From Gammaproteobacteria bacterium (GTDB lineage Bacteria > Pseudomonadota > Gammaproteobacteria > Pseudomonadales > Pseudohongiellaceae): 64,000 nt of DNA. The translations under genes and the position numbers were made by a program. The notes beneath the pieces were generated by a model. It had not been told where the DNA came from. It did not search any database and saw nothing but the letters and a program-made list of their open reading frames with translations. Shown one piece after another: positions 1 to 64,000 of the stretch. The first letter of the stretch is position 1, and the number at the start of each line of letters is the position of its first letter. The DNA is taken from NCBI GenBank assembly GCA_018661465.1, contig JABJIC010000017.1, positions 124,001-188,000 of the forward strand, read 5' to 3'.

Positions 1-530
1 TCGTGGGCATCCTCATGTTCAATACCGTTTTCTACACTCAGTTGATCCAACTTGAAGCTATTACTGCCATCTTCTCTCTTAGGCCAGTTAATGCCTTCAG
101 GTCGAGTGGCCGCACATAAGCGCATCATATCTATAATGTCCCAACGACTATTCCCGTTCTTCCATTCTCGCTCATAGGCATCGTAAAAATTTCGATAGAG
201 TAGTTGGCGAGTCATTTCATCGTCAAATTGAATACTGTTATAACCAGCGACACATGTATTCGGCTTCGAGAATTCTTGCTCTATTTTTTTTGTAAACTCA
301 GATTCCGACAAGCCATCTTGGAGTGCTTTCTGAGGGGAGATGCCTGTTATCAAACAGGCTACTGGGTCGGGAAGAAAATCATCAGCAGGCTTGCAGTACA
401 TCACCAAAGGCTCGCCGATTATGTTTAAGTCTTCATCGGTTCTAATTCCAGCAAACTGAGATGCCCTATCTCTTCGAGGGTTAGCTCCAAAGGTTTCGAA
501 GTCGTACCAGTAAATTGAATTTTGCGACAC
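1..530 (-). CDS. sbcB: Exodeoxyribonuclease I, N-terminal part (runs off the window)
   Basis: Exonuclease I degrades single-stranded DNA 3'-5' and acts in recombination and mismatch repair. The minus-strand reading frame starts at GTG (528-530) and gives a YDFETFG motif, which holds the first acidic pair of the DEDD exonuclease fold. It continues with CKPADDFLPDP, TGISPQKA, NSIQFDDEMTRQLLYRNFYD and WDIIDMMR, all typical of E. coli SbcB in the same order. The GTG is chosen because a GGAG Shine-Dalgarno lies about 10 bases upstream, an in-frame TAG lies a little further upstream, and no ATG lies between. The C-terminal part is outside the window. The identity is secure from the motif order. Confidence 0.93.
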   Translation of the reverse strand, partial: MSQNSIYWYDFETFGANPRRDRASQFAGIRTDEDLNIIGEPLVMYCKPADDFLPDPVACLITGISPQKALQDGLSESEFTKKIEQEFSKPNTCVAGYNSIQFDDEMTRQLLYRNFYDAYEREWKNGNSRWDIIDMMRLCAATRPEGINWPKREDGSNSFKLDQLSVENGIEHEDAH

Positions 531-694
531 AAGTAGTTCTCCAGAATGCGATATATCAGCAGTGCTTGCCTAAACAGGACAATACCTAGAATTTCTAACA
601 CGAGCCATGAAAATCTCCAACCCAAGACTGATCCTGCCTGCATCCTGGCTTTTCCATCTGTACTTTCCAGCTTATTTGGGGAAAAAATCGGCAT
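425..694 (-). CDS. Possible small single-pass membrane protein overlapping sbcB
   Basis: This 89-codon frame starts with ATG 8 bases after a good AGGAG ribosome site and encodes one hydrophobic stretch (about residues 26-50, WRFSWLVLEILGIVLF at its core) followed by a basic segment. Its last 106 bases overlap the sbcB start in another frame, which is unusual, and its tail (TLEEIGHLSLLELEP) is only the shifted reading of sbcB codons. I do not recognise the family. It may be a real short leader protein, or a chance frame in the 250-base gap between sbcB and pyrB. The ribosome site is the only positive evidence. Confidence 0.25.
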   Translation of the reverse strand: MPIFSPNKLESTDGKARMQAGSVLGWRFSWLVLEILGIVLFRQALLIYRILENYLCRKIQFTGTTSKPLELTLEEIGHLSLLELEPMKT

Positions 695-786
695 TCACGC
701 ACTCCTATTACCCCCGCCTTTGTAGTAATATCCATTAAGCCAAATACAATAAAAATTATACATTTACAGGACTTATAGACTTTTCA

Positions 787-1800
787 ATGGATTTTCGCGG
801 CGCCCATATAATTAGCGTAAAGCAATTTGAAAGAAGCGATGTCGATGAGATATTTCGCGTCGCCGATGCCATGGAGCCCTATTCACAACGAGACAGAGTC
901 ACTAATGTCCTCGACGGTGCCATTCTCGGCAATATGTTTTTCGAGCCCAGCACAAGAACTCGTATGAGCTTTGGTTGCGCCTTTAACCTATTGGGAGGTG
1001 ATGTTCGAGAAACAACCGACGTCAAATCCTCCTCGATCTCAAAGGGTGAATCACTCTATGACACAGCGCGAGTAATCAGCGGATATAGCGACGTCATCGT
1101 AATGCGACATCCGCAGATCGGGTCTGTCAGCGAATTCGCCAAGGCAAGCCGGGTACCTGTAATCAATGGCGGAGACGGCTCCAATGAACACCCTTCTCAG
1201 GCTCTACTGGATCTCTACACCATAAAGAAAGAACTACAATCAAACCAACGACAGATAGATGGCATGCATATCGCCATGGTTGGAGACCTTAAGCACGGGC
1301 GCACGGTTCACTCCCTCTCTCAACTCCTGCTTTTGTACAAAGACATTTCTTTCACTCTAATCTCACCTCACGAGCTGCGCATGCCCGAGGAGATAGTCTC
1401 GGAGCTGAATAATGCCGGACATAAGGTCGTTGAAACTGAAGACATGGAGAACGGACTAACGGACAACGACACGGTATACCTCACTCGCATTCAAGAAGAA
1501 CGCTTCACCAATAAACTGGAAGCTGATGTATATCGAGGAAGGTTTAGGCTAAACCAGGCCATCTATACACGGAACTGCCAGCCTAATACTGTCATTATGC
1601 ACCCCCTTCCCCGAGATTCACGGGAAGACGCCAATGAATTGGATAACGACCTAAATCAGCATCCAAATTTGGCAATTTTCAGACAAACCGATAATGGGGT
1701 ACTGGTGCGGATGGCTTTATTCTCGCTGATACTGGACGTTGCCGATAAAGTTGAACAGGCATCGCGTAAGGTTGAATGGTATACAGAAGGAAGATTCTAG
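787..1800 (+). CDS. pyrB: Aspartate carbamoyltransferase catalytic chain
   Basis: PyrB joins carbamoyl phosphate and L-aspartate to give N-carbamoyl-aspartate, the committed step of pyrimidine synthesis in the cytoplasm. The carbamoyl-phosphate loop FEPSTRTR is at residues 52-59. HPSQALLDLYTI follows near residue 136, and VGDLKHGRTVHSL and MHPLPR mark the aspartate-binding half. The length (337 aa) is near the upper end for catalytic chains. No regulatory chain (pyrI) or dihydroorotase follows; pilU starts 72 bases downstream, so regulation by a PyrI subunit would need a gene elsewhere. The Shine-Dalgarno is poor (AGGA about 15 bases upstream). Family assignment is secure. Confidence 0.96.
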   Translation: MDFRGAHIISVKQFERSDVDEIFRVADAMEPYSQRDRVTNVLDGAILGNMFFEPSTRTRMSFGCAFNLLGGDVRETTDVKSSSISKGESLYDTARVISGYSDVIVMRHPQIGSVSEFAKASRVPVINGGDGSNEHPSQALLDLYTIKKELQSNQRQIDGMHIAMVGDLKHGRTVHSLSQLLLLYKDISFTLISPHELRMPEEIVSELNNAGHKVVETEDMENGLTDNDTVYLTRIQEERFTNKLEADVYRGRFRLNQAIYTRNCQPNTVIMHPLPRDSREDANELDNDLNQHPNLAIFRQTDNGVLVRMALFSLILDVADKVEQASRKVEWYTEGRF

Positions 1801-1871
1801 AGAAGGCCCAAGAATAATTAAAATATGTGTACGCTCACCAAGGCGACAAGCTGAGATACAGGAAGAAAACA

Positions 1872-3023
1872 ATGGGATTTAAAGATCTACTTAAAATGAT
1901 GATAGAGAAGGATGGTTCAGACCTCTTTCTTACAACCGGCGCAGCTCCCAGCATGAAGGCGTTCGGAAACTTAACCCCACTGGTTGACAAAATAATGCCT
2001 GAGGGAATGGTTAAAAAAATCGCCTATCAGATTATGAACGAAGATCAGATCCGGGACTTCGAGAAGAGTCCAGAAATGAACCTGGCTATTTCCGATCCAG
2101 ATATTGGCCGCTTCCGTGTAAATATTTTTCAGCAACGAGGCGAGGTAGCTATCGTCGCACGTAATATTAAAACTGAAATTCCTTCTGCGGCCTCGCTTGG
2201 CCTTCCACCAGTTTTAAATGACCTTATTATGCAGAAGCGGGGACTAGTGCTTTTTGTTGGTGGTACCGGCTCAGGCAAATCAACCTCCCTGGCCGCCTTG
2301 ATAGATCATCGAAACAAGAACAGCGATGGCCATATCATCACCATCGAAGACCCAGTGGAATTTGTCCACCCTCATCAAAAATCCATCGTTAACCAGAGGG
2401 AAATTGGAGTCGATACCAATTCCTATGAAGAGGCCCTACAAAATACTCTAAGACAGGCTCCAGATGTGATCCTGATTGGTGAGATTCGAAGCCGCGAGAC
2501 CATGGAACATGCTCTAGCGTTTGCGGAAACAGGCCATCTTTGTCTTTCTACGCTCCATGCAAATAATGCCAACCAGGCATTGGATCGAATCATTAACTTC
2601 TTCCCGGAAGAACGGCACAAGCAGCTATTTTTAGATCTATCTTTAAACCTGCAAGGTTTTGTCTCACAAAGACTGATTCCAACTGTAGACGGCAAGCGAG
2701 CAGCCGCTATAGAAATTCTCCTCGGAACGCCAAGAGTCTGCGATCTTATCAAGCAAGGTGAGGTTATGGAGCTCAAAGAAGTTATGGAGAAGTCTGAGCA
2801 ACAAGGTATGAAGACTTTCGACTCCGCTCTTTATGCTCTTTATAAAACCGGCAAGATCAGTTACGAAGAAGCACTCAAAAATGCAGATTCGAAAAACAAT
2901 CTTCGGCTACGAATTCAACTCGCAGACAATGCAGAGGGTAATGACTCCGAACTGGACGAAGAAGATGATTCCGGCGGCTTGTCTCTGGTTAGTGATGACG
3001 ACGACAGTAATAATTTGCGTTAA
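1872..3023 (+). CDS. pilU: Type IV pilus retraction ATPase PilU
   Basis: PilU is a cytoplasmic hexameric ATPase of the PilT family that assists pilus retraction and twitching. Walker A GGTGSGKST is at residues 130-138, followed by the Asp box IIEDPVEF-type segment (ITIEDPVEFVH), Walker B (VILIGEIRSRETM) and a His box (TGHLCLSTLHANN). The start at 1872 follows AGGAAG by about 7 bases and gives 383 aa, matching PilU (about 382 aa) better than PilT (about 345). An upstream GTG at 1827 would add 15 residues without a ribosome site. The C-terminal tail is very acidic (SELDEEDDSGG, SDDDDS), as in PilU. pilT, normally next to pilU, is not in the window. Confidence 0.93.
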   Translation: MGFKDLLKMMIEKDGSDLFLTTGAAPSMKAFGNLTPLVDKIMPEGMVKKIAYQIMNEDQIRDFEKSPEMNLAISDPDIGRFRVNIFQQRGEVAIVARNIKTEIPSAASLGLPPVLNDLIMQKRGLVLFVGGTGSGKSTSLAALIDHRNKNSDGHIITIEDPVEFVHPHQKSIVNQREIGVDTNSYEEALQNTLRQAPDVILIGEIRSRETMEHALAFAETGHLCLSTLHANNANQALDRIINFFPEERHKQLFLDLSLNLQGFVSQRLIPTVDGKRAAAIEILLGTPRVCDLIKQGEVMELKEVMEKSEQQGMKTFDSALYALYKTGKISYEEALKNADSKNNLRLRIQLADNAEGNDSELDEEDDSGGLSLVSDDDDSNNLR

Positions 3024-3035
3024 GTTTAATATCTA

Positions 3036-4487
3036 ATGCTTAAACAATCTGAATATATGGCTCTGGATGCGGTCGATCTGGGCGCCGGTTTAAAAAACAA
3101 AGATTTCAGCTGTGTTGAAATTACACGCTGCGCCATTGACCGTGCAAATGAAGTAAATCCGCATATTCATGCCATCGTGTATGAAAACTTCGATCTCGCC
3201 CTGGTCGAGGCTGAAAAATTCGACACGCAAAATAAACTATTCCAGAAAAGCAGAGTCGCCGGGGTTCCTTTTCTTATTAAGGATCTAACCCCCGTCAAAG
3301 ACTTACCGTGTCAATTTGGCAGCAAACTTTTCAACGGCTTTATAGCAAAGCAGAATGCGAATATCGTAGACAGCTATCTTGAAGCTGGTCTAAACATTTT
3401 TGGCAAGACAAACACTCCCGAGTGGGGAGTAACTCTCACAACCGAACCGGTAGCCAACGATGTCTGCCGCAATCCCTGGAATATCGACTATTCCACCGGC
3501 GGTTCCAGTGGCGGCGCTGCGGCAGCAGTTGCTTCTGGAATTTCCCCTGTTGCCAATGCCAGTGATGGTGGCGGCTCTATCAGAATCCCCGCTTCCTGCT
3601 GTGGGCTATTCGGGCTCAAACCAAGCCGCGGATTAACCACTATCGAAGATGAACTCTCTGCTTGCTGGAGTGGGCTGAGTGTAAGCCATGTGGTGTCTCA
3701 GACCGTGCGAGACAGTGCTGCATTTCTCGACATTGTTCGCCTCAACAAGGCAAAGCTGTTTCCCCTGCCCAGTTCACCGACTTCATTCCTGGAAGACCTG
3801 AATGAAGAGCCAGACAAGTTGCGTATAGGCATTCATCTTGAGCACCCCATGGGGGAAGTAATTGATTCGGATTGCCTAGATGCTGTGAAGAAAACAGCCA
3901 AGATTTGCAGTTCCCTCGGCCATGAAGTTGAATTGGTGGATTACTCTATAGATTACACGCCAGTAGTTTCCGCTATGTCCCGAATTATCAACACCCACGT
4001 CTATCAATCCGTTGCTCCCAGACTGCTGAAATTGGATATGGAAATTGAAGATAGCCCGCTTGAGCTATCCACCAAAATCATGGCCAAGTCGGGAAAGAAG
4101 GTCGACGCAGCGAGCTATCTAGTTGCAAGGGATTTACTTACTGCTACCGAGCAGCAGATGTCAGATTTTCACCAAGAATTTGACATCGTTATCTCCCCGG
4201 TCCTGACCAAGACTCCTGCTCCACTGGCGTGGCTCGACATGAACAATGAGGATATGAGGGAATATTCGGCCAGATTCAGGCAGTACAGTGGATTTGCTGC
4301 GATCTACAATGGTACCGGACAACCCAGCATGTCTATGCCCCTGCATATGAGTTCCGCAGGGCTTCCCGTTGGAGTAATGCTCAGCAGTGGCTGGGGGTGC
4401 GATGCCCTGCTTTTACGACTAGCCAGACAGATAGAACAGGCATCTCCTTGGCAGCGAATGTCAGGATATGCTCCCGAAGCCGCCTGA
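3036..4487 (+). CDS. Amidase signature family hydrolase
   Basis: This enzyme hydrolyses a carboxylic amide through the Ser-cisSer-Lys triad. Lys82 (VPFLIKDL), the glycine-serine loop STGGSSGG with cis-Ser near 157, and the nucleophile Ser181 in GGGSIRIPA are all present. The 483-residue length is typical for amidases of the GatA/AmiC-like group. There is no signal peptide, so it acts in the cytoplasm. It starts 12 bases after pilU, probably on the same transcript. GatA itself is unlikely because gatB and gatC are absent. The substrate cannot be told from the sequence. Confidence 0.9.
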   Translation: MLKQSEYMALDAVDLGAGLKNKDFSCVEITRCAIDRANEVNPHIHAIVYENFDLALVEAEKFDTQNKLFQKSRVAGVPFLIKDLTPVKDLPCQFGSKLFNGFIAKQNANIVDSYLEAGLNIFGKTNTPEWGVTLTTEPVANDVCRNPWNIDYSTGGSSGGAAAAVASGISPVANASDGGGSIRIPASCCGLFGLKPSRGLTTIEDELSACWSGLSVSHVVSQTVRDSAAFLDIVRLNKAKLFPLPSSPTSFLEDLNEEPDKLRIGIHLEHPMGEVIDSDCLDAVKKTAKICSSLGHEVELVDYSIDYTPVVSAMSRIINTHVYQSVAPRLLKLDMEIEDSPLELSTKIMAKSGKKVDAASYLVARDLLTATEQQMSDFHQEFDIVISPVLTKTPAPLAWLDMNNEDMREYSARFRQYSGFAAIYNGTGQPSMSMPLHMSSAGLPVGVMLSSGWGCDALLLRLARQIEQASPWQRMSGYAPEAA

Positions 4488-4641
4488 TAGTTACCTCCAA
4501 TAGCTCGTGGCTCTGCCTTTTTGAGACTCAATACTCAGCTCACAAACCTGTAATTTCAACGAAGATCGACGTAGAATGAGCGGCTTATCGGGGGATAAAC
4601 AGCAGAATGTTAATAATCTGAATACCGCTCGCGGAGACACT

Positions 4642-5661
4642 ATGAAAACCCAAATTTCCAAATTAGCCGGCATACTGGCTTTTGCTCTTGCAGGATCTGC
4701 CTATGGTCAGGTCGTCGAAATCCCACGCACTGAATGGGGAGTTCCCAATCTACAAGGTAATTGGCAACTCAAGACCGTAATGCCATTTCAGCGACCACAG
4801 GAGTTGGGCACTAAGCAAGCTTATACCGAAGAAGAGGCTCTAACGCTTGAGAGTCAAGCACAGAAAGCCGTGGAGCAAGACAATGAGCCGTTGGACCCAA
4901 ACCGTCCAGCACCGGATCTTGCTGCCCTTCCCCCAGTTGGTAACTACGATCTTTTCTGGACCGACCGTGGGATGTTCCTTCCTACTATAAACGGAGAGTT
5001 CAGGACTTCAGCGATTATCGATCCGCCTAATGGCCGTATTCCCGAACTTGTTGCAGGCTTTCAAGATCGCATGAGGGATCTTCGAGCCGCCCGCCCTGAT
5101 CGCAATGATGGACCGGAAGGCCGAGGTTTAGGAGAGCGCTGCCTGGTGGCCTTTGGCAATAGTTCAGGCCCTGTTATGTCTCCAGTTATGTATAACAGCC
5201 ACATGCAGATAGTGCAGTCTCCAGGATATGTGACTATCGTTGTAGAGATGGTTCATGATGCAAGAATCATCAAGATTAGCGATGAGCGCAGCCCCGCTTC
5301 GGAATCACACCAAAAATGGATGGGAGATTCCATAGGTCGCTGGGAAGGAGATACACTGATTGTAGAAACCAAGAATTACAATCCTTGGATTACATACCGC
5401 GGAGCTCCAACAGAAAATCTGACGGTGATAGAAACATTCCGTCGTGAAGGAGAAAACAAAGTTGTCTATGGTTTTACTGTCGATGACCCTTCCGTCTATA
5501 CCGCACAATGGACTGGAGAATATCCTCTATCCAGGATGGAAGAGCCAGTTTACGAATATGCTTGTCACGAAGGTAACTACGGAATCATAGGAATACTGGC
5601 GGGAGCCAGACGCCTGGAAGCAATGGAAGCAGCCGGCGTTGAGTTAGAAATAGCGCAGTAA
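4642..5661 (+). CDS. Secreted protein of unknown family (paralogue of the gene at 38910)
   Basis: I do not recognise a named domain. The start at 4642 follows GGAGA and gives a clean signal peptide (about 22 residues, ending SAYGQ). The mature protein opens with a tryptophan-rich GVPNLQGNW segment. Its C-terminal half carries GDSIGRWEGDTLIVETKNY and later DPSVYTAQW. The minus-strand gene at 38910-39725 has the same landmarks (DFSGIWQ, HSLGSFDGDTLVIDV, DPNVYTRPW), so the two are paralogues. Proteins of this kind are, from memory, common in acidobacteria and some marine gammaproteobacteria and remain uncharacterised. A terminator follows. An upstream start at 4576 would bury the signal peptide. 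Confidence 0.8.
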   Translation: MKTQISKLAGILAFALAGSAYGQVVEIPRTEWGVPNLQGNWQLKTVMPFQRPQELGTKQAYTEEEALTLESQAQKAVEQDNEPLDPNRPAPDLAALPPVGNYDLFWTDRGMFLPTINGEFRTSAIIDPPNGRIPELVAGFQDRMRDLRAARPDRNDGPEGRGLGERCLVAFGNSSGPVMSPVMYNSHMQIVQSPGYVTIVVEMVHDARIIKISDERSPASESHQKWMGDSIGRWEGDTLIVETKNYNPWITYRGAPTENLTVIETFRREGENKVVYGFTVDDPSVYTAQWTGEYPLSRMEEPVYEYACHEGNYGIIGILAGARRLEAMEAAGVELEIAQ

Positions 5662-5674
5662 ATATTTCTTCTTG

Positions 5675-5704
5675 TAAAAAAGGCGACCTTGGTCGCCTTT
5701 TTTT
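5675..5704 (+). terminator. Rho-independent terminator (works in both directions)
   Basis: Stem GGCGAC/GTCGCC with a CTTG loop, flanked by six A before and a run of seven T after. It lies 13 bases after the secreted-protein gene and about 40 bases past the stop of xdhC on the other strand, so its symmetry lets it end both transcripts. Confidence 0.92.
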
Positions 5705-5742
5705 ATGCTCTATTTTAATGCTCTTTCTGCCAATTTAAAGTT

Positions 5743-6717
5743 CTAGTTTTTGACCTTATGACGAACCGCTGTTACTTCCGCCATAACGGAAATTGCTATC
5801 TCAGCAGGAGTCTTGCTACTGATTTGCAAGCCAATAGGCGCATGCAGTCGTGCGATTTCCGCTGCACTAAGCCCCAATTCAGGAAGACGCTCTCTTCTGG
5901 CAGCGGAGGTTCTCTCAGACCCCATCGCTCCTATATAAAACGCTTCCGTCTTTAGCGCTTCCATTAATGCCATATCATCCACTCTAGGGTCATGGGCTAG
6001 AGCAATAATCCCACTGTAGGGATTATTAAATGACTCTCGAACTACGTCATCCGGAAGTCTGGAAATAGTTTCTACGCCATCGACATGCCAATTATCGAGA
6101 TAATTCGGCCGCGGATCACAGAGCATAACGTCATATTCCAGCGCTAGAGCCATTTCGGCTACGTACCTAGCAACATCTCCCGCACCCAGCAACAGTAGAC
6201 GATACATGGGGCTGAGACTGTGGGCCATAGAATCTTCATCAAGAACGACGGCTTCGTCACTGCTATTGGGGCTTGCAGAAATTTGGCCATTCCCTAGATC
6301 AACAATTCGACTTACGGATTTATGTTGCTCAAGGTCAGTCTTCAACCTGTCAAAGATATCCCTATTGCTTTCATTGGATTCGATGTACTCAAGTAGAACA
6401 TGAAGTTGTCCACCACAAGGTAATTTCAGTCTGGCCTGCTCTTCCGCTGTTACGCCATATTTAACAACAAAGGGTTTTTGCATTTCATCGAATTGAGATT
6501 TAAGACTTCCATCTCGAAGCTGTTCGAGAAAATCTTCTTCTATACAACCTCCAGATATTGAGCCCACTAGTTCACCCTCAACCGTGCAGGCCATCATTGC
6601 TCCCACGGGTCGTGGCGACGAGCCCCAGGTTTTCAATATGGTGCATAACCATACTGATTTCTGATCACCTAACCAGGTAGAGACGTGGCTGATTATGTGC
6701 TGCTGACTACTTAACAT
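5743..6717 (-). CDS. XdhC/CoxI family protein (molybdenum cofactor handling)
   Basis: XdhC proteins bind and modify molybdenum cofactor and insert it into xanthine dehydrogenase-type enzymes. The N-terminal CoxI-type domain (residues about 15-80) shows GSSPRPVGAMM and GSISGGCIEEDF. The C-terminal Rossmann domain begins near 170 with LLLGAGDVARYVAEMA, and DPRPNY, IALAHDPRVDD and GAMGSERTSAARRERL follow. The 324-residue length is normal for the two-domain form. No molybdenum hydroxylase or cofactor gene lies nearby, so the client enzyme must be elsewhere. It starts 58 bases after the MATE gene on the same strand and may share its transcript. Confidence 0.9.
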   Translation of the reverse strand: MLSSQQHIISHVSTWLGDQKSVWLCTILKTWGSSPRPVGAMMACTVEGELVGSISGGCIEEDFLEQLRDGSLKSQFDEMQKPFVVKYGVTAEEQARLKLPCGGQLHVLLEYIESNESNRDIFDRLKTDLEQHKSVSRIVDLGNGQISASPNSSDEAVVLDEDSMAHSLSPMYRLLLLGAGDVARYVAEMALALEYDVMLCDPRPNYLDNWHVDGVETISRLPDDVVRESFNNPYSGIIALAHDPRVDDMALMEALKTEAFYIGAMGSERTSAARRERLPELGLSAAEIARLHAPIGLQISSKTPAEIAISVMAEVTAVRHKVKN

Positions 6718-6775
6718 ACTTTTGCGATGCCTTAGCTAATAACTGGACCAAAATAAAAGAGAAATGAATTGAAAA

Positions 6776-8179
6776 CTAAAATTGCTGCAATTTCCACTTC
6801 CCTCTTCGGAAGACGAGAAAGCCTACTATACCTAGAAGTATGTCCGCAGCAAACACGGACCAAAATACCCCCGAGGGTCCCAGGTTCAATCCTAGTGCCA
6901 AACTATAGGCTAGAGGTATCTCCACTACCCAGAAGCAAAAAACATTAATCCAGGTGGGCGTCATGGTATCACCTGCACCATTGAATGCCTGTGTCAGAGC
7001 CATGCCCGCTCCCCATGCCACAAACGCAAGGCTAAAAATTCTCAGACTTTCTATGCCGTAATTTACAACTATCTCATTATCAACAAAGATCAGAATTATT
7101 GGCTGGGTGAACAACAGGATCAGCACAGAAACCAAACCCATATACATGGAATTATATTTTACGATGTACCAGACCGTTGTTTCAGCTCTATCCATCAAAC
7201 CCGCACCCAGGTTCTGGCCAACCAGAGTAGCTGCAGCGTTACTCAAACCCCAGGCTGGCAAGATGGTAAACATCACAACCCTCACCGCGATCGTATAACC
7301 AGCGACAGCCTCGCTACCAAAACTTGATACAAGTTGCATGAGAAACACCCAACTAGCTGTTCCCACCAGAAATTGAGCAACGCCACCTGTTGAAATTCGA
7401 ATTAAATGCCTCATGGTCTTTATATGAAGAATCATGTTCTGAAGGTGTAGCTGGATTCGTCCACCACCACCACAGAGATAGTACAGACCGTAGAGAACGC
7501 CTATGCCGCGTCCGATATTTGTTGCTACCGCCGCTCCAGAGAGACCCATTTCAGGAAAAGGACCATAACCATAGATGAGACAAGGGTCGAGAACGATGTT
7601 AATACAATTAGCAATTGTGAGCGCACGCATTGCCAGACTGGCATCCCCTGCTCCCCGAAAAATTCCATTTATAAGGAAGAGAAAAACGATAGTAAAACAA
7701 GAGCCAAACATTATTCTTGTGTATGTCGAACCAGCCTCGATAACAGCTTCATCGGCACCCATTAGACCCAGGATTTCTTCTGCATACATTAAACCCAGAA
7801 GACCAACAATCACCGAAACTATTAACCCCAGAATGATTGACTGTGCTGCCGCTAGAGACGCTCTTTCCGGATCCTTCTCTCCAATCCTGCGAGCGATCAA
7901 TGCAGTGGTTCCCATACTCAGACCGATTGCCACAGCGTATAAAAGAGTAATCATCGCTTCTGTAAGGCCGACGGTAGCCACAGCTTCCGCTCCCAACCCC
8001 GCCACGAAAAATATGTCGACAACTGCAAATACAGATTCCATCGCCATTTCAAGAATCATGGGTATTGCTAACAGAATTGTTACCCGCGCAATGGAGCCTT
8101 CCGTGTAATTTATTTCGGAATCACCAGCCATAGCTTGCTTAAACAAGCTCAAGGCATTTCTAAATTTAGTATTCTTCAT
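6776..8179 (-). CDS. MATE family efflux transporter
   Basis: An inner-membrane exporter that expels cationic or drug-like compounds in exchange for sodium or protons. The 467 residues contain about 12 hydrophobic segments arranged as two halves. The N-terminal half has the typical ILLAIPMILEMAMESVF and ATVGLTEAM segments. GIFRGAGDASLAM and AFNGAGDTMTP appear at equivalent places in the two halves, as expected for the internal repeat of MATE proteins. The start has no strong ribosome site. xdhC follows on the same strand. The substrate is unknown. Confidence 0.92.
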   Translation of the reverse strand: MKNTKFRNALSLFKQAMAGDSEINYTEGSIARVTILLAIPMILEMAMESVFAVVDIFFVAGLGAEAVATVGLTEAMITLLYAVAIGLSMGTTALIARRIGEKDPERASLAAAQSIILGLIVSVIVGLLGLMYAEEILGLMGADEAVIEAGSTYTRIMFGSCFTIVFLFLINGIFRGAGDASLAMRALTIANCINIVLDPCLIYGYGPFPEMGLSGAAVATNIGRGIGVLYGLYYLCGGGGRIQLHLQNMILHIKTMRHLIRISTGGVAQFLVGTASWVFLMQLVSSFGSEAVAGYTIAVRVVMFTILPAWGLSNAAATLVGQNLGAGLMDRAETTVWYIVKYNSMYMGLVSVLILLFTQPIILIFVDNEIVVNYGIESLRIFSLAFVAWGAGMALTQAFNGAGDTMTPTWINVFCFWVVEIPLAYSLALGLNLGPSGVFWSVFAADILLGIVGFLVFRRGKWKLQQF

Positions 8180-8514
8180 ACATGCACCAATGGAATGACA
8201 CTTTAGCCAAACCGATCTACTGATTGTGTATCTTTGTTTCAGACATAAACCGAGAAGCGCAACGCTCGATTAGGAACGAAAGCCATCGCAGATGTCTGGA
8301 ATTATCCGAAGGAGTTGGAAGCGTGTGCAATAATGTCTTGAAAATAGAACAAGAACTTTATCGAGATGATCAGGCCGCCACTCTATTTGAAAGGAGAATC
8401 TTCATTGGGCGTCGCTCCTGAGGATGAAAGTTAGTGCATTATAGTGCGAGAATAGATTTTCAATCTACTCATTTGTGAGATTGAAATAATTAGGAATGCT
8501 ATTGAATCGTAAGG
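8180..8514. other. 335-base gap without a convincing gene
   Basis: This lies between the MATE start and the stop of the TonB-like gene, both on the minus strand. Short frames exist on both strands but none shows a known motif. One of 11 codons (minus strand, start near 8408) does follow an AGGAG. The only clear structure is the inverted repeat listed separately at 8458-8486. The MATE promoter should lie here, but I cannot place it with confidence. Confidence 0.5.
8458..8486. repeat. Perfect 9-base inverted repeat
   Basis: TTTCAATCT, an 11-base spacer, then AGATTGAAA. It sits just past the stop of the minus-strand gene at 8515 and could be a weak 3'-end hairpin, but no U-run follows on that strand. 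Confidence 0.6.
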
Positions 8515-9423
8515 CTAGTAATCCACAACTTTTCTCTGGCGAAGCTCCTTCGACCGCTGCTGCACCCAGGCGTCGCCCAGAGTTCTTGCAGCTTCCTTCG
8601 CCGCAAAGCTCTGATCCACCATTCGGTTTATCTGTTGAAGCTGACGATTCCCTACTCCTGAATTTATTGTAATTCCCGCTTCCACTTCTTCCATGAGATA
8701 AGTACCAAGGCCGTCCGCTATAGAAGCTTCGCTGAGGCTCTGGGACAGAGAGGGAGACAATCGACCTATGGCGCCTAGAGTCTGTTGAGACCGATTTAGT
8801 GAGCGAACCGGGTTCAGAGAACGATATGTCTGATTACTTTGAATTGATTGAAAGTCGATTTCATCCTCTGCCATACAATCCTTGCTACTCTCTAATTCCT
8901 CTACAGGATTACACTCATCCAACCAATATCTCTGAGGTGCTCGAGACTCAAGAAGATTCAGGGTGTTTTGGACAGATACGATCGAAGGCAATAGCCTGTT
9001 AATGCTTTCTGCTGAATCTTCTTGTTGTTCTGTGATTTCCTGTTCAGGCCCTACTAGCAGCTCCGGCAATTCAATGCTTGAATCCAGAACAAGTTCATTT
9101 TCTGGTACAGGAGCCAAAATTTGGGTCGGTGGAGCTTCTACAGCCAGATCTTCCAGCACAGCGTCTGTTATCTCAGCTAAATCTTCAGCCGGAGGCTCGC
9201 GCACCGGTTCAGGCTCAGGCTCTGGAGAAACCTCAGTGAGGGGGTTAGTTGGAAATAACCGAATTTGCACGAATTCCGGTAAGGACTCCTCCTGACTCCC
9301 CATTTTGTTGTTCCATAAGGCAGCAATAAGAATTCCATGCAACAGCAAACTGAGGGCTACTGCAATCAGCAGTCCACTTCTTTCATTGCTTTGCGAATCA
9401 GTTCTATCCTCTTCTATTTCCAT
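8515..9423 (-). CDS. TonB-like membrane-anchored protein of unknown function
   Basis: 302 residues. A short cytoplasmic tail is followed by one membrane segment (about 17-37, LLIAVALSLLLHGILIAALW), in which the SLLLHGILI pattern with a conserved His resembles the TonB N-terminal anchor. After it comes a Pro/Glu-rich stretch (EPEPEPVREPPAED) and a long acidic and then polar periplasmic part. The canonical TonB C-terminal receptor-binding domain is not visible; the C-terminus is Arg/Gln-rich and probably helical. There are no exbB or exbD neighbours. It may couple an inner-membrane motor to an envelope protein, but that rests only on the anchor. An AT-rich inverted repeat lies upstream. Confidence 0.7.
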   Translation of the reverse strand: MEIEEDRTDSQSNERSGLLIAVALSLLLHGILIAALWNNKMGSQEESLPEFVQIRLFPTNPLTEVSPEPEPEPVREPPAEDLAEITDAVLEDLAVEAPPTQILAPVPENELVLDSSIELPELLVGPEQEITEQQEDSAESINRLLPSIVSVQNTLNLLESRAPQRYWLDECNPVEELESSKDCMAEDEIDFQSIQSNQTYRSLNPVRSLNRSQQTLGAIGRLSPSLSQSLSEASIADGLGTYLMEEVEAGITINSGVGNRQLQQINRMVDQSFAAKEAARTLGDAWVQQRSKELRQRKVVDY

Positions 9424-9440
9424 GCGCTCAGGCTGATGCC

Positions 9441-9460
9441 TTATTCATAATTTTGAATAA
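9441..9460. repeat. AT-rich inverted repeat upstream of the TonB-like gene
   Basis: TTATTCA and TGAATAA, perfect 7-base arms separated by 6 bases, centred about 27 bases upstream of the start at 9423. The position suits an operator or promoter element for that gene. The regulator is unknown. Confidence 0.4.
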
Positions 9461-9543
9461 TATACATATGCGACACATAGCCTTAATTAGAGTTCCCTCA
9501 GAAGCAGACAAATTGCATTTACAGCATTTTCTTTAGGGTTTAA

Positions 9544-10041
9544 CTAGAAATCCAGTTCGGGAGCAACTGCGCTACTTTCCAGAGTCAAGAGGAACACCTT
9601 GGTTTCAAGTCCTCCGCCGAAACCGGTCAGCTTTCCTGAGCTACCGATGACCCTATGACAAGGTATTATCACAGGAATCGGATTCATTCCATTTGCCGCA
9701 CCTACGGCCCGTGACGCTTTGGGTCGCTGTATATGTTTCGCCAGCTGTCCATAGCTCCAGGTTTCTCCATAGGGAATTTCAGTTAGCGCGCCCCAGACAC
9801 TGCATTGAAATTCAGTACCGGTTGGAGATAAATCCAAATCAAAGGATTTTAATTCACCGGCAAAATAGGAAGCCAGTTGTGCCCGCGCTTCTTCGAAGCG
9901 GCTTGGGTCTTTTTTCCAATCAGCATCATGACGCCGGCCCATCTTGCCACCAGGAAACCCTAGCAGTTCTAACTGATCGCCATTGCCAGCCAGTAACAGG
10001 TCCCCGATTGGCGTTTCCTCGTAACAGTAATATGTAGTCAT
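9544..10041 (-). CDS. ogt: O6-methylguanine-DNA methyltransferase
   Basis: A suicide repair protein that moves the alkyl group from O6-alkylguanine or O4-alkylthymine in DNA to its own cysteine. The active site is IPCHRVIG with Cys128. It is preceded by the DNA-binding recognition segment (YGQLAKHI, SRAVGAANGMNP) and followed by LTGFGGGLETK. The length of 165 residues matches Ogt-type proteins without an Ada regulatory domain. It starts 70 bases downstream of the Ada-AlkA fusion on the same strand. Together the pair therefore supplies the methyltransferase domain that the fusion lacks. Confidence 0.95.
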   Translation of the reverse strand: MTTYYCYEETPIGDLLLAGNGDQLELLGFPGGKMGRRHDADWKKDPSRFEEARAQLASYFAGELKSFDLDLSPTGTEFQCSVWGALTEIPYGETWSYGQLAKHIQRPKASRAVGAANGMNPIPVIIPCHRVIGSSGKLTGFGGGLETKVFLLTLESSAVAPELDF

Positions 10042-10102
10042 TATCCAAATCCTCTGTGATCTTTCTTAGCTGGCAATTCTGTTTTCTGTTTTTACTATCT
10101 GA

Positions 10103-10130
10103 TTTTAGCTTTTAGCTTTTAGCTTTTAGC
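10103..10130. repeat. Four tandem copies of a 7-base unit (TTTTAGC) at the 3' end of the ada-alkA gene
   Basis: Four perfect head-to-tail heptamers, followed by a pyrimidine run. They cover the stop codon of the minus-strand gene ending at 10112. Because 7 is not a multiple of 3, gain or loss of a unit would change the last residues and the stop position. Slippage is the likely origin. Confidence 0.85.
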
Positions 10131-11638
10131 TTTTTTCTTTTTTCTTTTGGATTCAATTCCGCTTCCTGTTCTTGAGAAAACTTATAGTAGCGCCAGAGAA
10201 GAATTACTGCATACGCCCTCCAGGGCTGCCATGCCAATGAACGTTCGCGAAGCTTTGCTGGAGAAAGCGTCTCCCCAGGATCAGCTGCAGCTCGGCGAAG
10301 AATTAGGTCTGAATAAGGAAAAGCATCCGGGTCATTTAGGGCTCGCATTGCAATATATTGCGCTGTCCACTCTCCTATCCCTTTCACAGCACAAATCGTT
10401 TTCACAAATTCACTGCTGCTCGTCATGCAGTCGATAATCAAACCCCCGCTTTCAATCTGGCTGGCAACTTCCCTAATAGCCGCAATTCTTTGCTGAACAA
10501 CTCCCATCCCATCGAGATCCGCATTCGCTATTACTGCACTTTCAGGAAAAGCGTGGCTCAAGGAAAGCTCGGGATCATCAGCAGCGACATAGGGTCTACC
10601 GTATCGTTCTGCAATCCTTGCCACTAAGGTAGAGGCTGCTTTCACCGTTATTTGCTGGCCGAGGATGGCCCTTACTGATACTTCAAAGCCGTTCCAACAA
10701 CCCGGAACTCTAAGTCCTGGAAAGCGCTGAACCATAGGCTTAAGCATTTCATCTTCCGAAAGAAACCCGTCTATGTTGGCGCTATCTGCACGCAAATCAA
10801 AAATTGAGCGAATTCTGTCTACAATGTGGTACAAGTGGCACGTATCAGCAATACATATGTTTACTTTTAGCTGATTCTTAGATGGGATAAATGTTGCTTT
10901 AAAATGCCCATCAATTCCATCCACACTAATCGTTCTGGCGTAGCTCATGCCGGAAATAACTTCGACTCCCGGTATCGCACGATAAGCCAGAAAATCTAGA
11001 ATAGACTGCCAATCATATGGTGGGCGATAGGAAAGAAATATTTCAACTCCCTTCCCTGCTGCTTTACCCGCAACTTTTTTTGCTTTATTCCGAAAGTCCT
11101 TAGGGGATCTGTTGTAGGTTTTATCGAATACAGCGTTAAACCGTCGGATGCTGCCAAAACCCGATGCAAAACAAATTTCTGATAATGGCATTTGGGTTTC
11201 ATCTATTAGCTTCTTGGCGAAATGAAGTCTTCGGGTTTGAGCAACTTCCACTGGCGAGGCGCCGAGGTGATTATGGAATAATCTACCTAACTGTCTCGAG
11301 CCTACGTCCAATGCGTTTGCCAAATCATCCACACTGGCTTCGTCCAAAAAACCTTGTTCGATTAGCTGTAGCGCTCTGGAGACTTTCCAAGAAGATCCAC
11401 TCCATGCCGGAGTTCCTGGTGAGGACTCTGGTCTACAGCGAAGACAAGGGCGAAACCCTGCAACTGCTGCCGAGGCTGCTGATTTATATAAACGAACATT
11501 TTCTTTCTTGGGGATCCGAACTGGACACACAGGCCGGCAATAGATACCGGTAGTGGTTACACCCACAAAAAAACGCCCATCGAATCGAGGGTCTCGACTC
11601 TGCCGGGCGTTTTCAAATGTATCTCTTTCCAGTTCCAT
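10112..11638 (-). CDS. Ada-AlkA fusion: methylphosphotriester sensor, AraC-type regulator and 3-methyladenine glycosylase
   Basis: One 508-residue chain joins two arms of the adaptive response. The N-terminal Ada domain has the zinc cysteines C34, C38, C65 and C68 (GIYCRPVCPV, RPCLRCRP); methylation of one of them by DNA phosphotriesters normally switches on DNA binding. An AraC-type double helix-turn-helix follows at about 85-185. The C-terminal AlkA domain (about 200-490) has the helix-hairpin-helix AVKGIGEWTAQYIAM and the catalytic Asp444 in FPYSD. It should sense alkylation, activate this locus and excise 3-methyladenine. ogt follows in the same direction. The C-terminus is Lys-rich and encoded by the heptamer repeat. 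Confidence 0.93.
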   Translation of the reverse strand: MELERDTFENARQSRDPRFDGRFFVGVTTTGIYCRPVCPVRIPKKENVRLYKSAASAAVAGFRPCLRCRPESSPGTPAWSGSSWKVSRALQLIEQGFLDEASVDDLANALDVGSRQLGRLFHNHLGASPVEVAQTRRLHFAKKLIDETQMPLSEICFASGFGSIRRFNAVFDKTYNRSPKDFRNKAKKVAGKAAGKGVEIFLSYRPPYDWQSILDFLAYRAIPGVEVISGMSYARTISVDGIDGHFKATFIPSKNQLKVNICIADTCHLYHIVDRIRSIFDLRADSANIDGFLSEDEMLKPMVQRFPGLRVPGCWNGFEVSVRAILGQQITVKAASTLVARIAERYGRPYVAADDPELSLSHAFPESAVIANADLDGMGVVQQRIAAIREVASQIESGGLIIDCMTSSSEFVKTICAVKGIGEWTAQYIAMRALNDPDAFPYSDLILRRAAADPGETLSPAKLRERSLAWQPWRAYAVILLWRYYKFSQEQEAELNPKEKRKKLKAKS

Positions 11639-11736
11639 GACTTTTCATTCCATTTCCAGCGAATGAAGTCATCATACTCTGTTTTCTGCTAATTACTGGC
11701 CGTTTTCGGACCTCATCATCAGGAACATTTACCTCC

Positions 11737-12918
11737 TTATCTCGACTGCCAGGCTCTGCTCTGAGAAGCCACAATGCTTACAAGATTCCCCTGAGAAATA
11801 GACATATCGATGAGGTGTAGTCCCCACATTGCACTAACTTCAGAGCCCTGCATCAAGTCTCCCCGGATATCATCGGTGCGGGCATCAGCAGGATCTGCAT
11901 TTACGCTCATTTCCAGGTAGTTATAGGTGCCAGTGTTAACACATCGCGCACTCAGAAGACCCGGAACCTTAACGAATCGAGTGGATATATCCTGTGGAGG
12001 GTTGGTCCAGTCAGGCATGGGAGCTACTGCTTGTACTATTTCGCCAATGTTCGACAAATAGGCATCAAGCACCGCCGATTCACCTTCAGCCGCCGAAAGA
12101 TTTGCTGGATTAGTACAGGCTGCCTCGGAGTCCGTATCCGGCGCTCTACCAAACAGGGCAAAACCCTCCGGTGGTACAGAATCTCTGTAAGTCATGAAAT
12201 TTATGGCGCAGCCGAGCTGAGTATTTGAACGGCATAGCGGGATGTTCTCGAATGTACCACCCACATCTTTGCCCTTAGGGACAATTACGGGATTTCCAGC
12301 GAGAATGGCTGAAACCAACTGCTGCTGAAGCGGCTTTCCATCGATCTCGTTTCGAATCAGCTCGATAAGCAAACTAGTACCCTGAGAGTGCCCCACCAAC
12401 ACGAATCCGCGACCTTCATTGTGGTTTTCAAGGTAATACTTGAATGACGACACAACATCCTGATAGTTGAGCGCATCGTTATTCGCCAGGTCACCGGCAT
12501 TGGACATCAAAGCCTGAATGGTGATTTGCCGATAAATGGGCGCAAACACCCGACATTGAGACTTAAAATGAGCGAACTGCGTAAAAGTTGTAATTAGCTC
12601 CTCATTCCGTCCAGGACTCATATCGGAGAATGATTGCTGATCTAGCGAAGTTGTTGGATAGATATAGAAGCAATCAATGGCTGGATCTGTTTTTTCCGGC
12701 CAGGGCTCGATAGTTAGGCCTCCATCGGGGCTAATCACAGTTGCAGACAAGTCCTGATCACAGAGATCAATCTGATTTCCCGGATGACATATCCAGTTAT
12801 CTATGTCGCTGTAGTCAGGAGAGTCGAGGACGCTTTCCTGAGCAGCGCTCAGGGAAAGGAAAGAAGTAACAGCAAGGAAGCTGAGAATCTTAGGAAACAC
12901 TGCAATTCGTAAATTCAT
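11737..12918 (-). CDS. Secreted DUF3089 alpha/beta-hydrolase-like protein
   Basis: The signal peptide (about 27 residues, ending LSAAQ) is followed by a region with the marks of DUF3089: PAIDCFYIYPTTS, QCRVFAPIYRQIT and the nucleophile elbow GHSQG with Ser178. FMTYRDSVPP and later CVNTGTYNYLEM are also present. This is an exported hydrolase, probably an esterase or lipase, with unknown substrate. Several cysteine pairs fit a periplasmic location. It stands alone between the alkylation-repair pair and the divergent ilvD. Confidence 0.88.
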   Translation of the reverse strand: MNLRIAVFPKILSFLAVTSFLSLSAAQESVLDSPDYSDIDNWICHPGNQIDLCDQDLSATVISPDGGLTIEPWPEKTDPAIDCFYIYPTTSLDQQSFSDMSPGRNEELITTFTQFAHFKSQCRVFAPIYRQITIQALMSNAGDLANNDALNYQDVVSSFKYYLENHNEGRGFVLVGHSQGTSLLIELIRNEIDGKPLQQQLVSAILAGNPVIVPKGKDVGGTFENIPLCRSNTQLGCAINFMTYRDSVPPEGFALFGRAPDTDSEAACTNPANLSAAEGESAVLDAYLSNIGEIVQAVAPMPDWTNPPQDISTRFVKVPGLLSARCVNTGTYNYLEMSVNADPADARTDDIRGDLMQGSEVSAMWGLHLIDMSISQGNLVSIVASQSRAWQSR

Positions 12919-13164
12919 AGTTAAGCCTAGAAGTGATGGTCAGGTGACTAGTTTTAAGAGGTAGATATCGCTGTTTTACCAATCTTTGTAGCGAAACGGA
13001 AGCGCGTCACTATACCTCAAGAAACAGCCTTGCCAAAGGTGAATGCGATGAGTTCCACACTGGTGTATATTAGCCGCCTTATCACTGTGCCCGCGCCTTA
13101 TTCCATAGCAGGTTTAGCACACAATTAAGTTAAAGTAATCTCTAAAGTAATAGCTGGATTTTTA

Positions 13165-14844
13165 ATGATAAACAAAGACTTACGTAAGTATTCGAAGATT
13201 GTAGTTGATGGTGTAGAACAGGCGCCCAGCCGAGCGATGCTCAGAGCAGTTGGTTTCGAAGATCAGGACTTCAAAAAGCCGCAAATAGGAATTGCCTCCA
13301 CTTGGGCTATGGTCACGCCTTGCAATATGCACATCGACAAACTGGCTGAAGACGTCAACAAAGGAACGGATGCGGCTGGTGGTAAAGGGATTATTTACAA
13401 CACCATTACCATTTCCGATGGCATCTCCATGGGTACAGAAGGTATGAAATACTCACTCGTATCCCGCGAAGTAATCGCTGATTCTGTGGAAACGGTGTCC
13501 GCATGCATGGGTCACGATGCAATTATCACTATTGGGGGTTGCGACAAGAACATGCCAGGGCTGCTAATGGGAATGGCCAGGCTCAACCGACCTTCTATCT
13601 TTATCTATGGCGGCACAATCCAACCGGGGCCCAATCACACCAATGTGGTTTCCGTATTCGAAGCTGTTGGAGGCCACGCAGCTGGAACCGTATCGGATAT
13701 AGAGTTAAAACAGATTGAGGATACGGCTATCCCAGGACCAGGTTCCTGCGGCGGTATGTACACTGCGAACACCATGGCCTCGGCTATTGAGGCGCTTGGC
13801 ATGAGTCTTCCGAACAGCTCAGCCCAAGACGCAATTTCACAGGAGAAAGTAGACGATTGCCTGAACGCAGGCGAAGCAATCATGCATCTTCTCGAACACG
13901 ATATTAAGCCATCAGATATTATGACTCGCCCTGCTTTCGAGAATGCCATCAAGGTTACAATCGCATTGGGTGGATCTACCAACGCAGTTTTACACCTTCT
14001 CGCGATGGCTCACACCATGGGCGTAGAGCTCGAACTGGATGACTTCTCTACTATTGGCAAAAAGACACCCATGCTGGCGGATTTAAAGCCCAGTGGTAAA
14101 TATTTGATGTCTGAACTTATAAAGATTGGCGGTATTCAGCCCTTAATGAAAACCATGCTTGAAGCTGGCATGCTAGATGGTAGCTGCCTTACGGTTACAG
14201 GGAAGACAATAGAAGAAAACCTTGCTGATGTTGAACCCTATCCAGCAGGACAAGACATCATTCGACCTCTGGACAAGCCAATCAAGAAAGACAGTCATCT
14301 TGTTATCCTAAGGGGTAATCTCGCACCTGACGGAGCGGTTGCCAAGATCACTGGTAAGGAAGGCTTGTCCTTCTCCGGTAATGCACGAGTATTTGAATCA
14401 GAAGAAGCATCTCTTAAAGGCATTCTCGACGGCACCGTAGTAAAAGATGACGTATTGATCATACGTTACGAAGGTCCTAAGGGAGCACCTGGCATGCGAG
14501 AGATGCTAAGTCCAACCGCTGCCATCATGGGCAAGGGCCTGGGTGAAGACGTTGCGCTAATTACCGACGGAAGATTTTCAGGCGGGAGCCATGGTTTTGT
14601 TGTGGGTCACGTGACGCCTGAAGCTATTGAGGGTGGACCGATCGCTATCATTGAAACTGGAGACAAGATTTCAATAGATGCCGAGACCAATGAAGTAACA
14701 GTCGAACTAAGCGATGAAGAAATCGCCGCCCGTCTTACAAAATGGAAAAAGCCTGCTTCGCGTTATACTCGTGGCGTGCTAGCGAAATATGCCGCTACTG
14801 TTACATCGGCATCAGAAGGAGCGGTTACAGATAAGTATTTGTAA
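13165..14844 (+). CDS. ilvD: Dihydroxy-acid dehydratase (short form)
   Basis: Converts 2,3-dihydroxy-isovalerate and -methylvalerate to the 2-keto acids, the third step of valine and isoleucine synthesis. The iron-sulfur cysteines are C53 (VTPCNMH), C126 (GGCDKNMPG) and C195 ([13 protein letters not shown]). The magnesium-binding and C-terminal signatures are [21 protein letters not shown]. The 559-residue length is that of the short group found in actinobacteria, cyanobacteria and archaea, not the 616-residue E. coli enzyme. That group often carries an oxygen-stable 2Fe-2S cluster, which is an inference here. It stands alone, without other ilv genes. The ribosome site is weak. Confidence 0.95.
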
Positions 14845-14888
14845 CTGTCAGCGATACTAAAACCCAATAACCGCAAAGAATAAGAACA

Positions 14889-15926
14889 GTGCCAGACTTT
14901 TTTACCAGCATAGGAACCTTGCTTTCCGGTAGCTTTCTTCAGGATGGCGCCCTTTGGGCGCTTCGCACTATTCCGGGCTTCCCTCCCATTATTCAGACGG
15001 TGCATATTCTAGGCATAGCAGTTGTTATGGGCTCTATAGTAATGCTTGATTTGCGCATACTGGGACTCGCTGCTCGCTCGCAGCAAATACCTGAAATGAC
15101 CAAGCGTCTGATGCCCTGGCTGTGGTGGGCACTGGCCAGTAATTTGGTCTCCGGCGGCTTCTTTCTGCTTGGCCGACCAAACCGCTATTTCAATAATCCT
15201 GTGTTCGCCTGGAAAATGAGCTTCTTGCTGCCGGCAATCGCCCTTACCCTGCTCTACTACTTGATGAGCCGCAGGCAAGATAACTACTGGCAAATGAACC
15301 TGAAGCGGCAATGGATGGGCCGGGCTATCGCTTTGCTTTCACTTAGCCTATTGATTTTGGTGGCCACTAGCGGACGCTGGATTGCTTATCTTGAATATCT
15401 TCAATTTCCACTCTGGAGTATTGAAGTATTCGATGCAGGCCCACAGCCCTCTTTTTTACTGGCTGTAGAGAATTGGTCATTATCTCAGAACATCGCCTCT
15501 ACTAACTGGTTTCCTGTTTTGGAATCCATTCATGTCATCGCTGCAGCTATGGTTGTGGGTTCTATCTTAATGGTAGATCTACGATTAATCGGACTTGCGG
15601 CAAAGAAATATTCAATCAGCAAGCTCTCTAAAGAAATGGTTCCTTGGTCCATCGCCGCATTTGTGATCACTACTATTACAGGGCTTGGCATGTTTATCAC
15701 TAGAGCTGCCTCCCACGTAGTTAACCCTGCATTTCAATGGAAAGCGTTCTTGCTCCTACTGGCTGGGTTAAATATGGTCTACTTCCATTTCAGGATTTAT
15801 AAGAGAATCTCTGAATGGGATACGACTGAAGACACCCCAACCCAACTCAAAGTAATCGGCTGCCTCTCACTTATACTATGGAGTGGCGTTATGCTTGCAG
15901 GAAGATGGGTTGGTCATATCGTCTGA
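14889..15926 (+). CDS. DUF6644-like multi-pass membrane protein with two tandem repeats
   Basis: 345 residues with about eight to ten hydrophobic segments. The chain is an internal duplication. Residues about 32-120 (IIQTVHILGIAVVMGSIVML, DLRILGLAA, NPVFAWKMSFLLPAI) match residues about 210-300 (LESIHVIAAAMVVGSILMV, DLRLIGLAA, NPAFQWKAFLLLLAGLNM). The single-unit protein at 41388 has the same landmarks (VESFHFLGLSMLIG, DLRLLGVG, NPAIQSKLFFLLLAGINM). The conserved His in each unit could bind heme or metal, but that is a guess. Start is GTG. The function of the family is unknown. It may be cotranscribed with ilvD, 44 bases upstream. Confidence 0.78.
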   Translation: MPDFFTSIGTLLSGSFLQDGALWALRTIPGFPPIIQTVHILGIAVVMGSIVMLDLRILGLAARSQQIPEMTKRLMPWLWWALASNLVSGGFFLLGRPNRYFNNPVFAWKMSFLLPAIALTLLYYLMSRRQDNYWQMNLKRQWMGRAIALLSLSLLILVATSGRWIAYLEYLQFPLWSIEVFDAGPQPSFLLAVENWSLSQNIASTNWFPVLESIHVIAAAMVVGSILMVDLRLIGLAAKKYSISKLSKEMVPWSIAAFVITTITGLGMFITRAASHVVNPAFQWKAFLLLLAGLNMVYFHFRIYKRISEWDTTEDTPTQLKVIGCLSLILWSGVMLAGRWVGHIV

Positions 15927-15937
15927 TCGAGCTGTAG

Positions 15938-16135
15938 ATACTGGAACTAAGACCTAGCTGCTAGTAATGCGATAGGGATCTTCCGGAGGATTCAACGCGA
16001 GACAGTATTTGTTCCTGCGAATTTACTTTCTGCGGCGATTGCGTGGAGAATACCTTGCTTAACGTCAGCCCAAACTGCGGTGACGGGCTCACAAAAGACC
16101 TATTTGACCAGCGTTACGTCGGCGAAGCGATGTGA
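15938..16135 (+). pseudogene. Decayed DUF1272 (cysteine-rich, zinc-ribbon-like) gene
   Basis: Reading from 15938 gives (ATA)-LELRPSC, then TAG TAA, then CDRDLPEDSTRDSICSC, EFTFCGDCVENTLLN and VSPNCGDGL, ending at TGA. The order matches DUF1272 proteins (MLELRPxCxxCxxDLPxDS, ICSFECTFCxxCV, NVCPNCGG). Four lesions are visible: the start codon is ATA, two consecutive stop codons fall where a cysteine pair is expected, the FEC of CSFECTFC reads CEF, and the first Cys of CPNCG is Ser. These changes remove metal ligands, so the gene is dead. The family recognition is from memory but the run of shared landmarks is long. Confidence 0.82.
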
Positions 16136-16189
16136 GCCTTCAGGATTAGCCAGCTTCAAACTCGCGAATTCAAGCCAAGTTTCTTATGA

Positions 16190-16217
16190 CATAAAAATTA
16201 CCTGCCGAAGACAGGCA
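16190..16217 (-). terminator. Possible weak terminator after the pit gene
   Basis: On the minus strand a CCTGT/GCAGG hairpin with a short CTTCG loop is followed by an AT-rich, T-containing tail, about 40 bases past the pit stop codon. The stem is short, so this is tentative. Confidence 0.3.
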
Positions 16218-16254
16218 GACCACGCTTATCTGTAGTTTACTAATCCCTTATTTT

Positions 16255-17529
16255 CTAACCAAAGATGCCTTTGAATAGAAAGAAGAAGACGATTGATATT
16301 CCAGCACCCACTGGCAATGTCACTACCCAGGACAAAAAGATACGACCCACGACACCCAGGTTCAGCGCCCCAATGCCTCGAGCAATACCAACACCTAGAA
16401 CAGCACCCACCAGAGTGTGAGTGGTTGAAACCGGAATACCAGTTCCCGATGCCACTACCACTGTAGTAGCGGCTGCGAGCTCGGCAGCAAACCCTCTACT
16501 TGGAGTAAGTTCGGTGATATTGCGGCCAATGGTAGCGATTACTTTGTATCCCCACATAGCCAGTCCAGTAACAATACCTGCCCCACCAAGAAGCAAAATC
16601 CAGAAAGGTAGAGCGGATTCCTCAACGAACACACCCCCGCTCTGAACTACCCCGACTATCGCCGCCAATGGACCGATGGCATTGGCGACATCATTTGAAC
16701 CATGGGCGAAGGCCATGGAACAAGCGGTGAAAATCATCAGCACGCCGAATAAACGTTCCACATTGGTAAAATGAAAATCCTTGTCAGCGCCAGGCACATC
16801 TTTAATTGAACGCATCATAAAGACACCGAGAAGCATAGCCAGGACGCCACAACCCAGAGCCATCACAACTGATTCGCCAAAGCTAAAATCAAGACCTACA
16901 TGACGCAGCCCCTTCACCATGGTAACCATTGCGATGGCAAAGCCAACCAGGAAAATATAGAACGGGACATATTTCTTGGCATTGGCAAACGGATTCTCTG
17001 TATCCAGAATCAATTTCTGAACACTACGAAAAATGAAGAAGGCTAGAATTCCCGAAACCATCGGTGAGACAACCCAGCTCGCCACAATTTCCCAGACCTT
17101 ACTCCACACTACTGCGTCTCTGGAAATTCCGACGACAGCAAAACCAACAATGGCGCCTATAATAGAATGAGTCGTCGATACCGGCCATCCATTATGGGAT
17201 GCAACCAGAAGCCAGATACCAGCCGCCAATAGTGAAGACAGCATGCCATAAACCAACAATTCCGGTGAGTCAGCGAAGCCTGCCTTCTCTATATCAATAA
17301 TCCCGCTTCTTATCGTAGAAGTTACTTCGCCTCCAGCAAAATAAGCCCCGGCAAATTCGAAAACCATGGCAATAAGAATTGCCTGCTTAATAGTAATCGC
17401 CTTGGCACCAACCGATGTTCCCATGGCATTGGCTACATCGTTTGCCCCCACACCCCAGGCCATGAAAAAGCCGAATACACAGGCAAGTATTAGAAATATA
17501 GAGCCGTACTGTGAAATGATTTCAGACAT
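16255..17529 (-). CDS. Low-affinity inorganic phosphate transporter, Pit family
   Basis: A proton- or cation-coupled phosphate permease of the inner membrane with about ten to eleven hydrophobic segments in 424 residues. The family signature appears once in each half: GANDVANAMGTSVGAKAIT near residue 27 and HGSNDVANAIGPLAAI near residue 275, with WPVSTTHSIIGAI and IPVSTTHTLVGAV also paired. It lies 28 bases downstream of the PhoU-like gene, an arrangement widely conserved for Pit transporters. Metal-phosphate is the usual substrate. A role in arsenate entry would follow from the family but is not shown here. Confidence 0.95.
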   Translation of the reverse strand: MSEIISQYGSIFLILACVFGFFMAWGVGANDVANAMGTSVGAKAITIKQAILIAMVFEFAGAYFAGGEVTSTIRSGIIDIEKAGFADSPELLVYGMLSSLLAAGIWLLVASHNGWPVSTTHSIIGAIVGFAVVGISRDAVVWSKVWEIVASWVVSPMVSGILAFFIFRSVQKLILDTENPFANAKKYVPFYIFLVGFAIAMVTMVKGLRHVGLDFSFGESVVMALGCGVLAMLLGVFMMRSIKDVPGADKDFHFTNVERLFGVLMIFTACSMAFAHGSNDVANAIGPLAAIVGVVQSGGVFVEESALPFWILLLGGAGIVTGLAMWGYKVIATIGRNITELTPSRGFAAELAAATTVVVASGTGIPVSTTHTLVGAVLGVGIARGIGALNLGVVGRIFLSWVVTLPVGAGISIVFFFLFKGIFG

Positions 17530-17557
17530 ACAATTTATTCTTCTATTTATTTAGGTT

Positions 17558-18232
17558 TTATCGGGCCATCAGTAGCAATAGCCGGCCGCCGATCTTCTGC
17601 GAAATATCCGCAAGTTCACCGACCTTATCTATAATTTTGTACAAGAATATTACGTTTACCGCAGGCAAAGATTCTTCAAGCTTGAAAAGCTCTGACCGCA
17701 ACTTGATTTGGCTAAGGTCTGTCTTGTGCTCCAAACGATCGAGCTCTATCACCAGCCCTTCTACCAATTCCACCTCTCTGCCGCGAAAGCCGGTTTCCAA
17801 TAGCTCATCCAACTCATTGATAGCTTTCAATGCCTGCTCTGAGGCAGAAAGACATTCTTCAAAATAGATTCTGAAATTGTCCGTTAGCGGTGAAGGGATT
17901 TCCATTTTCCTGCCCAACATCAAACCCGCAACATCTTTCGCTCCGTTGGCAAGTTTATCCTGAGTCGACAACAAACCAAGCAAGTCAGTTCTTGGAACCG
18001 GTAGAAATATATTTTTGGGAAGGCTGATTCTTACATTCGCCTTAATATCGTCCGCTTCATTTTCAATACGACGAATTTCCTGCTGAAGAGAGTAGGCTTT
18101 TTCCCAGTCTTTTACGAAGGAGGCTTCAAGGAATTCTCTCAATAAAACAACACAGCTTTGCGCCTTCGCCATGTGTTCCTGAATCGGTCTTATAGGGGAT
18201 TGCGCAAACAGCGCACCCAGAGGATTGGACAT
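17558..18232 (-). CDS. PhoU-like (DUF47/TIGR00153) partner of the Pit transporter
   Basis: 224 residues, soluble and mostly helical. The N-terminus (LGALFAQSPIRPIQEHMAKA) and the later SLPKNIFLPVPRTDLLGLL and KIIDKVGELADISQKIGGRL are typical of the DUF47 family, which is related to PhoU. These proteins are always next to pit genes and are thought to gate or regulate the transporter. Here it is the first gene of a two-gene operon with pit. No Pho box is evident upstream by eye. Confidence 0.92.
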   Translation of the reverse strand: MSNPLGALFAQSPIRPIQEHMAKAQSCVVLLREFLEASFVKDWEKAYSLQQEIRRIENEADDIKANVRISLPKNIFLPVPRTDLLGLLSTQDKLANGAKDVAGLMLGRKMEIPSPLTDNFRIYFEECLSASEQALKAINELDELLETGFRGREVELVEGLVIELDRLEHKTDLSQIKLRSELFKLEESLPAVNVIFLYKIIDKVGELADISQKIGGRLLLLMAR

Positions 18233-18475
18233 ATAATTGCACCTTTAATTTTGAGGCAAGTATAGGATGCCTCGCAGCCCTTCGCCACAGTTTGTTGTAG
18301 TTATTTTGCAATATTTTTGGGGCTAAAATAGCTGCTTTTGATATAGGTCATTCCCGAGCAAGAAAAGCACTGTTGGCAATTGGAATAATATGTATATGCC
18401 ACAGCAATTGCGCCCAGCCAAACTGGTGTTACACTAGCCAATCTCACCCAAATAACAACAAACAGAGGAGTGAGT

Positions 18476-19285
18476 ATGCTTACTAACTCATTCATAGACC
18501 GGCCACGATTGCTGATATCGGCAGCGTGCTTACTATTAATTCAGTCCCTGCCGGTATTTGCCGAAGACGCAGGTAACCTCTACAACACCGCATTTGATAT
18601 AGGTGTTGGCGAGCGTTATTTTGAGCGCCAATGCTCTCGCTGTCACGGCTTCGACGCCACGGGCAATGATGAGACCGGAGCTCCCGACTTGACCGGACGC
18701 CTGTCCCGCGCCAGTAGCAATGTTGGTATCTACAATATTCTAAAGCAAGGCATACCGGGAACCGCCATGTTACCGGTTGCTGCTGACTTGCCAGACTCTC
18801 AGGTATGGCAGTTAGTAGCCTTCATCGATTCCCTCAGCACTGACCCCACTAATGTAAACCTGACAGGTACCGCTGAAGCCGGTTCAGGGCTATTTTCCGG
18901 TAAGGGTGAATGTGACAGCTGCCATATGGTTAGTGGACGCGGAGGAAGGCTTGGGCCTGACCTTTCACGAGTAGGCGAGCGCAGAAACCCCGATGAGTTA
19001 GTTAGCGATATTATCGACCCTCATCAGGATGTTGCTCCACGTTGGTGGACAATCAAAGTTACAGGAGCTGATGGTGTTGCTCGTGAAGGATTGCGAATGA
19101 ACGAGGATAGCTTTTCCTTGCGCATTATGGACGACGACAGCAATCTCTGGTCCTATCCAAAAAGCCAGATCGAGTCCTATGAGCGCCTTCAGGAATCAAC
19201 AATGCCTAGCTATGCCCAGACATTGACAGACAGTGAGGTAGACGACCTCGTCGCTTACCTCTTTTCTCTGCGTAAGGAGATATGA
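18476..19285 (+). CDS. Periplasmic di-heme cytochrome c, electron partner of the PQQ dehydrogenase
   Basis: The signal peptide (ending PVFAED) is followed by two class I cytochrome c domains. Heme sites are CSRCH (about residue 53) and CDSCH (about residue 144); candidate axial methionines are in GTAMLP and STMPSY. An extra strand-rich insert (WWTIKVTGADGVAREGLRM) resembles domains found in cytochromes attached to PQQ enzymes. ATG at 18476 is chosen because GAGGAG ends 5 bases upstream. The stop overlaps the start of the PQQ dehydrogenase (ATGA), so the two are translationally coupled and probably form one alcohol-oxidising unit. Confidence 0.93.
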   Translation: MLTNSFIDRPRLLISAACLLLIQSLPVFAEDAGNLYNTAFDIGVGERYFERQCSRCHGFDATGNDETGAPDLTGRLSRASSNVGIYNILKQGIPGTAMLPVAADLPDSQVWQLVAFIDSLSTDPTNVNLTGTAEAGSGLFSGKGECDSCHMVSGRGGRLGPDLSRVGERRNPDELVSDIIDPHQDVAPRWWTIKVTGADGVAREGLRMNEDSFSLRIMDDDSNLWSYPKSQIESYERLQESTMPSYAQTLTDSEVDDLVAYLFSLRKEI

Positions 19286-20937
19286 ATATGAGACAACTCC
19301 CAATGAAACAAATAATAATACTGCTTGCAGCAATCGGCTTTTCCATGCCCTCCATTGGGCAGGAAGACCCCTTCCAAACCGTCATAACACCGGCATTCTC
19401 GCCCATCACCTGGGAGCGGTTGGTGAATGCTGAAGAAGAGCCTGAAAACTGGTTAATGTATTCGGGAACTCTGGACAGCCAGCGGTATAGCCAACTAGAC
19501 CAGATCAACACTTCGAATGTCGGTGAGCTGGAACTACAGTGGGCCTACCAAATTCCAGTTATTGACCGAGCCGAAACTGTTCCACTGGTTGTTGATGGAA
19601 TTATGTTTATTACCGAGGCCCCGAGCAACTTAGTCGCTGTGGATGCTGCAACGGGAAGACAGTACTGGCGTTACGATCACGAAATGCCCGACGACTTGAG
19701 AATTTGCTGCGGTCGTAACAACCGTGGTGTGGCTATCCTTGGTGAGACCTTGTTCATGAGCACCCTTGATGCTCATCTGGTAGCAATCGATGCACGGACG
19801 GGAAATGTACTCTGGGATAAGGAAGTTGCTGATCACGAAGCCGGCTATAGCAAGACTGCTGCTCCCCTCATTGTTAAAGACAAGGTAGTTACAGGAATTG
19901 CTGGCGGTGAATTTGGAATTCGCGGATTTATCGACGCCTATGACGCAGTAACAGGCGAACTGGCATGGCGAACCTACGCGATTCCCGGCGAAGGTGAGCC
20001 AGGTAATGACACTTGGTCGGGAGACTCATGGAAAACGGGTGGCGCGGCTACCTGGATAACAGGCTCCTACGATGCAGAAGCCAACCTGATCTATTGGGGT
20101 ACTGGCAATCCTGGTCCCGACTGGAATGGAGATGTTCGCCTCGGTGACAACCTCTATTCCGACTCAGCTCTGGCATTAAATGGCGATACTGGCGAATTGG
20201 AGTGGTATTTCCAATTCACACCTCATGACGTGCACGACTACGACTCCATTCAGGTGCCTATTCTCGCCGATATTCCCTTCGAAGGCAGAACACGAAAGGT
20301 GATGATGTGGGCCAATAGAAATGCCTTCTTTTACACCATAGACCGAGAGACAGGGGAATTCTTAGTAGGCAAACCTTATGCCAGCCAGACCTGGGCACAG
20401 GGGCTGGATGTTAACGGGCGTCCGATTCGCGTTCCAGGTATGGCACCTACATATGAAGGAATCATGGTTTCGCCTCCTATTGTCGGCGCTACCAATTGGT
20501 ACTCGCCCGGATACAGCAAGGATACGGGACTATTCTATGTAACCTCTTTCGATGGTGAGCAGGAATTTTTTAAACGTGATGAGGATTACGAAGAAGGCGA
20601 ACGCTTCACCGGTGGCGGTGGACGTTACACTCAACCTATGGATGCTTTTCATAGTTCTATCAGAGCCATTAATCCTGCTACCGCTGATATCGAGTGGGAG
20701 TTCCCCATTCAGCCTCGCTCCTCGGGCGGCATAACTACCACGGCAGGCGGCTTATTGTTTAGCGGCAGTGCTGATGGTTATTTCTTTGCCCTCGACGCAG
20801 CCACAGGTGAAGAGTTATGGCACATCTCCTTGGGCCGTCGAGTCCACGCTGCACCAATGACTTATTCCGTCGATGATAAACAGTATGTCACTATGGCTTC
20901 GGGAAATGTGGTTTATACATTCGCCCTTAGAGATTAG
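19282..20937 (+). CDS. PQQ-dependent alcohol dehydrogenase, likely lanthanide type
   Basis: A periplasmic eight-bladed quinoprotein that oxidises an alcohol and passes electrons to cytochrome c. The signal peptide ends near residue 26. The vicinal cysteines C142-C143 (RICCGRNNRG), Glu210, Asn276 (GTGNPGPDW) and the catalytic Asp319 (TPHDVHDYDS) are present. Asp321, two residues after the catalytic Asp, is the extra acid seen in XoxF- and PedH-type enzymes, where it binds a lanthanide; calcium enzymes have Ala or Ser there. Several propeller tryptophan-docking repeats occur (LVAVDAATGRQYW, LVAIDARTGNVLW, FFALDAATGEELW). No separate C-terminal heme domain is present; the cytochrome upstream takes that role. 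Confidence 0.92.
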   Translation: MNMRQLPMKQIIILLAAIGFSMPSIGQEDPFQTVITPAFSPITWERLVNAEEEPENWLMYSGTLDSQRYSQLDQINTSNVGELELQWAYQIPVIDRAETVPLVVDGIMFITEAPSNLVAVDAATGRQYWRYDHEMPDDLRICCGRNNRGVAILGETLFMSTLDAHLVAIDARTGNVLWDKEVADHEAGYSKTAAPLIVKDKVVTGIAGGEFGIRGFIDAYDAVTGELAWRTYAIPGEGEPGNDTWSGDSWKTGGAATWITGSYDAEANLIYWGTGNPGPDWNGDVRLGDNLYSDSALALNGDTGELEWYFQFTPHDVHDYDSIQVPILADIPFEGRTRKVMMWANRNAFFYTIDRETGEFLVGKPYASQTWAQGLDVNGRPIRVPGMAPTYEGIMVSPPIVGATNWYSPGYSKDTGLFYVTSFDGEQEFFKRDEDYEEGERFTGGGGRYTQPMDAFHSSIRAINPATADIEWEFPIQPRSSGGITTTAGGLLFSGSADGYFFALDAATGEELWHISLGRRVHAAPMTYSVDDKQYVTMASGNVVYTFALRD

Positions 20938-20965
20938 AAATAAATAAACGGACCAATAAGTAATT

Positions 20966-22477
20966 ATGCATACACTAGCCAGCCCCCTTATCCATGCTGC
21001 CAAGATGGCAGCGGAGAAAACAGCAGTCATCGATGGCGACAAGTCATTTAGCTACCGCGAACTTCATGAACGCTGCTGCCTTCTCGGAGCAGCACTTTCA
21101 GAACTAGGGCTTAAGAAGGGAGACCGTGTAGCAATCTGGGCTGGCAACGGTCATCGTTATATTGAAACCTACGTCGCTGTTCCCGCAGCCGGATTCGTTG
21201 TGGTTCCACTCAATACCCGGCACGCCGAGGCGGAACTGATTTACGCGCTAAATGACTCCGACACAAAAGTACTGATTAGTGATCGCGATCCAGGAGCTCT
21301 GGCAGATTGCGTCGATCATGTGATCATGATCCCTGATGCCTATGATGAGATCTTATCTAAAGCTGGCACCATAAGCCTCGGTGAAGGCATAGACGAAAAC
21401 GACCTTGCAGGACTCTTTTACACCGGCGGAACCACTGGAGCCTCTAAGGGAGTAATGCTAAGTCATCGAAATTTGATCTCCAATACATTTCATTATATGG
21501 CGCAAATCCCTCAGTATGAGAGCGATATAATGTTAGTCATGGCACCTCTTTTTCATGCGGCTGGCTCTAACGGTGTACTTGCCAATATATGGACGCTAGG
21601 AACACAGGTCACTCTCGACGCATTTGCTCCAGGTTCGGCTCTCGACTTAATTGAGAAACACAAAGCTACTGAGACTCTGGGCGTACCCACTATGCTGGCA
21701 GCGATTGCTGAGGAGCAACATATCCGTCCTCGCGAAATCCAGTCGCTTCGAATGATCGCTCATGGAGGATCACCAATTGCCACCGAAGTGTTAAGACGCA
21801 CTCATACAGCATTCCCAACAGCTCAACTGTTTGAGGTTTATGGAGCAACTGAGCTCTCCCCTCTTTGCACGGTGCTCTGCAACGAACAGGACCTAATAGA
21901 CTCACCACTCGCTCGCTCCTGCGGTCGTCCTATCGTTGGAAATGAGATAACTATTCTCGATCCTGAAGGAAAACCAGTTGAGCGCGGAGAAATTGGCGAA
22001 GTCGTAGTAAGTGGCCCCAATGTAATGATGGGGTACTGGAATAAAGACGAGCAGACTGCCGCCGTTTTAAAAAATGGGTGTTACTGGACAGGTGATCTTG
22101 GATACATGGATACAGAAGGGTTTGTTTTCCTTGTGGACCGCAGCAAGGACATGATTGTTAGTGGTGGCGAAAACGTCTACTGCACCGAAGTTGAAGAGAT
22201 ACTCTATCAATATCCAGACATTCTGGAAGCTGCCGTATTCGGCGTTCCCGATGACAAATGGGGGGAATCGGTTTGGGCGGTAGTTGTCCCTCGCGAGGGA
22301 AAAGAAATTGATATAGCTGCGGTTCTTTCCTTTTGCCAGGAACGAATAGCCGGCTACAAAGTTCCTAAAGGCATAGATATTCAAAATGAAGCACTGCCGA
22401 AATCAGGGCCTGGTAAGGTATTGAAAAGAGAACTACGAGCACCCTATTGGGACAATCAGGATCGGGCTGTTAACTAG
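20966..22477 (+). CDS. Acyl-CoA synthetase (AMP-forming, class I adenylate-forming enzyme)
   Basis: Activates a carboxylic acid to acyl-adenylate and then to acyl-CoA. The ATP loop is YTGGTTGASKG (152-162). VYGATE, the hinge region YWTGDLGYMD and LVDRSKDMIVSGGENVY follow, with the C-terminal catalytic Lys484 in KSGPGKVLKREL. The 503-residue length and motifs fit medium/long-chain or aryl-acid ligases. It lies 28 bases after the PQQ dehydrogenase in the same direction. An alcohol could thus be oxidised in the periplasm, carried on to the acid by an enzyme not seen here, and activated in the cytoplasm. The true substrate is unknown. Confidence 0.92.
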   Translation: MHTLASPLIHAAKMAAEKTAVIDGDKSFSYRELHERCCLLGAALSELGLKKGDRVAIWAGNGHRYIETYVAVPAAGFVVVPLNTRHAEAELIYALNDSDTKVLISDRDPGALADCVDHVIMIPDAYDEILSKAGTISLGEGIDENDLAGLFYTGGTTGASKGVMLSHRNLISNTFHYMAQIPQYESDIMLVMAPLFHAAGSNGVLANIWTLGTQVTLDAFAPGSALDLIEKHKATETLGVPTMLAAIAEEQHIRPREIQSLRMIAHGGSPIATEVLRRTHTAFPTAQLFEVYGATELSPLCTVLCNEQDLIDSPLARSCGRPIVGNEITILDPEGKPVERGEIGEVVVSGPNVMMGYWNKDEQTAAVLKNGCYWTGDLGYMDTEGFVFLVDRSKDMIVSGGENVYCTEVEEILYQYPDILEAAVFGVPDDKWGESVWAVVVPREGKEIDIAAVLSFCQERIAGYKVPKGIDIQNEALPKSGPGKVLKRELRAPYWDNQDRAVN

Positions 22478-22576
22478 CTCCCTCGAACTCATTGATTCTT
22501 CCTGACTTTCTTCCTAACTTCCTTGCTAGCCTTCTTGCCAGCTATAGTCATAAGCAGTGCAACCAAGAGCCGAAAA

Positions 22577-22960
22577 TTATAGCCCGGGGATTGGCGACTT
22601 AGTCAGCGCAACCAACACAATATAGATAACGAAGAGAAGAGCAGTTGCAAACCAGACATATTTCATTTTGCTTTCCGGCTTGCTGTGCATCATGAGTCCT
22701 CCCGAGACAATGTAAGCCAGCAATGCCAGGAGCTTCGCTCCCAGCCAATCGACTCTCCAGGGATACATGCCAGAAATAATCACCAAGACGAGCGCGCTTA
22801 GCAATAGTAAGCTATCTATAACATGAGGGAATATCTTAAAAAACTTGAGATTCAGTTTTTCCGATCCTGCCATTTTCAGAGAGCCGCGATAGACAAATCC
22901 TGATATCGATAATATAACGAAGATCACATGGCAAATTTTAACTATGGAATAAACTGACAT
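22577..22960 (-). CDS. SirB2 family membrane protein
   Basis: 127 residues with four hydrophobic segments. The SirB2 pattern is visible: YSIVKICHVIFVILSISGF, the central RVDWLGAKLLAL and the C-terminal IYIVLVALTKSP. SirB2 was named as an invasion-gene regulator in Salmonella, but its molecular role is unknown. The ATG at 22960 is chosen because it starts exactly at the family N-terminus; a start at 23011 would add 17 residues. It is divergent from the glycosyltransferase and alone in its orientation. Confidence 0.8.
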   Translation of the reverse strand: MSVYSIVKICHVIFVILSISGFVYRGSLKMAGSEKLNLKFFKIFPHVIDSLLLLSALVLVIISGMYPWRVDWLGAKLLALLAYIVSGGLMMHSKPESKMKYVWFATALLFVIYIVLVALTKSPIPGL

Positions 22961-23074
22961 AATACTCACATTTTGAATCGACAAAAGATGCTCTAAATCC
23001 GTTTCAACCATAAAGAGCTGAACGTTAGTTTATAGTAGACCCTCTCTCAATAAAAAGGTACCGAAGCAGACAAC

Positions 23075-24310
23075 ATGCGAGCACTATTGGCCTGGGAATT
23101 GGGCGCTAACTTAGGCCACATCTCAACTCTACTAGATATTGCCGAGGCATTATCAAAACAGGGCTGGAAAATCTCCATGGCTCTAAGAAACCCAGATGCC
23201 CTTTCCAAATTTGAGAGAGAGCATAAATTTTCTGTATTTCAAGCCCCATGCAAGCAAATCCAAGATTCACAAGAGAAAACTAAACCTCATCTTCCCAATA
23301 GCTACATTGAAGATCTTATACCCTGTGGATACGATGACCCGGAACTTCTGCAACAACTGATTGAATCCTGGATAATTCTTTTCGAGCAAACAAATGCCGA
23401 CATCTTGATTGCGGAAAGTGCTCCAACAGCGATTTTGGCTGCAAGAAACACTAGCCTCAAGCGGATAAATCTTGGCAGCTGTTACAGTACCCCTCCTCTG
23501 AGTGATCCACTTCCGCCACTTCGATATTGGCGAGATGAAGAAACTTCAACGGGAAGACTAAAGCAGCAAGATATTCTTCGCACTATCAATAAGGCTATGG
23601 CTAAACTGGACTTAAAGCCATTGCTCTCTGTGGCAGAAGCACTCAAGCCTGATAGGAATTTTATTTGTAGCTTTGAAGAATTCGATCACTATCCAAAAAA
23701 TCTTAGAGATTCCTATCCAGAAAAATATTACGGTCCTTTGCAGGCCGAGGCTTCCGGTCAAGCCATTAAATGGAGAGATGACGTACAGCATAGGATTCTT
23801 GCCTACATTGTCGCTGGCACACCTTCTTTTCAAAACTGTCTTAACGCTTTGCGATCCACGCCAGACAGCTTCGACATCATCTATATTTGCCCATCTTTCT
23901 CCGAGAGTGTTTGCCAAGATTTAGCTAAATCAAACATGCGCGTTTTCAATCATCCTATACCATTAAGTCCTTTACTCGATGATTGTGACCTACTCATTAG
24001 TAATGGAAACACCGGCGTTACAACTACTGCAACAATGAACGGAATACCTGCATTGATGTTTCCCAGTCATATAGAACAAAATATGTTCGCCAGGGCATTG
24101 TGCAGGAACAATCTAGGGCAGATGCTGGTAGGTGAATTCTCTATTGAGGATTTAATGACTCGAATCCGCTATATGCTAAACGAAAAATCCATAAAGGAAT
24201 CCAGTCTCCAGCTAGCTGAAAAATACGCTTGGTTTGATCCCAAGACCCTACCTCAGGTAATCGCCGAAGAAATTAGCCGAGATTACTCACCAACTAGGGA
24301 CAAGAGCTGA
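23075..24310 (+). CDS. GT1-type (UDP-glucuronosyltransferase-like) glycosyltransferase
   Basis: 411 residues with the two-domain GT-B layout. The N-terminal GANLGHISTLLDIAEAL matches the GxGHxxP-type start of macrolide and glycolipid transferases. The C-terminal nucleotide-sugar site is NGNTGVTTTATMNGIPALMF followed by PSHIEQNMFARAL. There is no signal peptide or membrane anchor. Acceptors in this group include macrolides, sterols and carotenoids; none is indicated here. It stands alone between SirB2 (divergent) and the HD gene. Confidence 0.82.
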   Translation: MRALLAWELGANLGHISTLLDIAEALSKQGWKISMALRNPDALSKFEREHKFSVFQAPCKQIQDSQEKTKPHLPNSYIEDLIPCGYDDPELLQQLIESWIILFEQTNADILIAESAPTAILAARNTSLKRINLGSCYSTPPLSDPLPPLRYWRDEETSTGRLKQQDILRTINKAMAKLDLKPLLSVAEALKPDRNFICSFEEFDHYPKNLRDSYPEKYYGPLQAEASGQAIKWRDDVQHRILAYIVAGTPSFQNCLNALRSTPDSFDIIYICPSFSESVCQDLAKSNMRVFNHPIPLSPLLDDCDLLISNGNTGVTTTATMNGIPALMFPSHIEQNMFARALCRNNLGQMLVGEFSIEDLMTRIRYMLNEKSIKESSLQLAEKYAWFDPKTLPQVIAEEISRDYSPTRDKS

Positions 24311-24395
24311 GTTTTTTGCAAAAATACAAGATTATTCTATTCGAACTTAAACATGAGACTAAACTAAGAGAATTTTAGTCAGGGACACCAAGTCT

Positions 24396-24938
24396 ATGAA
24401 CCAACAAGCCAGGTTTACGCGTTTCGAAGATTGCACAGAAGAAGACTGCGCTGTTATTTTAGAAAATCACAAGGCATTTGCCGCCGATGTTGCTGATCGC
24501 GTGATTTCACACCTGAAACTGCTGAATGGTGATTTTGGTGGATTTCAGGTTGATCGACTCGAACATAGCCTACAGACAGCCACCCGCGCATTACGAGACG
24601 GCAAAGACGAGGAATATGTAGTCTGCGCACTGCTTCACGACATTGGAGATACATTGGGTCCTCTAAATCATGGAGGGGTAGCGGCTGCTATCCTGCAACC
24701 CTATATTTCGGATGCCAATCACTGGATGATTAGCAACCACACAATTTTCCAAGGGTACTATTATTACGAGTTCATGGGGCTGGATAAAAATGCTAGAGAG
24801 CAGCACAAAGATAATCCCCACTACCAGCACACCCTTGAGTTTATCGAAAAATACGACATGCCCTCCTTCGACAAAGAATATGATTCCATGACACTTGAAG
24901 AATTTACCCCGATTGTACGACGGGTGATGAGCAAGTAA
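24396..24938 (+). CDS. HD-domain metalloprotein
   Basis: 180 residues with a complete HD metal site: His57 (RLEHSLQTA), His81-Asp82 (LLHDIGD), His92 (LNHGG) and His115 (ISNHTIF). The layout, with a short loop, a second histidine pair and the C-terminal EEFTPIVRRV, resembles small HD proteins related to PhnZ and myo-inositol oxygenase. Those use a di-iron site for oxidation, whereas others in the fold are phosphohydrolases. An oxygenase role is an inference from pattern only. The AhpD-like gene starts 33 bases after the stop, suggesting an operon. Confidence 0.83.
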   Translation: MNQQARFTRFEDCTEEDCAVILENHKAFAADVADRVISHLKLLNGDFGGFQVDRLEHSLQTATRALRDGKDEEYVVCALLHDIGDTLGPLNHGGVAAAILQPYISDANHWMISNHTIFQGYYYYEFMGLDKNAREQHKDNPHYQHTLEFIEKYDMPSFDKEYDSMTLEEFTPIVRRVMSK

Positions 24939-24977
24939 TTCCCTAACAATCGAAGTCAGACACAAAAGAGAATGACA

Positions 24978-25556
24978 ATGAAAGCAATTAGCCGTTTCGC
25001 TGTTCCCGAACTGGACAAGCTCCCTGACGATATTCGAGAGAAGATCCTGGCTGTGCAGGAAAAGGCTGGATTTATTCCAAATATTTTCCTCGCCCTGGCC
25101 CATAGGCCAGATGAATTCAGAGCCTTTTTTGCCTATCACGACGCCTTAATGGAAAAGTCTGAAGGCCTCAGCAAGGCTGAGCGAGAAATGATTGTAGTGG
25201 CAACATCTGGATTGAACCAATGTATTTACTGCGTGGTGTCCCATGGCGCCATTCTGCGCATACGGGAGAAGAATCCAGAAATAAGCGATCAGGTTTCAAC
25301 AAATTATCTTAAGGCTGATATCAGTCACAGGCAGCGAGTCATGCTCGATTTCGCTAGCAAGGTATGTGATTTTTCCCACGAAGTTGAAGATGAAGATCTG
25401 GAGAATCTGAAACAGGAAGGCTTCACTGAAGATGAAATATGGGATATCGGAGCTATTACAGGCCTTTTTGCCTTGTCTAACCGAATCGCCAATATGGCTG
25501 CTATCAGGCCAAATCCGGAGTTTTACGGGATGTCCAGAATTGAACAGGAGGAATAA
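24978..25556 (+). CDS. AhpD-like / carboxymuconolactone decarboxylase family protein (peroxidase-related)
   Basis: The all-helical AhpD fold carries the redox pair C84-x-x-C87 (LNQCIYCVVSHGA) with His91, as in TIGR01926 'peroxidase-related' proteins. The 193-residue length and the C-terminal GLFALSNRIANMAAIRPNPEFY are typical. It would reduce peroxides with help from a thiol donor, but no partner is seen. A second ATG six bases upstream (24972) is possible; the later one is better spaced from AAGAGA. It follows the HD gene closely. Confidence 0.85.
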   Translation: MKAISRFAVPELDKLPDDIREKILAVQEKAGFIPNIFLALAHRPDEFRAFFAYHDALMEKSEGLSKAEREMIVVATSGLNQCIYCVVSHGAILRIREKNPEISDQVSTNYLKADISHRQRVMLDFASKVCDFSHEVEDEDLENLKQEGFTEDEIWDIGAITGLFALSNRIANMAAIRPNPEFYGMSRIEQEE

Positions 25557-25713
25557 TCAGTTATCAGGTATTAAATTACAACAAGCATAGGCTCCGTAAG
25601 CTTAATTACCCCTGGTTCTTCCCAGATTTTTCTTTCCCTAACCCCTTGCAGCTTGTAGTCTTGAAGGATTATAGGTCGTAAATTAAGACCAAAGGGAATA
25701 ACACGTAAAAACA

Positions 25714-27915
25714 ATGGCTAAGAAGAACCCCAACGTCTCCAGCAGCGCCTATCTCGACAAAGTTACCTTGATTCAACCGTCTCTGGGTAGTCGTCTTTAT
25801 GAGGACGAAGAGGGCAGCATTCTCTTGGGTCAACCACCTGAAGTACTAAAGGGCCTCTTGCTCCATGGCGTGGATAATTTTGACACTCTGGTATTACCAG
25901 ATATCAAGGAAAAGAACGGCTCTTTAACCAATAGTCTTGAGTTTCCTCTCTATTTCTTCCTCTTTGTAAGCAAAGGATTGGAGAGAGGCCGTCGCCTGAA
26001 CCTGGTCGGCGAAAGAAGGGACATCAGCCACGCTCTAAGATTACTGCGTATCACATTATTTGGCCCTACCAGAGAGGAACTCGAATCCTGGAAAACTGAA
26101 AAACCGCTTCAGGATGAGTGGCTTGCTGCAAGCGACGAATTGGCGCTCAAGGATCAATATGGCGAGATCATTCCTGTAGAAGACTTTTTCAATTTGATTC
26201 CTTTTCATGATGGAATTGCTAGAGTTGGCCAGCAAACTATTTTGCATATCGACAATGATGTGTTCGATATTTCCAATGGTGATTGCACCACCCGTATTGA
26301 CCTGAATGAAGACACCTCTGTTCAACCACCCTATTCAGTTCAACCGGACTATGTCCCGGGCGGACTCGTAAAAATGGGCATCGAAGTACTTGGCGGCGCA
26401 TCAGGTTTCACGCCAACCGAACCCTGCACGGGTCTAGCCCTGTGTTACAACGGCGAGTATGTGCTAATCGATGCGATTCCATTTTTAGACCAACACCTAT
26501 TCGCTAGAGGCATTTCGAAAAATCAGGTAACTGCCGTTTTTCTAACTCACTTACATGACGATCATTCTTCGTTATTCCCACTCATGTTGATGCCTCACAC
26601 AGTAGACTTAATTACTACTCGCGAAATTTTTCATATGGCGATGGAAAAATTGGCCTGCGGTATCGGCTGGACTATTGACGCTGTTTCAGAACACTTTCAT
26701 CTAATCGAAGCTCGCCCTGGTGAAAAAATAAATTACTTTGGGCTTGGCATAGAAGTCCATGTCACCGTCCACAGTATTCCAACAATTGGAGCAACTTTTT
26801 CTACACTCAATAAGGGCATCGAGAGAGATATTTGTGTAGTTGGCGACAATCATTCCATGAGCTCAGTTAAAGAAATGACTGAGCGAGGGTTGATTAGAGC
26901 AGACACTACAAATAATTTGATGCGACTGTATTCAGACCGCTTCTCTCTTCTGGTTGCCGACGGTGGCGCCGGAGCTATTCACGGGGATCCTGCCGATGCA
27001 ATTAAATCAGCCTCGGATCGGGTTGTTTTCGTGCATGTTGAAGAGTTAGCTAACGAATTCAATACTACTTTTTCACTTGCTACATCGGGGAAGCGTTATA
27101 CGATTCTCGAAGGCGATTCAGCTATCTACACCTCTCAAATAAATAACTACCTGACAGAGTGGCTAGGAAGACCGTTTCCTAATCGATGGATGCGTAGTCT
27201 TTTGGCAGAAGAGGAAATCAGACGATATAACACAGATGATGTAATTCTGGTTCAAGATACTTCTACCAGAGGTTATGTATACCTTATCCTGACTGGCTAC
27301 TGTGACGTGGTTCGGCATGATGGGCTTCAACTCCATGTGGATGCCGAATTGCAAGCCGGAGACGTTCTAGGAGAGATGGCAGTCATCACAGGCGCTGGAA
27401 CTCGCAACGCCAGCGTCATAGCGAAGACCCCTGTCACCCTTTGCGTATTCTCTGAAGAAACTTTTAAATCATTCATCGTTGCTGAGGGCTTTCAGGAACG
27501 CTTAATTCAGCAATGGTCGCTTAGACCATCCATCAAACGTCAGCCTCAATTTGAATCTATGACCTCAACGGTTCTCGAAAAGCTGAGCCGAATAGCTGAA
27601 GCTAAGATATTGCACGAAGGTGACAGCTATGAGCTCACAGACTACACATGGTGTCTTGTAACAGGCGGCGATGCCGAAATAAATGGCAAAACCATGTACA
27701 GATATGAAGATTATGGTGCCAAACCATTTGCCCCCACAGAGATTGGCCCCATTACAACCAAGGAAGGCTGCACCTTACTGCTGTTTGATGCACGGAGAAT
27801 GGATCGATTACGACTGCAAACTCCACAATTGAATTACCTTCTACGAAAACTACGCGCCCAAGAATCGCCAGATAACTATCCATGGAAATTAGGATCAGTG
27901 AACATTTCCAACTGA
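25714..27915 (+). CDS. Metallo-beta-lactamase fold hydrolase fused to cyclic-nucleotide-binding domain
   Basis: 733 residues. An N-terminal domain (1-215) of its own type is followed by a metallo-beta-lactamase domain (about 220-470). That domain has the metal motif THLHDDHS (H279, H281, D282 and H284 being key), and further ligands are likely in VGDNHS and VADGG. A cNMP-binding beta-roll lies at about 500-610 (TRGYVYLILTGYCDVV, GDVLGEMAVITGAGTRNASV), then a degenerate beta-roll-like tail. The layout resembles proteins annotated as cyclic-nucleotide-regulated 3',5'-cyclic-nucleotide phosphodiesterases, so it may hydrolyse and sense the same messenger. There is no signal peptide or membrane segment. 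The MaoC-like gene starts 28 bases later. Confidence 0.85.
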   Translation: MAKKNPNVSSSAYLDKVTLIQPSLGSRLYEDEEGSILLGQPPEVLKGLLLHGVDNFDTLVLPDIKEKNGSLTNSLEFPLYFFLFVSKGLERGRRLNLVGERRDISHALRLLRITLFGPTREELESWKTEKPLQDEWLAASDELALKDQYGEIIPVEDFFNLIPFHDGIARVGQQTILHIDNDVFDISNGDCTTRIDLNEDTSVQPPYSVQPDYVPGGLVKMGIEVLGGASGFTPTEPCTGLALCYNGEYVLIDAIPFLDQHLFARGISKNQVTAVFLTHLHDDHSSLFPLMLMPHTVDLITTREIFHMAMEKLACGIGWTIDAVSEHFHLIEARPGEKINYFGLGIEVHVTVHSIPTIGATFSTLNKGIERDICVVGDNHSMSSVKEMTERGLIRADTTNNLMRLYSDRFSLLVADGGAGAIHGDPADAIKSASDRVVFVHVEELANEFNTTFSLATSGKRYTILEGDSAIYTSQINNYLTEWLGRPFPNRWMRSLLAEEEIRRYNTDDVILVQDTSTRGYVYLILTGYCDVVRHDGLQLHVDAELQAGDVLGEMAVITGAGTRNASVIAKTPVTLCVFSEETFKSFIVAEGFQERLIQQWSLRPSIKRQPQFESMTSTVLEKLSRIAEAKILHEGDSYELTDYTWCLVTGGDAEINGKTMYRYEDYGAKPFAPTEIGPITTKEGCTLLLFDARRMDRLRLQTPQLNYLLRKLRAQESPDNYPWKLGSVNISN

Positions 27916-27943
27916 TACGCAACAGAACTTTCTCCAAACCCCT

Positions 27944-28750
27944 ATGAGTAAAATATCTAGTTTTCAGATCGAGGCCATTAATGATGCTGAGTCCTCAGAA
28001 AACAGAATTCATAGCGATGAGATAGCTGAGAAGTATGGATTCAAAGGCGCTCTGGTTAGCGGAGTAAACGTCTTTGGATACCTCAGCCAACCTCTGGTTC
28101 ATTTCTACGGTGAAGAATTTCTTAATCAATGCGTAATGGAAGTGCGTTTTTTAAAACCCGCCTTTCAACATGACCTCATCACCATCCAAACAGACTCTCT
28201 CGAATCTGAGAAAAAATTCCGCTATCACATAAGCAAAGCCTTTAATCAGACCGGTGAACTTCTGGCACATATGGAATCCTGGCTCCCTATTAATACAGAG
28301 CCAGCGAATGAACTTTCCTCAATGAGTGAGGGATCTGAAATTCTTGAACGAAAGGAAATCGAATGGGACTTGATCGAACTTCATAAAGCCTCTCCCATCT
28401 ATGCATGGGAGCCTGCCCAAGAGGACAATTTGGAGCGAGTGCATTCCCAACGAGACGGCGCTGAAATATATCAGGGTGACAATGCCTATATTCATCCCTA
28501 CTATTTACTAGATGCCTGCAACAAAGCACTTATGAGAATGTTTATTCTTCCAGCATGGATACATGTAGGAAGTAAATTAATACTTAGAAGCCCTATAAAG
28601 ATTAATCAGAAATTAGCAATGAGCGCGATACCAGTAAAAAAATGGACTCGCAAGGGCCATCAATTCATCGAGCTATACATTTGTGTGCGGCGAGAGGGCA
28701 AAGTTGTTCTGGAGGCAGAACACACTGCCATTTTTAAAATCGCTTCCTAG
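27944..28750 (+). CDS. MaoC-like hot-dog fold protein
   Basis: 268 residues. The N-terminal half has HSDEIAEKYGFKGALVSGVNVFGYL, shared with MaoC-like and thioesterase hot-dog proteins in which the loop after the Gly-rich turn opens the acyl pocket. VRFLKPAFQHDLIT and the later GSKLILRSPI suggest a second hot-dog unit. The classic hydratase dyad (Asp and His in GDxNPIH) is not visible, so hydratase activity is uncertain. It follows the large hydrolase on the same strand and converges on a true MaoC dehydratase. Confidence 0.7.
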   Translation: MSKISSFQIEAINDAESSENRIHSDEIAEKYGFKGALVSGVNVFGYLSQPLVHFYGEEFLNQCVMEVRFLKPAFQHDLITIQTDSLESEKKFRYHISKAFNQTGELLAHMESWLPINTEPANELSSMSEGSEILERKEIEWDLIELHKASPIYAWEPAQEDNLERVHSQRDGAEIYQGDNAYIHPYYLLDACNKALMRMFILPAWIHVGSKLILRSPIKINQKLAMSAIPVKKWTRKGHQFIELYICVRREGKVVLEAEHTAIFKIAS

Positions 28751-28790
28751 ATTGGATTTCAACACTTTTTTCTAAATCAAGCCTGCCTTT

Positions 28791-29282
28791 TTACTGTCTC
28801 TTTTTCACAAGCATCTTTTGCTCGCCTTCCATAACAAGCTGTTTATGCTGGTTGTGAACGGTTGATTTAAGAGTGATTACTCCAGTTGAGCTATTCGACT
28901 CCAGTTTTATTATTTCTAAAGAGGGATAAACCGTGTCTCCGCAATAGACAGGTTTAAGAAATTTTGAGCTCTGCTCGACTAAGCCTATCAAACTGTCCCC
29001 CAAGATATGAGGAAGCATGCCAGCCCCCGGTGCTGTTTGAATCGCGACCTGTAAACCGTGCGCAAGCATATGGGGGTGACCTTTTGCCCGACAATACTCC
29101 ACATCGTAATGAATAGGATGGTTGTCACCCGACGCTAACTGAAATGCTGCGAAATTCGCATCACCCAGGGTACGCGAGGGTATAGGAAATTTTTGCCCAA
29201 GCTCCAAATCTTCAAAATAACTGGATTCACAGAGAGCATGATTGGCCGGGTCGAAATTTGGATCGATATCAGTTGGTTTCAT
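28791..29282 (-). CDS. MaoC family (R)-specific enoyl-CoA hydratase
   Basis: 163 residues. The hydratase-2 motif LASGDNHPIHYD holds the catalytic Asp53 and His58, followed by AKGHPHMLAHGLQVA, which lines the acyl channel. Such enzymes hydrate trans-2-enoyl-CoA to (R)-3-hydroxyacyl-CoA in fatty-acid or polyhydroxyalkanoate metabolism. It is convergent with the preceding MaoC-like gene, 40 bases apart. The presence of both suggests acyl-CoA metabolism in this block. Confidence 0.88.
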   Translation of the reverse strand: MKPTDIDPNFDPANHALCESSYFEDLELGQKFPIPSRTLGDANFAAFQLASGDNHPIHYDVEYCRAKGHPHMLAHGLQVAIQTAPGAGMLPHILGDSLIGLVEQSSKFLKPVYCGDTVYPSLEIIKLESNSSTGVITLKSTVHNQHKQLVMEGEQKMLVKKRQ

Positions 29283-29485
29283 CAGTGACAGTTCTACCTT
29301 TAGCGAAAGGATGCTAAGTAATGTTAAATCAAGCTTGATAGGAATCTAGCATAGATACCAAAGAATGAGGCATCTGCAACTACTGAATATGGAGTAAATT
29401 CAAGGCAAATCAGCCCCCAAATAATGTAAATGCCCTTAAAGAACAGGTAGTATGGAACAGAATGGGGCCCTAACAGGATAGTAAT

Positions 29486-30049
29486 ATGTCACTCGATATA
29501 ACATTTACTCTAAGCGACAGGGATTTGGATCGTTTCAAGACAATCGTCCAAAAAGCTCGCGCCAATTCAGCTGACGATCGGGGGATGGCCGAGGTTGAAA
29601 AGGCAGCATACAAAATTGTAGAAGTAGCCATGAATTCAGACCTACCGGACTTCATCGCGGACAGACTTTTTCAACTAAAAATCTTATTGGAAATGATGCG
29701 AGATAAAGACTGGCAACTGAGTGAAAACGAAAAATCGCAGATCATGACTGCGCTGGCCTATTTTGCCGACCCTATTGACCTGATCCCTGATCATATTCCA
29801 GGAATCGGATTCCTTGACGACGCAATCTTTGTCGAGATTGTAATTCGAGAGCTTAAAAACGAACTCGAGGGATATGCTGAATTTTGTGAATTCCGAAACA
29901 GTGAAGAAGACCGCCTCAGTGCTGAAGGAAAAGACCCCAATGCGAATCGTGATAAATGGTTGCTACCTAAACGCGATGAACTGCATGCGCGGATACGCGA
30001 TGCTCGAGGTGATTCCGGTGATGAAGATTTCATATTTCACCTTTTGTAA
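29486..30049 (+). CDS. DUF1232 (YkvA-like) protein, copy 1
   Basis: 187 residues. The core segment YFADPIDLIPDHIPGIGFLD is diagnostic of DUF1232, a short helical module of unknown function found in YkvA. The rest is charged and helical. The gene at 36980 is a close paralogue over its whole length with the same N-terminus (MxLDITxTLSD). The start follows AGGA by 7 bases. The two copies bracket the amidohydrolase-FO synthase block, 6.9 kb apart. Confidence 0.88.
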   Translation: MSLDITFTLSDRDLDRFKTIVQKARANSADDRGMAEVEKAAYKIVEVAMNSDLPDFIADRLFQLKILLEMMRDKDWQLSENEKSQIMTALAYFADPIDLIPDHIPGIGFLDDAIFVEIVIRELKNELEGYAEFCEFRNSEEDRLSAEGKDPNANRDKWLLPKRDELHARIRDARGDSGDEDFIFHLL

Positions 30050-30060
30050 GGTTTAACTAA

Positions 30061-30080
30061 TTAAAACTAAAACTAAAACT
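30061..30080. repeat. Three short tandem copies of AAAACT
   Basis: A hexamer repeated three times just after the DUF1232 stop, in the gap between convergent genes. It is probably simple-sequence slippage and no function is proposed. Confidence 0.6.
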
Positions 30081-30136
30081 AAGAGATGCTGCAGGCGGTG
30101 CGCTCGTTAGTGTTCTAGGAATGATCGAGGGGGATA

Positions 30137-31549
30137 CTATTCCCGCTGAAATTTTTCTGCCAGCGCTCCTCTATCTACCTCAACACCGCCCAGGATGACT
30201 CGCGAAATAGATCGAGTGTTGCGAATATCATTCAGAGGGTTTTCATCCAACACCAGCAGGTCTGCTCTGTAACCCGGGCCTATAACACCGGTATTGAGCA
30301 AACCCAATCTTCCAGCCGGCAAACTGGTCGCGGATATTAAAGCCTGCATGGGCTCCATTCCCAGGCGTACGAAAATTTCCAGTTCTCTATGACCGGTATA
30401 GCCAAAAAAATGATCAGGAACCGCTCCGGAATCTGTCCCCAGAAGAATATCCACTTCAGCATCAATTAGGGCCTTAAAACTCTCTGCCATTTCGGTTTCT
30501 CTCTGCATGTTGAGGGGCACTGATTCAAACCGAGCACCAGCCTGCGAGGATAAGCGGTTAGCCACGCTCACTGGCAAAGATTCTCGCAGAAATTCATCAT
30601 CACCGATTGCCTGACGCCTCAACTCACCCAGACCGAGATTGGGAACAATGAACGCTCCAGCTGCATGTACCCTCTCTGCCAAAGCAGAATCCAGGTTTCT
30701 TCCCAGGCGCCCGTGCAAAAATCCATCCGTTCCTGCATCCAGTAAGTCAGACATGTCTTCCGCACTTTGCTGGTGAACAAACACCTGTAAATTGAAACTA
30801 CCTGCTTGCCGGATTATTTCGCGGTAGAGATCGGGCTCCAGTTTTTGCTGGCTACCTCCGCGATCATCAACCCATATCTTTATAAAATCCAAACCTCTCT
30901 CAGCCACTTCCTTAACGGCAAGCTCTGCATCCTGTTCACTCGCTATTCCGTAGAGGATATTCATACCTGTTTTCTCAGCTACTGCGAGAGCATGTTCCAG
31001 GAATTGATCATTAGGTCCCTGGCCTGGAGGAGCCATTCCCGCAGCAAATAATAATCTAGCGGCCTGTACTCGCCCTTCTTCTATTTCTTGTTGAACCGAA
31101 AAAGCCAGCATGTCGGGATCGCTACCGGCTGAAAAAACTGCAGAAAATCCGTAGTAGGCATAACGCTGAAGATGATCAACAAGGTTCTCTCTATCATAGT
31201 TTTCAGATCCCCAACGACTATAGGCTTCGTAACCCAGATGAACGTGGGCGTCGATCATTGTCGGCATGATGGTTTTACCGGACAGATCCAAAACAGCAAA
31301 CTCTTGCGGCAAGTTCATGTCAGAGCGACTGCCAACAGCTTCAATGAAACCATTGGCCACTAGCACGGACGCAGACTCAAATAGTGTGCCATCACCTACA
31401 ATTATCCTGGCATTCTGCAAGAGAACAACTTGTTCCTGTGCAGAGGCTCGCGGGCTAATGACCGTAGCTAAAACAAGTGTTGTTGCAAAAACCGCAGCTA
31501 GATAATGAAGTGGTGCCTGCAATGACCTTAGGTAATGCATGGTTTTCAT
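30137..31549 (-). CDS. Secreted amidohydrolase family protein
   Basis: A metal-dependent hydrolase with a TIM-barrel fold. The metal motif DAHVHLG is followed by the carboxylated-lysine region FIKIWVDD, later histidines in VFVHQQS and FLHGRLG, and the catalytic Asp in GTDSGAVPDHF. A C-terminal composite beta segment (GPGYRADLLVLDENPL) is typical of the imidazolonepropionase/prolidase-like branch. With a start at 31549 the N-terminus is a signal peptide ending ASAQE; a GTG at 31639 is possible but adds 30 residues in front of it. It is divergent from the FO synthase gene, so they share a promoter region of about 130 bases. Confidence 0.87.
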   Translation of the reverse strand: MKTMHYLRSLQAPLHYLAAVFATTLVLATVISPRASAQEQVVLLQNARIIVGDGTLFESASVLVANGFIEAVGSRSDMNLPQEFAVLDLSGKTIMPTMIDAHVHLGYEAYSRWGSENYDRENLVDHLQRYAYYGFSAVFSAGSDPDMLAFSVQQEIEEGRVQAARLLFAAGMAPPGQGPNDQFLEHALAVAEKTGMNILYGIASEQDAELAVKEVAERGLDFIKIWVDDRGGSQQKLEPDLYREIIRQAGSFNLQVFVHQQSAEDMSDLLDAGTDGFLHGRLGRNLDSALAERVHAAGAFIVPNLGLGELRRQAIGDDEFLRESLPVSVANRLSSQAGARFESVPLNMQRETEMAESFKALIDAEVDILLGTDSGAVPDHFFGYTGHRELEIFVRLGMEPMQALISATSLPAGRLGLLNTGVIGPGYRADLLVLDENPLNDIRNTRSISRVILGGVEVDRGALAEKFQRE

Positions 31550-31678
31550 AGAAGGAATCCTGAACATGTCTAAGATAAAGAATTTCCGTAGCAATGGAAT
31601 TGGGGTCTCTTTTTTAGTCCCAGACTGGTAATCTAGCACCTTTAGAATTAGCTCTAAACCGCAATTTCAGGATAGACC

Positions 31679-34132
31679 GTGCCTACAGCTCAACCCGTAA
31701 GAATGCCCCTCAGCGAATCGCAGGCATTAGCACTTGCAGAACGTACAGATGTAAGCCTTCTGTGTGCCGAGGCGCGCCAATTACGAGACTCTGCCCATGG
31801 CAATCTACTCACCTATTCCAAGAAAATTTTTATCCCCCTGACCCACCTTTGCAGAGACGTCTGCCACTATTGCACCTTTGCAAAGACACCGAGGCATATC
31901 GAGCAAGCCTATATGTCCACCGAGCAGGTCATTGAATTGTGCAAACAAGGTGCGGAACAAGGCTGTCAGGAAGCTCTGCTCACACTCGGAGAAAAACCAG
32001 AGCTTCGTTATAAAGCTGCCCGGGAAGCACTTAAGGAAATGGGGTTCAGCACCACCATCGAATATGTCACTCATATCGCTCGCACTATTTTGGATGAGAC
32101 AGGTATTCTCCCCCATATTAATGCAGGAAATATGGATGCTACTGAAATGGCTGAGCTTCGAAAGGTCAGCGCTTCCATGGGGATAATGCTTGAATCTGCA
32201 TCTTCTAGACTCTGTGAAAAAGGCATGCCCCACTACGGGTCACCTGACAAAGATCCCGTTACTCGACTGGAAACTATCACATTGGCCGGTAAGGCTAATA
32301 TCCCTTTCACCACAGGAATTCTTATTGGCATAGGCGAGACCCGACTGGAGCGAATTGAATCGCTGATAGAAATACGACGACTCCATGAAAAGTACGGTCA
32401 TATTCAGGAAATTATCGTTCAAAATTTTAGAGCCAAGCCAGAAACTAAAATGGCACAAGCCCCCGAGCCCGACCTTGAAGAATTACTGTGGACGATTGCT
32501 GTAGCTAGATTGGTATTTGGCGCAGAAATGAATATACAGGCGCCGCCTAATTTAAGCCCAGGAGTACTTCCCAAATTAGTAGATGCTGGCATCAATGACT
32601 GGGGTGGCGTGTCTCCTCTTACACCTGACCACGTCAATCCGGAAGCTCCCTGGCCCCATCTGGAAACTCTAGCTCGCGAAACCCAGAGTGCTGGAAAATT
32701 TCTCGACCAGAGACTAACCCTCTATCCTGAGTTTGTTCTCAATCCAGAAAAATATCTCGCCGAAGAACTGAGAACAACCGTACTTCGATTGAGTGATAGC
32801 TGTGGTTTAGCAAAAAGAGATAACTGGTCTCCAGGTATGACGGCAGCCGTTCCGGCAATCGAAAAAGATTTCATCGAAAACGCATCTAAATATTCAGCTG
32901 AATATAAGAGTGACGTGTCAGCCGATATCAAAGCAGTAGTAAGCAAAGCGCTAGACAAACTTCCGCTGAATGAAACTGAAGTTTCAAGCCTTTTTGAAAG
33001 TCGAGGCTATGATTTCGCATATGTCGTCAATGCTGCCAATCAGCTGCGCAAAGAGCTCACGGATGACACCGTTAGCTATGTAGTCAATCGAAACATAAAT
33101 TACACCAATGTCTGTTATTTCAAATGTCAGTTCTGTGCCTTCTCCAAAGGCAAGGCTAACGAAAATCTTCGTGGCAAACCATATGACATTAGTGCAGAGG
33201 AAATGGCTCGACGCTGTAAAGAAGCGTGGCAGCGTGGCGCCACTGAAGTTTGTATGCAAGGTGGTATACACCCGGATTACACTGGACAGACTTACATAGA
33301 TATTGTTGAAACGGTGAGAAGTGCAGTTCCAGGCATGCACATACATGCATTTTCGCCATTAGAGATTTGGCAGGGAGCTGAAACTCTCAATCTTTCTCTT
33401 AGTGATTTTCTACAAAAACTGAAGGATGCAGGACTCAACACATTGCCTGGAACGGCGGCAGAAGTTCTCGACGATGAAGTTCGTCAACAAATCTGCGCAG
33501 ACAAATTGAATAGTGAGCAATGGCTGGATGTAATGAAGGCTGCCCACCAAGTCGGCTTTAATACAACGGCGACTATTATGTATGGACATGTTGACCGTCC
33601 TGTACACTGGGCACGCCACCTTCTAAAAATCAGAGCTCTGCAAGAAGAAACTGGTGGATTCACCGAGTTTGTGCCCCTCCCCTACGTCGCAGAGGAAGCC
33701 CCAATGTATAGAAAGGGAAAATCGCGAAGAGGACCCAGCTTCCGGGAGGCAATCCTCATGCATTCTGTGGCGCGGCTGGTTTTTAATGGGCTAATTACCA
33801 ATATCCAAGCTTCATGGGTAAAACTTGGTAGTGACGGAGTATTGGCCTGCCTACATGCTGGCGCCAATGATGTCGGTGGAAGCTTGATGAACGAGAGCAT
33901 CACCCGTGCAGCTGGCGCGAACCATGGCCAGGAATGGCATCCATCTCAAATTGAAGACACAATTCGTGACATGGGCAGAGTGCCGCGAATGCGCAATACC
34001 CTGTATGCTGACGCAGCTTCTGAGCGGCGGCAAACAGCGATGCAGGCGGCCGAACTAGAAGAGATTAACAATAACGCAGCAGGCAAGGTTCAAAGAAGTA
34101 AAAAACTCGAAAATCTGGCTACCGTCATTTAA
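31679..34132 (+). CDS. fbiC: FO synthase, fused CofG-CofH (7,8-didemethyl-8-hydroxy-5-deazariboflavin synthase)
   Basis: Two radical SAM enzymes in one 817-residue chain. The CofG half has the cluster motif C58-x3-C62-x2-C65 (CRDVCHYC). The CofH half has C479-x3-C483-x2-C486 (CYFKCQFC), followed by HAFSPLEI and GTAAEVLDDEVR, typical of CofH. Together they make FO, the chromophore of cofactor F420, from tyrosine and the pyrimidine precursor 5-amino-6-ribitylaminouracil. FbiC is known mostly from actinobacteria. No cofC, cofD or cofE homologue lies in the window, so FO itself may be the product, for example as a photolyase antenna. GTG start, with AGGA 6 bases upstream. Confidence 0.95.
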   Translation: MPTAQPVRMPLSESQALALAERTDVSLLCAEARQLRDSAHGNLLTYSKKIFIPLTHLCRDVCHYCTFAKTPRHIEQAYMSTEQVIELCKQGAEQGCQEALLTLGEKPELRYKAAREALKEMGFSTTIEYVTHIARTILDETGILPHINAGNMDATEMAELRKVSASMGIMLESASSRLCEKGMPHYGSPDKDPVTRLETITLAGKANIPFTTGILIGIGETRLERIESLIEIRRLHEKYGHIQEIIVQNFRAKPETKMAQAPEPDLEELLWTIAVARLVFGAEMNIQAPPNLSPGVLPKLVDAGINDWGGVSPLTPDHVNPEAPWPHLETLARETQSAGKFLDQRLTLYPEFVLNPEKYLAEELRTTVLRLSDSCGLAKRDNWSPGMTAAVPAIEKDFIENASKYSAEYKSDVSADIKAVVSKALDKLPLNETEVSSLFESRGYDFAYVVNAANQLRKELTDDTVSYVVNRNINYTNVCYFKCQFCAFSKGKANENLRGKPYDISAEEMARRCKEAWQRGATEVCMQGGIHPDYTGQTYIDIVETVRSAVPGMHIHAFSPLEIWQGAETLNLSLSDFLQKLKDAGLNTLPGTAAEVLDDEVRQQICADKLNSEQWLDVMKAAHQVGFNTTATIMYGHVDRPVHWARHLLKIRALQEETGGFTEFVPLPYVAEEAPMYRKGKSRRGPSFREAILMHSVARLVFNGLITNIQASWVKLGSDGVLACLHAGANDVGGSLMNESITRAAGANHGQEWHPSQIEDTIRDMGRVPRMRNTLYADAASERRQTAMQAAELEEINNNAAGKVQRSKKLENLATVI

Positions 34133-34164
34133 GTAAACCTAAACCGAAGAATAAGTAAATCGAT

Positions 34165-35061
34165 ATGAAAATAGCAGTAACTGGTGCCAATAGCAGTGTT
34201 GGACAGAACCTCCTAAACAGCCTGAAAAGCAACGAAGAAGTTAGTGTTATAGCTGGCGTTCGATCAGAGAGAGCGGCGAAATCACTGCCCGATTCTCCGC
34301 GTATAGAAGCCAAGCTCATTTCCTATCAAGATGTTGATAAATTAAGCGAAGATTTGAATGGTGCGGATTGCGTACTTCATCTCGCCGGTATTCTAATTGA
34401 AAACAAAGGCAGCAGTTATCAAGAAGCTAACGTGGATGCCACAGCTGCGGTTCTTGATGCAGCCAAAAGAAACAATGCTTCTCATTTTGTATTTATCAGC
34501 GTTGTGGGTGCCGATGCCAATTCCACAAACGCCTATTTCAGATCAAAGGGTCAGGCAGAAGAACTGGTAAAACGATCAGGTCTGTCTGCTTCCATTATTC
34601 GAACTCCAATTTTACTAGGCCCAAATACTGCAGGTGCAAGCTCCATAGCCGCAGCAGCATCTCAGCCTAAGGCCAAGTTGCTGGGTGGCGGCACGTATCT
34701 TATGAGGCCTCTCGATATTGATGACTTGAATCTGGCAATCATGGATTGCTTTAACAAGAGCAAAGCGGGAGCCGCACTCTACGAGTTGGTAGGCCCAGAC
34801 GCCATAAGTTACAGCAATTTGATTCAAAAAATGGCAGGCTTACTGGGCAACGAAATTGAAATAGCTTCTATTCCAATTTGGGTAGCAAAGCTGGGAGCGG
34901 CCATAGGAAGCCGATTACGTGGCGGTGGATTCAGTCCTACGGTTATCGACGTTATTACCATCGATGAAAAAGTCGATGAAAATGCCGATAAAACACTTGG
35001 GTTAAGTCTTACTCCTTTAGACAAGACTCTACAGAAAATCTTAAATCACGAGCAAACATAA
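34165..35061 (+). CDS. NAD(P)-binding NmrA/epimerase-like protein
   Basis: 298 residues of the atypical short-chain dehydrogenase group. The nucleotide loop is VTGANSSVGQNLL at the N-terminus. HLAGIL and SHFVFISVVGADANSTNAYF follow; the Tyr-x3-Lys pattern reads YFRSK, with ILLGPNT after it. This is the pattern of NmrA-like sensors and of complex I assembly-type epimerases (NDUFA9-like), which often bind NAD(P)H without clear catalysis. The gene shares the base pattern TAATG with the next one (stop overlaps start), so translation is coupled. Confidence 0.82.
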   Translation: MKIAVTGANSSVGQNLLNSLKSNEEVSVIAGVRSERAAKSLPDSPRIEAKLISYQDVDKLSEDLNGADCVLHLAGILIENKGSSYQEANVDATAAVLDAAKRNNASHFVFISVVGADANSTNAYFRSKGQAEELVKRSGLSASIIRTPILLGPNTAGASSIAAAASQPKAKLLGGGTYLMRPLDIDDLNLAIMDCFNKSKAGAALYELVGPDAISYSNLIQKMAGLLGNEIEIASIPIWVAKLGAAIGSRLRGGGFSPTVIDVITIDEKVDENADKTLGLSLTPLDKTLQKILNHEQT

Positions 35062-36065
35062 TGACTGACGAAATCGAATCCAATACAGACGCAGAACCCG
35101 AAATAGAGAATTCCGCACCGAAGAAAAAGAAAAGCCCAATAGGCAGAGCGATTTTTCTTCTACTTACAGCTGCGTGTTTTGTTTATTTGTATTACCGCCT
35201 GAACGGCGCCGCCATGCGCGAAGGTCTTTCCCTTGTTGACTATATGTCAGGAGTCTTCGCTTCTGTGGATTGGGTGCCGTGGTTATTTTTGATGATCGGC
35301 TACTCGTTGTTTTACTTTGTGATCGACACCCTTGTTGTCACTAAAGCCATAGGCTGGTTTATCGAACCCATCAAGTTTCGAGATATAGCTCCTATTCGCG
35401 CAAGCGCCTACATAATATCGGTGTTCAATGAACAGATTGGCAAAGGTGCGATGGCCTACTACCTGAACAAGCGCGACCAGATCCCCGGCTGGGAAGTGGG
35501 ATCAGTAATGCTATTCATAATGTTCTGTGAAATTTATTATTTGCTGATATGGGCAACCATTGGTTTCGCGTTTGGAGCGGATACGCTTCCTGAGAATCTG
35601 CGAGATACTTTTGCACTCATTCCCTACATAGCTCTCGCTGCGAGTATTTTCCTTATTGGGTGGATAGCTTACTTTCGAGGAATGATTCTGCCAAACAACA
35701 AGTTCAAAGATCGCCGTATTTTCCATGCCTTTCGCAATGCCTTGCCTTGGCACTATGGCGCGTTCTTCTTACTTCGCTCCCCTGCCTTATTGGCAGCCGT
35801 GATCGTTTACACAACCGCATTAAACCTGTTTGGCGTAGAGGCTTCACTCTTAACCTTACTGCCTTACCTGCCTGTTATATTCTTTGCGGCCGCCGTTCCT
35901 ACGCCGATGCGGGCTGCTGCAATTACATTCTGGGTGCTTCTATTCCCGGATAACGAAGGACAGATGGCTGCCTTTGGTTTCGTACAGCATAACTTTTTTA
36001 TCCTGTTCAATGCTGCAATTGGACTGGTGTTCTGGCGCAGGGCTCAACGAGAACTTTTTGACTGA
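35061..36065 (+). CDS. Multi-pass inner-membrane protein of unknown function
   Basis: 334 residues. An acidic and then Lys-rich cytoplasmic head (about 30 residues, APKKKKSPIGR) is followed by about eight membrane segments. The charged loops NEQIGKGAMAYYLNKRD and PTPMRAAAITFWVLLFP recall the membrane part of lysyl-phosphatidylglycerol synthase/UPF0104 proteins, which flip or synthesise lipids, but I cannot confirm this. It is coupled to the gene before by a one-base overlap and to the CDP-alcohol phosphatidyltransferase after, starting 2 bases later. A lipid-related role fits the operon. Confidence 0.7.
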   Translation: MTDEIESNTDAEPEIENSAPKKKKSPIGRAIFLLLTAACFVYLYYRLNGAAMREGLSLVDYMSGVFASVDWVPWLFLMIGYSLFYFVIDTLVVTKAIGWFIEPIKFRDIAPIRASAYIISVFNEQIGKGAMAYYLNKRDQIPGWEVGSVMLFIMFCEIYYLLIWATIGFAFGADTLPENLRDTFALIPYIALAASIFLIGWIAYFRGMILPNNKFKDRRIFHAFRNALPWHYGAFFLLRSPALLAAVIVYTTALNLFGVEASLLTLLPYLPVIFFAAAVPTPMRAAAITFWVLLFPDNEGQMAAFGFVQHNFFILFNAAIGLVFWRRAQRELFD

Positions 36066-36067
36066 TA

Positions 36068-36607
36068 ATGGCCAATCTGCTGACTGCGGTTCGTTTGTTT
36101 CTGCTAATACCAGTAGCCTGGTCATTAGCAGACCCAACACTGCTTCCCGCATATGTCTTACTCCTTCTTATACTCATCGCAATTGCCAGCGACTACTATG
36201 ACGGTATAGTAGCTCGAGCAACCGGCACAGCGTCTGCCAAAGGCATGCTATTTGATCACGGCACAGACTTTCTTTTTGTTACCAGCGGGCTCAGCGCACT
36301 AGCCTATGCTGGTTCAGTTCATCCCGCGTTGCCAATATTGATCGCTATTGCGTTTTCTCAATATGTTCTCGATTCTTATTTTCTCTTCAAACAGAAGCAA
36401 TTAAAAATGAGCTTCCTTGGCAAATGGAACGGTGTGTTCTATTTTGCTCCCCTTCTAGTTTTCACCGTAGCTAGATTTGAATTACCTTCAGGCTTTGCAG
36501 ACGTCCTATTGCTTATTGGTTCCCTATTGGCATATGCCCTGACTATCTCAACCATTGCCTCCATAATTGACAGGTTTCTCGCACCGTTAAGAGCCGCAGA
36601 AGACTAA
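36068..36607 (+). CDS. CDP-alcohol phosphatidyltransferase
   Basis: 179 residues, integral membrane. The full family motif D-x2-DG-x2-AR-x8-G-x3-D-x3-D is present: D42, D45-G46, A49-R50, G59, D63, D67 (SDYYDGIVARATG onward). The enzyme transfers a phosphatidyl or related group from a CDP-activated lipid to an alcohol such as glycerol phosphate, serine or inositol. It is the last gene of a tight three-gene operon (34165-36607). The acceptor cannot be deduced from the sequence. Confidence 0.9.
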   Translation: MANLLTAVRLFLLIPVAWSLADPTLLPAYVLLLLILIAIASDYYDGIVARATGTASAKGMLFDHGTDFLFVTSGLSALAYAGSVHPALPILIAIAFSQYVLDSYFLFKQKQLKMSFLGKWNGVFYFAPLLVFTVARFELPSGFADVLLLIGSLLAYALTISTIASIIDRFLAPLRAAED

Positions 36608-36766
36608 GCTGCATGAATGCCAAGCCAATACCCCAGCTATTGGTGCAATCATAATAATCCACCAAATCACTGTCATAGCCAGGCTTGCCCATATTTGAAA
36701 CGGCGACCCAAACCCATCAGTCGTAAACTTCTGTGCGCTAGTGTTTTCGTCGAACTGGCAACTCAC
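36587..36766 (-). CDS. Possible 59-residue single-pass membrane protein
   Basis: In the 372-base gap between the phosphatidyltransferase and the second DUF1232 gene. On the minus strand a GTG-initiated frame has a polar head (SCQFDENTSAQKFTTDGFGS) and one strong Trp-rich membrane segment (ASLAMTVIWWIIMIAPIAG). An in-frame TGA lies just upstream of the GTG. There is no clear ribosome site, and the last 21 bases overlap the phosphatidyltransferase gene. The amphipathic layout looks more protein-like than random sequence. No family is recognised. The rest of the gap shows nothing clear. Confidence 0.3.
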   Translation of the reverse strand: MSCQFDENTSAQKFTTDGFGSPFQIWASLAMTVIWWIIMIAPIAGVLAWHSCSLVFCGS

Positions 36767-36979
36767 TGTATCGATTCAAACCCTTTCTGACAGATCATCT
36801 TCATCTGTAGCAAGGTATTTTCTCTAAGCTAGAGCGAGAAAGTGAGGGAAATCCATCCTTGAAGAATGTTCAGTATAAGGGCACTATTGCTTCGTTAAAC
36901 TGCGTAACTCGACTGCTATAGCTTGTCAGCAGCAATGCAAGCTCAGTAGAAACCGAGGGTAATAATAAGGAAAATAATC

Positions 36980-37546
36980 ATGCCTCTCGATATAACAATC
37001 ACTCTAAGTGATGAAGATCTTCGAAAGTTTCAGGACAGCGTAGACAAAGGAATAGTGCTGGTTGCCGATGAAAAGAGCGCCGCTGAGATAGAAGAAACAG
37101 CCTGCCTAATGATCGGAAAAGCCAGAGAGATGGAACTACCTCAATTTATTTCTGACCGTCTGTTTAAGCTCGAAATTCTGTTAAATATGATCCGCGACAA
37201 GGAGTGCTCACTTAGCAAGGAAGAATGCGACAGCGTCAGGAGCGCCCTCTACTATTTTGTAGACCCCGACGATGTTATTCCTGATCACATCCCGGGAATA
37301 GGATTCCTGGATGATGCCATGTATGCAGAAATTGTTATCCAGGAACTCAAGGTAGAGATAAAGATGTATCAGGAATTTTGCCAGTTCCGAATAGCCGAAG
37401 AAAACAGGCGAAGGAATAGAGGCGAAGATCCTTACGTAGGAAGAGAAGATTGGATAGAAGAAAAACGTACTGTTTTGCATGACCGCATGCGAGAGCGGCG
37501 TACCCTGCGTACGGGTGGTCGTGGTTGGCGCATGCGCCTTATCTAA
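36980..37546 (+). CDS. DUF1232 (YkvA-like) protein, copy 2
   Basis: 188 residues, paralogous over its full length to the gene at 29486. Shared features are PLDITITLSDEDL at the start, ELPQFISDRLFKLEILLNMI, and the DUF1232 core YFVDPDDVIPDHIPGIGFLD followed by EIVIQELKVE. The C-terminus is more basic (RERRTLRTGGRGWRMR). AAGGA lies 9 bases before the start. The M20 peptidase begins 3 bases after the stop, so both are probably cotranscribed. Function unknown. Confidence 0.88.
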   Translation: MPLDITITLSDEDLRKFQDSVDKGIVLVADEKSAAEIEETACLMIGKAREMELPQFISDRLFKLEILLNMIRDKECSLSKEECDSVRSALYYFVDPDDVIPDHIPGIGFLDDAMYAEIVIQELKVEIKMYQEFCQFRIAEENRRRNRGEDPYVGREDWIEEKRTVLHDRMRERRTLRTGGRGWRMRLI

Positions 37547-37549
37547 TCA

Positions 37550-38890
37550 ATGACAGACAGTGGAGTTAATGTGCCCAAGCTACAAACCGGCCTTTTTTTA
37601 CTAGGCATTCTGTTTTGTTATCAACTTTCTGCTCAGCAATCTGTGGTTGAGATAGATGGCTCAATTCTAAGCAACTTCCAACTGATAAGCGCTGACCCTC
37701 GAGTAAGAGTCGCCCTAGAAAAAATTCAGCAGCGCGAAGCTGAAACCGTTCGAGAACAAATCCGAATTACCGAAATTCCAGCCCCACCATTTAAAGAAGA
37801 ACGTCGCGCTGCCTATTTTTTAGAGCAGCTAAAACTACGAGGCCTGGAGAATGCTTACCTGGATAGCGAGGGAAATGCAGTCGCTATTCGTCGAGGTTCA
37901 GGAAATGGCCCCACTTTTCTTATCGCTGCCCACCTTGATACGGTATTTCCCGAAGGAGTAGATACCAGTGTTGAGTTAAGAGGTGGGCGTTACTATGCGC
38001 CAGGAATAGGAGACGACACTAGAGGGCTTGCTGCAATGTTGTCTCTCATCGAGGTCTTAAACGAAAGCGAAATTGAAACCAGTGGAGATATTATTTTTGC
38101 TGGCAATGTCGGTGAAGAAGGTCGAGGAGATCTGCGAGGGGTCAAAGCCCTATTCCGAGACCGTCCTGATATAGACGGCTTCGTTTCCATCGATGGTGTT
38201 CGTCTGCGACGGATTACCAATGGAGGCACTGGAAGCCGAAGATTCGAGTTCCATTTCAAAGGCCCAGGAGGACATTCATTTGGCGCCTTCGGTACGGCCA
38301 GCGCTATTCATGCAATGGGCAGAGCAATCAGCAAAATTTCAGATATGGAAACTCCCTCTTACCCGAAAACCACATTCACAGTAGGCACCGTAGAAGGCGG
38401 CACTTCGGTAAATTCTATTGCTGCAGATGCCATCTTTGCCCTGGATATGCGATCCAACGACCGTGAACAATTGGCTCTTCTTGAAGAAAGAATTAAGGCC
38501 GCCGCGCTGGAAGCTGTCGCTGAGGAAAATGCCCGCTGGGAGAACGGGGAAATATCGGTAGAGTTTAATTTGATTGGAGATCGACCGGTTGGTCAGACTC
38601 CTGCTGACAGCACCATTGTTCAGATCGCCGCCCTTGCCTTCGATGAAGTAGGAATTGAGCTACAGGAATTAGGGATTTCGAGCACTGACTCCAATTTGCC
38701 AATGTCTCTAGGCATTCCAGCAATTACAATTGCCGGCGGTGGCAACGGTGGCGGAGCACATTCTCCTGGAGAATGGTTCTCCCCCGGAGATTCATCTCAT
38801 GTGGGGCCACAAGTTGCTCTTCTACTTACCCTGGCCCTGGTAGGCATTGAAGGCCTTAGTCCAGCCATGCTGGAAATAAGAAACCCTTAA
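37550..38890 (+). CDS. Secreted M20 family metallopeptidase
   Basis: A zinc-dependent exo- or dipeptidase. The N-terminal hydrophobic segment (TGLFLLGILFCYQLSAQQ) is a signal peptide. Metal and catalytic residues: H128 and D130 (AAHLDTVFP), the bridging Asp near 155 (GIGDDTRG), and E189-E190 (NVGEEGRGD). The dimerisation domain follows (GGHSFGAFGTASAIHAM). The final metal His is in GGGAHSPGEWFSPG. The length is 446 residues. It resembles peptidase T/ArgE-like members more than DapE. It sits 3 bases after the DUF1232 gene. Confidence 0.9.
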   Translation: MTDSGVNVPKLQTGLFLLGILFCYQLSAQQSVVEIDGSILSNFQLISADPRVRVALEKIQQREAETVREQIRITEIPAPPFKEERRAAYFLEQLKLRGLENAYLDSEGNAVAIRRGSGNGPTFLIAAHLDTVFPEGVDTSVELRGGRYYAPGIGDDTRGLAAMLSLIEVLNESEIETSGDIIFAGNVGEEGRGDLRGVKALFRDRPDIDGFVSIDGVRLRRITNGGTGSRRFEFHFKGPGGHSFGAFGTASAIHAMGRAISKISDMETPSYPKTTFTVGTVEGGTSVNSIAADAIFALDMRSNDREQLALLEERIKAAALEAVAEENARWENGEISVEFNLIGDRPVGQTPADSTIVQIAALAFDEVGIELQELGISSTDSNLPMSLGIPAITIAGGGNGGGAHSPGEWFSPGDSSHVGPQVALLLTLALVGIEGLSPAMLEIRNP

Positions 38891-38909
38891 ATAAGATCAA
38901 CTTTCGCTA

Positions 38910-39725
38910 TCAGCGATCGTTTTCAGCATCCTTGCGCAAGTGCCCATAGATGAGCTCTTCGGTGAACTCAACACACTTGTACTCAAGCAATTGCATATTC
39001 TCCTCAAGGCGCCGGTAGAGGGGAAATTTCACCTTCCAGGGTCGAGTATAAACATTAGGGTCTTCCAAGGTGGCCTCGTACATAAGCGTGTTTGGCCCCA
39101 TATGTGTATAGCGCTCGGTGACTCGAAGCGATTCTGTATGATGATTGCCTGCGTGATCAAACCAGGTGTCAGCGACCTGATCTGTAACATCGATAACCAG
39201 CGTGTCGCCGTCAAAAGAGCCGAGAGAATGGCCCATCCAAGTATAGATAGGGGCTTCATAATCAGGCTCATTCATATAGACAATGCGACTTGCACTGGCA
39301 AACTCATAGGCCATTACTACAAATTCTGGCGACTGAATAATCTGAAACGGAAATGGCAGGTAGTTCGCTCTGGGAATACCGGGCATATAGCATTTGACCA
39401 GCGGATCTTGAGCAAGCCAATCTGCTTTGCTGGCTCTCTGTTTTGTTCTTCCTGCTTCGGTATAGGGAATTTCCCCACCTTCGACAATTCCTATTCCAGC
39501 GGGAATAGCCCCAATGGCTCCCAATTGGAATAAAGGACCAAAATCTGCAGCATGGGGTTCGATATCATAATGAGCTGATCCAATAGCTTGCCAGATTCCA
39601 CTGAAGTCTGCTCTACCATCGGCCGTTCTTGGGACTTGAGTATTTTCTGCAGCTATTCCGCTTGTGGCATACCCAAGGAGCACGCTAAGCACCGCTGCAA
39701 TCAACCTTATTCGAGCTAATCTCAT
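38910..39725 (-). CDS. Secreted protein of unknown family (paralogue of the gene at 4642)
   Basis: The start at 39725 has GGAG 6 bases upstream and gives a 21-residue signal peptide (ending SGIAAE). The mature part begins with VPRTADGRADFSGIWQ, then PRANYLPFPFQIIQSPEF, HSLGSFDGDTLVIDVTDQ and DPNVYTRPW, the same landmarks and order as the protein at 4642. The shared core is probably a beta-rich ligand-binding or hydrolase-like domain, but no catalytic motif is clear. It converges with the M20 peptidase, 20 bases apart. A start at 39737 is possible and adds four residues. Confidence 0.8.
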   Translation of the reverse strand: MRLARIRLIAAVLSVLLGYATSGIAAENTQVPRTADGRADFSGIWQAIGSAHYDIEPHAADFGPLFQLGAIGAIPAGIGIVEGGEIPYTEAGRTKQRASKADWLAQDPLVKCYMPGIPRANYLPFPFQIIQSPEFVVMAYEFASASRIVYMNEPDYEAPIYTWMGHSLGSFDGDTLVIDVTDQVADTWFDHAGNHHTESLRVTERYTHMGPNTLMYEATLEDPNVYTRPWKVKFPLYRRLEENMQLLEYKCVEFTEELIYGHLRKDAENDR

Positions 39726-39925
39726 TCTCGTCTCCATCCTTGTTTTTCAAATAGTATTTTTATTGGACAGTCTTACTAATCAGCTCCCAGCAATGTACTA
39801 AATCTCCGGGCATTCGCATAGTATTTGCGTTCCACCAGCCCTATTTTTATTAAGAGAATTCCGATTGACAGAAACTGTCGTGACAGGCTCAATAGCCTCT
39901 AGAATCTCATTTCAGGAGCTTACCG

Positions 39926-40843
39926 ATGACCTTAAGCCGCAGAGAGTTGCTAAAAGCCACCGCCGCGTTGACCGCTGGTTCTAGCTTGTCCACTCCGCTG
40001 CTTGCTCAAGGCGGGCTAAATATGACAACCATCCCATCCTCTGGACAACGAATCCCAAGCATTGGTATGGGCTGCCGGAATTATCGAGCTGAGGCCGGGT
40101 CAGCGGATCTGCCCGTATTTAAGGACACATTCGAGACCTATCATCGACTTGGCGGAAAGTTGGTGGATACCTCTCCAAATTACGGAAATTCAGAAACCGT
40201 GATTGGCAATATTATGAGAGAGCTGGGAATTCGAAACGAACTCTGGGTTGCCAGCAAAGTGGATCGTGAAGATCAGCAAGCCGGGATTGAACGCATGGAA
40301 CGTTCACTTGAATTGCTAGATGGCGACAACCTGGATCTCATGCAGGTTCACAATCTCCGGGGAACTGATGTTCAACTAGAAACCATGAAAGCCTGGAAAG
40401 AACAGGGCCGGTTTCGTCATATTGGCGTAACCACGTCCAGTGATCGTCAGTATGAAGAATTTGAAGCAACAATAAACCGACATCAGCTGGACTTTATTCA
40501 GGTTGACTATTCTCTTGGCAATCGCAATGCTGCAGATCGCATTCTGCCTCTGGCCCAAGACAAGGGAATTGCCGTATTGGTAAACCTGCCATTTGGACGA
40601 GGACGACTGTTCGCTGCCGTTGGTGATAGAGCGCTTCCTGAGTGGGCTGCTGACATTGATGCTACTTCCTGGGCTCAGGTATTTTTGAAATACATCATGT
40701 CCCATCCCAGCAATGCCATACCTATACCTGGCACTACCAAACCCCATCACGCTGAAGACAACATAGGAGCCGCCACGGGCCGCTTACCAGACGCCAATCT
40801 TCGACGTGAAATGGAACGCTTCATAGATCCTTTGTTAGCTTAA
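39926..40843 (+). CDS. Tat-exported aldo/keto reductase
   Basis: The N-terminus carries the twin-arginine motif SRRELLK and a hydrophobic stretch to LLAQG, so the folded protein goes to the periplasm. The (alpha/beta)8 barrel has the aldo/keto reductase tetrad Asp81 and Tyr86 (VDTSPNYGNSE), Lys111 (VASKVD) and His142 (MQVHNL), plus the cofactor-binding PIPGTTKPHH near the C-terminus. Export is unusual because NADPH is cytoplasmic; a bound cofactor carried through Tat would solve this, but that is inference. AGGAGC precedes the start. Two DUF6644-like membrane genes follow. Confidence 0.9.
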   Translation: MTLSRRELLKATAALTAGSSLSTPLLAQGGLNMTTIPSSGQRIPSIGMGCRNYRAEAGSADLPVFKDTFETYHRLGGKLVDTSPNYGNSETVIGNIMRELGIRNELWVASKVDREDQQAGIERMERSLELLDGDNLDLMQVHNLRGTDVQLETMKAWKEQGRFRHIGVTTSSDRQYEEFEATINRHQLDFIQVDYSLGNRNAADRILPLAQDKGIAVLVNLPFGRGRLFAAVGDRALPEWAADIDATSWAQVFLKYIMSHPSNAIPIPGTTKPHHAEDNIGAATGRLPDANLRREMERFIDPLLA

Positions 40844-40897
40844 ACATTCTGCGAGAACGAAATCCTGCCTTTATTAGCCAAGCTGGAAATCACGCCC

Positions 40898-41362
40898 TTG
40901 AGTATTTGGATGCGGGAATCCGGTCCGGCATTTTTTACCTCCTTGAGCTTACATTCCTTGGCGATGGGGTTTGTTGTGGGAATAAATTTCGCAATAGCCC
41001 TCGGCATACTCGGCTTTATTCCAAGGTTTAACCCTAGAAGCTTTGATAAATTTTTTACGCTTCACTGGTATGCCTGCCTGCTTATATTACTGTCAGGGCT
41101 GGCGTTATTATTGGCCTATCCTGCCAAGGCGCTGACTAACCCCGTGTTTTTTGCCAAGCTGATCGCTCTCTCTTCCGCCTTACTAATCACTTTCAAATTT
41201 CAAAAGCAGTTCTTCAGTGAAGCTGCAACGGAAGCGGGAATGGCAAGCTCAAGCCTTAAACCCTGGGCGACCCTCTCCATCTTCCTTTGGGTAGCAACAA
41301 TTACTATGGGTAGATTTCTGGCATACACTCATGAAATTTTACTGGCATCTCGTTTTTTTTAG
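40898..41362 (+). CDS. Small multi-pass membrane protein, DUF6644-like
   Basis: About 154 residues with four hydrophobic segments. IWMRESGPAFFTSLSLHSLAMGFVV recalls the start of DUF6644-type units (a Ser, then a His in the first segment), and LTNPVFFAKLIALSSALL aligns with the NPVFAWK segment of the protein at 14889. The start is uncertain: TTG at 40898 or ATG at 40910 lack good ribosome sites, and the conserved N-terminus seems to extend upstream to a possible CTG near 40870. It comes 54 bases after the reductase and ends 25 bases before the next membrane gene. Confidence 0.65.
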   Translation: MSIWMRESGPAFFTSLSLHSLAMGFVVGINFAIALGILGFIPRFNPRSFDKFFTLHWYACLLILLSGLALLLAYPAKALTNPVFFAKLIALSSALLITFKFQKQFFSEAATEAGMASSSLKPWATLSIFLWVATITMGRFLAYTHEILLASRFF

Positions 41363-41387
41363 TGAAAGCCAAAGAGCCAACACGACC

Positions 41388-41894
41388 ATGATTGAATTTT
41401 TACTCAATTTTTCTCAATCCACGGGCATATTCACGTTTATGAATTCGCAGTGGGGTTGGCCTGTAGTTGAGTCATTTCACTTTCTGGGTCTTAGCATGCT
41501 GATAGGAACCGTTGGTGTGTTTGATTTAAGGCTTCTAGGGGTCGGCAAAGAAATCGAAATGGCCAGCCTACACAAACTGGTACCATTTGGGGTAGCGGGA
41601 TTTTTTCTAAATGTTATAACTGGCACTATGTTTCTAAGTAGCGCTCCCGATCAATATATTTACAATCCCGCCATTCAATCCAAGCTGTTTTTCTTGTTGC
41701 TCGCTGGCATTAACATGCTCGTTTTCTACAATACTGTCGCCGCAGAGGCTAAATCCACTCCAATGGCAAGCAATGCCCCAACTCGCGCACGAATCATCGG
41801 GGGGGTCTCTCTGCTGTGCTGGTGCGCTGTAATTGTATGCGGCCGTCTGATCACTTATTACAGACCTCCCTACCATTGGTGCCTATGGTGCTAG
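41388..41894 (+). CDS. DUF6644-like membrane protein, single unit
   Basis: 168 residues and four hydrophobic segments. WPVVESFHFLGLSMLIG, FDLRLLGVG and YNPAIQSKLFFLLLAGINML match each half of the duplicated protein at 14889. The ATG at 41388 is used; an upstream frame from 41331 overlaps the previous gene and adds no conserved residues. It probably works with the preceding small membrane protein, the two together resembling one copy of the duplicated gene. Function unknown. A conserved His in the first segment may bind heme. Confidence 0.75.
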   Translation: MIEFLLNFSQSTGIFTFMNSQWGWPVVESFHFLGLSMLIGTVGVFDLRLLGVGKEIEMASLHKLVPFGVAGFFLNVITGTMFLSSAPDQYIYNPAIQSKLFFLLLAGINMLVFYNTVAAEAKSTPMASNAPTRARIIGGVSLLCWCAVIVCGRLITYYRPPYHWCLWC

Positions 41895-41964
41895 TACAAT
41901 AGCTGATGTGATCTCCTGTTTAGTGATGGCTTTAACGCCACAAGATTAGTTGGTGGGAAATGTA

Positions 41965-42747
41965 ATGCAAGCAAGAAAGCAATTCGATTTAGGCGGTTTT
42001 AATATTCGGATTAATTGGTTGGTAGCGGTCTGCGTTCTGCTGACTGCCTCAGCCTTTGGCCGACTTGGAATCTGGCAACTGGATAGAGCAGCAGAGAAAG
42101 TCGATGCACAGCGAGTTCTCGAAGTGGAATCCAGCATAAACGCTACTGCCGTCGAAGACATCCCCGACGGCCATTTGCATCCTGCTAATACAGAGCTGTT
42201 AAACCGACATGTGGCTCTACGTGGAGAATATGTCAACGATCGCACTGTCCTGCTGCTGGCGGAATTTTTCGAGGGCATGATTGGATTTGGTGTAGTTACA
42301 CCGTTTCGACTTGCCAGCAATGGCCAACTGGTAATGGTTAGCAGAGGTTGGACCACCGGAATTCTACCAGCAGACACGCCGCCAGATTTAAGAGAGGCAG
42401 AGGGATATCAGGAAATAACGGCCCAGATATTCGTGCCTCCAGCGAATGCTAGAATAATTCCCAGCCAGGTAGATGCTTCTGTATGGCCACTGCGGATGCG
42501 AAGCCTCGAGCTAGACATTATTTCAGGAATCCTCGATGAGCCTCTATTTCCATTCGAATTGAGAATTACGGCCGGACAAGCCGGCACTCTGGTACGACAC
42601 TGGCCAGCCGTAAACGCCGATGTTAATCAGAATTTATCCTATGCAATTCAATGGTTTAGCCTGTGTTTACTGGTATTATTTGCCAGCGTTTTAGCCAGCA
42701 GTAACCTGTGGTCGCTAATTCGAGGCCCCAAGCCTTCCCAACCCTGA
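41965..42747 (+). CDS. SURF1 family cytochrome oxidase assembly protein
   Basis: SURF1 helps insert heme a into cytochrome c oxidase at the inner membrane. There are two membrane helices: residues about 17-35 (NWLVAVCVLLTASAFGRLG) and near the C-terminus (WFSLCLLVLFASVLA). Between them are the family marks LGIWQLDRAAEK, HVALRGEY, VVTPFRL, VSRGW and the C-terminal SYAIQWFS. The ATG at 41965 follows GGGA at good spacing. cox genes are not in the window, so this copy is detached from its usual cluster. Confidence 0.9.
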   Translation: MQARKQFDLGGFNIRINWLVAVCVLLTASAFGRLGIWQLDRAAEKVDAQRVLEVESSINATAVEDIPDGHLHPANTELLNRHVALRGEYVNDRTVLLLAEFFEGMIGFGVVTPFRLASNGQLVMVSRGWTTGILPADTPPDLREAEGYQEITAQIFVPPANARIIPSQVDASVWPLRMRSLELDIISGILDEPLFPFELRITAGQAGTLVRHWPAVNADVNQNLSYAIQWFSLCLLVLFASVLASSNLWSLIRGPKPSQP

Positions 42748-42865
42748 TGTCCGCACCCCGCAGAACCTGCCCACAAGCCTCTGCATATACCGCATTTTCG
42801 GCTCAATCCAACCGAGCAATTGTTCAAAATTCAGCTGAATAGTGCTAAAGTTCGTCTGTTTATTA

Positions 42866-42900
42866 GGGGTGAAAGCCCCGTAACTACGGTTTTTCTTAAT
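42866..42900 (+). promoter_or_regulatory. Two overlapping leader hairpins upstream of the copper monooxygenase gene
   Basis: GGGGTGAAAGCCCC forms a stem capped by a GAAA tetraloop. The downstream CCGTAACTACGG can form a second stem followed by TTTTTCTT. They share two C residues (42878-42879), so only one can form at a time, as in a terminator/antiterminator pair. Equally, the second stem may simply be the terminator of the SURF1 transcript. It matches no riboswitch class I know. Confidence 0.4.
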
Positions 42901-42922
42901 TTTGCTCAGGGGAGTAGCGAAA

Positions 42923-44359
42923 ATGCGTATCATATCCGTAAAATCAGTATTAGGTAGTGCAGCAACAGCGGTGGCTTTTATGCTGTCAGGCACTGTTTCA
43001 GCCCAGACTGATGAAGTCACCTTTCATAGAGATATAGAACCTATTCTGCAGCGCAGCTGTCAGAACTGCCACCGTCCCGGTGGAGCTGGACCTATGTCAC
43101 TCATCACTTTTGACGAAGTAGCACCATTTGCTGGCCTTATTGAATATAAAGTCAGCCTCCGTGACCGTGCAGGCGCTATGCCTCCGTGGTACATGGAAAA
43201 AAATGTAGGCATTCAGGATTACAAGGATGATCCATCCCTGTCTGACGCTGAAATCGCTGCCATATCTACTTGGGCTCGCGGCGGCACTCCTGAAGGAGAT
43301 GCAGCTGATGCCCCTACACCACTCGTATTTGATGACAGCCTAAAATGGAAAGCAGGTCCGCCTGATCTCATCGTAACGATGAACGATGTTACTAAGCTTG
43401 CAGGAACTCCTGACTGGTGGGGTGAGATTGACTACATTCCAACTGGCCTTACTGAAGATCGCTATGTGAAATCCGTTGAAGTCGTAGAAGTTAACGACGT
43501 GGATAATCAGGCTGGAACTGGTCGTGATACCGTTGGCGGGCGCTTCATTTTCCACCATATGATCTGGGGCACGGCGATGCTTGATGAAAATGGAGCACGC
43601 GAGTCCGGTGCCCCTTCAATTCCTTGGCCTGTTCATGAAGTTGGCCGAAACGCTGATATCTTCGACGAAGACGCTGGTCGTCTACTGAAAGCTGGTTCAG
43701 CTATCGTTTCTGACTCGGTGCACCTTCATTCAAATGGCCGCGATACAACTGGTCACCTTGAAGTTGGATTCATTTTTCACCCTGAAGACTACGAACCTAA
43801 ATACCAAAATGGCTTTAGTGCTCTTGGTAATGGTGTAGACATCAGCATCACCGGCAATGAGAAAGATCAGGAACTTCATGCCTATACTGTTCTTCAACAG
43901 CACACTAAGATCATTACTTTTGAACCTCACCTTCACGCACCGGGCGAACGCATGTGTCTGGAAGCTATTTGGGGTTATACAGTAGAGACGCTTTCCTGTG
44001 TTGGTTATGACCATAACTGGGTACGCGGTTATCCTTATGCTGACCAGGCAGCCCCTCTTCTACCGAAGGGAACTATTCTCCATATCGTTGGATACATGAA
44101 CAACACGGACTCCAATCCAAATGTTCCTGATCCACGTAACTGGCAGGGTTCTGGTAATCGTTCCGTAACCAATATGTTTATCGATCTCGGCATTCGAGTC
44201 ACTCTCAATGATGAGCAGTTCTTCGAAGCTATGGAAGAACGACGTCAGGTGCTTAACCTTGGCCCGAATGATCACGTGGTCGGTTGTCCTCTATGTCTTG
44301 CGCCGCTGGTTGCTCCAGTTGCAGAAGATGAAGAAAGCAACGAAGTCGCTGCTAACTAG
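42923..44359 (+). CDS. Secreted cytochrome c / type II copper monooxygenase fusion
   Basis: The signal peptide ends at SGTVSAQ. An N-terminal c-heme domain (about 30-125) has CQNCH (C46, C49, H50) and the likely axial Met86 in GAMPPW. The rest resembles peptidylglycine/dopamine beta-monooxygenases and keeps all copper ligands. For CuH these are H211-H212 (IFHHMIWG) and a histidine in SVHLHSNG (H267/H269). For CuM they are H336 and H338 (FEPHLHAPGERM) and Met418 (SVTNMFIDLG). Such enzymes hydroxylate a C-H bond with O2, taking electrons one at a time; the heme could supply them. A CxxC (C455, C458) lies near the end. GGGGAG precedes the start. Substrate unknown. Confidence 0.88.
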   Translation: MRIISVKSVLGSAATAVAFMLSGTVSAQTDEVTFHRDIEPILQRSCQNCHRPGGAGPMSLITFDEVAPFAGLIEYKVSLRDRAGAMPPWYMEKNVGIQDYKDDPSLSDAEIAAISTWARGGTPEGDAADAPTPLVFDDSLKWKAGPPDLIVTMNDVTKLAGTPDWWGEIDYIPTGLTEDRYVKSVEVVEVNDVDNQAGTGRDTVGGRFIFHHMIWGTAMLDENGARESGAPSIPWPVHEVGRNADIFDEDAGRLLKAGSAIVSDSVHLHSNGRDTTGHLEVGFIFHPEDYEPKYQNGFSALGNGVDISITGNEKDQELHAYTVLQQHTKIITFEPHLHAPGERMCLEAIWGYTVETLSCVGYDHNWVRGYPYADQAAPLLPKGTILHIVGYMNNTDSNPNVPDPRNWQGSGNRSVTNMFIDLGIRVTLNDEQFFEAMEERRQVLNLGPNDHVVGCPLCLAPLVAPVAEDEESNEVAAN

Positions 44360-44378
44360 GCTTCGGGAAGCGGTAATA

Positions 44379-45311
44379 ATGATCGATATAACTAGTGCGT
44401 CAATCAGCAGGTTTAAAATCCTGCTGATTGCTTCATTTCTACTGGCCTTACCCCAGTTCTCTCTCGCTGACAGCTTTCGTTTTGGTGAACATGTTGAACC
44501 GGCTTATGAAGGCTGGCGTCCTAATGCAGACGGCACTTTCAGTTTCATGTTTGGTTACATGAATGAGAACTGGGAAGAACAGCCTGACGTCCTTGTCGGT
44601 GATAGTAATTTTTTCAGCCCAGGTGATGCAGACCGCGGCCAACCCACTCATTTCCTTCCTAGGCGAAACCGTTTCACTTTTGAAGTGGTTGTTCCTTCCG
44701 ACTGGGGTGACCGTGAATTAATCTGGACACTTAATGTAAATGGTGTCGAGCGCAAGGCTTACGCCACTCTGAAAGATGATTACCTAGTAGACAATATGGT
44801 AATTGCATCGGAGACTGGCTCTCTGGGAGCAGGCACTAGTAGCCCTGAGTCCAGAGCCAATATTGCTCCCGTAGTTACTGTTCAGGGTGACGAGATTCGT
44901 ACGGCAAGAGTTGGAGAACCAATAGCAATCACGACTAACGTTGCTGATGATGGTCTTCCAGAACCCCGAAGAGAATCTACTATTTCAGCAAGCTCCTTGA
45001 TGTCACGCATGATGAGACCCCCTAGCAGGATTACAGTTGGCAAAGTTAATGGTTTGTTCTTGTCATGGAATAAGTACCGTGGTCCAGGTGAAGTCACCTT
45101 TGATCCGCCACTGCCAAAGCCATGGGAAGACACCCGAACTTCTGCCAATTCTCCATGGGGTGCTTTATGGTTACCACCGGAAATTCCTGAGGATGGCAAC
45201 TACGAAGTGACAGCTACTTTCTCTGAACCTGGCACATATATTCTTTGGTCAAGAGCTGACGACGGCGGCCTCTATAACGATGGCTACATCACAGTAAACG
45301 TTAGCGAATAG
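44379..45311 (+). CDS. Secreted protein of unknown family, tandem copy 1
   Basis: 310 residues with a signal peptide (ending FSLAD). No known domain is recognised. Landmarks are YEGWRPNADGTFSFMFGYMN, GDADRGQPTHFLPRRNRF, PSDWGDRELIW, ASETGSLGAGTSSPESRAN and a C-terminal GTYILWSRADDGGLYNDGY. The predicted fold is beta-rich, possibly two Ig-like domains. It starts 20 bases after the copper monooxygenase with GGAAG upstream, so it is in the same operon and may be its partner. A strong terminator follows, then a close copy of itself. Similar proteins occur, from memory, in acidobacteria beside cytochrome genes. Confidence 0.82.
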   Translation: MIDITSASISRFKILLIASFLLALPQFSLADSFRFGEHVEPAYEGWRPNADGTFSFMFGYMNENWEEQPDVLVGDSNFFSPGDADRGQPTHFLPRRNRFTFEVVVPSDWGDRELIWTLNVNGVERKAYATLKDDYLVDNMVIASETGSLGAGTSSPESRANIAPVVTVQGDEIRTARVGEPIAITTNVADDGLPEPRRESTISASSLMSRMMRPPSRITVGKVNGLFLSWNKYRGPGEVTFDPPLPKPWEDTRTSANSPWGALWLPPEIPEDGNYEVTATFSEPGTYILWSRADDGGLYNDGYITVNVSE

Positions 45312-45325
45312 AGATTAAAGCATGT

Positions 45326-45354
45326 AAAAAGGACGGGAAACCGTCCTTTTTTTT
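45326..45354 (+). terminator. Rho-independent terminator
   Basis: GGACGG-GAAA-CCGTCC stem-loop, preceded by five A and followed by eight T, 15 bases after the tandem copy 1 stop. It ends the copper-monooxygenase transcript before copy 2. Confidence 0.93.
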
Positions 45355-45533
45355 ATACCTCGAAAACGTGTAGAAGAAAGTTAAGGAACTCATTCAAATA
45401 AAGCTTTTAGGATTTTTTGATGTTAATCACTCTCTTGAATTCCAGCGCTGTTATTTGTATTTCTGTTGATTTTCCCAATGAAAAGTAACTAACACATCAC
45501 AAAAATTTAATACGAATGTGGAATCAAACTAAG

Positions 45534-46469
45534 ATGATTATAAAAAAATTTACTTCATTTCTTCTAATCTCAATTATAGCCAGTATTGCTGCGAGCTCTG
45601 CTTTGGCTCAAATTTCATATCGCAGTGGCGAAGAAATCGAACCGGGTTACGAAGGTTGGCGTATAAATGATGACGGGACTTACACCTTCATCTTTGGATA
45701 CATGAATGATAATTGGGAAGAGCAACCAGACATCCCTGTTGGAGATAACAATTTTTTTAGTCCCGGTGAGGCAGATAGAGGCCAACCCACTTTTTTTCTC
45801 CCAAGGCGCAATCGATTTACATTCGAAGTAACCGTTCCTTCTGACTGGGGCGATCGAGAGTTGGTTTGGGAGATCACCCATAACGGTGAGACTAATCGCG
45901 CCTACGGAACATTAGCTACCGATTACCTAATCGACAATATGGTAATCGCGTCAGAAACCGGCTCTCTGGGAGCTGGTACCAGCAGCCCTGAATCTCGAGC
46001 AAATATTGCGCCAGTGGTCACCGTGCTCGGTGAGAGTATTAACGGAGCACAGATAAGGAATGTGAGAGTAGGTGAAGAATTGCTCATCGACACCCATGTA
46101 GATGATGACGGTTTACCAAAACCCAGATCGACTAACTCAAGCAGGAATACCCCGTCTCAGGAGCGCATGATGCGCCCTCCTCGTCGTACCACTGTCGGTA
46201 AAACCAATGGTTTTTTCCTGTCATGGAATAAGTATCGCGGACCTGGGCAAGTCACCTTTGAGCCGCCACAGATAAAGCCATGGGAAGACACTCGAACGTC
46301 AGCGAATTCTCCCTGGGGAGCTCTTTGGGTTCCTCCTGAGGTGCCAGAAGATGGTAACTATCAGGTTAGGGCTATATTCGATACGCCAGGAACTTATATT
46401 CTCTGGGCTCGCGGTGATGATGGCGGTCTTTATCACGACCAATATGTCACTGTGAACGTAAGGCCATAA
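45534..46469 (+). CDS. Secreted protein of unknown family, tandem copy 2
   Basis: A close paralogue of the gene at 44379 over its full length. Shared parts include YEGWRINDDGTYTFIFGYMN, FSPGEADRGQPTFFLPRRNRF, PSDWGDRELVW, ASETGSLGAGTSSPESRAN and GGLYHDQYVTVNV. Most substitutions fall in the linker around residue 205 (PRSTNSSRNTPSQ). The start at 45534 gives a signal peptide ending SSALAQ; ATG at 45516 is possible. It stands beyond the terminator with its own AT-rich 180-base upstream region, so it can be controlled separately. The duplication looks local. Confidence 0.82.
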   Translation: MIIKKFTSFLLISIIASIAASSALAQISYRSGEEIEPGYEGWRINDDGTYTFIFGYMNDNWEEQPDIPVGDNNFFSPGEADRGQPTFFLPRRNRFTFEVTVPSDWGDRELVWEITHNGETNRAYGTLATDYLIDNMVIASETGSLGAGTSSPESRANIAPVVTVLGESINGAQIRNVRVGEELLIDTHVDDDGLPKPRSTNSSRNTPSQERMMRPPRRTTVGKTNGFFLSWNKYRGPGQVTFEPPQIKPWEDTRTSANSPWGALWVPPEVPEDGNYQVRAIFDTPGTYILWARGDDGGLYHDQYVTVNVRP

Positions 46470-46497
46470 ACCGGTAAGAGGGTTTCCGGACAAGCTT

Positions 46498-47082
46498 TTA
46501 GGGTTGGTCTTCTTCCTGAAGCTCTATGGTGAAGGGCGGATCGTAACTGGGTGGATCTTGATTCAGAATAATATTAGTTCGCGGAGGTGTTACGAACTGA
46601 GTGTCAGGACCGCCATTTCTCATCATCAGCCTTAGCTCTTCGGCCTCCTTCATTACTGAAGGTTCGACAGCATCAGCACCGAATGCGAAGCTGAAACTTC
46701 CCCGAATCAATAGGTCATTAATACCTAAGATCGCCCAGTCCGCTGTGTAGTAGACAGCTTTCTCTAGCTGCGGCAGCTCTAGGCTGTAATCACCCTTCGC
46801 TCGTGGGTTATATCGGAAGTTTATATCCACCCAATCCCGCTCATCATTTCTCAGCGTTAATTTCACCAGCCGAACGTTACGAGGGAAATTCAAACCTAGG
46901 TTAGCCGGGGCTGAAGCAAGCACAGAATCATCATTTGGTGTGGTTTCTGTTTCCTCAACAATTCCTGTAACATCCGCTGCGGGTGGATAATGAGGGCTTC
47001 TGGACTGCTGTGCATACACTGCATTCCCTGCCAAGAGAATCAGTGATGTTATGGCAACATGACAAGGGATTGAAAACTTCAT
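46498..47082 (-). CDS. Secreted CopC-like fold protein without copper ligands, type A
   Basis: The start at 47082 has GGAAG upstream and gives a signal peptide ending AVYAQ. The core follows the CopC order: PNDDSVLASAPANLGLNF, VRLVKLTLRNDE, YYTADWAILGINDLLIRGSF, FAFG. In CopC the mature protein starts with His and has an Asp-x-His in the WxVxxxDGH segment; here the mature start is Gln and that segment reads WAILGIND, so the copper site is missing. A C-terminal tail of about 60 residues, rich in Pro, is added. It converges with tandem copy 2, 28 bases apart. It is perhaps a structural or partner protein. Confidence 0.72.
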   Translation of the reverse strand: MKFSIPCHVAITSLILLAGNAVYAQQSRSPHYPPAADVTGIVEETETTPNDDSVLASAPANLGLNFPRNVRLVKLTLRNDERDWVDINFRYNPRAKGDYSLELPQLEKAVYYTADWAILGINDLLIRGSFSFAFGADAVEPSVMKEAEELRLMMRNGGPDTQFVTPPRTNIILNQDPPSYDPPFTIELQEEDQP

Positions 47083-47186
47083 AACTCTTCCAAGCACTAA
47101 AACTACCCAAATGGTCAGCGAAACCGACGACGAATTTTACAATCAGCCAGGCTATTAATCTAGCTGTATACGAGACATCTACACAT

Positions 47187-47984
47187 ATGCAAGATTCTGA
47201 TTTACCTAGTATTTTAACAGAGCTGAAAAAAAGCGGAAGTAATACAGCGACATTTGGGGAAGAATGGTCCCAGGGTCGCTCTGCATTCGGTGGCATCTCA
47301 TCAGCCTTTGCATCCACTGCTATGGGAAAATTGGTGGATTCGAAGAGCCCTATACGCTCACTAATGGTGTCATTCGTTGCCCCCCTGCCCCCCGGGGAAT
47401 TCAGCGTCGACAGTGTACTTCAGCGAAAGGGCAAAAATGTTGCACAATGTGCTGCCTCTGTAATTTCAAATCAGCAGCTATGTCTTCAGGCTATGGCTGC
47501 ATTTGGTAATTCCAGAGAAGGATTTTCAGTCGAACCACTAGTTGAATTTAACCCTATTCCTCGAGAGCAAGGAGTGCAATTTTCCGATCATGCGAAGCGA
47601 CTTCCAAGCTTTCTAAGATTCTTCGAAGGAAGTTGGGTTGGTGGCGGCATGCCTTTCGCTGGTAAATTTCAACCACAGCTAAATATGTGGGTAAAACATA
47701 AAGCAGATATGAGTAACTTCCCGGTAGAGAAAATCATCACCTTGGCTGACATTCCACCACCGGTAATCCTTACCCATTTCAGCAAACCGCCGGTTCCTTC
47801 GAGCTCGCTTAGCTGGTCACTGGAATTTGTTATTCCTCCACAACAAATTGAGAGCGAATGGTTTTATCTCGAGTTCAATACAGAGGCAGCTGGGAATGGT
47901 TATACCCAGCAATCGGGGAAAATATTCGATGAAACAGGCCAACTTTGCGCTCTGTCCCGACAATGCATGGTATATTTTGGCTGA
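47187..47984 (+). CDS. Acyl-CoA thioesterase-like protein (double hot-dog)
   Basis: 265 residues. The N-terminal WSQGRSAFGGISSAFASTAM and RSLMVSFVAPLPPGEFSVDS, and the C-terminal LSWSLEFVIPPQQIESEWF and TQQSGKIFDETGQLCALSRQ, match the thioesterase-like superfamily with two hot-dog units (TesB-type). It would release fatty acids from acyl-CoA. It stands in the middle of the copper/cytochrome block without an obvious metabolic link. No signal peptide. Confidence 0.85.
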   Translation: MQDSDLPSILTELKKSGSNTATFGEEWSQGRSAFGGISSAFASTAMGKLVDSKSPIRSLMVSFVAPLPPGEFSVDSVLQRKGKNVAQCAASVISNQQLCLQAMAAFGNSREGFSVEPLVEFNPIPREQGVQFSDHAKRLPSFLRFFEGSWVGGGMPFAGKFQPQLNMWVKHKADMSNFPVEKIITLADIPPPVILTHFSKPPVPSSSLSWSLEFVIPPQQIESEWFYLEFNTEAAGNGYTQQSGKIFDETGQLCALSRQCMVYFG

Positions 47985-48097
47985 ATTCGGCAGATAACAA
48001 TTCCTATAGGACGCATGTAGAGCTTCGAATTGCCAGACAAGGCGATCTCCTAGTAGTATCTAAATATGTTTTCAAACATAAATTTTTGGTTTTTAAA

Positions 48098-48583
48098 TTG
48101 AAAAATAAATTCATCAACTACTGTAATTTGCTTCTGTTATCAGCCCTGCTCTTATCCGGCAACTCGATGGCACAGCATAGCCATGGCGTACTAACTCCTG
48201 GCGTAACTTTTCCACCGGACGATTCAGTCCTCAGTGAATCCCCCAGAATGATAACCATGAGCTTTCGGGTAGATGTTAGCTTGTTAAAATTGGCACTTTA
48301 TACAGCCGATGAGAAATGGATAAATATAGGCTTCCAATATACTCCGGATAACTATACTCACAGCTATGTTTTCCCGATTCCTGGTGAATTAGCCGCTTCG
48401 GAATATTACATCGCCCGCTGGTCTGTCACCGACGAGAGACGTCGCTTACTAAATGGCGAATTCAAGTTTGCATTTGGAGATGGGGCAATACCACCATCTG
48501 AGACAATAGAGTCACTGGTAAGTGATCGCGTAGAAGTGCTGCCGTCGACAGGGTCATACCGAATCGGCAGAGATCAAAACTAG
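48098..48583 (+). CDS. Secreted CopC-like fold protein without copper ligands, type B
   Basis: With a TTG start at 48098 the N-terminus is a clean signal peptide (ending GNSMAQ) and the mature protein begins with a His-rich QHSHG. The CopC order follows: PPDDSVLSESPRMITMSF, SLLKLALYTADEKWINIG, YYIARWSVTDERRRLLNGEF, FAFG. The DGH copper motif is replaced by DER. It resembles the gene at 46498 more than true CopC. An alternative ATG at 47945, inside the thioesterase gene, would add 51 residues in front of the signal peptide and is less likely. No clear ribosome site for TTG. Confidence 0.68.
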   Translation: MKNKFINYCNLLLLSALLLSGNSMAQHSHGVLTPGVTFPPDDSVLSESPRMITMSFRVDVSLLKLALYTADEKWINIGFQYTPDNYTHSYVFPIPGELAASEYYIARWSVTDERRRLLNGEFKFAFGDGAIPPSETIESLVSDRVEVLPSTGSYRIGRDQN

Positions 48584-48601
48584 TTATGTTAGTTAGCACG
48601 G

Positions 48602-48628
48602 CATAGTAACTACTATGTAGTAACTACA
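48602..48628. repeat. Two overlapping palindromes between convergent genes
   Basis: CATAGT-AACT-ACTATG runs directly into TGTAGT-A-ACTACA, sharing the core GTAACTAC. They lie between the CopC-like gene and the nitroreductase. The stems are AT-rich without U-runs, so a termination role is uncertain. Confidence 0.5.
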
Positions 48629-48674
48629 GATCAGAAGATCAGATCAAATTTGATTGGGTAGCATACAGAAAAAA

Positions 48675-49412
48675 CTACTTGAATTTGAAACCCTGTTGCT
48701 CAAGAAATTCTCGCATATGGGGTCTGGATTTTTCCGACAACAAGCTGGCTACCTGTTCGCTCCAACTGATCCCATGTCCACCGCCAGTTCTTGTCTTGTA
48801 ATATTCTCGAATCTTCTCATCGTAAATAGCAATGGAGTCCTTATCCCCTTCTTCGTTATAGACTTCCTGTTTCATAATAACAGAAACAGGTAGACGGGGT
48901 TTTACTTCCGGGTCCTGATCTGGATAGCCCAGGCAAAGACCAAACACAGGATATACACCCTTGGGTAGTTGCAAAATACGTGAAACTTCAGCAGGGTTAT
49001 TCCGAATGCCGCCGATGTAACAAATTCCCAAGCCAACTGATTCCGCAGCGGTAACCAAACTCTGCGCCATTAATGCAACGTCAGTTGTAGCAATTATAAA
49101 GTGCTCCGTGAAATCTCCTTCAAAAGGTTTTTCATATGCCTCACAGTAATTCCCTGCTCGCTTAAGATCGGCGCAAAACATAAAAAACTCTGCCGCAGTC
49201 TCTACATATTTCTGGTTGCCAGCTAACTTGGCGATTTCTGCCCTTGTGGCTTTGTCAGTAATTCTAATAATCGTAGAACCCTGCAGGAAACTGGAAGTGG
49301 CCGCGGCCTGACCTGCCAGAACCAAGTCATTGAGCAAGTCCGAATCGATAGCCTGCTCAGTAAATTTACGAATGCTGCGATGGGATTTCAGCAAGTCTAA
49401 AACTGTACTCAT
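48675..49412 (-). CDS. Oxygen-insensitive NADPH nitroreductase (NfsA type)
   Basis: An FMN flavoenzyme reducing nitroaromatics, quinones or chromate with NADPH. The FMN site begins with SHRSIRKFT. AGQAAATSSFLQGSTII, GLGICYIGGIRNNP, VYPVFGLCLGYPD and KPRLPVSV are the recognised NfsA/FRP motifs in order. The length (245 aa) matches NfsA (240). It is 32 bases past the start of the next gene on the same strand but separated from it functionally. The stop lies next to the palindromes at 48602. Confidence 0.92.
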   Translation of the reverse strand: MSTVLDLLKSHRSIRKFTEQAIDSDLLNDLVLAGQAAATSSFLQGSTIIRITDKATRAEIAKLAGNQKYVETAAEFFMFCADLKRAGNYCEAYEKPFEGDFTEHFIIATTDVALMAQSLVTAAESVGLGICYIGGIRNNPAEVSRILQLPKGVYPVFGLCLGYPDQDPEVKPRLPVSVIMKQEVYNEEGDKDSIAIYDEKIREYYKTRTGGGHGISWSEQVASLLSEKSRPHMREFLEQQGFKFK

Positions 49413-49444
49413 ATTTCTGCTGCCTGAAGGGGTTCCCGAAGGAG

Positions 49445-50632
49445 TTAGTGAAGCTCGATTAAATTATCGAGAAATGCAGGGACTACATCGTTGGCAAGAT
49501 TTGATTCCGCATTAAATAGCAGCACCATACCAATATTGGCATCCGGCACGAAAGCCATTTCTGATCTATAGCCGCGGACGCCCCCACCATGATGAATAAC
49601 TCGAAGACCTTTATAATCGAACACTCTCCATCCGGTTGCGTAGTAGGCCTTTTCCAGACCGGACCAGCGATTGAAATAATTGCCTCTTGGGGTGGCGATT
49701 ATTGGTTCGTGTAATTCAGAAAGAAAATCTTCGGGAAGGACTTCTGGAAAAGCACCGAGATTGGCACGTATCCACATGCTCATATCGAAAATACTGGCAT
49801 TGATTCCAGCTGCCGGTGCCGCCGAATAATAAGCAGGATTTGTGGTGGTGGTTCTCCAATTGCCTCTTACTTGACGATGGGGCAAGGTAGCTTCCGGATC
49901 CTCAAGATAGGGTTCGAGCCCCACGGTAGCGGTTACCATGCCCAAGGGTTTGAATATCTGTTCATAAAGATATTTCTCATAGCTTTCACCGGTGCTCTGT
50001 TCAACAACATCAGCAATCAGAGAGAAGATTACATTCTGATATCCATAGCATTGTCCCGGCCGACATACGGTGGGAATTTCATCAAATTTTGGTTTGATAC
50101 TGTCGTAGAGAACGCCATCATCAAGCAAGTTGGAGTAGGAATGGGGCATCAATCCACTGGAATGACTCACAATATGCTTTAAGGTAATTCCACTAGAGGA
50201 GCTACCTGTACCGATATGCAATTCGGGGAACAGGTCACTCATTCTGCTATCCCAGGATTGCAGATGCTGATCCACCAACAGTGTTGCCGCCGTGCCAGCG
50301 AAGGTTTTAGACATGGAGGCTATTCGAAAGATCGAATCCGCCGTAACCAGTTCAGTTTCTCTGACACTCTTCACACCCCAGGTTTGCATATGCATGATGC
50401 CTTCACGAGACACAACAGCGAGGGCGGCGCCCGGGATACCTTTCTCATCTGATGCCTCTTCAATCCAGTCAACGAAGGGGTTTATATCGTAATTATAATC
50501 AACAGATGAATTCGGCCCTGCGGCAGCACTTATTTGCGGGAGAATAAGGCAAATGGTAGACAGCGTTGTGCTCAGAAATGGCAGTAAAGCCTTCCGCGCG
50601 CGGGAATCGGTGTGACGTGAATTTTTTATCAA
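49445..50632 (-). CDS. Secreted serine hydrolase, class C beta-lactamase family
   Basis: 395 residues. The N-terminal hydrophobic stretch (about 15-38, ending ISAAAG) is a signal peptide. The active-site motifs are S106-x-x-K109 (ASMSKTFAGT), YxN in CYGYQNVIF and the third motif HHGG near residue 345. The group includes esterases, D-aminopeptidases and carboxypeptidases, so beta-lactamase activity is not implied. The start codon appears to be TTG, since no ATG or GTG occurs before the signal peptide. The gap upstream (212 bases) contains the DegQ terminator hairpin. Confidence 0.88.
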   Translation of the reverse strand: MIKNSRHTDSRARKALLPFLSTTLSTICLILPQISAAAGPNSSVDYNYDINPFVDWIEEASDEKGIPGAALAVVSREGIMHMQTWGVKSVRETELVTADSIFRIASMSKTFAGTAATLLVDQHLQSWDSRMSDLFPELHIGTGSSSSGITLKHIVSHSSGLMPHSYSNLLDDGVLYDSIKPKFDEIPTVCRPGQCYGYQNVIFSLIADVVEQSTGESYEKYLYEQIFKPLGMVTATVGLEPYLEDPEATLPHRQVRGNWRTTTTNPAYYSAAPAAGINASIFDMSMWIRANLGAFPEVLPEDFLSELHEPIIATPRGNYFNRWSGLEKAYYATGWRVFDYKGLRVIHHGGGVRGYRSEMAFVPDANIGMVLLFNAESNLANDVVPAFLDNLIELH

Positions 50633-50807
50633 ATCAGGTACAGCGTTAATTGCGGTCCGTGTCCGTTATTTTTTGAAATGCGAAGTAGTCACTTCCTCAT
50701 CATTGGGAGCCCAATGCTCTCAAATAGTTCCCTTGTCGGCAATTCATATTCTCTGGGCAAAAAGAAACCGACTCAACATAAGTTAAATCGGCCAAAGGGG
50801 GCCTTAT

Positions 50808-50828
50808 TTTAGCTCCAGCGGAGCTAAA
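50808..50828 (-). terminator. Hairpin after the DegQ/MucD gene
   Basis: A perfect 9-base stem (TTTAGCTCC/GGAGCTAAA) with a 3-base loop, 17 bases past the protease stop codon. There is no clear U-run on the minus strand, so it may end transcription weakly or protect the 3' end. Confidence 0.55.
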
Positions 50829-50844
50829 TTCTTGCCTAGGGGGT

Positions 50845-52245
50845 CTATTCTGGGGGGAAGAACATCAACATTCGCCGGCCTTCTCTGATTACAGTAATTG
50901 CCGCAAAGCGATTGAGCTCATTGAGTGCTGAATTAAAAGCCGCGAGATCATCAACCTTTTCGCGATTAACTTCGACAATGACATCGCCTTCTCTCAGGCC
51001 TACGGACCAGGCAGTGCTGGGGGACACAACATCGCTTACCAATACACCTTCTGTGTCTTCGTCTGTGGATTGCACGCGAGCGCCTCGAAATTCATTGCTG
51101 GCTGGACGACGGATATCTTCGACGTCTGCCTCCATAGTCCTGCCGCCAATAACAACGTCCATTTCCCTTATCTCGCCATTTCTATAGAGGACCAATTCAG
51201 CTTTCTGGTCCTGGAGCATCATGCCAATCTTATTCCGTAGCTCCCTGCTTCCTTGTATTTCCTCACCAGCAATCTCAACAATTACATCTGAAATTTCGAT
51301 TCCAGCTTTTTCGGCAGCACTGCCAGCTACGATACTGGTAACCAGAGCTCCCGAATCAGCATCGATATTAAGAGCGCCAGCCATCTCACCATTCAGATCA
51401 ATGATAGAGACTCCGAGCATGCCTCTTCTTACTTCTCCGTCACGTTGCAAATGACCAACTACTGCAGCGACCATATCAACCGGAACAGCGAAGCCAATGC
51501 CATTGCTGCCACCATTTCCGCTAAGTATGGCTGTATTGATCCCGATCAGATTTCCTTCAAGATCGACCAGGGCGCCACCTGAATTGCCAAGATTAATGGC
51601 AGCATCTGTTTGAATAAAATCTTCATAGTTCTCTCGATTTAATCCCGCCCTGCCCAAAGCGCTAACGATGCCCGAGGTTACAGTCTGGCCGATGCCAAAC
51701 GGATTGCCTATAGCCACCACGTAATCGCCAACTTGGACGCTGTCAATATCGGCAAGCTGGATATCGCTCAATTCATCAGCATCTATTCTAAGTAAGGCAA
51801 TATCCGTTTCAGCGTCACTGCCTAGCAACTCAGCATTCTCAGTTCGACCGTCAGCTAATTGGACGCTTATGGAGTTAGCACCGGCAACTACATGGTGATT
51901 GCTAATAATCAGCCCTTGATCCGCATCAAAGATCACGCCAGAGCCAGCACCTGTAGCCCTGGGAGTTCTGGACCCCTGCCGGGAGATTTCAGGAAGGTTC
52001 TCAAAATATCTCCTCACTTCCTCCGGTATGTTTTCGCCCTGGGGAAAGAATCTATTCTCGGTTGGCATGAACTTGCTCACTCGGATACTTACAACCGCCG
52101 GAGTCACCTCCTCCAGCATGGGTGCCAAACTGGGAATACCCTGAGATAAAGCTTGAGGGGTGATAGCCAAGCTCTGGGAACCGATTCCTATGATCAATAT
52201 GACCGCTGAGAACCTCTGAATTTGTGTGATAAATGCTGTTTTCAC
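50845..52245 (-). CDS. Periplasmic serine protease DegQ/MucD (HtrA family)
   Basis: A protease-chaperone of the periplasm. The signal peptide ends near SLAITP. The chymotrypsin-like domain (about 40-255) has His118 (SNHHVVAGA), Asp148 (DAETDIALLR) and Ser222 (NLGNSGGAL). Two PDZ domains follow (about 265-355 and 375-465), with GIEISDVIVEIAGE and GLREGDVIVEVN. The two PDZ domains and 466-residue length match DegQ/MucD rather than DegS. GTG start with GGAG 9 bases upstream. It is divergent from a membrane-bound regulator across a 350-base gap. Confidence 0.95.
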   Translation of the reverse strand: MKTAFITQIQRFSAVILIIGIGSQSLAITPQALSQGIPSLAPMLEEVTPAVVSIRVSKFMPTENRFFPQGENIPEEVRRYFENLPEISRQGSRTPRATGAGSGVIFDADQGLIISNHHVVAGANSISVQLADGRTENAELLGSDAETDIALLRIDADELSDIQLADIDSVQVGDYVVAIGNPFGIGQTVTSGIVSALGRAGLNRENYEDFIQTDAAINLGNSGGALVDLEGNLIGINTAILSGNGGSNGIGFAVPVDMVAAVVGHLQRDGEVRRGMLGVSIIDLNGEMAGALNIDADSGALVTSIVAGSAAEKAGIEISDVIVEIAGEEIQGSRELRNKIGMMLQDQKAELVLYRNGEIREMDVVIGGRTMEADVEDIRRPASNEFRGARVQSTDEDTEGVLVSDVVSPSTAWSVGLREGDVIVEVNREKVDDLAAFNSALNELNRFAAITVIREGRRMLMFFPPE

Positions 52246-52596
52246 TTGCTATATCTCCTCTAAAACCGACGAGCACCCTAGACAGGGTGATCCTTGCTTG
52301 CCCTAAATGCTGGCATTGCGCTAATTTCTAGATCAAATTACGTGTGAAAGCGGTGAGTAACCTGAAAATGCGATGAATAAAATGTCCAGAAATCCTGCAG
52401 ATGAAGAAAATTCCCGATTTTGTGGTCTTAATCTATTAGAATTAGCTCTATTCTTGAGGAGCATGGCTAGCTAGGTACAATGCAGTAGGGAAAGGTAGTA
52501 CGGAATTGAGTAACCTTTCCTCGCTATATACGTCTAAGCTATAGAAGAAACGGAACCGCCCTTTTGACGACTACATCAGATACCGGGATTGTCGAA
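52246..52596. other. 351-base divergent promoter region
   Basis: Lies between degQ (minus) and the ToxR/CadC-type regulator (plus). It is AT-rich near both ends and contains no convincing frame. Promoters for both genes must be here. I cannot locate a clear sigma-E or sigma-70 box by eye. A repeat of the hexamer ACCTTT/AAAGGT (52492-52518) brackets about 20 bases and might be an operator. Confidence 0.4.
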
Positions 52597-53652
52597 ATGA
52601 ATATTAGACAAGAAATACAGGTCGATGCTGCTGAACAGAAAGCAGCCTTTGCACCTGAAAAGTCGAAGAACGTGTTTTCTATTGGTGAATGGAGTGTTAT
52701 TCCAGAACTTAATAGACTTCAACATCGAAATTTGGACCAGAAAATACAGCTCGAGCCGAGGCTGGTGAATCTACTTTGCTACCTCGCAAGTAATCAAGAT
52801 CGGGTAATCGGTAGAGAGGAATTAATTCAGGAATTATGGCCCCGGGTCATAGTAAACGAAAATTCGCTTACCCGAGCAGTATCAGAGCTTCGCAAACAAT
52901 TACGATCAACTGACACTGAGTTGAATTACATAGAAACTATTCCGAAAAAGGGATATCGACTCCTTGTACCTGTCGAAGATACGCAGGAATACCCTGTTAA
53001 ACTACATAAGCTTATGCAGCAAGCTTCCCAAACAGTAGAAGATTCAGATATTTCACCGGCAGGCTTTCTCAAACAAAAATACCATACCTCGTTTCAAGCA
53101 GCGGCAGCTGCCGTAGCAATTGCAGCGACCCTTGTTCTTTACCCATTTTCAGATACCAGCAAGCCAGATGACACAAGACAATGGATAGATAGTACTGCTC
53201 TACCTCTGCTTTCAGATCAAGTAATCAATCCGGACAATGATTATATGGGAGGCGAGTTGAGCCTGAGCGGTATGGGAGAAGCCAGCTTTGGATCAAGTAT
53301 TGGTGGCACTACTAGCAACCCCATTATCGCAAATGACAATAATCAGTATGCCTACATCAAATATGATCATAGCGGCTCAACAATTTATTTAGGAAGCTTG
53401 AACAGCACAATGGACCCCTTGGCCATCTACAGTAATGACTCTCACCTCTTTAATTTGGCATGGTCACCGGTAGGAAATAATCTGCTATTCGCTAAGAAAC
53501 CAGGTATGAGCACTGCGGCGATATTTTCCAATGGAACGAAAAAAGTTGATGAACTATTTAGCCTGGACCTGGGCTCAATGTTGATTAGCAAACTGATTCC
53601 AGACGCCAGCCCGGCAATAAATGACTCAGTTAACAAACAGAGCCTAACTTAA
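52597..53652 (+). CDS. ToxR/CadC-type membrane-bound winged-helix regulator
   Basis: The N-terminal half is an OmpR-type winged helix (about 25-130). Its marks are FSIGEWSVIPELNRLQHR, LEPRLVNLLCYLASNQD, REELIQELWP, ENSLTRAVSELRKQL and YIETIPKKGYRLL, the last being the wing typical of CadC-like proteins. One membrane segment follows (QAAAAAVAIAATLVLYPF), then a periplasmic part of about 170 residues with LFNLAWSPVGNNLLFAKKPG, a TolB/WD-like blade. It thus senses outside and binds DNA inside. The ATG at 52597 is preferred; a TTG at 52564 is possible. It is divergent from degQ. Confidence 0.87.
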   Translation: MNIRQEIQVDAAEQKAAFAPEKSKNVFSIGEWSVIPELNRLQHRNLDQKIQLEPRLVNLLCYLASNQDRVIGREELIQELWPRVIVNENSLTRAVSELRKQLRSTDTELNYIETIPKKGYRLLVPVEDTQEYPVKLHKLMQQASQTVEDSDISPAGFLKQKYHTSFQAAAAAVAIAATLVLYPFSDTSKPDDTRQWIDSTALPLLSDQVINPDNDYMGGELSLSGMGEASFGSSIGGTTSNPIIANDNNQYAYIKYDHSGSTIYLGSLNSTMDPLAIYSNDSHLFNLAWSPVGNNLLFAKKPGMSTAAIFSNGTKKVDELFSLDLGSMLISKLIPDASPAINDSVNKQSLT

Positions 53653-53671
53653 GCTATCAAAAAGTAGTGGA

Positions 53672-54589
53672 TTAGTGCTCTGGAGGACCGATGACTGTTG
53701 AGAAGTACGTTGTTAATAGCATTATTAACAAGGCAACTAAGCCCTCTACCCGAATGGACTTCCCTATCTGCGTTGCATTGCCCTCTGCGATGATTCGCGG
53801 CACCAGCTTATAGCGGTTCAATGCTGCTATTCCCAATATGCAAAGTACAAGAGATATTTTAATCAAAACCGCGATGCCGTAGGGACTTTCTAGCAATTGA
53901 ATTGGTGCAGCGAAAAACTCAAACAGAAGAATTACTCCTGCTACGGTCAATACACCAACAATACCCATGGCTAGATTGCCAAACCTCTCCAAGCTATTCT
54001 TTACTGTTTCCAGATCGCTACTAAAGGATAGGCTCCACAGCGGGTAAAGACTTCCAATCCAAAATGAGAAAGCCAAGAAATGCAAGAAGATAGCTATTTG
54101 AGAAAGAAGGCTTAAAACCGACACATGGCCTCCTATTCGGAAACTATATGCCAGTAAAAATAGTGCGGGGGTGAATACCTTGAACACGTTTATATAGAAC
54201 TGTTCACTCGGAGGTCGAGTAATATTGGATATTTTCTTTAAATAATAAATACTCGCTAGCAAAGCAATTACAAAAGCCGACAGCCGATAGAGAGCCATTT
54301 CTCCATGTTGCGTGCTCATGAGTAGCGAGATCATCGACCAATCGAACATTCCCAAGAGGCCGCTACCATTCACCAAACCAACCTGAATCAGGTAATTCAG
54401 CAAAACTCCCTGAAATCCGAGAAAAGATCCAATCAATATATAACTGAAATTCTTTTCCAGTAGTTGGCGAGAACCATCAGAAAATTTCCACAAACAGAGA
54501 CTGCCTCCAGCAATGCTGGCGGCACCTATGTAGAGCAATAATTTGCAAACCAGACTTGCCAGCTCCCAGCTACCGGGAATGAGCGTCAT
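53672..54589 (-). CDS. copD: Copper resistance protein CopD (inner membrane)
   Basis: 305 residues with about eight membrane segments. The N-terminal SWELASLVCKLLLYIGAASI and the middle IAIFLHFLAFSFWIGSLYPL match the CopD/PcoD family, where histidines in the FLHFLAFSFWIG segment are thought to handle copper transport. The C-terminal half has LLLFEFFAAPIQLLESPYGI and KISLVLCILGIAALNRYK. It lies 48 bases after copC on the same strand, the usual copCD order. It likely moves copper between periplasm and cytoplasm for loading cuproenzymes. Confidence 0.9.
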   Translation of the reverse strand: MTLIPGSWELASLVCKLLLYIGAASIAGGSLCLWKFSDGSRQLLEKNFSYILIGSFLGFQGVLLNYLIQVGLVNGSGLLGMFDWSMISLLMSTQHGEMALYRLSAFVIALLASIYYLKKISNITRPPSEQFYINVFKVFTPALFLLAYSFRIGGHVSVLSLLSQIAIFLHFLAFSFWIGSLYPLWSLSFSSDLETVKNSLERFGNLAMGIVGVLTVAGVILLFEFFAAPIQLLESPYGIAVLIKISLVLCILGIAALNRYKLVPRIIAEGNATQIGKSIRVEGLVALLIMLLTTYFSTVIGPPEH

Positions 54590-54637
54590 TTGAAGAAGAG
54601 TGTGATGATGATGAGTTTAGAAAGCCGAGCCAGAGTC

Positions 54638-55015
54638 TTAAGATTCTGGCTTGACCTCAAAACTATAGGAGTTGGTTACTGTATGGCCATCGGCGCCGAT
54701 TACTGCCCAGTTAACCGTAAACTTTCCCGGGTGCATTCCCGGCGTTTCGATAGAATATGCGGCTTTCGTTTGATCTGAAACTTCAAAGTTTGTAGGCATC
54801 TCATGACCTACGCCCATCAGCTCCAATTTGATCAGCTTTACCTCAGCGGTAAATACCAGATCAAGCTTGGCCGGTAAGCTGGTAACTACAGACTCATCTG
54901 CAGGCGTCGATTCCTTTAGGCCGGTATGGGCCGAGGCTTGCATCGAAAACGATAAGCTAGCCAACAGAACGACGATAGCTCTTGCCATAAAATTGAATGT
55001 GCTAGAAGAATTCAT
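54638..55015 (-). CDS. copC: Copper-binding protein CopC
   Basis: A periplasmic copper carrier, 125 residues before processing. The signal peptide ends at QASA, so the mature protein begins with His30, the first ligand of the Cu(II) histidine brace. Asp109 and His111 in WAVIGADGH complete the site. The fold marks ESTPADESV, LDLVFTAEVKLIKLELMG and SYSFEV are all present. GAGGA lies 6 bases before the start. It forms an operon with copD. It differs from the two CopC-like proteins at 46498 and 48098, which lack these ligands. Confidence 0.92.
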   Translation of the reverse strand: MNSSSTFNFMARAIVVLLASLSFSMQASAHTGLKESTPADESVVTSLPAKLDLVFTAEVKLIKLELMGVGHEMPTNFEVSDQTKAAYSIETPGMHPGKFTVNWAVIGADGHTVTNSYSFEVKPES

Positions 55016-55168
55016 AGTATTTCCTCAAATAGATTCTGGGTGAGGTCTGTGTTCATACAATCAGATCGCTCAAGATACGCCTTATTATCTCAGTTTTATC
55101 CAATATAGGCGATGCTCATACTGCGACAAATTGTCACCCCTGAATACATCAAAAGTTGCTCCTGTGAA

Positions 55169-55894
55169 CTACTTCTTGCGTTGCCAGACGTGGCTCTGAG
55201 GCGATATCGATATCTCCTCCAACACCGTGCCTGGCCGAGCCTCAATGACGGTCATAAGTGCAGCCGCGACATCATCCGCCTCAACCGCGTTCTCTGGGTC
55301 AGCCCCTGGCTCAAAATTAAGTTCATCGAAAAAAGGAGTTCTCACTGCGCCTGGATTAAGAATGCTCACCCTAACTCCAGATTTCCCACACTCATCTCTC
55401 AGCGCTTGCGCAAAGCCTCTTATGGCGAATTTACTGGCACAATATATGCTGCCCTGCCGCGAGCCTTTTAGCGCAGCTTCAGAGCCAGTAAAGACAATAT
55501 CGCCACTGCCCTGCTTCTTAAGCAAGGGCAGGAAGCTCTTGGTAATTATGGCATGACTCATGAAATTCACGTCCATTACCAAGCGCAAATCAGCCACAGA
55601 AAGTTGTTCGAGAAAGGCCATTTTTCCTAGGCCTGCATTATTTATAAGAGCTTTCACCGGCAAGCCAAGCTGATCAACTTCCTTAACTAGATCGTCCATG
55701 GCTTTCGGTAAAGAATCAATATCCGATAGGTCAATTTGTCTCGGCATGAAACTTTCATGGTTAAGACTCTTTTCATTCGCGTCCTTCGAGATACCAATCA
55801 CCTGGTAACCCTCTTCAAGAAGCCTTCGAGCCATCGCCAAGCCTATTCCAGACGAAGCGCCAGACAGTATTACCAATTGCGTATCTTTAGACAT
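55169..55894 (-). CDS. Short-chain dehydrogenase/reductase
   Basis: 241 residues, cytoplasmic. The cofactor loop is SGASSGIGLAMA, then NNAGLGKM, a catalytic Ser-Tyr-Lys reading TGSEAALKGSRQGSIYCASK, and NPGAVRTPFFDE. This is the classical SDR pattern with YCASK as the catalytic Tyr-Lys. The substrate is unknown. It lies alone between copC and the radical SAM gene, in the same direction. Confidence 0.9.
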   Translation of the reverse strand: MSKDTQLVILSGASSGIGLAMARRLLEEGYQVIGISKDANEKSLNHESFMPRQIDLSDIDSLPKAMDDLVKEVDQLGLPVKALINNAGLGKMAFLEQLSVADLRLVMDVNFMSHAIITKSFLPLLKKQGSGDIVFTGSEAALKGSRQGSIYCASKFAIRGFAQALRDECGKSGVRVSILNPGAVRTPFFDELNFEPGADPENAVEADDVAAALMTVIEARPGTVLEEISISPQSHVWQRKK

Positions 55895-55961
55895 AATTAA
55901 CTCACTAAGCCTTTCATAGCAGACTTTACAGACTGCAGATGTTTATCCAAACAAACTGTCA

Positions 55962-56948
55962 CTATCCACAGTGATAGAATTTTTCTTCCGGAATAAAGCT
56001 TTTCAATGATGTTTCAATTTTTTCAAATTCATCTTTTTTCCCGATGGGTTTCAAACTTAGCATTCCATCTTCTAATTCCATCTTTCTTGAAAATAACTCT
56101 TCATCAGGATATTGCTTCACGATGTTCTTATGAAAATCTACCGGCATCCTGAACACGCCGCTACTCACAGAATGAAGCATGTCCACATCGAGTCCTGAAA
56201 AAACATGCTGAAATAGCTCCTTATAAGCTAGGTGGCTGTCCTCCTCTACAATAACCGGCTCGAATCGGAGGGCTACTTTCCAGCCAGCCTTCTGCAACTT
56301 TGCCAGAGCATCGATTCGCTTTGTAATCGAAGGCACTCTATTCTCCCATTTTTGAGACTGCAGCTCGGGCGAAAAACTCATCGCTATGACGCAATTCTCA
56401 ATGGCCTCCCGATCCAGAAAACTTCGAATCTGGGTGCTCTTGGTTCGAATTTCAATTGTAGCTTCTGGCCTGCATGCAAAGAAAGGCAGGAAATAATCGC
56501 AAAAGCCGCTTACAGGCTCCAAGGCCAAGCTGTCGCAATCATAGCCACTATAATAAACACTTGGCCCAGGATTTTTCACAATCATATCCGCTAGAGATTC
56601 TGCAAAGTCTTCGTAATTAACAAATAGAACATAATTGGCAGAACGATACATGCCTTGCAAAAAGCAATACCGGCAATCATAGATGCAGTTGAGCATATGA
56701 GAAAAATAGTAGCTCGGATTCTCATCAAATCCGTAGCCTTCCGGCGAGGGAAGAACAAATTTTCCGTGTTTCCTGGCAAGAATTAAAGCCGGCGCACTTT
56801 TCTGCATTCGAAAATTTTGGCCTTTCCTATTAAACACTTCGCCGTATCGCGAGCAATGTATATGAGGAATAGACGGATAAGACGCGAGAATTTTCTGCAC
56901 CCTTTCCCACTGCGCCACTTCCTCTTCAATATAGATTGCCGAAAACAT
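55962..56948 (-). CDS. Spore-photoproduct-lyase-like radical SAM enzyme
   Basis: 328 residues. The iron-sulfur motif is C88-x3-C92-x2-C95 (CIYDCRYC) within NPSYYFSHMLNCIYDC, as in SPL-family proteins. Cys138 (YSGYDCDSLALEP) sits where the hydrogen-donor cysteine of spore photoproduct lyase is found. TKSTQIRSFL and VALRFEPVI continue the barrel. The family repairs thymine photoproducts in spores, but this organism looks like a non-spore-former, so another DNA lesion or substrate is likely. It follows the nucleosidase-like gene by 19 bases. Confidence 0.87.
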   Translation of the reverse strand: MFSAIYIEEEVAQWERVQKILASYPSIPHIHCSRYGEVFNRKGQNFRMQKSAPALILARKHGKFVLPSPEGYGFDENPSYYFSHMLNCIYDCRYCFLQGMYRSANYVLFVNYEDFAESLADMIVKNPGPSVYYSGYDCDSLALEPVSGFCDYFLPFFACRPEATIEIRTKSTQIRSFLDREAIENCVIAMSFSPELQSQKWENRVPSITKRIDALAKLQKAGWKVALRFEPVIVEEDSHLAYKELFQHVFSGLDVDMLHSVSSGVFRMPVDFHKNIVKQYPDEELFSRKMELEDGMLSLKPIGKKDEFEKIETSLKSFIPEEKFYHCG

Positions 56949-56967
56949 GTCTTCTTTTCATCCCTTA

Positions 56968-57816
56968 CTAATCTAAAGTCTTTTCCAAAACAGAAAGTAG
57001 CTGCTTGGTAGAGTGATAATTTTTCTTGCTTAACTCCTCTAGCAAGCCATTCTTATCCTGTGCTTGAAACCGCTGACAGTGCCTCTTCAACTGAATCCTC
57101 TGCGTCACAGTAAGCTTATATGCTGACTCTAGATAGCCGAACACTTTCGGCAAGCGATGACGTGAATTATGGGTATCAAGCAAGTCCAATAGATCACCGA
57201 CAAGTTCCAGTATCCTGCTTCCTTGCCTCTCAATCATGCCCGGGATATTTTGCAGATTTATTTGGTCGACATGGTTATCACGATTATCGGAAATAATCTT
57301 AAAAGTCTGTACGAATTCACTACTGCTTAGAGCTTGTGCGGCACGATAAAAACCTGAAGCCTCCATCTCATAGGCAACATCTTCGTCGTATTCTTTTTCA
57401 ATTTCATCAACGGTAATCACTGGTGATGAATCATAACCGCTAATTAGCATCCCGGGATAAAAGACGTCCCCGGTTGCTTTCTCGGTGATCTTGCTCGCCA
57501 ATAGCCCGGTCCCAATGGCGGCAGAGCGATGCCCAGCTATGCCAATATTCAACCAGGCGCTAATCAACTCTGGCTCTAGTCTGGTTCCTAAATAATTTGA
57601 CGCATCAGTTGCAGCAGCTTTTCCCATGCCTGACAAAACCAGACTTATACCTTTGTCATTCTTGTAGATCGGAAATGCAGTGTGATCTGTCACTTTCTCC
57701 AGATTGAACAAGGCGATCAGGGGTTTCGCCTCCAAGCTATGGGCAACCACGATATTTAGCTTTCCAGCATCCAAAGCTTTCACCATTCCCGAAGAAACTC
57801 CATTTTCATTCACCAT
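56968..57816 (-). CDS. Nucleoside phosphorylase/MTA-SAH nucleosidase-like protein with extra C-terminal domain
   Basis: Residues 1-190 follow the PNP/MTAN fold: VVAHSLEAKPLI, LVLSGMGKAAATDA, WLNIGIAGHR, the ribose-binding Glu152 (YEMEASGF) and Asp177 (IISDNRD), which is the MTAN catalytic position. Nucleosidases of this type also cleave 5'-deoxyadenosine, the by-product of radical SAM reactions. The adjacent enzyme is radical SAM, so a recycling role is a reasonable inference. The last 90 residues are a helical, charged domain not seen in standard MTAN. The start overlaps the stop of the GT2 gene by 11 bases. Confidence 0.8.
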   Translation of the reverse strand: MVNENGVSSGMVKALDAGKLNIVVAHSLEAKPLIALFNLEKVTDHTAFPIYKNDKGISLVLSGMGKAAATDASNYLGTRLEPELISAWLNIGIAGHRSAAIGTGLLASKITEKATGDVFYPGMLISGYDSSPVITVDEIEKEYDEDVAYEMEASGFYRAAQALSSSEFVQTFKIISDNRDNHVDQINLQNIPGMIERQGSRILELVGDLLDLLDTHNSRHRLPKVFGYLESAYKLTVTQRIQLKRHCQRFQAQDKNGLLEELSKKNYHSTKQLLSVLEKTLD

Positions 57817-58654
57817 ATTTCTTAATCATGCTGCGATAATGATCTACCGTTTCTCTATTGTCTCGCTTTTCTGCTCCGGCAAGTAGGATTTCACACTTTG
57901 ACAGAAGCATAGTCCGGGTCTTAGTAATTTGATCAGGGTTTAGATTTCCGGATTGAAGCAAATTCCCCATTGCCTGAACTCTAAACCTATCCATACCCCA
58001 GTGCAGACGTGACAACTGATCATCATGACCACCGTATTTTTTTATCAAAGCTTGCTCAATGAACAAAACTGGATAACGACTGCAGATTTTTAACCAAAGA
58101 TCATAGTCCTCACAAGCAGGTAGCTCTTCATCAAACCCACCCACCTCCTCAAACAACTGGCGGCTCAAAATAACTGATGAAGGAGAAATTGCGCAGAGAG
58201 GCAGGCATTTGTCGAATATATGGCCACCGCCTTTCTGGTGCTTTTTCATTTGATTTACACGGACACCATTTCTTATCCATATTTCTTCGCTGTGTATTAA
58301 TTGATACTCAGGGTTTTCAATCAGCCGTTGTATCTGTAACTCCAGCTTCTTTTCCAACCATTCATCATCCGAATCAAGAAATGCCAGCCACTTACTGCTA
58401 CTTTCAATAACTCCTCTATTACGGGCGGCACTAACGCCTAGATTACTCTGAGAGAGATAACGAAGCTGTGGATATTTTTCCTCGAGAAAGCTGCCTGTTC
58501 CATCAGATGAACCATCATCAACTACGATTATCTCATTGGCCGCCAAAGTCTGAGACAGGACTGATTCAATAGCACGACTAATGCAATGCTTTCTATTGAA
58601 GGTGGGAATTACTACCGCTATGGAGTTGTCCATTATTCGCATCTGCTTTTTCAT
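57806..58654 (-). CDS. Family 2 glycosyltransferase
   Basis: About 282 residues with the GT-A fold. VVIPTFNRKHCISRAIESVL is the nucleotide-sugar-binding start. VVDDGSSDGT, GVSAARNRGV and the DxD-like FLDSDDEWLEKK follow, then GGFDEELPACEDYDLW. It transfers a sugar to an unknown acceptor. Three ATGs lie within the first 22 bases (58654, 58642, 58633); none has a clear ribosome site and the last fits the conserved start best. It begins only 6-30 bases after the terminator of the preceding operon. It is the first gene of an operon with the nucleosidase and radical SAM genes. Confidence 0.88.
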   Translation of the reverse strand: MKKQMRIMDNSIAVVIPTFNRKHCISRAIESVLSQTLAANEIIVVDDGSSDGTGSFLEEKYPQLRYLSQSNLGVSAARNRGVIESSSKWLAFLDSDDEWLEKKLELQIQRLIENPEYQLIHSEEIWIRNGVRVNQMKKHQKGGGHIFDKCLPLCAISPSSVILSRQLFEEVGGFDEELPACEDYDLWLKICSRYPVLFIEQALIKKYGGHDDQLSRLHWGMDRFRVQAMGNLLQSGNLNPDQITKTRTMLLSKCEILLAGAEKRDNRETVDHYRSMIKKYGE

Positions 58655-58659
58655 CAATC

Positions 58660-58681
58660 AAAAAAGGGAACCGAAGTTCCC
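58660..58681 (-). terminator. Rho-independent terminator of the acyl-CoA dehydrogenase operon
   Basis: On the minus strand GGGAAC-TTCG-GTTCCC is followed by six T. The UUCG loop makes it very stable. It lies 25 bases past the acyl-CoA dehydrogenase stop and just ahead of the GT2 start. Confidence 0.93.
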
Positions 58682-58705
58682 CATTTTAATTAGACCAGAA
58701 TTGTT

Positions 58706-59923
58706 CTAGCTATATTTTGCCAACTCTTTCCTGGCAATAACTCGTCGATGAACTTCATCTGGTCCATCTGCCAAACGTAAGGTTCTTTGGCTAGTCCATA
58801 ATGCTGCTAATGGAAAGTCTTGTGATACTCCCGCCGCGCCGTGCATTTGAATTGCTCTGTCTATTACCCGGAGTGCCATATTAGGTACAGCAACTTTTAT
58901 TTGAGAAATCGCATCACGAGCTGCTTTGTTTCCAATGGTATCCATCAGCCATGCCGCTTTAAAAGTAAGCAAACGACATTGTTCAATTTCAATTCTGCTA
59001 TCGGCGATAATATCGTAATTTCCACCGAGTTCGGAAAGAGGCTTGCCAAATGCTTCACGACTCACAGCTCGTTTACACATCAGGTCCAAGGCTTTTTCCG
59101 CTGCACCGATTGATCGCATGCAATGATGTATTCGTCCTGGCCCCAGCCGGCCCTGGGATATTTCAAAACCGCGACCTCTTCCTAAAATGATATTGCTTTC
59201 GGGAACTCGTACATTGTGGAATTTAATGTGCATATGCCCGTGAGGAGCATCGTCTTTGCCAAACACTTCCATTGGTCGAACAACTTCCACGCCTTCTGCA
59301 TCCATAGGAACCAGAATTTGTGACTGACGGTTGTGTTTCGGAGCATCCGGGTCCGTAACCACCATAGTAATCATTATCTTGCAGCGAGCATCTCCAGCTC
59401 CGGAGATATAAAACTTCTCACCACTGACAACCCACTCGTCGCCATCCAGAACTGCAGTAGTTGCAATATTTGTCGCGTCTGATGAAGCGATGTTCGGCTC
59501 TGTCATGGCGAAGGCTGAACGTATTGTTCCCGCTAACAATGGCTCAAGCCATTCTTTCTTTTGTGCTTCCGAACCATACCGCTCCAATACTTCCATATTT
59601 CCAGTATCTGGTGCGCTGCAGTTAAATGATTCTGATGCCAAACGGCTCCTGCCCATTATCTCGGCCAGATGAGCGTATTCAAGATTGGATATCCCTGCCC
59701 CACCCTGACTCTCAGGAAGAAAGAAATTCCAAAGACCGAGACGACGAGCTTCTTCTTTAAGATTACTTAATATTTCATCCTGTCTGGGCGTATGAGACCA
59801 GCGATCACCGACGCCAACTTCATGGTGATATTCCTTCTCTACCGCTTCAACATTTTCTTCCACAAAGGTACGGATCTTCTCCCGTACTTCCACCATTTCT
59901 TCAGACAATCCCAAATTCATCAT
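58706..59923 (-). CDS. Acyl-CoA dehydrogenase (ACAD10/11-like)
   Basis: An FAD enzyme that inserts a trans-2 double bond in an acyl-CoA. The 405 residues contain [66 protein letters not shown] and [15 protein letters not shown], as in the ACAD10/11 branch that acts on long or unusual chains. It is the last gene of a four-gene operon with a CurA-like reductase and two SDRs, ended by the terminator at 58660. Confidence 0.93.
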
Positions 59924-59966
59924 TTTCCTAAACCCCTTTAAATCCTGTTTCTATCCTGAAAGTCTA

Positions 59967-60731
59967 TCAGCCGGCTATTGTACCACCACCATCGATAACA
60001 ATTGTTTGACCCGTAGTAAAACTACCCGCATCTGATGCCAAAAATACGGCAGCACCCGCAATCTCGTCTGGCTCACCGATTCGCCTAAGCGGATATTTCG
60101 ACACCGTTGCCTTATATATCTCCGGGTTTTCCCACAGCGCCTTAGCAAATTCCGTCCTCACCAGGCCCGGAGCGATGCAGTTTACCCTGATATTCTGAGG
60201 ACCCCATTCCACCGCCAGGTTTCTCGCTATCTGCATATCTGCTGCTTTTGAAATGGCGTAGGCTCCCAGAGCTTCTGTCCCTTTCAAGCCTCCGATAGAG
60301 GAAATTATAATTACCGCTCCACCTCCTTTCCCCGCCATACCTGGTAAAACCAACTGACTGAGACGGTGTACAGAGCCAATATTCGCGTGCATTACCTTAT
60401 CAAAGGCTTCGTCGGGGATATCCTGAGAAGGGCCAAAGTAAGGGTTTAATGCTGCATTGCAGACCAGCACATCAACCACCCCCAGCAATTCTTCGGTCTT
60501 GGCGACTAGATTCTGGAGCTGCTCCTTATAGTTAATATTGCAAGCTATAGCGACAGCCTCGCCGCCATTAGCAATTATTTCAGCGGCAACCTCATCACAG
60601 GCATCCTGATTCCTGCTTGAAATCACGACCCTTGCTCCCTGCTCTGCCATGCGGCTAGCTATAGCCTTACCAATTCCCTTGGTCGACCCGGTTACAAGTA
60701 CTACTTTCCCTTCGAGACTAAATAAGCTCAT
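59967..60731 (-). CDS. Short-chain dehydrogenase (3-oxoacyl reductase-like)
   Basis: 254 residues. The cofactor loop is VTGSTKGIGKAIA, with NAALNPYFGP, IIISSIGGLKGTEALGAY-AISK as the catalytic Ser-Tyr-Lys, and NCIAPGLVRTEFAK. The C-terminus IVIDGGGTIAG is typical of FabG-like enzymes. It is third in the operon (61597-58706), 35 bases after the neighbouring SDR, and probably reduces or oxidises a hydroxyacyl intermediate. Confidence 0.92.
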   Translation of the reverse strand: MSLFSLEGKVVLVTGSTKGIGKAIASRMAEQGARVVISSRNQDACDEVAAEIIANGGEAVAIACNINYKEQLQNLVAKTEELLGVVDVLVCNAALNPYFGPSQDIPDEAFDKVMHANIGSVHRLSQLVLPGMAGKGGGAVIIISSIGGLKGTEALGAYAISKAADMQIARNLAVEWGPQNIRVNCIAPGLVRTEFAKALWENPEIYKATVSKYPLRRIGEPDEIAGAAVFLASDAGSFTTGQTIVIDGGGTIAG

Positions 60732-60766
60732 AGAAACTCCTTTCCAATTCTACGTTTGAACTTCCA

Positions 60767-61597
60767 CTAATCGGTCCACTCTCTGCGACCTTTTGAGATG
60801 CTGGTGCCACCATCAACAGGTATTACTGTTCCATTAGTGTATGCACCCGCCCTGGATGCCAAATAATTAATAATGCCAACTATTTCAGCGGGCTTACCAA
60901 CTCTATGCAATGGGCAGTCATCTTCAATATCATCTTTAAAATTTTCAAACACATAGTCCGTCATTTTAGATGCGAAAAACCCAGGCGCCACAGCATTCAC
61001 CGTAATGTTTCGGGAAGCAAGATCAACAGCCATGGTTCGGGTCAAATGATGAAGTGCTGCCTTGCTCGCTGAATAAGCAAATGTTGGCACCCTCTGGACG
61101 ATCGGCACGTGGATACCATCCATTGAACCAATATTAATTATGCGTGAAGGGTCTGATGAACTGGAGGCTTCTTGCAGCAAAGGAGTCATATCTCTGCTAA
61201 GACTAAATACGGCATTAATATTCGTGTCCATAACCTTGGCAAACCCATCATCTGGATAATCTTCAAGTTTTGCCCCCCAATTCGCACCGGCATTATTTAT
61301 CAGGATCGAGAGAGAACCGAATTCCTTTTTAGCAAACTCCACCAAAAGTTTACGTTCTGACGCTTTAGTAACGTCAGCAGCTATTGCCCTGCAATCACCA
61401 AACTCATTTAGTGAAGCAAGCGCTTCATCGCACTTTTCCTTGCTTCTAGAAGCGATAATAACTTTTACACCATTTTGTAAAAGCCCTTTGGCCATTATTA
61501 AACCAAGCCCGCTGCTTCCGCCTGTCACCAAGGCTGACTTTCCTTCCAGTGAAAAAAGGTCAGCGGTGACAAAACTTTCACCCAAGGAGTCAGGCAT
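60767..61597 (-). CDS. Short-chain dehydrogenase (RhlG/gluconate-5-dehydrogenase-like)
   Basis: 276 residues. VTGGSSGLGLIMA at the start of the fold, NNAGANWGAKLEDYP, NIGSMDGI and YSASKAALHHLTRTMA mark the classical SDR site. The pattern NAGANWGA with PVDGGTSIS resembles RhlG-like and gluconate dehydrogenase-like SDRs. Its start overlaps the stop of the CurA-like gene by one base, so translation is coupled. A start a few codons later (at the DLFSLEGKSAL segment) is possible. Confidence 0.9.
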   Translation of the reverse strand: MPDSLGESFVTADLFSLEGKSALVTGGSSGLGLIMAKGLLQNGVKVIIASRSKEKCDEALASLNEFGDCRAIAADVTKASERKLLVEFAKKEFGSLSILINNAGANWGAKLEDYPDDGFAKVMDTNINAVFSLSRDMTPLLQEASSSSDPSRIINIGSMDGIHVPIVQRVPTFAYSASKAALHHLTRTMAVDLASRNITVNAVAPGFFASKMTDYVFENFKDDIEDDCPLHRVGKPAEIVGIINYLASRAGAYTNGTVIPVDGGTSISKGRREWTD

Positions 61598-62619
61598 TAA
61601 TCTTCGTCCGCTATCTTCACCAATTGCTTTCCGAAGTTTTTGCCTTTCAACAAACCACGGAATATCTCCGGAGCATTCTCCAATCCTTCGCCGATGGATT
61701 CTTTATATTTGAGTTTCCCTTCGCTCACCCAGCTACCTAGAAGCCGCGTGGCTTCCACCCAGCGATCATTCCATTCCGTAACCACGAAGAATCGATGCTC
61801 CGGAACTTCATCAAGCGCTTTTAGAATATGGAATGGGGTTTCCGCCTTAGTGATATCTTCATCATTATAATTGGATATATATCCACAGATGGGAACCCTG
61901 GCACCTTTATTAAGTAACGGTGCTACTGCCTTGGTCACATCGCCACCTACATTTTCGAAGTAAATGTCGATACCATCGGGGCAAGCAGCCGCTAGTTCCT
62001 CGGCTAAATTACCTGCTTTATAGTCGATACAATCATCGAATTTTAATTCTTCTTTCACGTATCGACATTTTTCAGGTCCCCCAGCGATACCAACGGCGCG
62101 CAAGCCCTTGATTTTTGCTATCTGTCCTACAGCAGAACCCACAGCGCCAGAGGCAGCGGCAACCACTAGAGTCTCACCAGCTTTGGGCTTGCCCACTTCG
62201 GTTAGACCAAAATATGCAGTACGACCCGGCATTCCTACTACACCCAAATGAGCTGATAAGCTGCCATTGTTTGAATCGACTTTCATTAACCTAGGGTCGT
62301 CAGCATTTGCCACAATATGGGATTGCCAACCCATGTGTGCGGCAACTTTGTCGCCTATTTCAAATGAAGATGAATTAGATTTAATTACCACTCCAGAAGA
62401 CTCACCGGTGATTACATCACCAATCTGCAGTGGGTCCGTATAGGATTTAACATCGTTCATCCTGCCCCGCATATAGGGGTCCAGAGATAACCAGCAAACT
62501 CTGATGAGAATCTGGTTCTCATCCAATTCGGGAATATCTACTTGCTCGAGATGGAAGCAGTCGTCACCAGGCTCTCCCAACGGGCGCTTAGCCAAAGTCA
62601 TTCGCGTATTCTTAGTCAT
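61597..62619 (-). CDS. CurA-like NADPH-dependent alkene/enone reductase (MDR family)
   Basis: 340 residues of the zinc-free medium-chain reductase group. The substrate-side motif DPYMRGRMND is followed by the NADP loop VVAAASGAVGSAVGQIA, GIAGGPEKCRYV, DIYFENVGGD and VPICGYIS, the order found in curcumin reductase CurA and leukotriene reductases. It reduces carbon-carbon double bonds next to a ketone. It is the first gene of the four-gene operon; the 106 bases upstream should hold the promoter. Confidence 0.92.
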   Translation of the reverse strand: MTKNTRMTLAKRPLGEPGDDCFHLEQVDIPELDENQILIRVCWLSLDPYMRGRMNDVKSYTDPLQIGDVITGESSGVVIKSNSSSFEIGDKVAAHMGWQSHIVANADDPRLMKVDSNNGSLSAHLGVVGMPGRTAYFGLTEVGKPKAGETLVVAAASGAVGSAVGQIAKIKGLRAVGIAGGPEKCRYVKEELKFDDCIDYKAGNLAEELAAACPDGIDIYFENVGGDVTKAVAPLLNKGARVPICGYISNYNDEDITKAETPFHILKALDEVPEHRFFVVTEWNDRWVEATRLLGSWVSEGKLKYKESIGEGLENAPEIFRGLLKGKNFGKQLVKIADED

Positions 62620-62725
62620 ATTCGGATACTCTCTTTTTCTAATTATTCAGACCTATGAATTCAGTTACTCTAGCCAGCTTAAAGGCAGGTAGTGATTCAT
62701 ACTCCAGCGCAGCAGTCTACTTTAC

Positions 62726-63928
62726 TCAATGAATCTGAACAACCGATGCCAGGGCGGAATCAAGAATCTCTACGGCTTCTATTAACTCCTCATTGCTAAG
62801 CAGCAATGAAGGTATTAACCTGAGCACGCCATTTCTCGTGGGAGTGACCAATAGACCCCGTTGTAAACAGGCAGCGGTCAATCGCTCTACAAGGGCATCG
62901 TCGCTCAGCTGCAGAGCCCAGAGCAGACCTTCTCCTCTTACCGACTCCACAATATTGCGGTGCTTTTTTCCCAGAAGCTTTAGTTGTTCTTGTAGATTTT
63001 TACCCATCAATCGCACTCTTTCAGCAATATTATTGTCTCTGAGATAGCCGATGACATCGGCGGCAATTGCGCAGCCAAGGGGATTTCCGCAGTAGGTGCC
63101 GCCGTGATCGCCCAAACTAATACCTTGATCCACATCTCTGGAAACTGCGAAGGCAGCAAATGGGAACCCTCCCGCTATTCCTTTTCCCATTGTTAAAATA
63201 TCAATCTCGATTTCTGCTAGCTGCTGTTCAATTGCAAAAAACTTTCCTGTACGGCAGAAGCCCGTTTGGACCTCATCAACTATCAGCATTGCCTTATGAT
63301 TCTTACAAAGAGATGATAATTGCTGAAGATATTCGGAGTCTGCGATCCGAACCCCCCCTTCTCCCTGAATGGGTTCCAAGATCACGGCCGCCGTGTTGTC
63401 ATCCAACTCTTCTGATAGCGCAGGAAAATCATTGAATTGTACGAAACGAGTTTGCGTACTCGGAGGCAAATATTTCTCTGTGTTATCAATCCCTGTCGAT
63501 ACAGCCAGTGTATTGAAAGTCCTACCGTGAAATGAACCTATCATCGAAATAACTTTACTCTTTCCAGTAATTTTCCTCGCCAATTTCAAGGCGGCATCAT
63601 TGGCTTCGGCTCCACTATTGGCGAAATATATTTTGTCGAGCCCATTTGGTAACACTTCATGTAACTGACGAAGAAGCTTTGCCCGAGCAGGGGAATAGGT
63701 AAAACCTGAATTCGGGTTCTGCATGATTTTTTGAGACTGCTGAATAATGCTATTAACAATTACCGGATGAGAGTGACCAAGACAGGTCACTCCCCAGCCA
63801 GAAGTGAAATCCAGAAACTTATTCCCCTGCTCATCCCAAACATAACTTCCCCGCCCTTTCTCTATTGCCAGCTCCTGCCGCTTACAGAAAGTAATCCCTA
63901 GTTTGTTTTCCAGTTCGATGGTGTTCAT
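62726..63928 (-). CDS. Acetylornithine aminotransferase-like class III aminotransferase
   Basis: A PLP enzyme of 400 residues. FANSGAEANDAALKLAR, SFHGRTFNTLAVS, EPIQGEGGV, VDEVQTGFCRTGKFF and the Schiff-base lysine in TMGKGIAGGFP are all ArgD-type signatures. SLGDHGGTYCGNPLGCAIA and VRGEGLLWALQL follow. It should convert acetylornithine and 2-oxoglutarate in arginine synthesis, but succinylornithine and GABA-like substrates fit the same motifs. No arg genes are nearby. The 72 bases upstream, at the window edge, would hold its promoter. Confidence 0.88.
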   Translation of the reverse strand: MNTIELENKLGITFCKRQELAIEKGRGSYVWDEQGNKFLDFTSGWGVTCLGHSHPVIVNSIIQQSQKIMQNPNSGFTYSPARAKLLRQLHEVLPNGLDKIYFANSGAEANDAALKLARKITGKSKVISMIGSFHGRTFNTLAVSTGIDNTEKYLPPSTQTRFVQFNDFPALSEELDDNTAAVILEPIQGEGGVRIADSEYLQQLSSLCKNHKAMLIVDEVQTGFCRTGKFFAIEQQLAEIEIDILTMGKGIAGGFPFAAFAVSRDVDQGISLGDHGGTYCGNPLGCAIAADVIGYLRDNNIAERVRLMGKNLQEQLKLLGKKHRNIVESVRGEGLLWALQLSDDALVERLTAACLQRGLLVTPTRNGVLRLIPSLLLSNEELIEAVEILDSALASVVQIH

Positions 63929-64000
63929 TGCTCTAGCCTGCTTATCAAATTATTCATTTTTTTAACTCTATACCAATAGGAATAAAGCTCGCGGAATCCC

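Follow-up and report, generated by a model that had tools for sequence, protein, structure and literature searches.

PHM and dopamine beta-hydroxylase (DBH) are the textbook two-copper hydroxylases, and the transfer of single electrons between their distant copper sites is still debated. Ascorbate is the electron source of both eukaryotic enzymes, DBH also having a DOMON domain; to our knowledge, the reductant of the bacterial PHM/DBH relatives has not been established. The copper folds of copper nitrite reductases and LPMOs are unrelated to the PHM/DBH fold, and pmoC is reportedly among the auxiliary genes borne by phages. Copper is fed by a cytochrome or other partner in redox-partner-linked copper nitrite reductases and by LPMO-reducing c-type cytochromes (PMC9358711, PMC8981238); the protein described here would share with copper nitrite reductases and bacterial LPMOs the principle of electron delivery from a partner to copper. 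Pieces of copper redox enzymes are also carried by phages, in the form of auxiliary genes such as amoC, nirK and norB (PMC8115048, PMC7674155). These genes, like pmoC, encode membrane subunits or denitrification enzymes, and the passages concerned name no heme-dicopper fusion. No account of such a fusion was found among the top-ranked papers of the open-access literature, preprints and most subscription papers being outside the scope of the search.

The gene in question lies in the window, i.e., the whole stretch of 64,000 nucleotides that was analysed, and encodes a fusion protein of 478 aa (FUS; 42923..44359, plus strand), in which a signal-like start precedes a c-type cytochrome domain and a predicted PHM/DBH-fold dicopper domain. 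A preliminary description had proposed a secreted-type fusion with a CQNCH heme attachment motif; the reading frame, the signal-like start and the motif at residues 46–50 (43058..43072, plus strand; sequence and conservation) were all confirmed. The N-terminus was judged by eye to be signal-peptide-like, and FUS is probably exported to the periplasm or outside. C46, C49 and H50 were each present in 76 of 78 ORFs from named loci, the remainder being gaps and one L. Of 272 fusion-like ORFs on viral contigs, 233 were 395–560 aa long and free of X and stops; in these, CxxCH was intact in every case and Met86 likewise never varied. This methionine belongs to an invariant M-P-P motif (43178..43180, plus strand) and, from its conservation, is the candidate second axial ligand of what would be a His/Met-ligated heme. 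FUS has both CxxCH and a candidate axial Met, as expected of a c-type cytochrome, with a Pfam score (20.3) below the cut-off of 27. Alignment A7 (99 rows) showed no variation at C46, C49, H50 or M86, nor at any of the six copper ligands.

The copper ligands follow the order seen in PHM, HH...H and HxH...M. H211-H212 (43553..43558) and H267 (43721..43723) would form the CuH site, while H336-L-H338 (43928..43936) and M418 (44174..44176) would form CuM; all are on the plus strand and were assigned by conservation, with additional evidence from profile alignment to DBH for H211-H212 and H336-L-H338. Eighteen fusion loci were found in the same genome, and all six ligands were kept in 17 of these paralogs. 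The CuH trio and M418 were present in all 18, and the single exception (L040:13815-15521) had R/N at positions 336/338 in place of both HxH histidines. Similarly, each ligand was kept in 76 to 78 of the 78 named-locus ORFs, exceptions being gaps and one X, and in all 233 viral ORFs save for one gap at 418. These six had been listed previously at the same positions; however, H269, which was listed with them, was variable and is rejected as a ligand. Histidine occupied this position in only 7 of 18 own-genome paralogs, with Y, F, T or V in the others; every viral ORF except one had F, Y or T there.

Evidence for the fold came from profiles and from structure prediction. A search with the A4 profile identified DBH (4zel) as the best relative of solved structure (E = 1.4e-6), with the HH pair, the next H and the HxH aligned. 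The A7 profile reached DBH at E = 0.052 only, a single-sequence search with FUS produced no DBH match, and the Pfam copper monooxygenase models did not match FUS at E ≤ 1; one of these, Cu2_monoox_C (PF03712), found 4 of the 17 own-genome paralogs scanned (E ≤ 0.1). A first structural model, based on a shallower alignment, was poor and had no clear PHM match, PHM appearing only at ranks 23, 30, 44 and 47. The second AF2 model (pLDDT 75.7, pTM 0.72) was of low confidence at residues 81–90, which include Met86 (pLDDT 51), but its top 30 PDB matches by Foldseek were all PHM or DBH (probability 1.00, E = 2e-8 to 5e-6, TM by target up to 0.59). Structure prediction had been suggested as a check and did not refute the reading of a heme-copper fusion, for which the profile matches, the fold and the conserved ligands give good support. 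FUS is therefore assigned, from sequence and model, to the predicted two-domain PHM/DBH fold with a three-His CuH and a two-His-one-Met CuM. It differs from PHM by the addition of an N-terminal c-type heme domain, by the lack of the peptide-carboxylate residues and in that its genes are bacterial and viral; it differs from DBH in that a cytochrome c domain occupies the N-terminal place.

FUS is probably a PHM/DBH-like dicopper hydroxylase with a built-in electron donor, being fed by cytochrome c and not by ascorbate. The c-type heme domain would be reduced by a neighbouring dehydrogenase or by the cytochrome c pool of the periplasm; it would stand in for ascorbate and pass electrons singly to CuH (H211, H212, H267), and these would complete the activation of O2 at CuM (H336, H338, M418), where a C-H bond of a putative organic substrate would be hydroxylated. 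Metal occupancy, this electron path and hydroxylation by FUS are all presumed from the ligands and the fold. The fusion family is expanded in OM182/Pseudohongiella-type bacteria, in which periplasmic dehydrogenases adjoin some of the paralogs. When 20 chosen neighbours from five own-genome fusion loci were inspected, they included PQQ dehydrogenases at three loci, a GMC oxidoreductase accompanied by a small subunit, and a molybdenum oxidoreductase accompanied by a cytochrome c.

Nineteen nucleotides after FUS is a gene for a protein with a signal-like start and no Pfam family above cut-off (satellite 1; 44379..45311, plus strand). The next gene (satellite 2; 45534..46469, plus strand) had been described as its duplicate, and the 69% identity of the two products bears this out; two satellites per locus occurred in 16 of 80 loci. 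A neighbourhood survey, proposed earlier as a check on whether the neighbours travel with the monooxygenase, showed that the satellite does so. Across four relatives, all 42 satellite places had a fusion on the same strand within 700 bp (upstream in 30, downstream in 12), where a rough estimate assuming uniform placement gave about 0.4. By coordinates, 9 of 9 satellite places in a second genus also adjoined a fusion, and a fusion was present in 78 of 80 fetched satellite loci, the fetched DNA of L072 and L100 having none. Divergence of fusion and satellite was correlated in a mirror-tree comparison (r = 0.96, 8 pairs; a value this high was reached in none of 20000 permutations). The 44379 product is therefore a true partner of the fusion; in the proposed mechanism this dedicated partner would most likely present the substrate or serve as an anchor. 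A satellite was present at 42 of 90 fusion places, and none was found within the few kb of flank available for 156 viral loci; since about half of fusions and all of these viral loci are without one, the satellite is not required everywhere.

The whole block had been described as one transcript, which may hold for FUS and satellite 1 at most, given the 19-nt gap. The claim fails past satellite 1 because of a terminator-like hairpin with a T run between the satellites (45326..45351, plus strand; -16.2 kcal/mol, z = -4.9), a CopC-like gene on the minus strand (46498..47079), and a gene for a 4HBT-type acyl-CoA thioesterase (47187..47984, plus strand; Pfam; found nearby in 39 of 80 loci) in front of the second CopC-like gene (48020..48583, plus strand; start codon uncertain). 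The hairpin was not among the results of a consensus terminator scan. Both CopC-domain proteins were present as described, with scores just above the Pfam cut-off. Their reported lack of copper ligands holds for the D-x-H copper pair, which was absent from both (judged by eye and from a weak alignment, E = 0.18) and which is present as ADGH in a canonical CopC elsewhere in the window (54638-55015); however, histidines remain in the 48020-48583 product close to what is presumed to be the mature N-terminus (AQHSHG). The view of CopC-like proteins as general partners was not upheld: such genes occurred in 40 of 80 loci, had the opposite orientation in all 38 cases in which one came directly after a satellite, and accompanied only 2 of the 8 satellite modules in the same genome. 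The second of these modules (L035:3255-3773) has its CopC-like gene on the same strand, and a local role is possible there. Upstream of FUS, and also identified by Pfam, are two overlapping DUF6644/CopD-like proteins (40898..41894, plus strand; in 35 of 80 loci) and a SURF1-family protein (41950..42747, plus strand; 36 of 80).

The fusion matches that were retained came from 127 IMG/VR contigs, where two copies (A and B) often stand in tandem, and these viral copies grouped with paralogs of the present genome. Several contigs carried T4-type head, tail or recombination genes; in L247, for example, a head protease, major head protein, tail tube and UvsY were found beside the fusion genes. Seven structural or T4-core families were considered, and one or more of them occurred in the fetched flanks of 85 of 156 viral loci; the flanks of 28 contained none of the families sought. 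Among 33 chosen long viral records, all linear, a T4-type major head protein was found in 6 and had no match in 27. Fusion genes therefore lie on true viral DNA where hallmark genes accompany them; the remaining loci are putatively viral. One A and one B protein had no tblastn match in 50,697 records of isolated or deposited phages. For viral pairs of 80–97% identity, median dN/dS was 0.078 for A (570 pairs of 76 distinct proteins; 34 saturated pairs dropped) and 0.09 for B (785 pairs of 54 proteins; 21 saturated pairs dropped). This shows that the viral copies are under strong purifying selection. A small cytochrome c gene was found in 24 of 156 viral loci. In one phage lineage the heme and copper domains are separate ORFs, adjacent or nearly so; the separate heme-domain ORF was found in five loci of this lineage and also in L238. 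When L242 was read base by base, the copper-domain ORF overlapped the heme-domain ORF and had its own signal-like start; Pfam found no redoxin there, and only sub-threshold matches for the heme and copper parts. This natural split of the two domains strengthens the case that the heme would feed electrons to the copper sites.

The split could also be read to mean that the heme domain senses, docks or dimerises while a diffusible donor feeds the copper sites. This is unlikely: the split ORFs remain close together and overlap in L242, the heme motif and Met86 are unvarying in the 233 viral ORFs, and all 18 own-genome paralogs keep the fusion. It is rather unlikely that FUS is a substrate-free reductase of O2 or another oxidant, with heme and copper acting as a small oxidase of the periplasm that consumes electrons from cytochrome c for protection against oxygen stress or to re-oxidise the cytochrome pool. 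Electron-donating dehydrogenases beside some paralogs, the SURF1 gene upstream of FUS and the variable residues at PHM substrate-binding positions would all suit an oxidase; yet both copper sites are kept as in the hydroxylating enzymes, and 18 own-genome loci with subfamily-specific residues near the copper ligands look more like an adaptation to different substrates.

The CopC-like, CopD-like (DUF6644) and SURF1 genes around FUS, and the same-strand CopC-like gene that follows the module in L035, might instead suggest non-catalytic copper binding, delivery or sensing, with the PHM fold as a copper store supplied by the CopC- and CopD-like neighbours. Such a role is quite unlikely, given that CopC-like genes accompany just half of the 80 loci and few own-genome modules, that the two at this locus are without the D-x-H pair, and that viral copies keep the heme along with both copper sites. 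That FUS is a true bacterial peptidylglycine amidating enzyme is highly improbable. While the fold and all six ligands match PHM, the peptidylglycine-specific Arg, Asn and Tyr were not conserved in A7: position 334 (two before H336) was E, Q or L, and positions 420 and 422 (two and four after M418) were I/H/F and L/W/A. The PHM counterparts of these positions are presumably Arg240, Asn316 and Tyr318, which bind the peptide carboxylate. Furthermore, no lyase was found among nine window proteins scanned with Pfam.

For a cytochrome-c-fed hydroxylase, the reductant that is in question for bacterial PHM/DBH relatives appears in FUS to be built in, and the fused, redoxin-fused and split natural forms provide material for testing the electron path. 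Given its strict partnership, the satellite seems to represent a protein family, as yet unnamed, that has a task in this chemistry. Both the phage copies and the sharing of the fusion between phage and host are new here. Phages with T4-type genes carry the two-protein version, A plus B. The chances seem evenly balanced that these proteins form a class of self-contained dicopper hydroxylases driven by cytochrome c and common to phages and their hosts, numerous in OM182/Pseudohongiella-type marine bacteria, where short forms commonly have a partner; T4-type phages would have captured A together with B, in some cases along with a small cytochrome c, and while infecting such hosts would run the pair in their periplasm, either to exploit or modify the range of compounds that the cell can oxidise or to alter the cell surface. 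Since the viral copies are under strong purifying selection, the enzyme is probably of importance when phages infect marine bacteria, and the redox enzymes known from phages would then include a soluble heme-copper oxygenase.

The fusion gene (42923-44359, forward strand), carried in a source genome of 3.26 Mb in 37 contigs, encoded 478 residues with a signal-like start, the heme motif CQNCH at residues 46-50, Met86 in an M-P-P motif, and the putative copper-binding residues H211, H212, H267, H336, H338 and M418. Pfam gave only weak similarity to cytochrome c, under its cut-offs, and dopamine beta-hydroxylase (DBH) was not found when the single sequence was compared with the PDB. A profile of 17 paralogs (A4) matched DBH at E = 1.4e-6, with the HH pair, the next H and the HxH motif aligned; a profile of 99 rows (A7: the window protein plus 20 bacterial and 78 viral-contig sequences) matched it at E = 0.052 only. 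An alignment of 48 close relatives (A2) produced a poor AlphaFold model (pLDDT 51), for which the fold search was unspecific, with PHM at ranks 23, 30, 44 and 47 among 50 displayed matches. A better model came from the deeper A7 alignment (pLDDT 75.7, pTM 0.72), and the first 30 matches by Foldseek against the PDB were then all PHM or DBH, with a probability of 1.00. No literature on such a heme-dicopper fusion in bacteria or phages was found among the top-ranked matches.

When the 18 fusions of the own genome were aligned, H211, H212, H267 and M418 were kept in all of them and H336 and H338 in 17, while CxxCH and MPP were visible in every row. The preliminary description had also counted H269 as a copper ligand; this position was histidine in just 7 of the 18 and is therefore not a ligand. 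Among 78 fusion ORFs from 80 loci of named genomes, the copper ligands were kept in 76 to 78, the remainder being gaps and one X. From viral contigs, 233 of 272 fusion-like ORFs (130 distinct proteins) were counted, i.e., those of 395-560 aa with no X and no stop, leaving out 39; C46, C49, H50, M86, H211, H212, H267, H336 and H338 were present in all 233, and M418 in 232, with one gap. A separate observation concerned a redoxin-type paralog of the own genome (L040:13815-15521; L-numbers denote fetched loci), which had lost both HxH ligands (R and N instead) and retained the heme motif; its product is possibly a heme-only derivative.

The own genome contained 18 fusion loci (20 rows in the search, two loci each being spread over two rows). 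Six of these were long forms, extended at the N-terminus by a redoxin-like stretch; the others were short forms of about 440-490 aa. The Pfam families AhpC-TSA and Redoxin were each found in 5 of the 17 paralogs scanned. By eye, the stretch appeared to lack the CxxC or peroxidatic cysteines employed by redoxins in the long forms at L040 and L043-L046, and in the viral ORF L242:5259-5960, and so may have a structural role. Fusion matches occurred in all 41 same-genus genomes searched, with 2 to 33 rows each. In the phylum sample, 3 of 397 genomes, including the own genome, matched at E <= 1e-20, and in the order sample 34 of 390; these searches, like the satellite search of the phylum sample, scored no more than the best 4-5 candidates of each genome, and their copy numbers cannot be read as counts. 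The strongest short-form matches in the order sample came only from the own family, and those listed from other families of the order were located in open frames at least 580 aa long. Neither fusion nor satellite was found in plasmids searched by tblastn. Fusions also stood in tandem, two to five of them together with a single satellite and a long-frame fusion on the opposite strand, at L040 (own contig C33) and in four other genomes (G025:C1:1833463-1847043; G012:C2:1794506-1802287; G029:C23; G027:C1).

Two satellite genes follow the fusion in the window (44379-45311 and 45534-46469, forward strand). A terminator-like hairpin stands between them; a terminator scan, whose total finds did not exceed chance, reported an 11-pair hairpin within the first codons of satellite 1 (44401-44430, forward strand). 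No Pfam family scored above cut-off for the 44379 product; satellite 1 had a match to YtkA below threshold and satellite 2 had no match, and a satellite profile had no convincing relative in the PDB (best E = 0.35). The satellite was confined in distribution, being present in 37 of 37 same-genus genomes, in 6 of 6 from the second genus of the family, in 0 of 3 from the third, whose genomes also had no fusion match in the order-sample search, in none of 21 from the order's other families, and in 1 of 397 in the phylum sample, namely the own genome. The best 80 of the satellite's relatives among named genomes came from MAGs or single-cell assemblies, named as OM182, Pseudohongiella or SAR86, or just as Gammaproteobacteria, Pseudomonadales or Proteobacteria.

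Wherever the satellite occurred in four relatives, a fusion was close by. After 48 satellite rows were merged to 42 places and 99 fusion rows to 90, a same-strand fusion lay within 700 bp at 42 of 42 satellite places, against 0.40 expected by a rough estimate assuming uniform placement; conversely, 42 of the 90 fusion places had a satellite. The fusion was upstream at 30 of these satellite places and downstream at 12, and so the link has outlasted changes in gene order. By coordinates, all 9 satellite places in the second genus adjoined a same-strand fusion. The fusion was immediately upstream in 78 of the 80 named loci, with a gap of no more than 36 nt in 70, although these rows are not independent, since the loci were picked by satellite similarity and belong mostly to one clade. 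At the other two, L072 and L100, the fusion was not found in the fetched DNA; the satellites were in their usual place and the gene was absent between SURF1 and satellite (L072:7782-7935; L100:7697-7986), reflecting either real loss or assembly collapse. Among eight fusion-satellite pairs in the own genome, the distance matrices were correlated (r = 0.96), and 0 of 20000 permutations gave a value as high. With second pieces and fragments excluded by hand (leaving 89 of 99 fusion and 43 of 48 satellite rows), a same-strand satellite accompanied 41 of 61 shorter fusions versus 1 of 28 with long frames (>= 565 aa). In this single case the match begins only at query residue 26, so that the frame of a short form has probably been extended.

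Other neighbours were less constant. CopC-like genes occurred in 40 of the 80 named loci, thioesterase in 39, SURF1 in 36 and DUF6644 in 35, and the first CopC gene after the satellite was encoded on the opposite strand in all 38 instances. Within the own genome, CopC-like genes stood beside 2 of 8 satellite modules; at the second (L035:3255-3773) the gene lay right behind the module and, in contrast to the window locus, shared its strand. The proposal that CopC-fold proteins are general partners was rejected on these linkage counts. The claim that both window copies (46498-47079, reverse strand; 48020-48583, forward strand) are without copper ligands was upheld as regards the D-x-H pair, which is absent in each. 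A canonical CopC, its presumed N-terminal His and its D-x-H pair (DGH) intact, lies about 6 kb from this degenerate pair (54638-55015, reverse strand). The SURF1 gene was considered as the mark of a cytochrome oxidase cluster, which was dismissed after a Pfam scan of ten window proteins showed none. When 20 chosen neighbours were surveyed at five other fusion loci of the own genome, PQQ dehydrogenases adjoined the fusions at L037, L039 and L042, a GMC oxidoreductase with a gluconate-dehydrogenase small subunit that at L040, and a molybdenum oxidoreductase with a cytochrome c that at L041.

Fusions were also found on viral contigs. When IMG/VR was scanned with two sets of closer paralogs, 103 and 252 stretches were confirmed, of which 80 loci each were kept, representing 127 distinct contigs (some carrying several loci) and 113 metagenomes; a scan with the window protein added one locus, L152, at 72% identity. 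At least two fusion-like ORFs, counting split ones, occurred in 110 of 156 viral loci; pairs with the A form first and the B form second were frequent (129 A and 104 B ORFs), and a small cytochrome c was present in 24. A scan with the satellite profile, confirmed against the window's own satellite only, found none, and the 156 loci, with flanks of a few kb, contained no satellite-like ORF.

That these contigs might be misfiled bacterial DNA was rejected for the loci examined, given the head, tail, lysis, recombination and nucleotide genes beside the fusions. The A and B pair at L247:3959-6467 was surrounded by a head maturation protease, major head protein, tail tube and UvsY; elsewhere there were tail lysozyme, ribonucleotide reductase, DNA helicase, thymidylate synthase, primase, an SbcCD-like nuclease and tail fibre genes. 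These families we take to be T4-type, partly from general knowledge. For 85 of the 156 loci the fetched flank contained one or more of seven structural or T4-core families, and for 128 any listed family. Of the remaining 28, L152, L250 and L254 turned out to have phage-type neighbours, and the records of L173 and L254 contain a T4-type major head protein; the viral origin of the others is unproven. Of the 33 long records selected, all classed as linear and perhaps fragments, 6 contained that head protein. The L152 fusion adjoined a protein with a head-closure match (E = 3e-6), an endolysin and a NifU/IscU-like gene (L152:3469-3849). Neither of the two proteins tried, one A and one B, matched anything in a collection of 50,697 phage records, and PHROG had no family for them.

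A phylogeny of 64 rows, in which the bacterial sample was almost wholly from one order and long branches were flagged by the program, placed phage A proteins in one well-supported clade with A-type paralogs of the own genome and two proteins of the second genus; within this clade three own paralogs were interspersed with phage rows, the support being uneven. The phage B proteins were placed with redoxin-type paralogs of the own genome (100/94 with L044), and the first of them to branch was L153, which retains a long N-terminus. The phage label changed 4 times on the tree (bootstrap range 4-5). With this sample, closer sources may exist elsewhere, and the direction of transfer between bacteria and phages is inferred; against own-genome and sampled bacterial proteins, the best matches of viral ORFs reached 77% over 425 aa (median 67%). 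Median pairwise dN/dS was 0.078 for A and 0.09 for B, with a maximum of 0.206 (pairs of 80-97% identity). In one phage lineage the B gene was divided into two ORFs, heme part then copper part; at L242:5259-6897 these overlap, the first (5259-5960) containing an N-terminal stretch and the heme domain, the second (from 5953) the copper domain, each with a signal-like start (the second judged by eye). A separate heme-domain ORF occurred at L235, L236, L242, L243 and L246, and also at L238. Pfam detected the heme and copper parts of the L242 gene only below threshold and no redoxin, so that 'redoxin-like' here rests on likeness to the long forms.

In PHM and DBH, O2 binding and hydroxylation take place at CuM, and CuH passes on electrons from ascorbate. 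The simplest reading for the fusion is that electrons would flow from the cytochrome c pool to the heme, then to CuH and CuM, since a fused c-type heme would be superfluous in an ascorbate-fed enzyme, periplasmic-type dehydrogenases and cytochromes adjoin some paralogs, and the split phage form still has both domains side by side. The satellite, we would guess, is a partner for substrate or for surface attachment. Peptide amidation as the activity was rejected on residues, the carboxylate-binding residues of PHM being absent from the fusion; these positions vary among its subfamilies. On both counts, glycine-extended peptides are probably not the substrates, and different paralogs probably act on different compounds.
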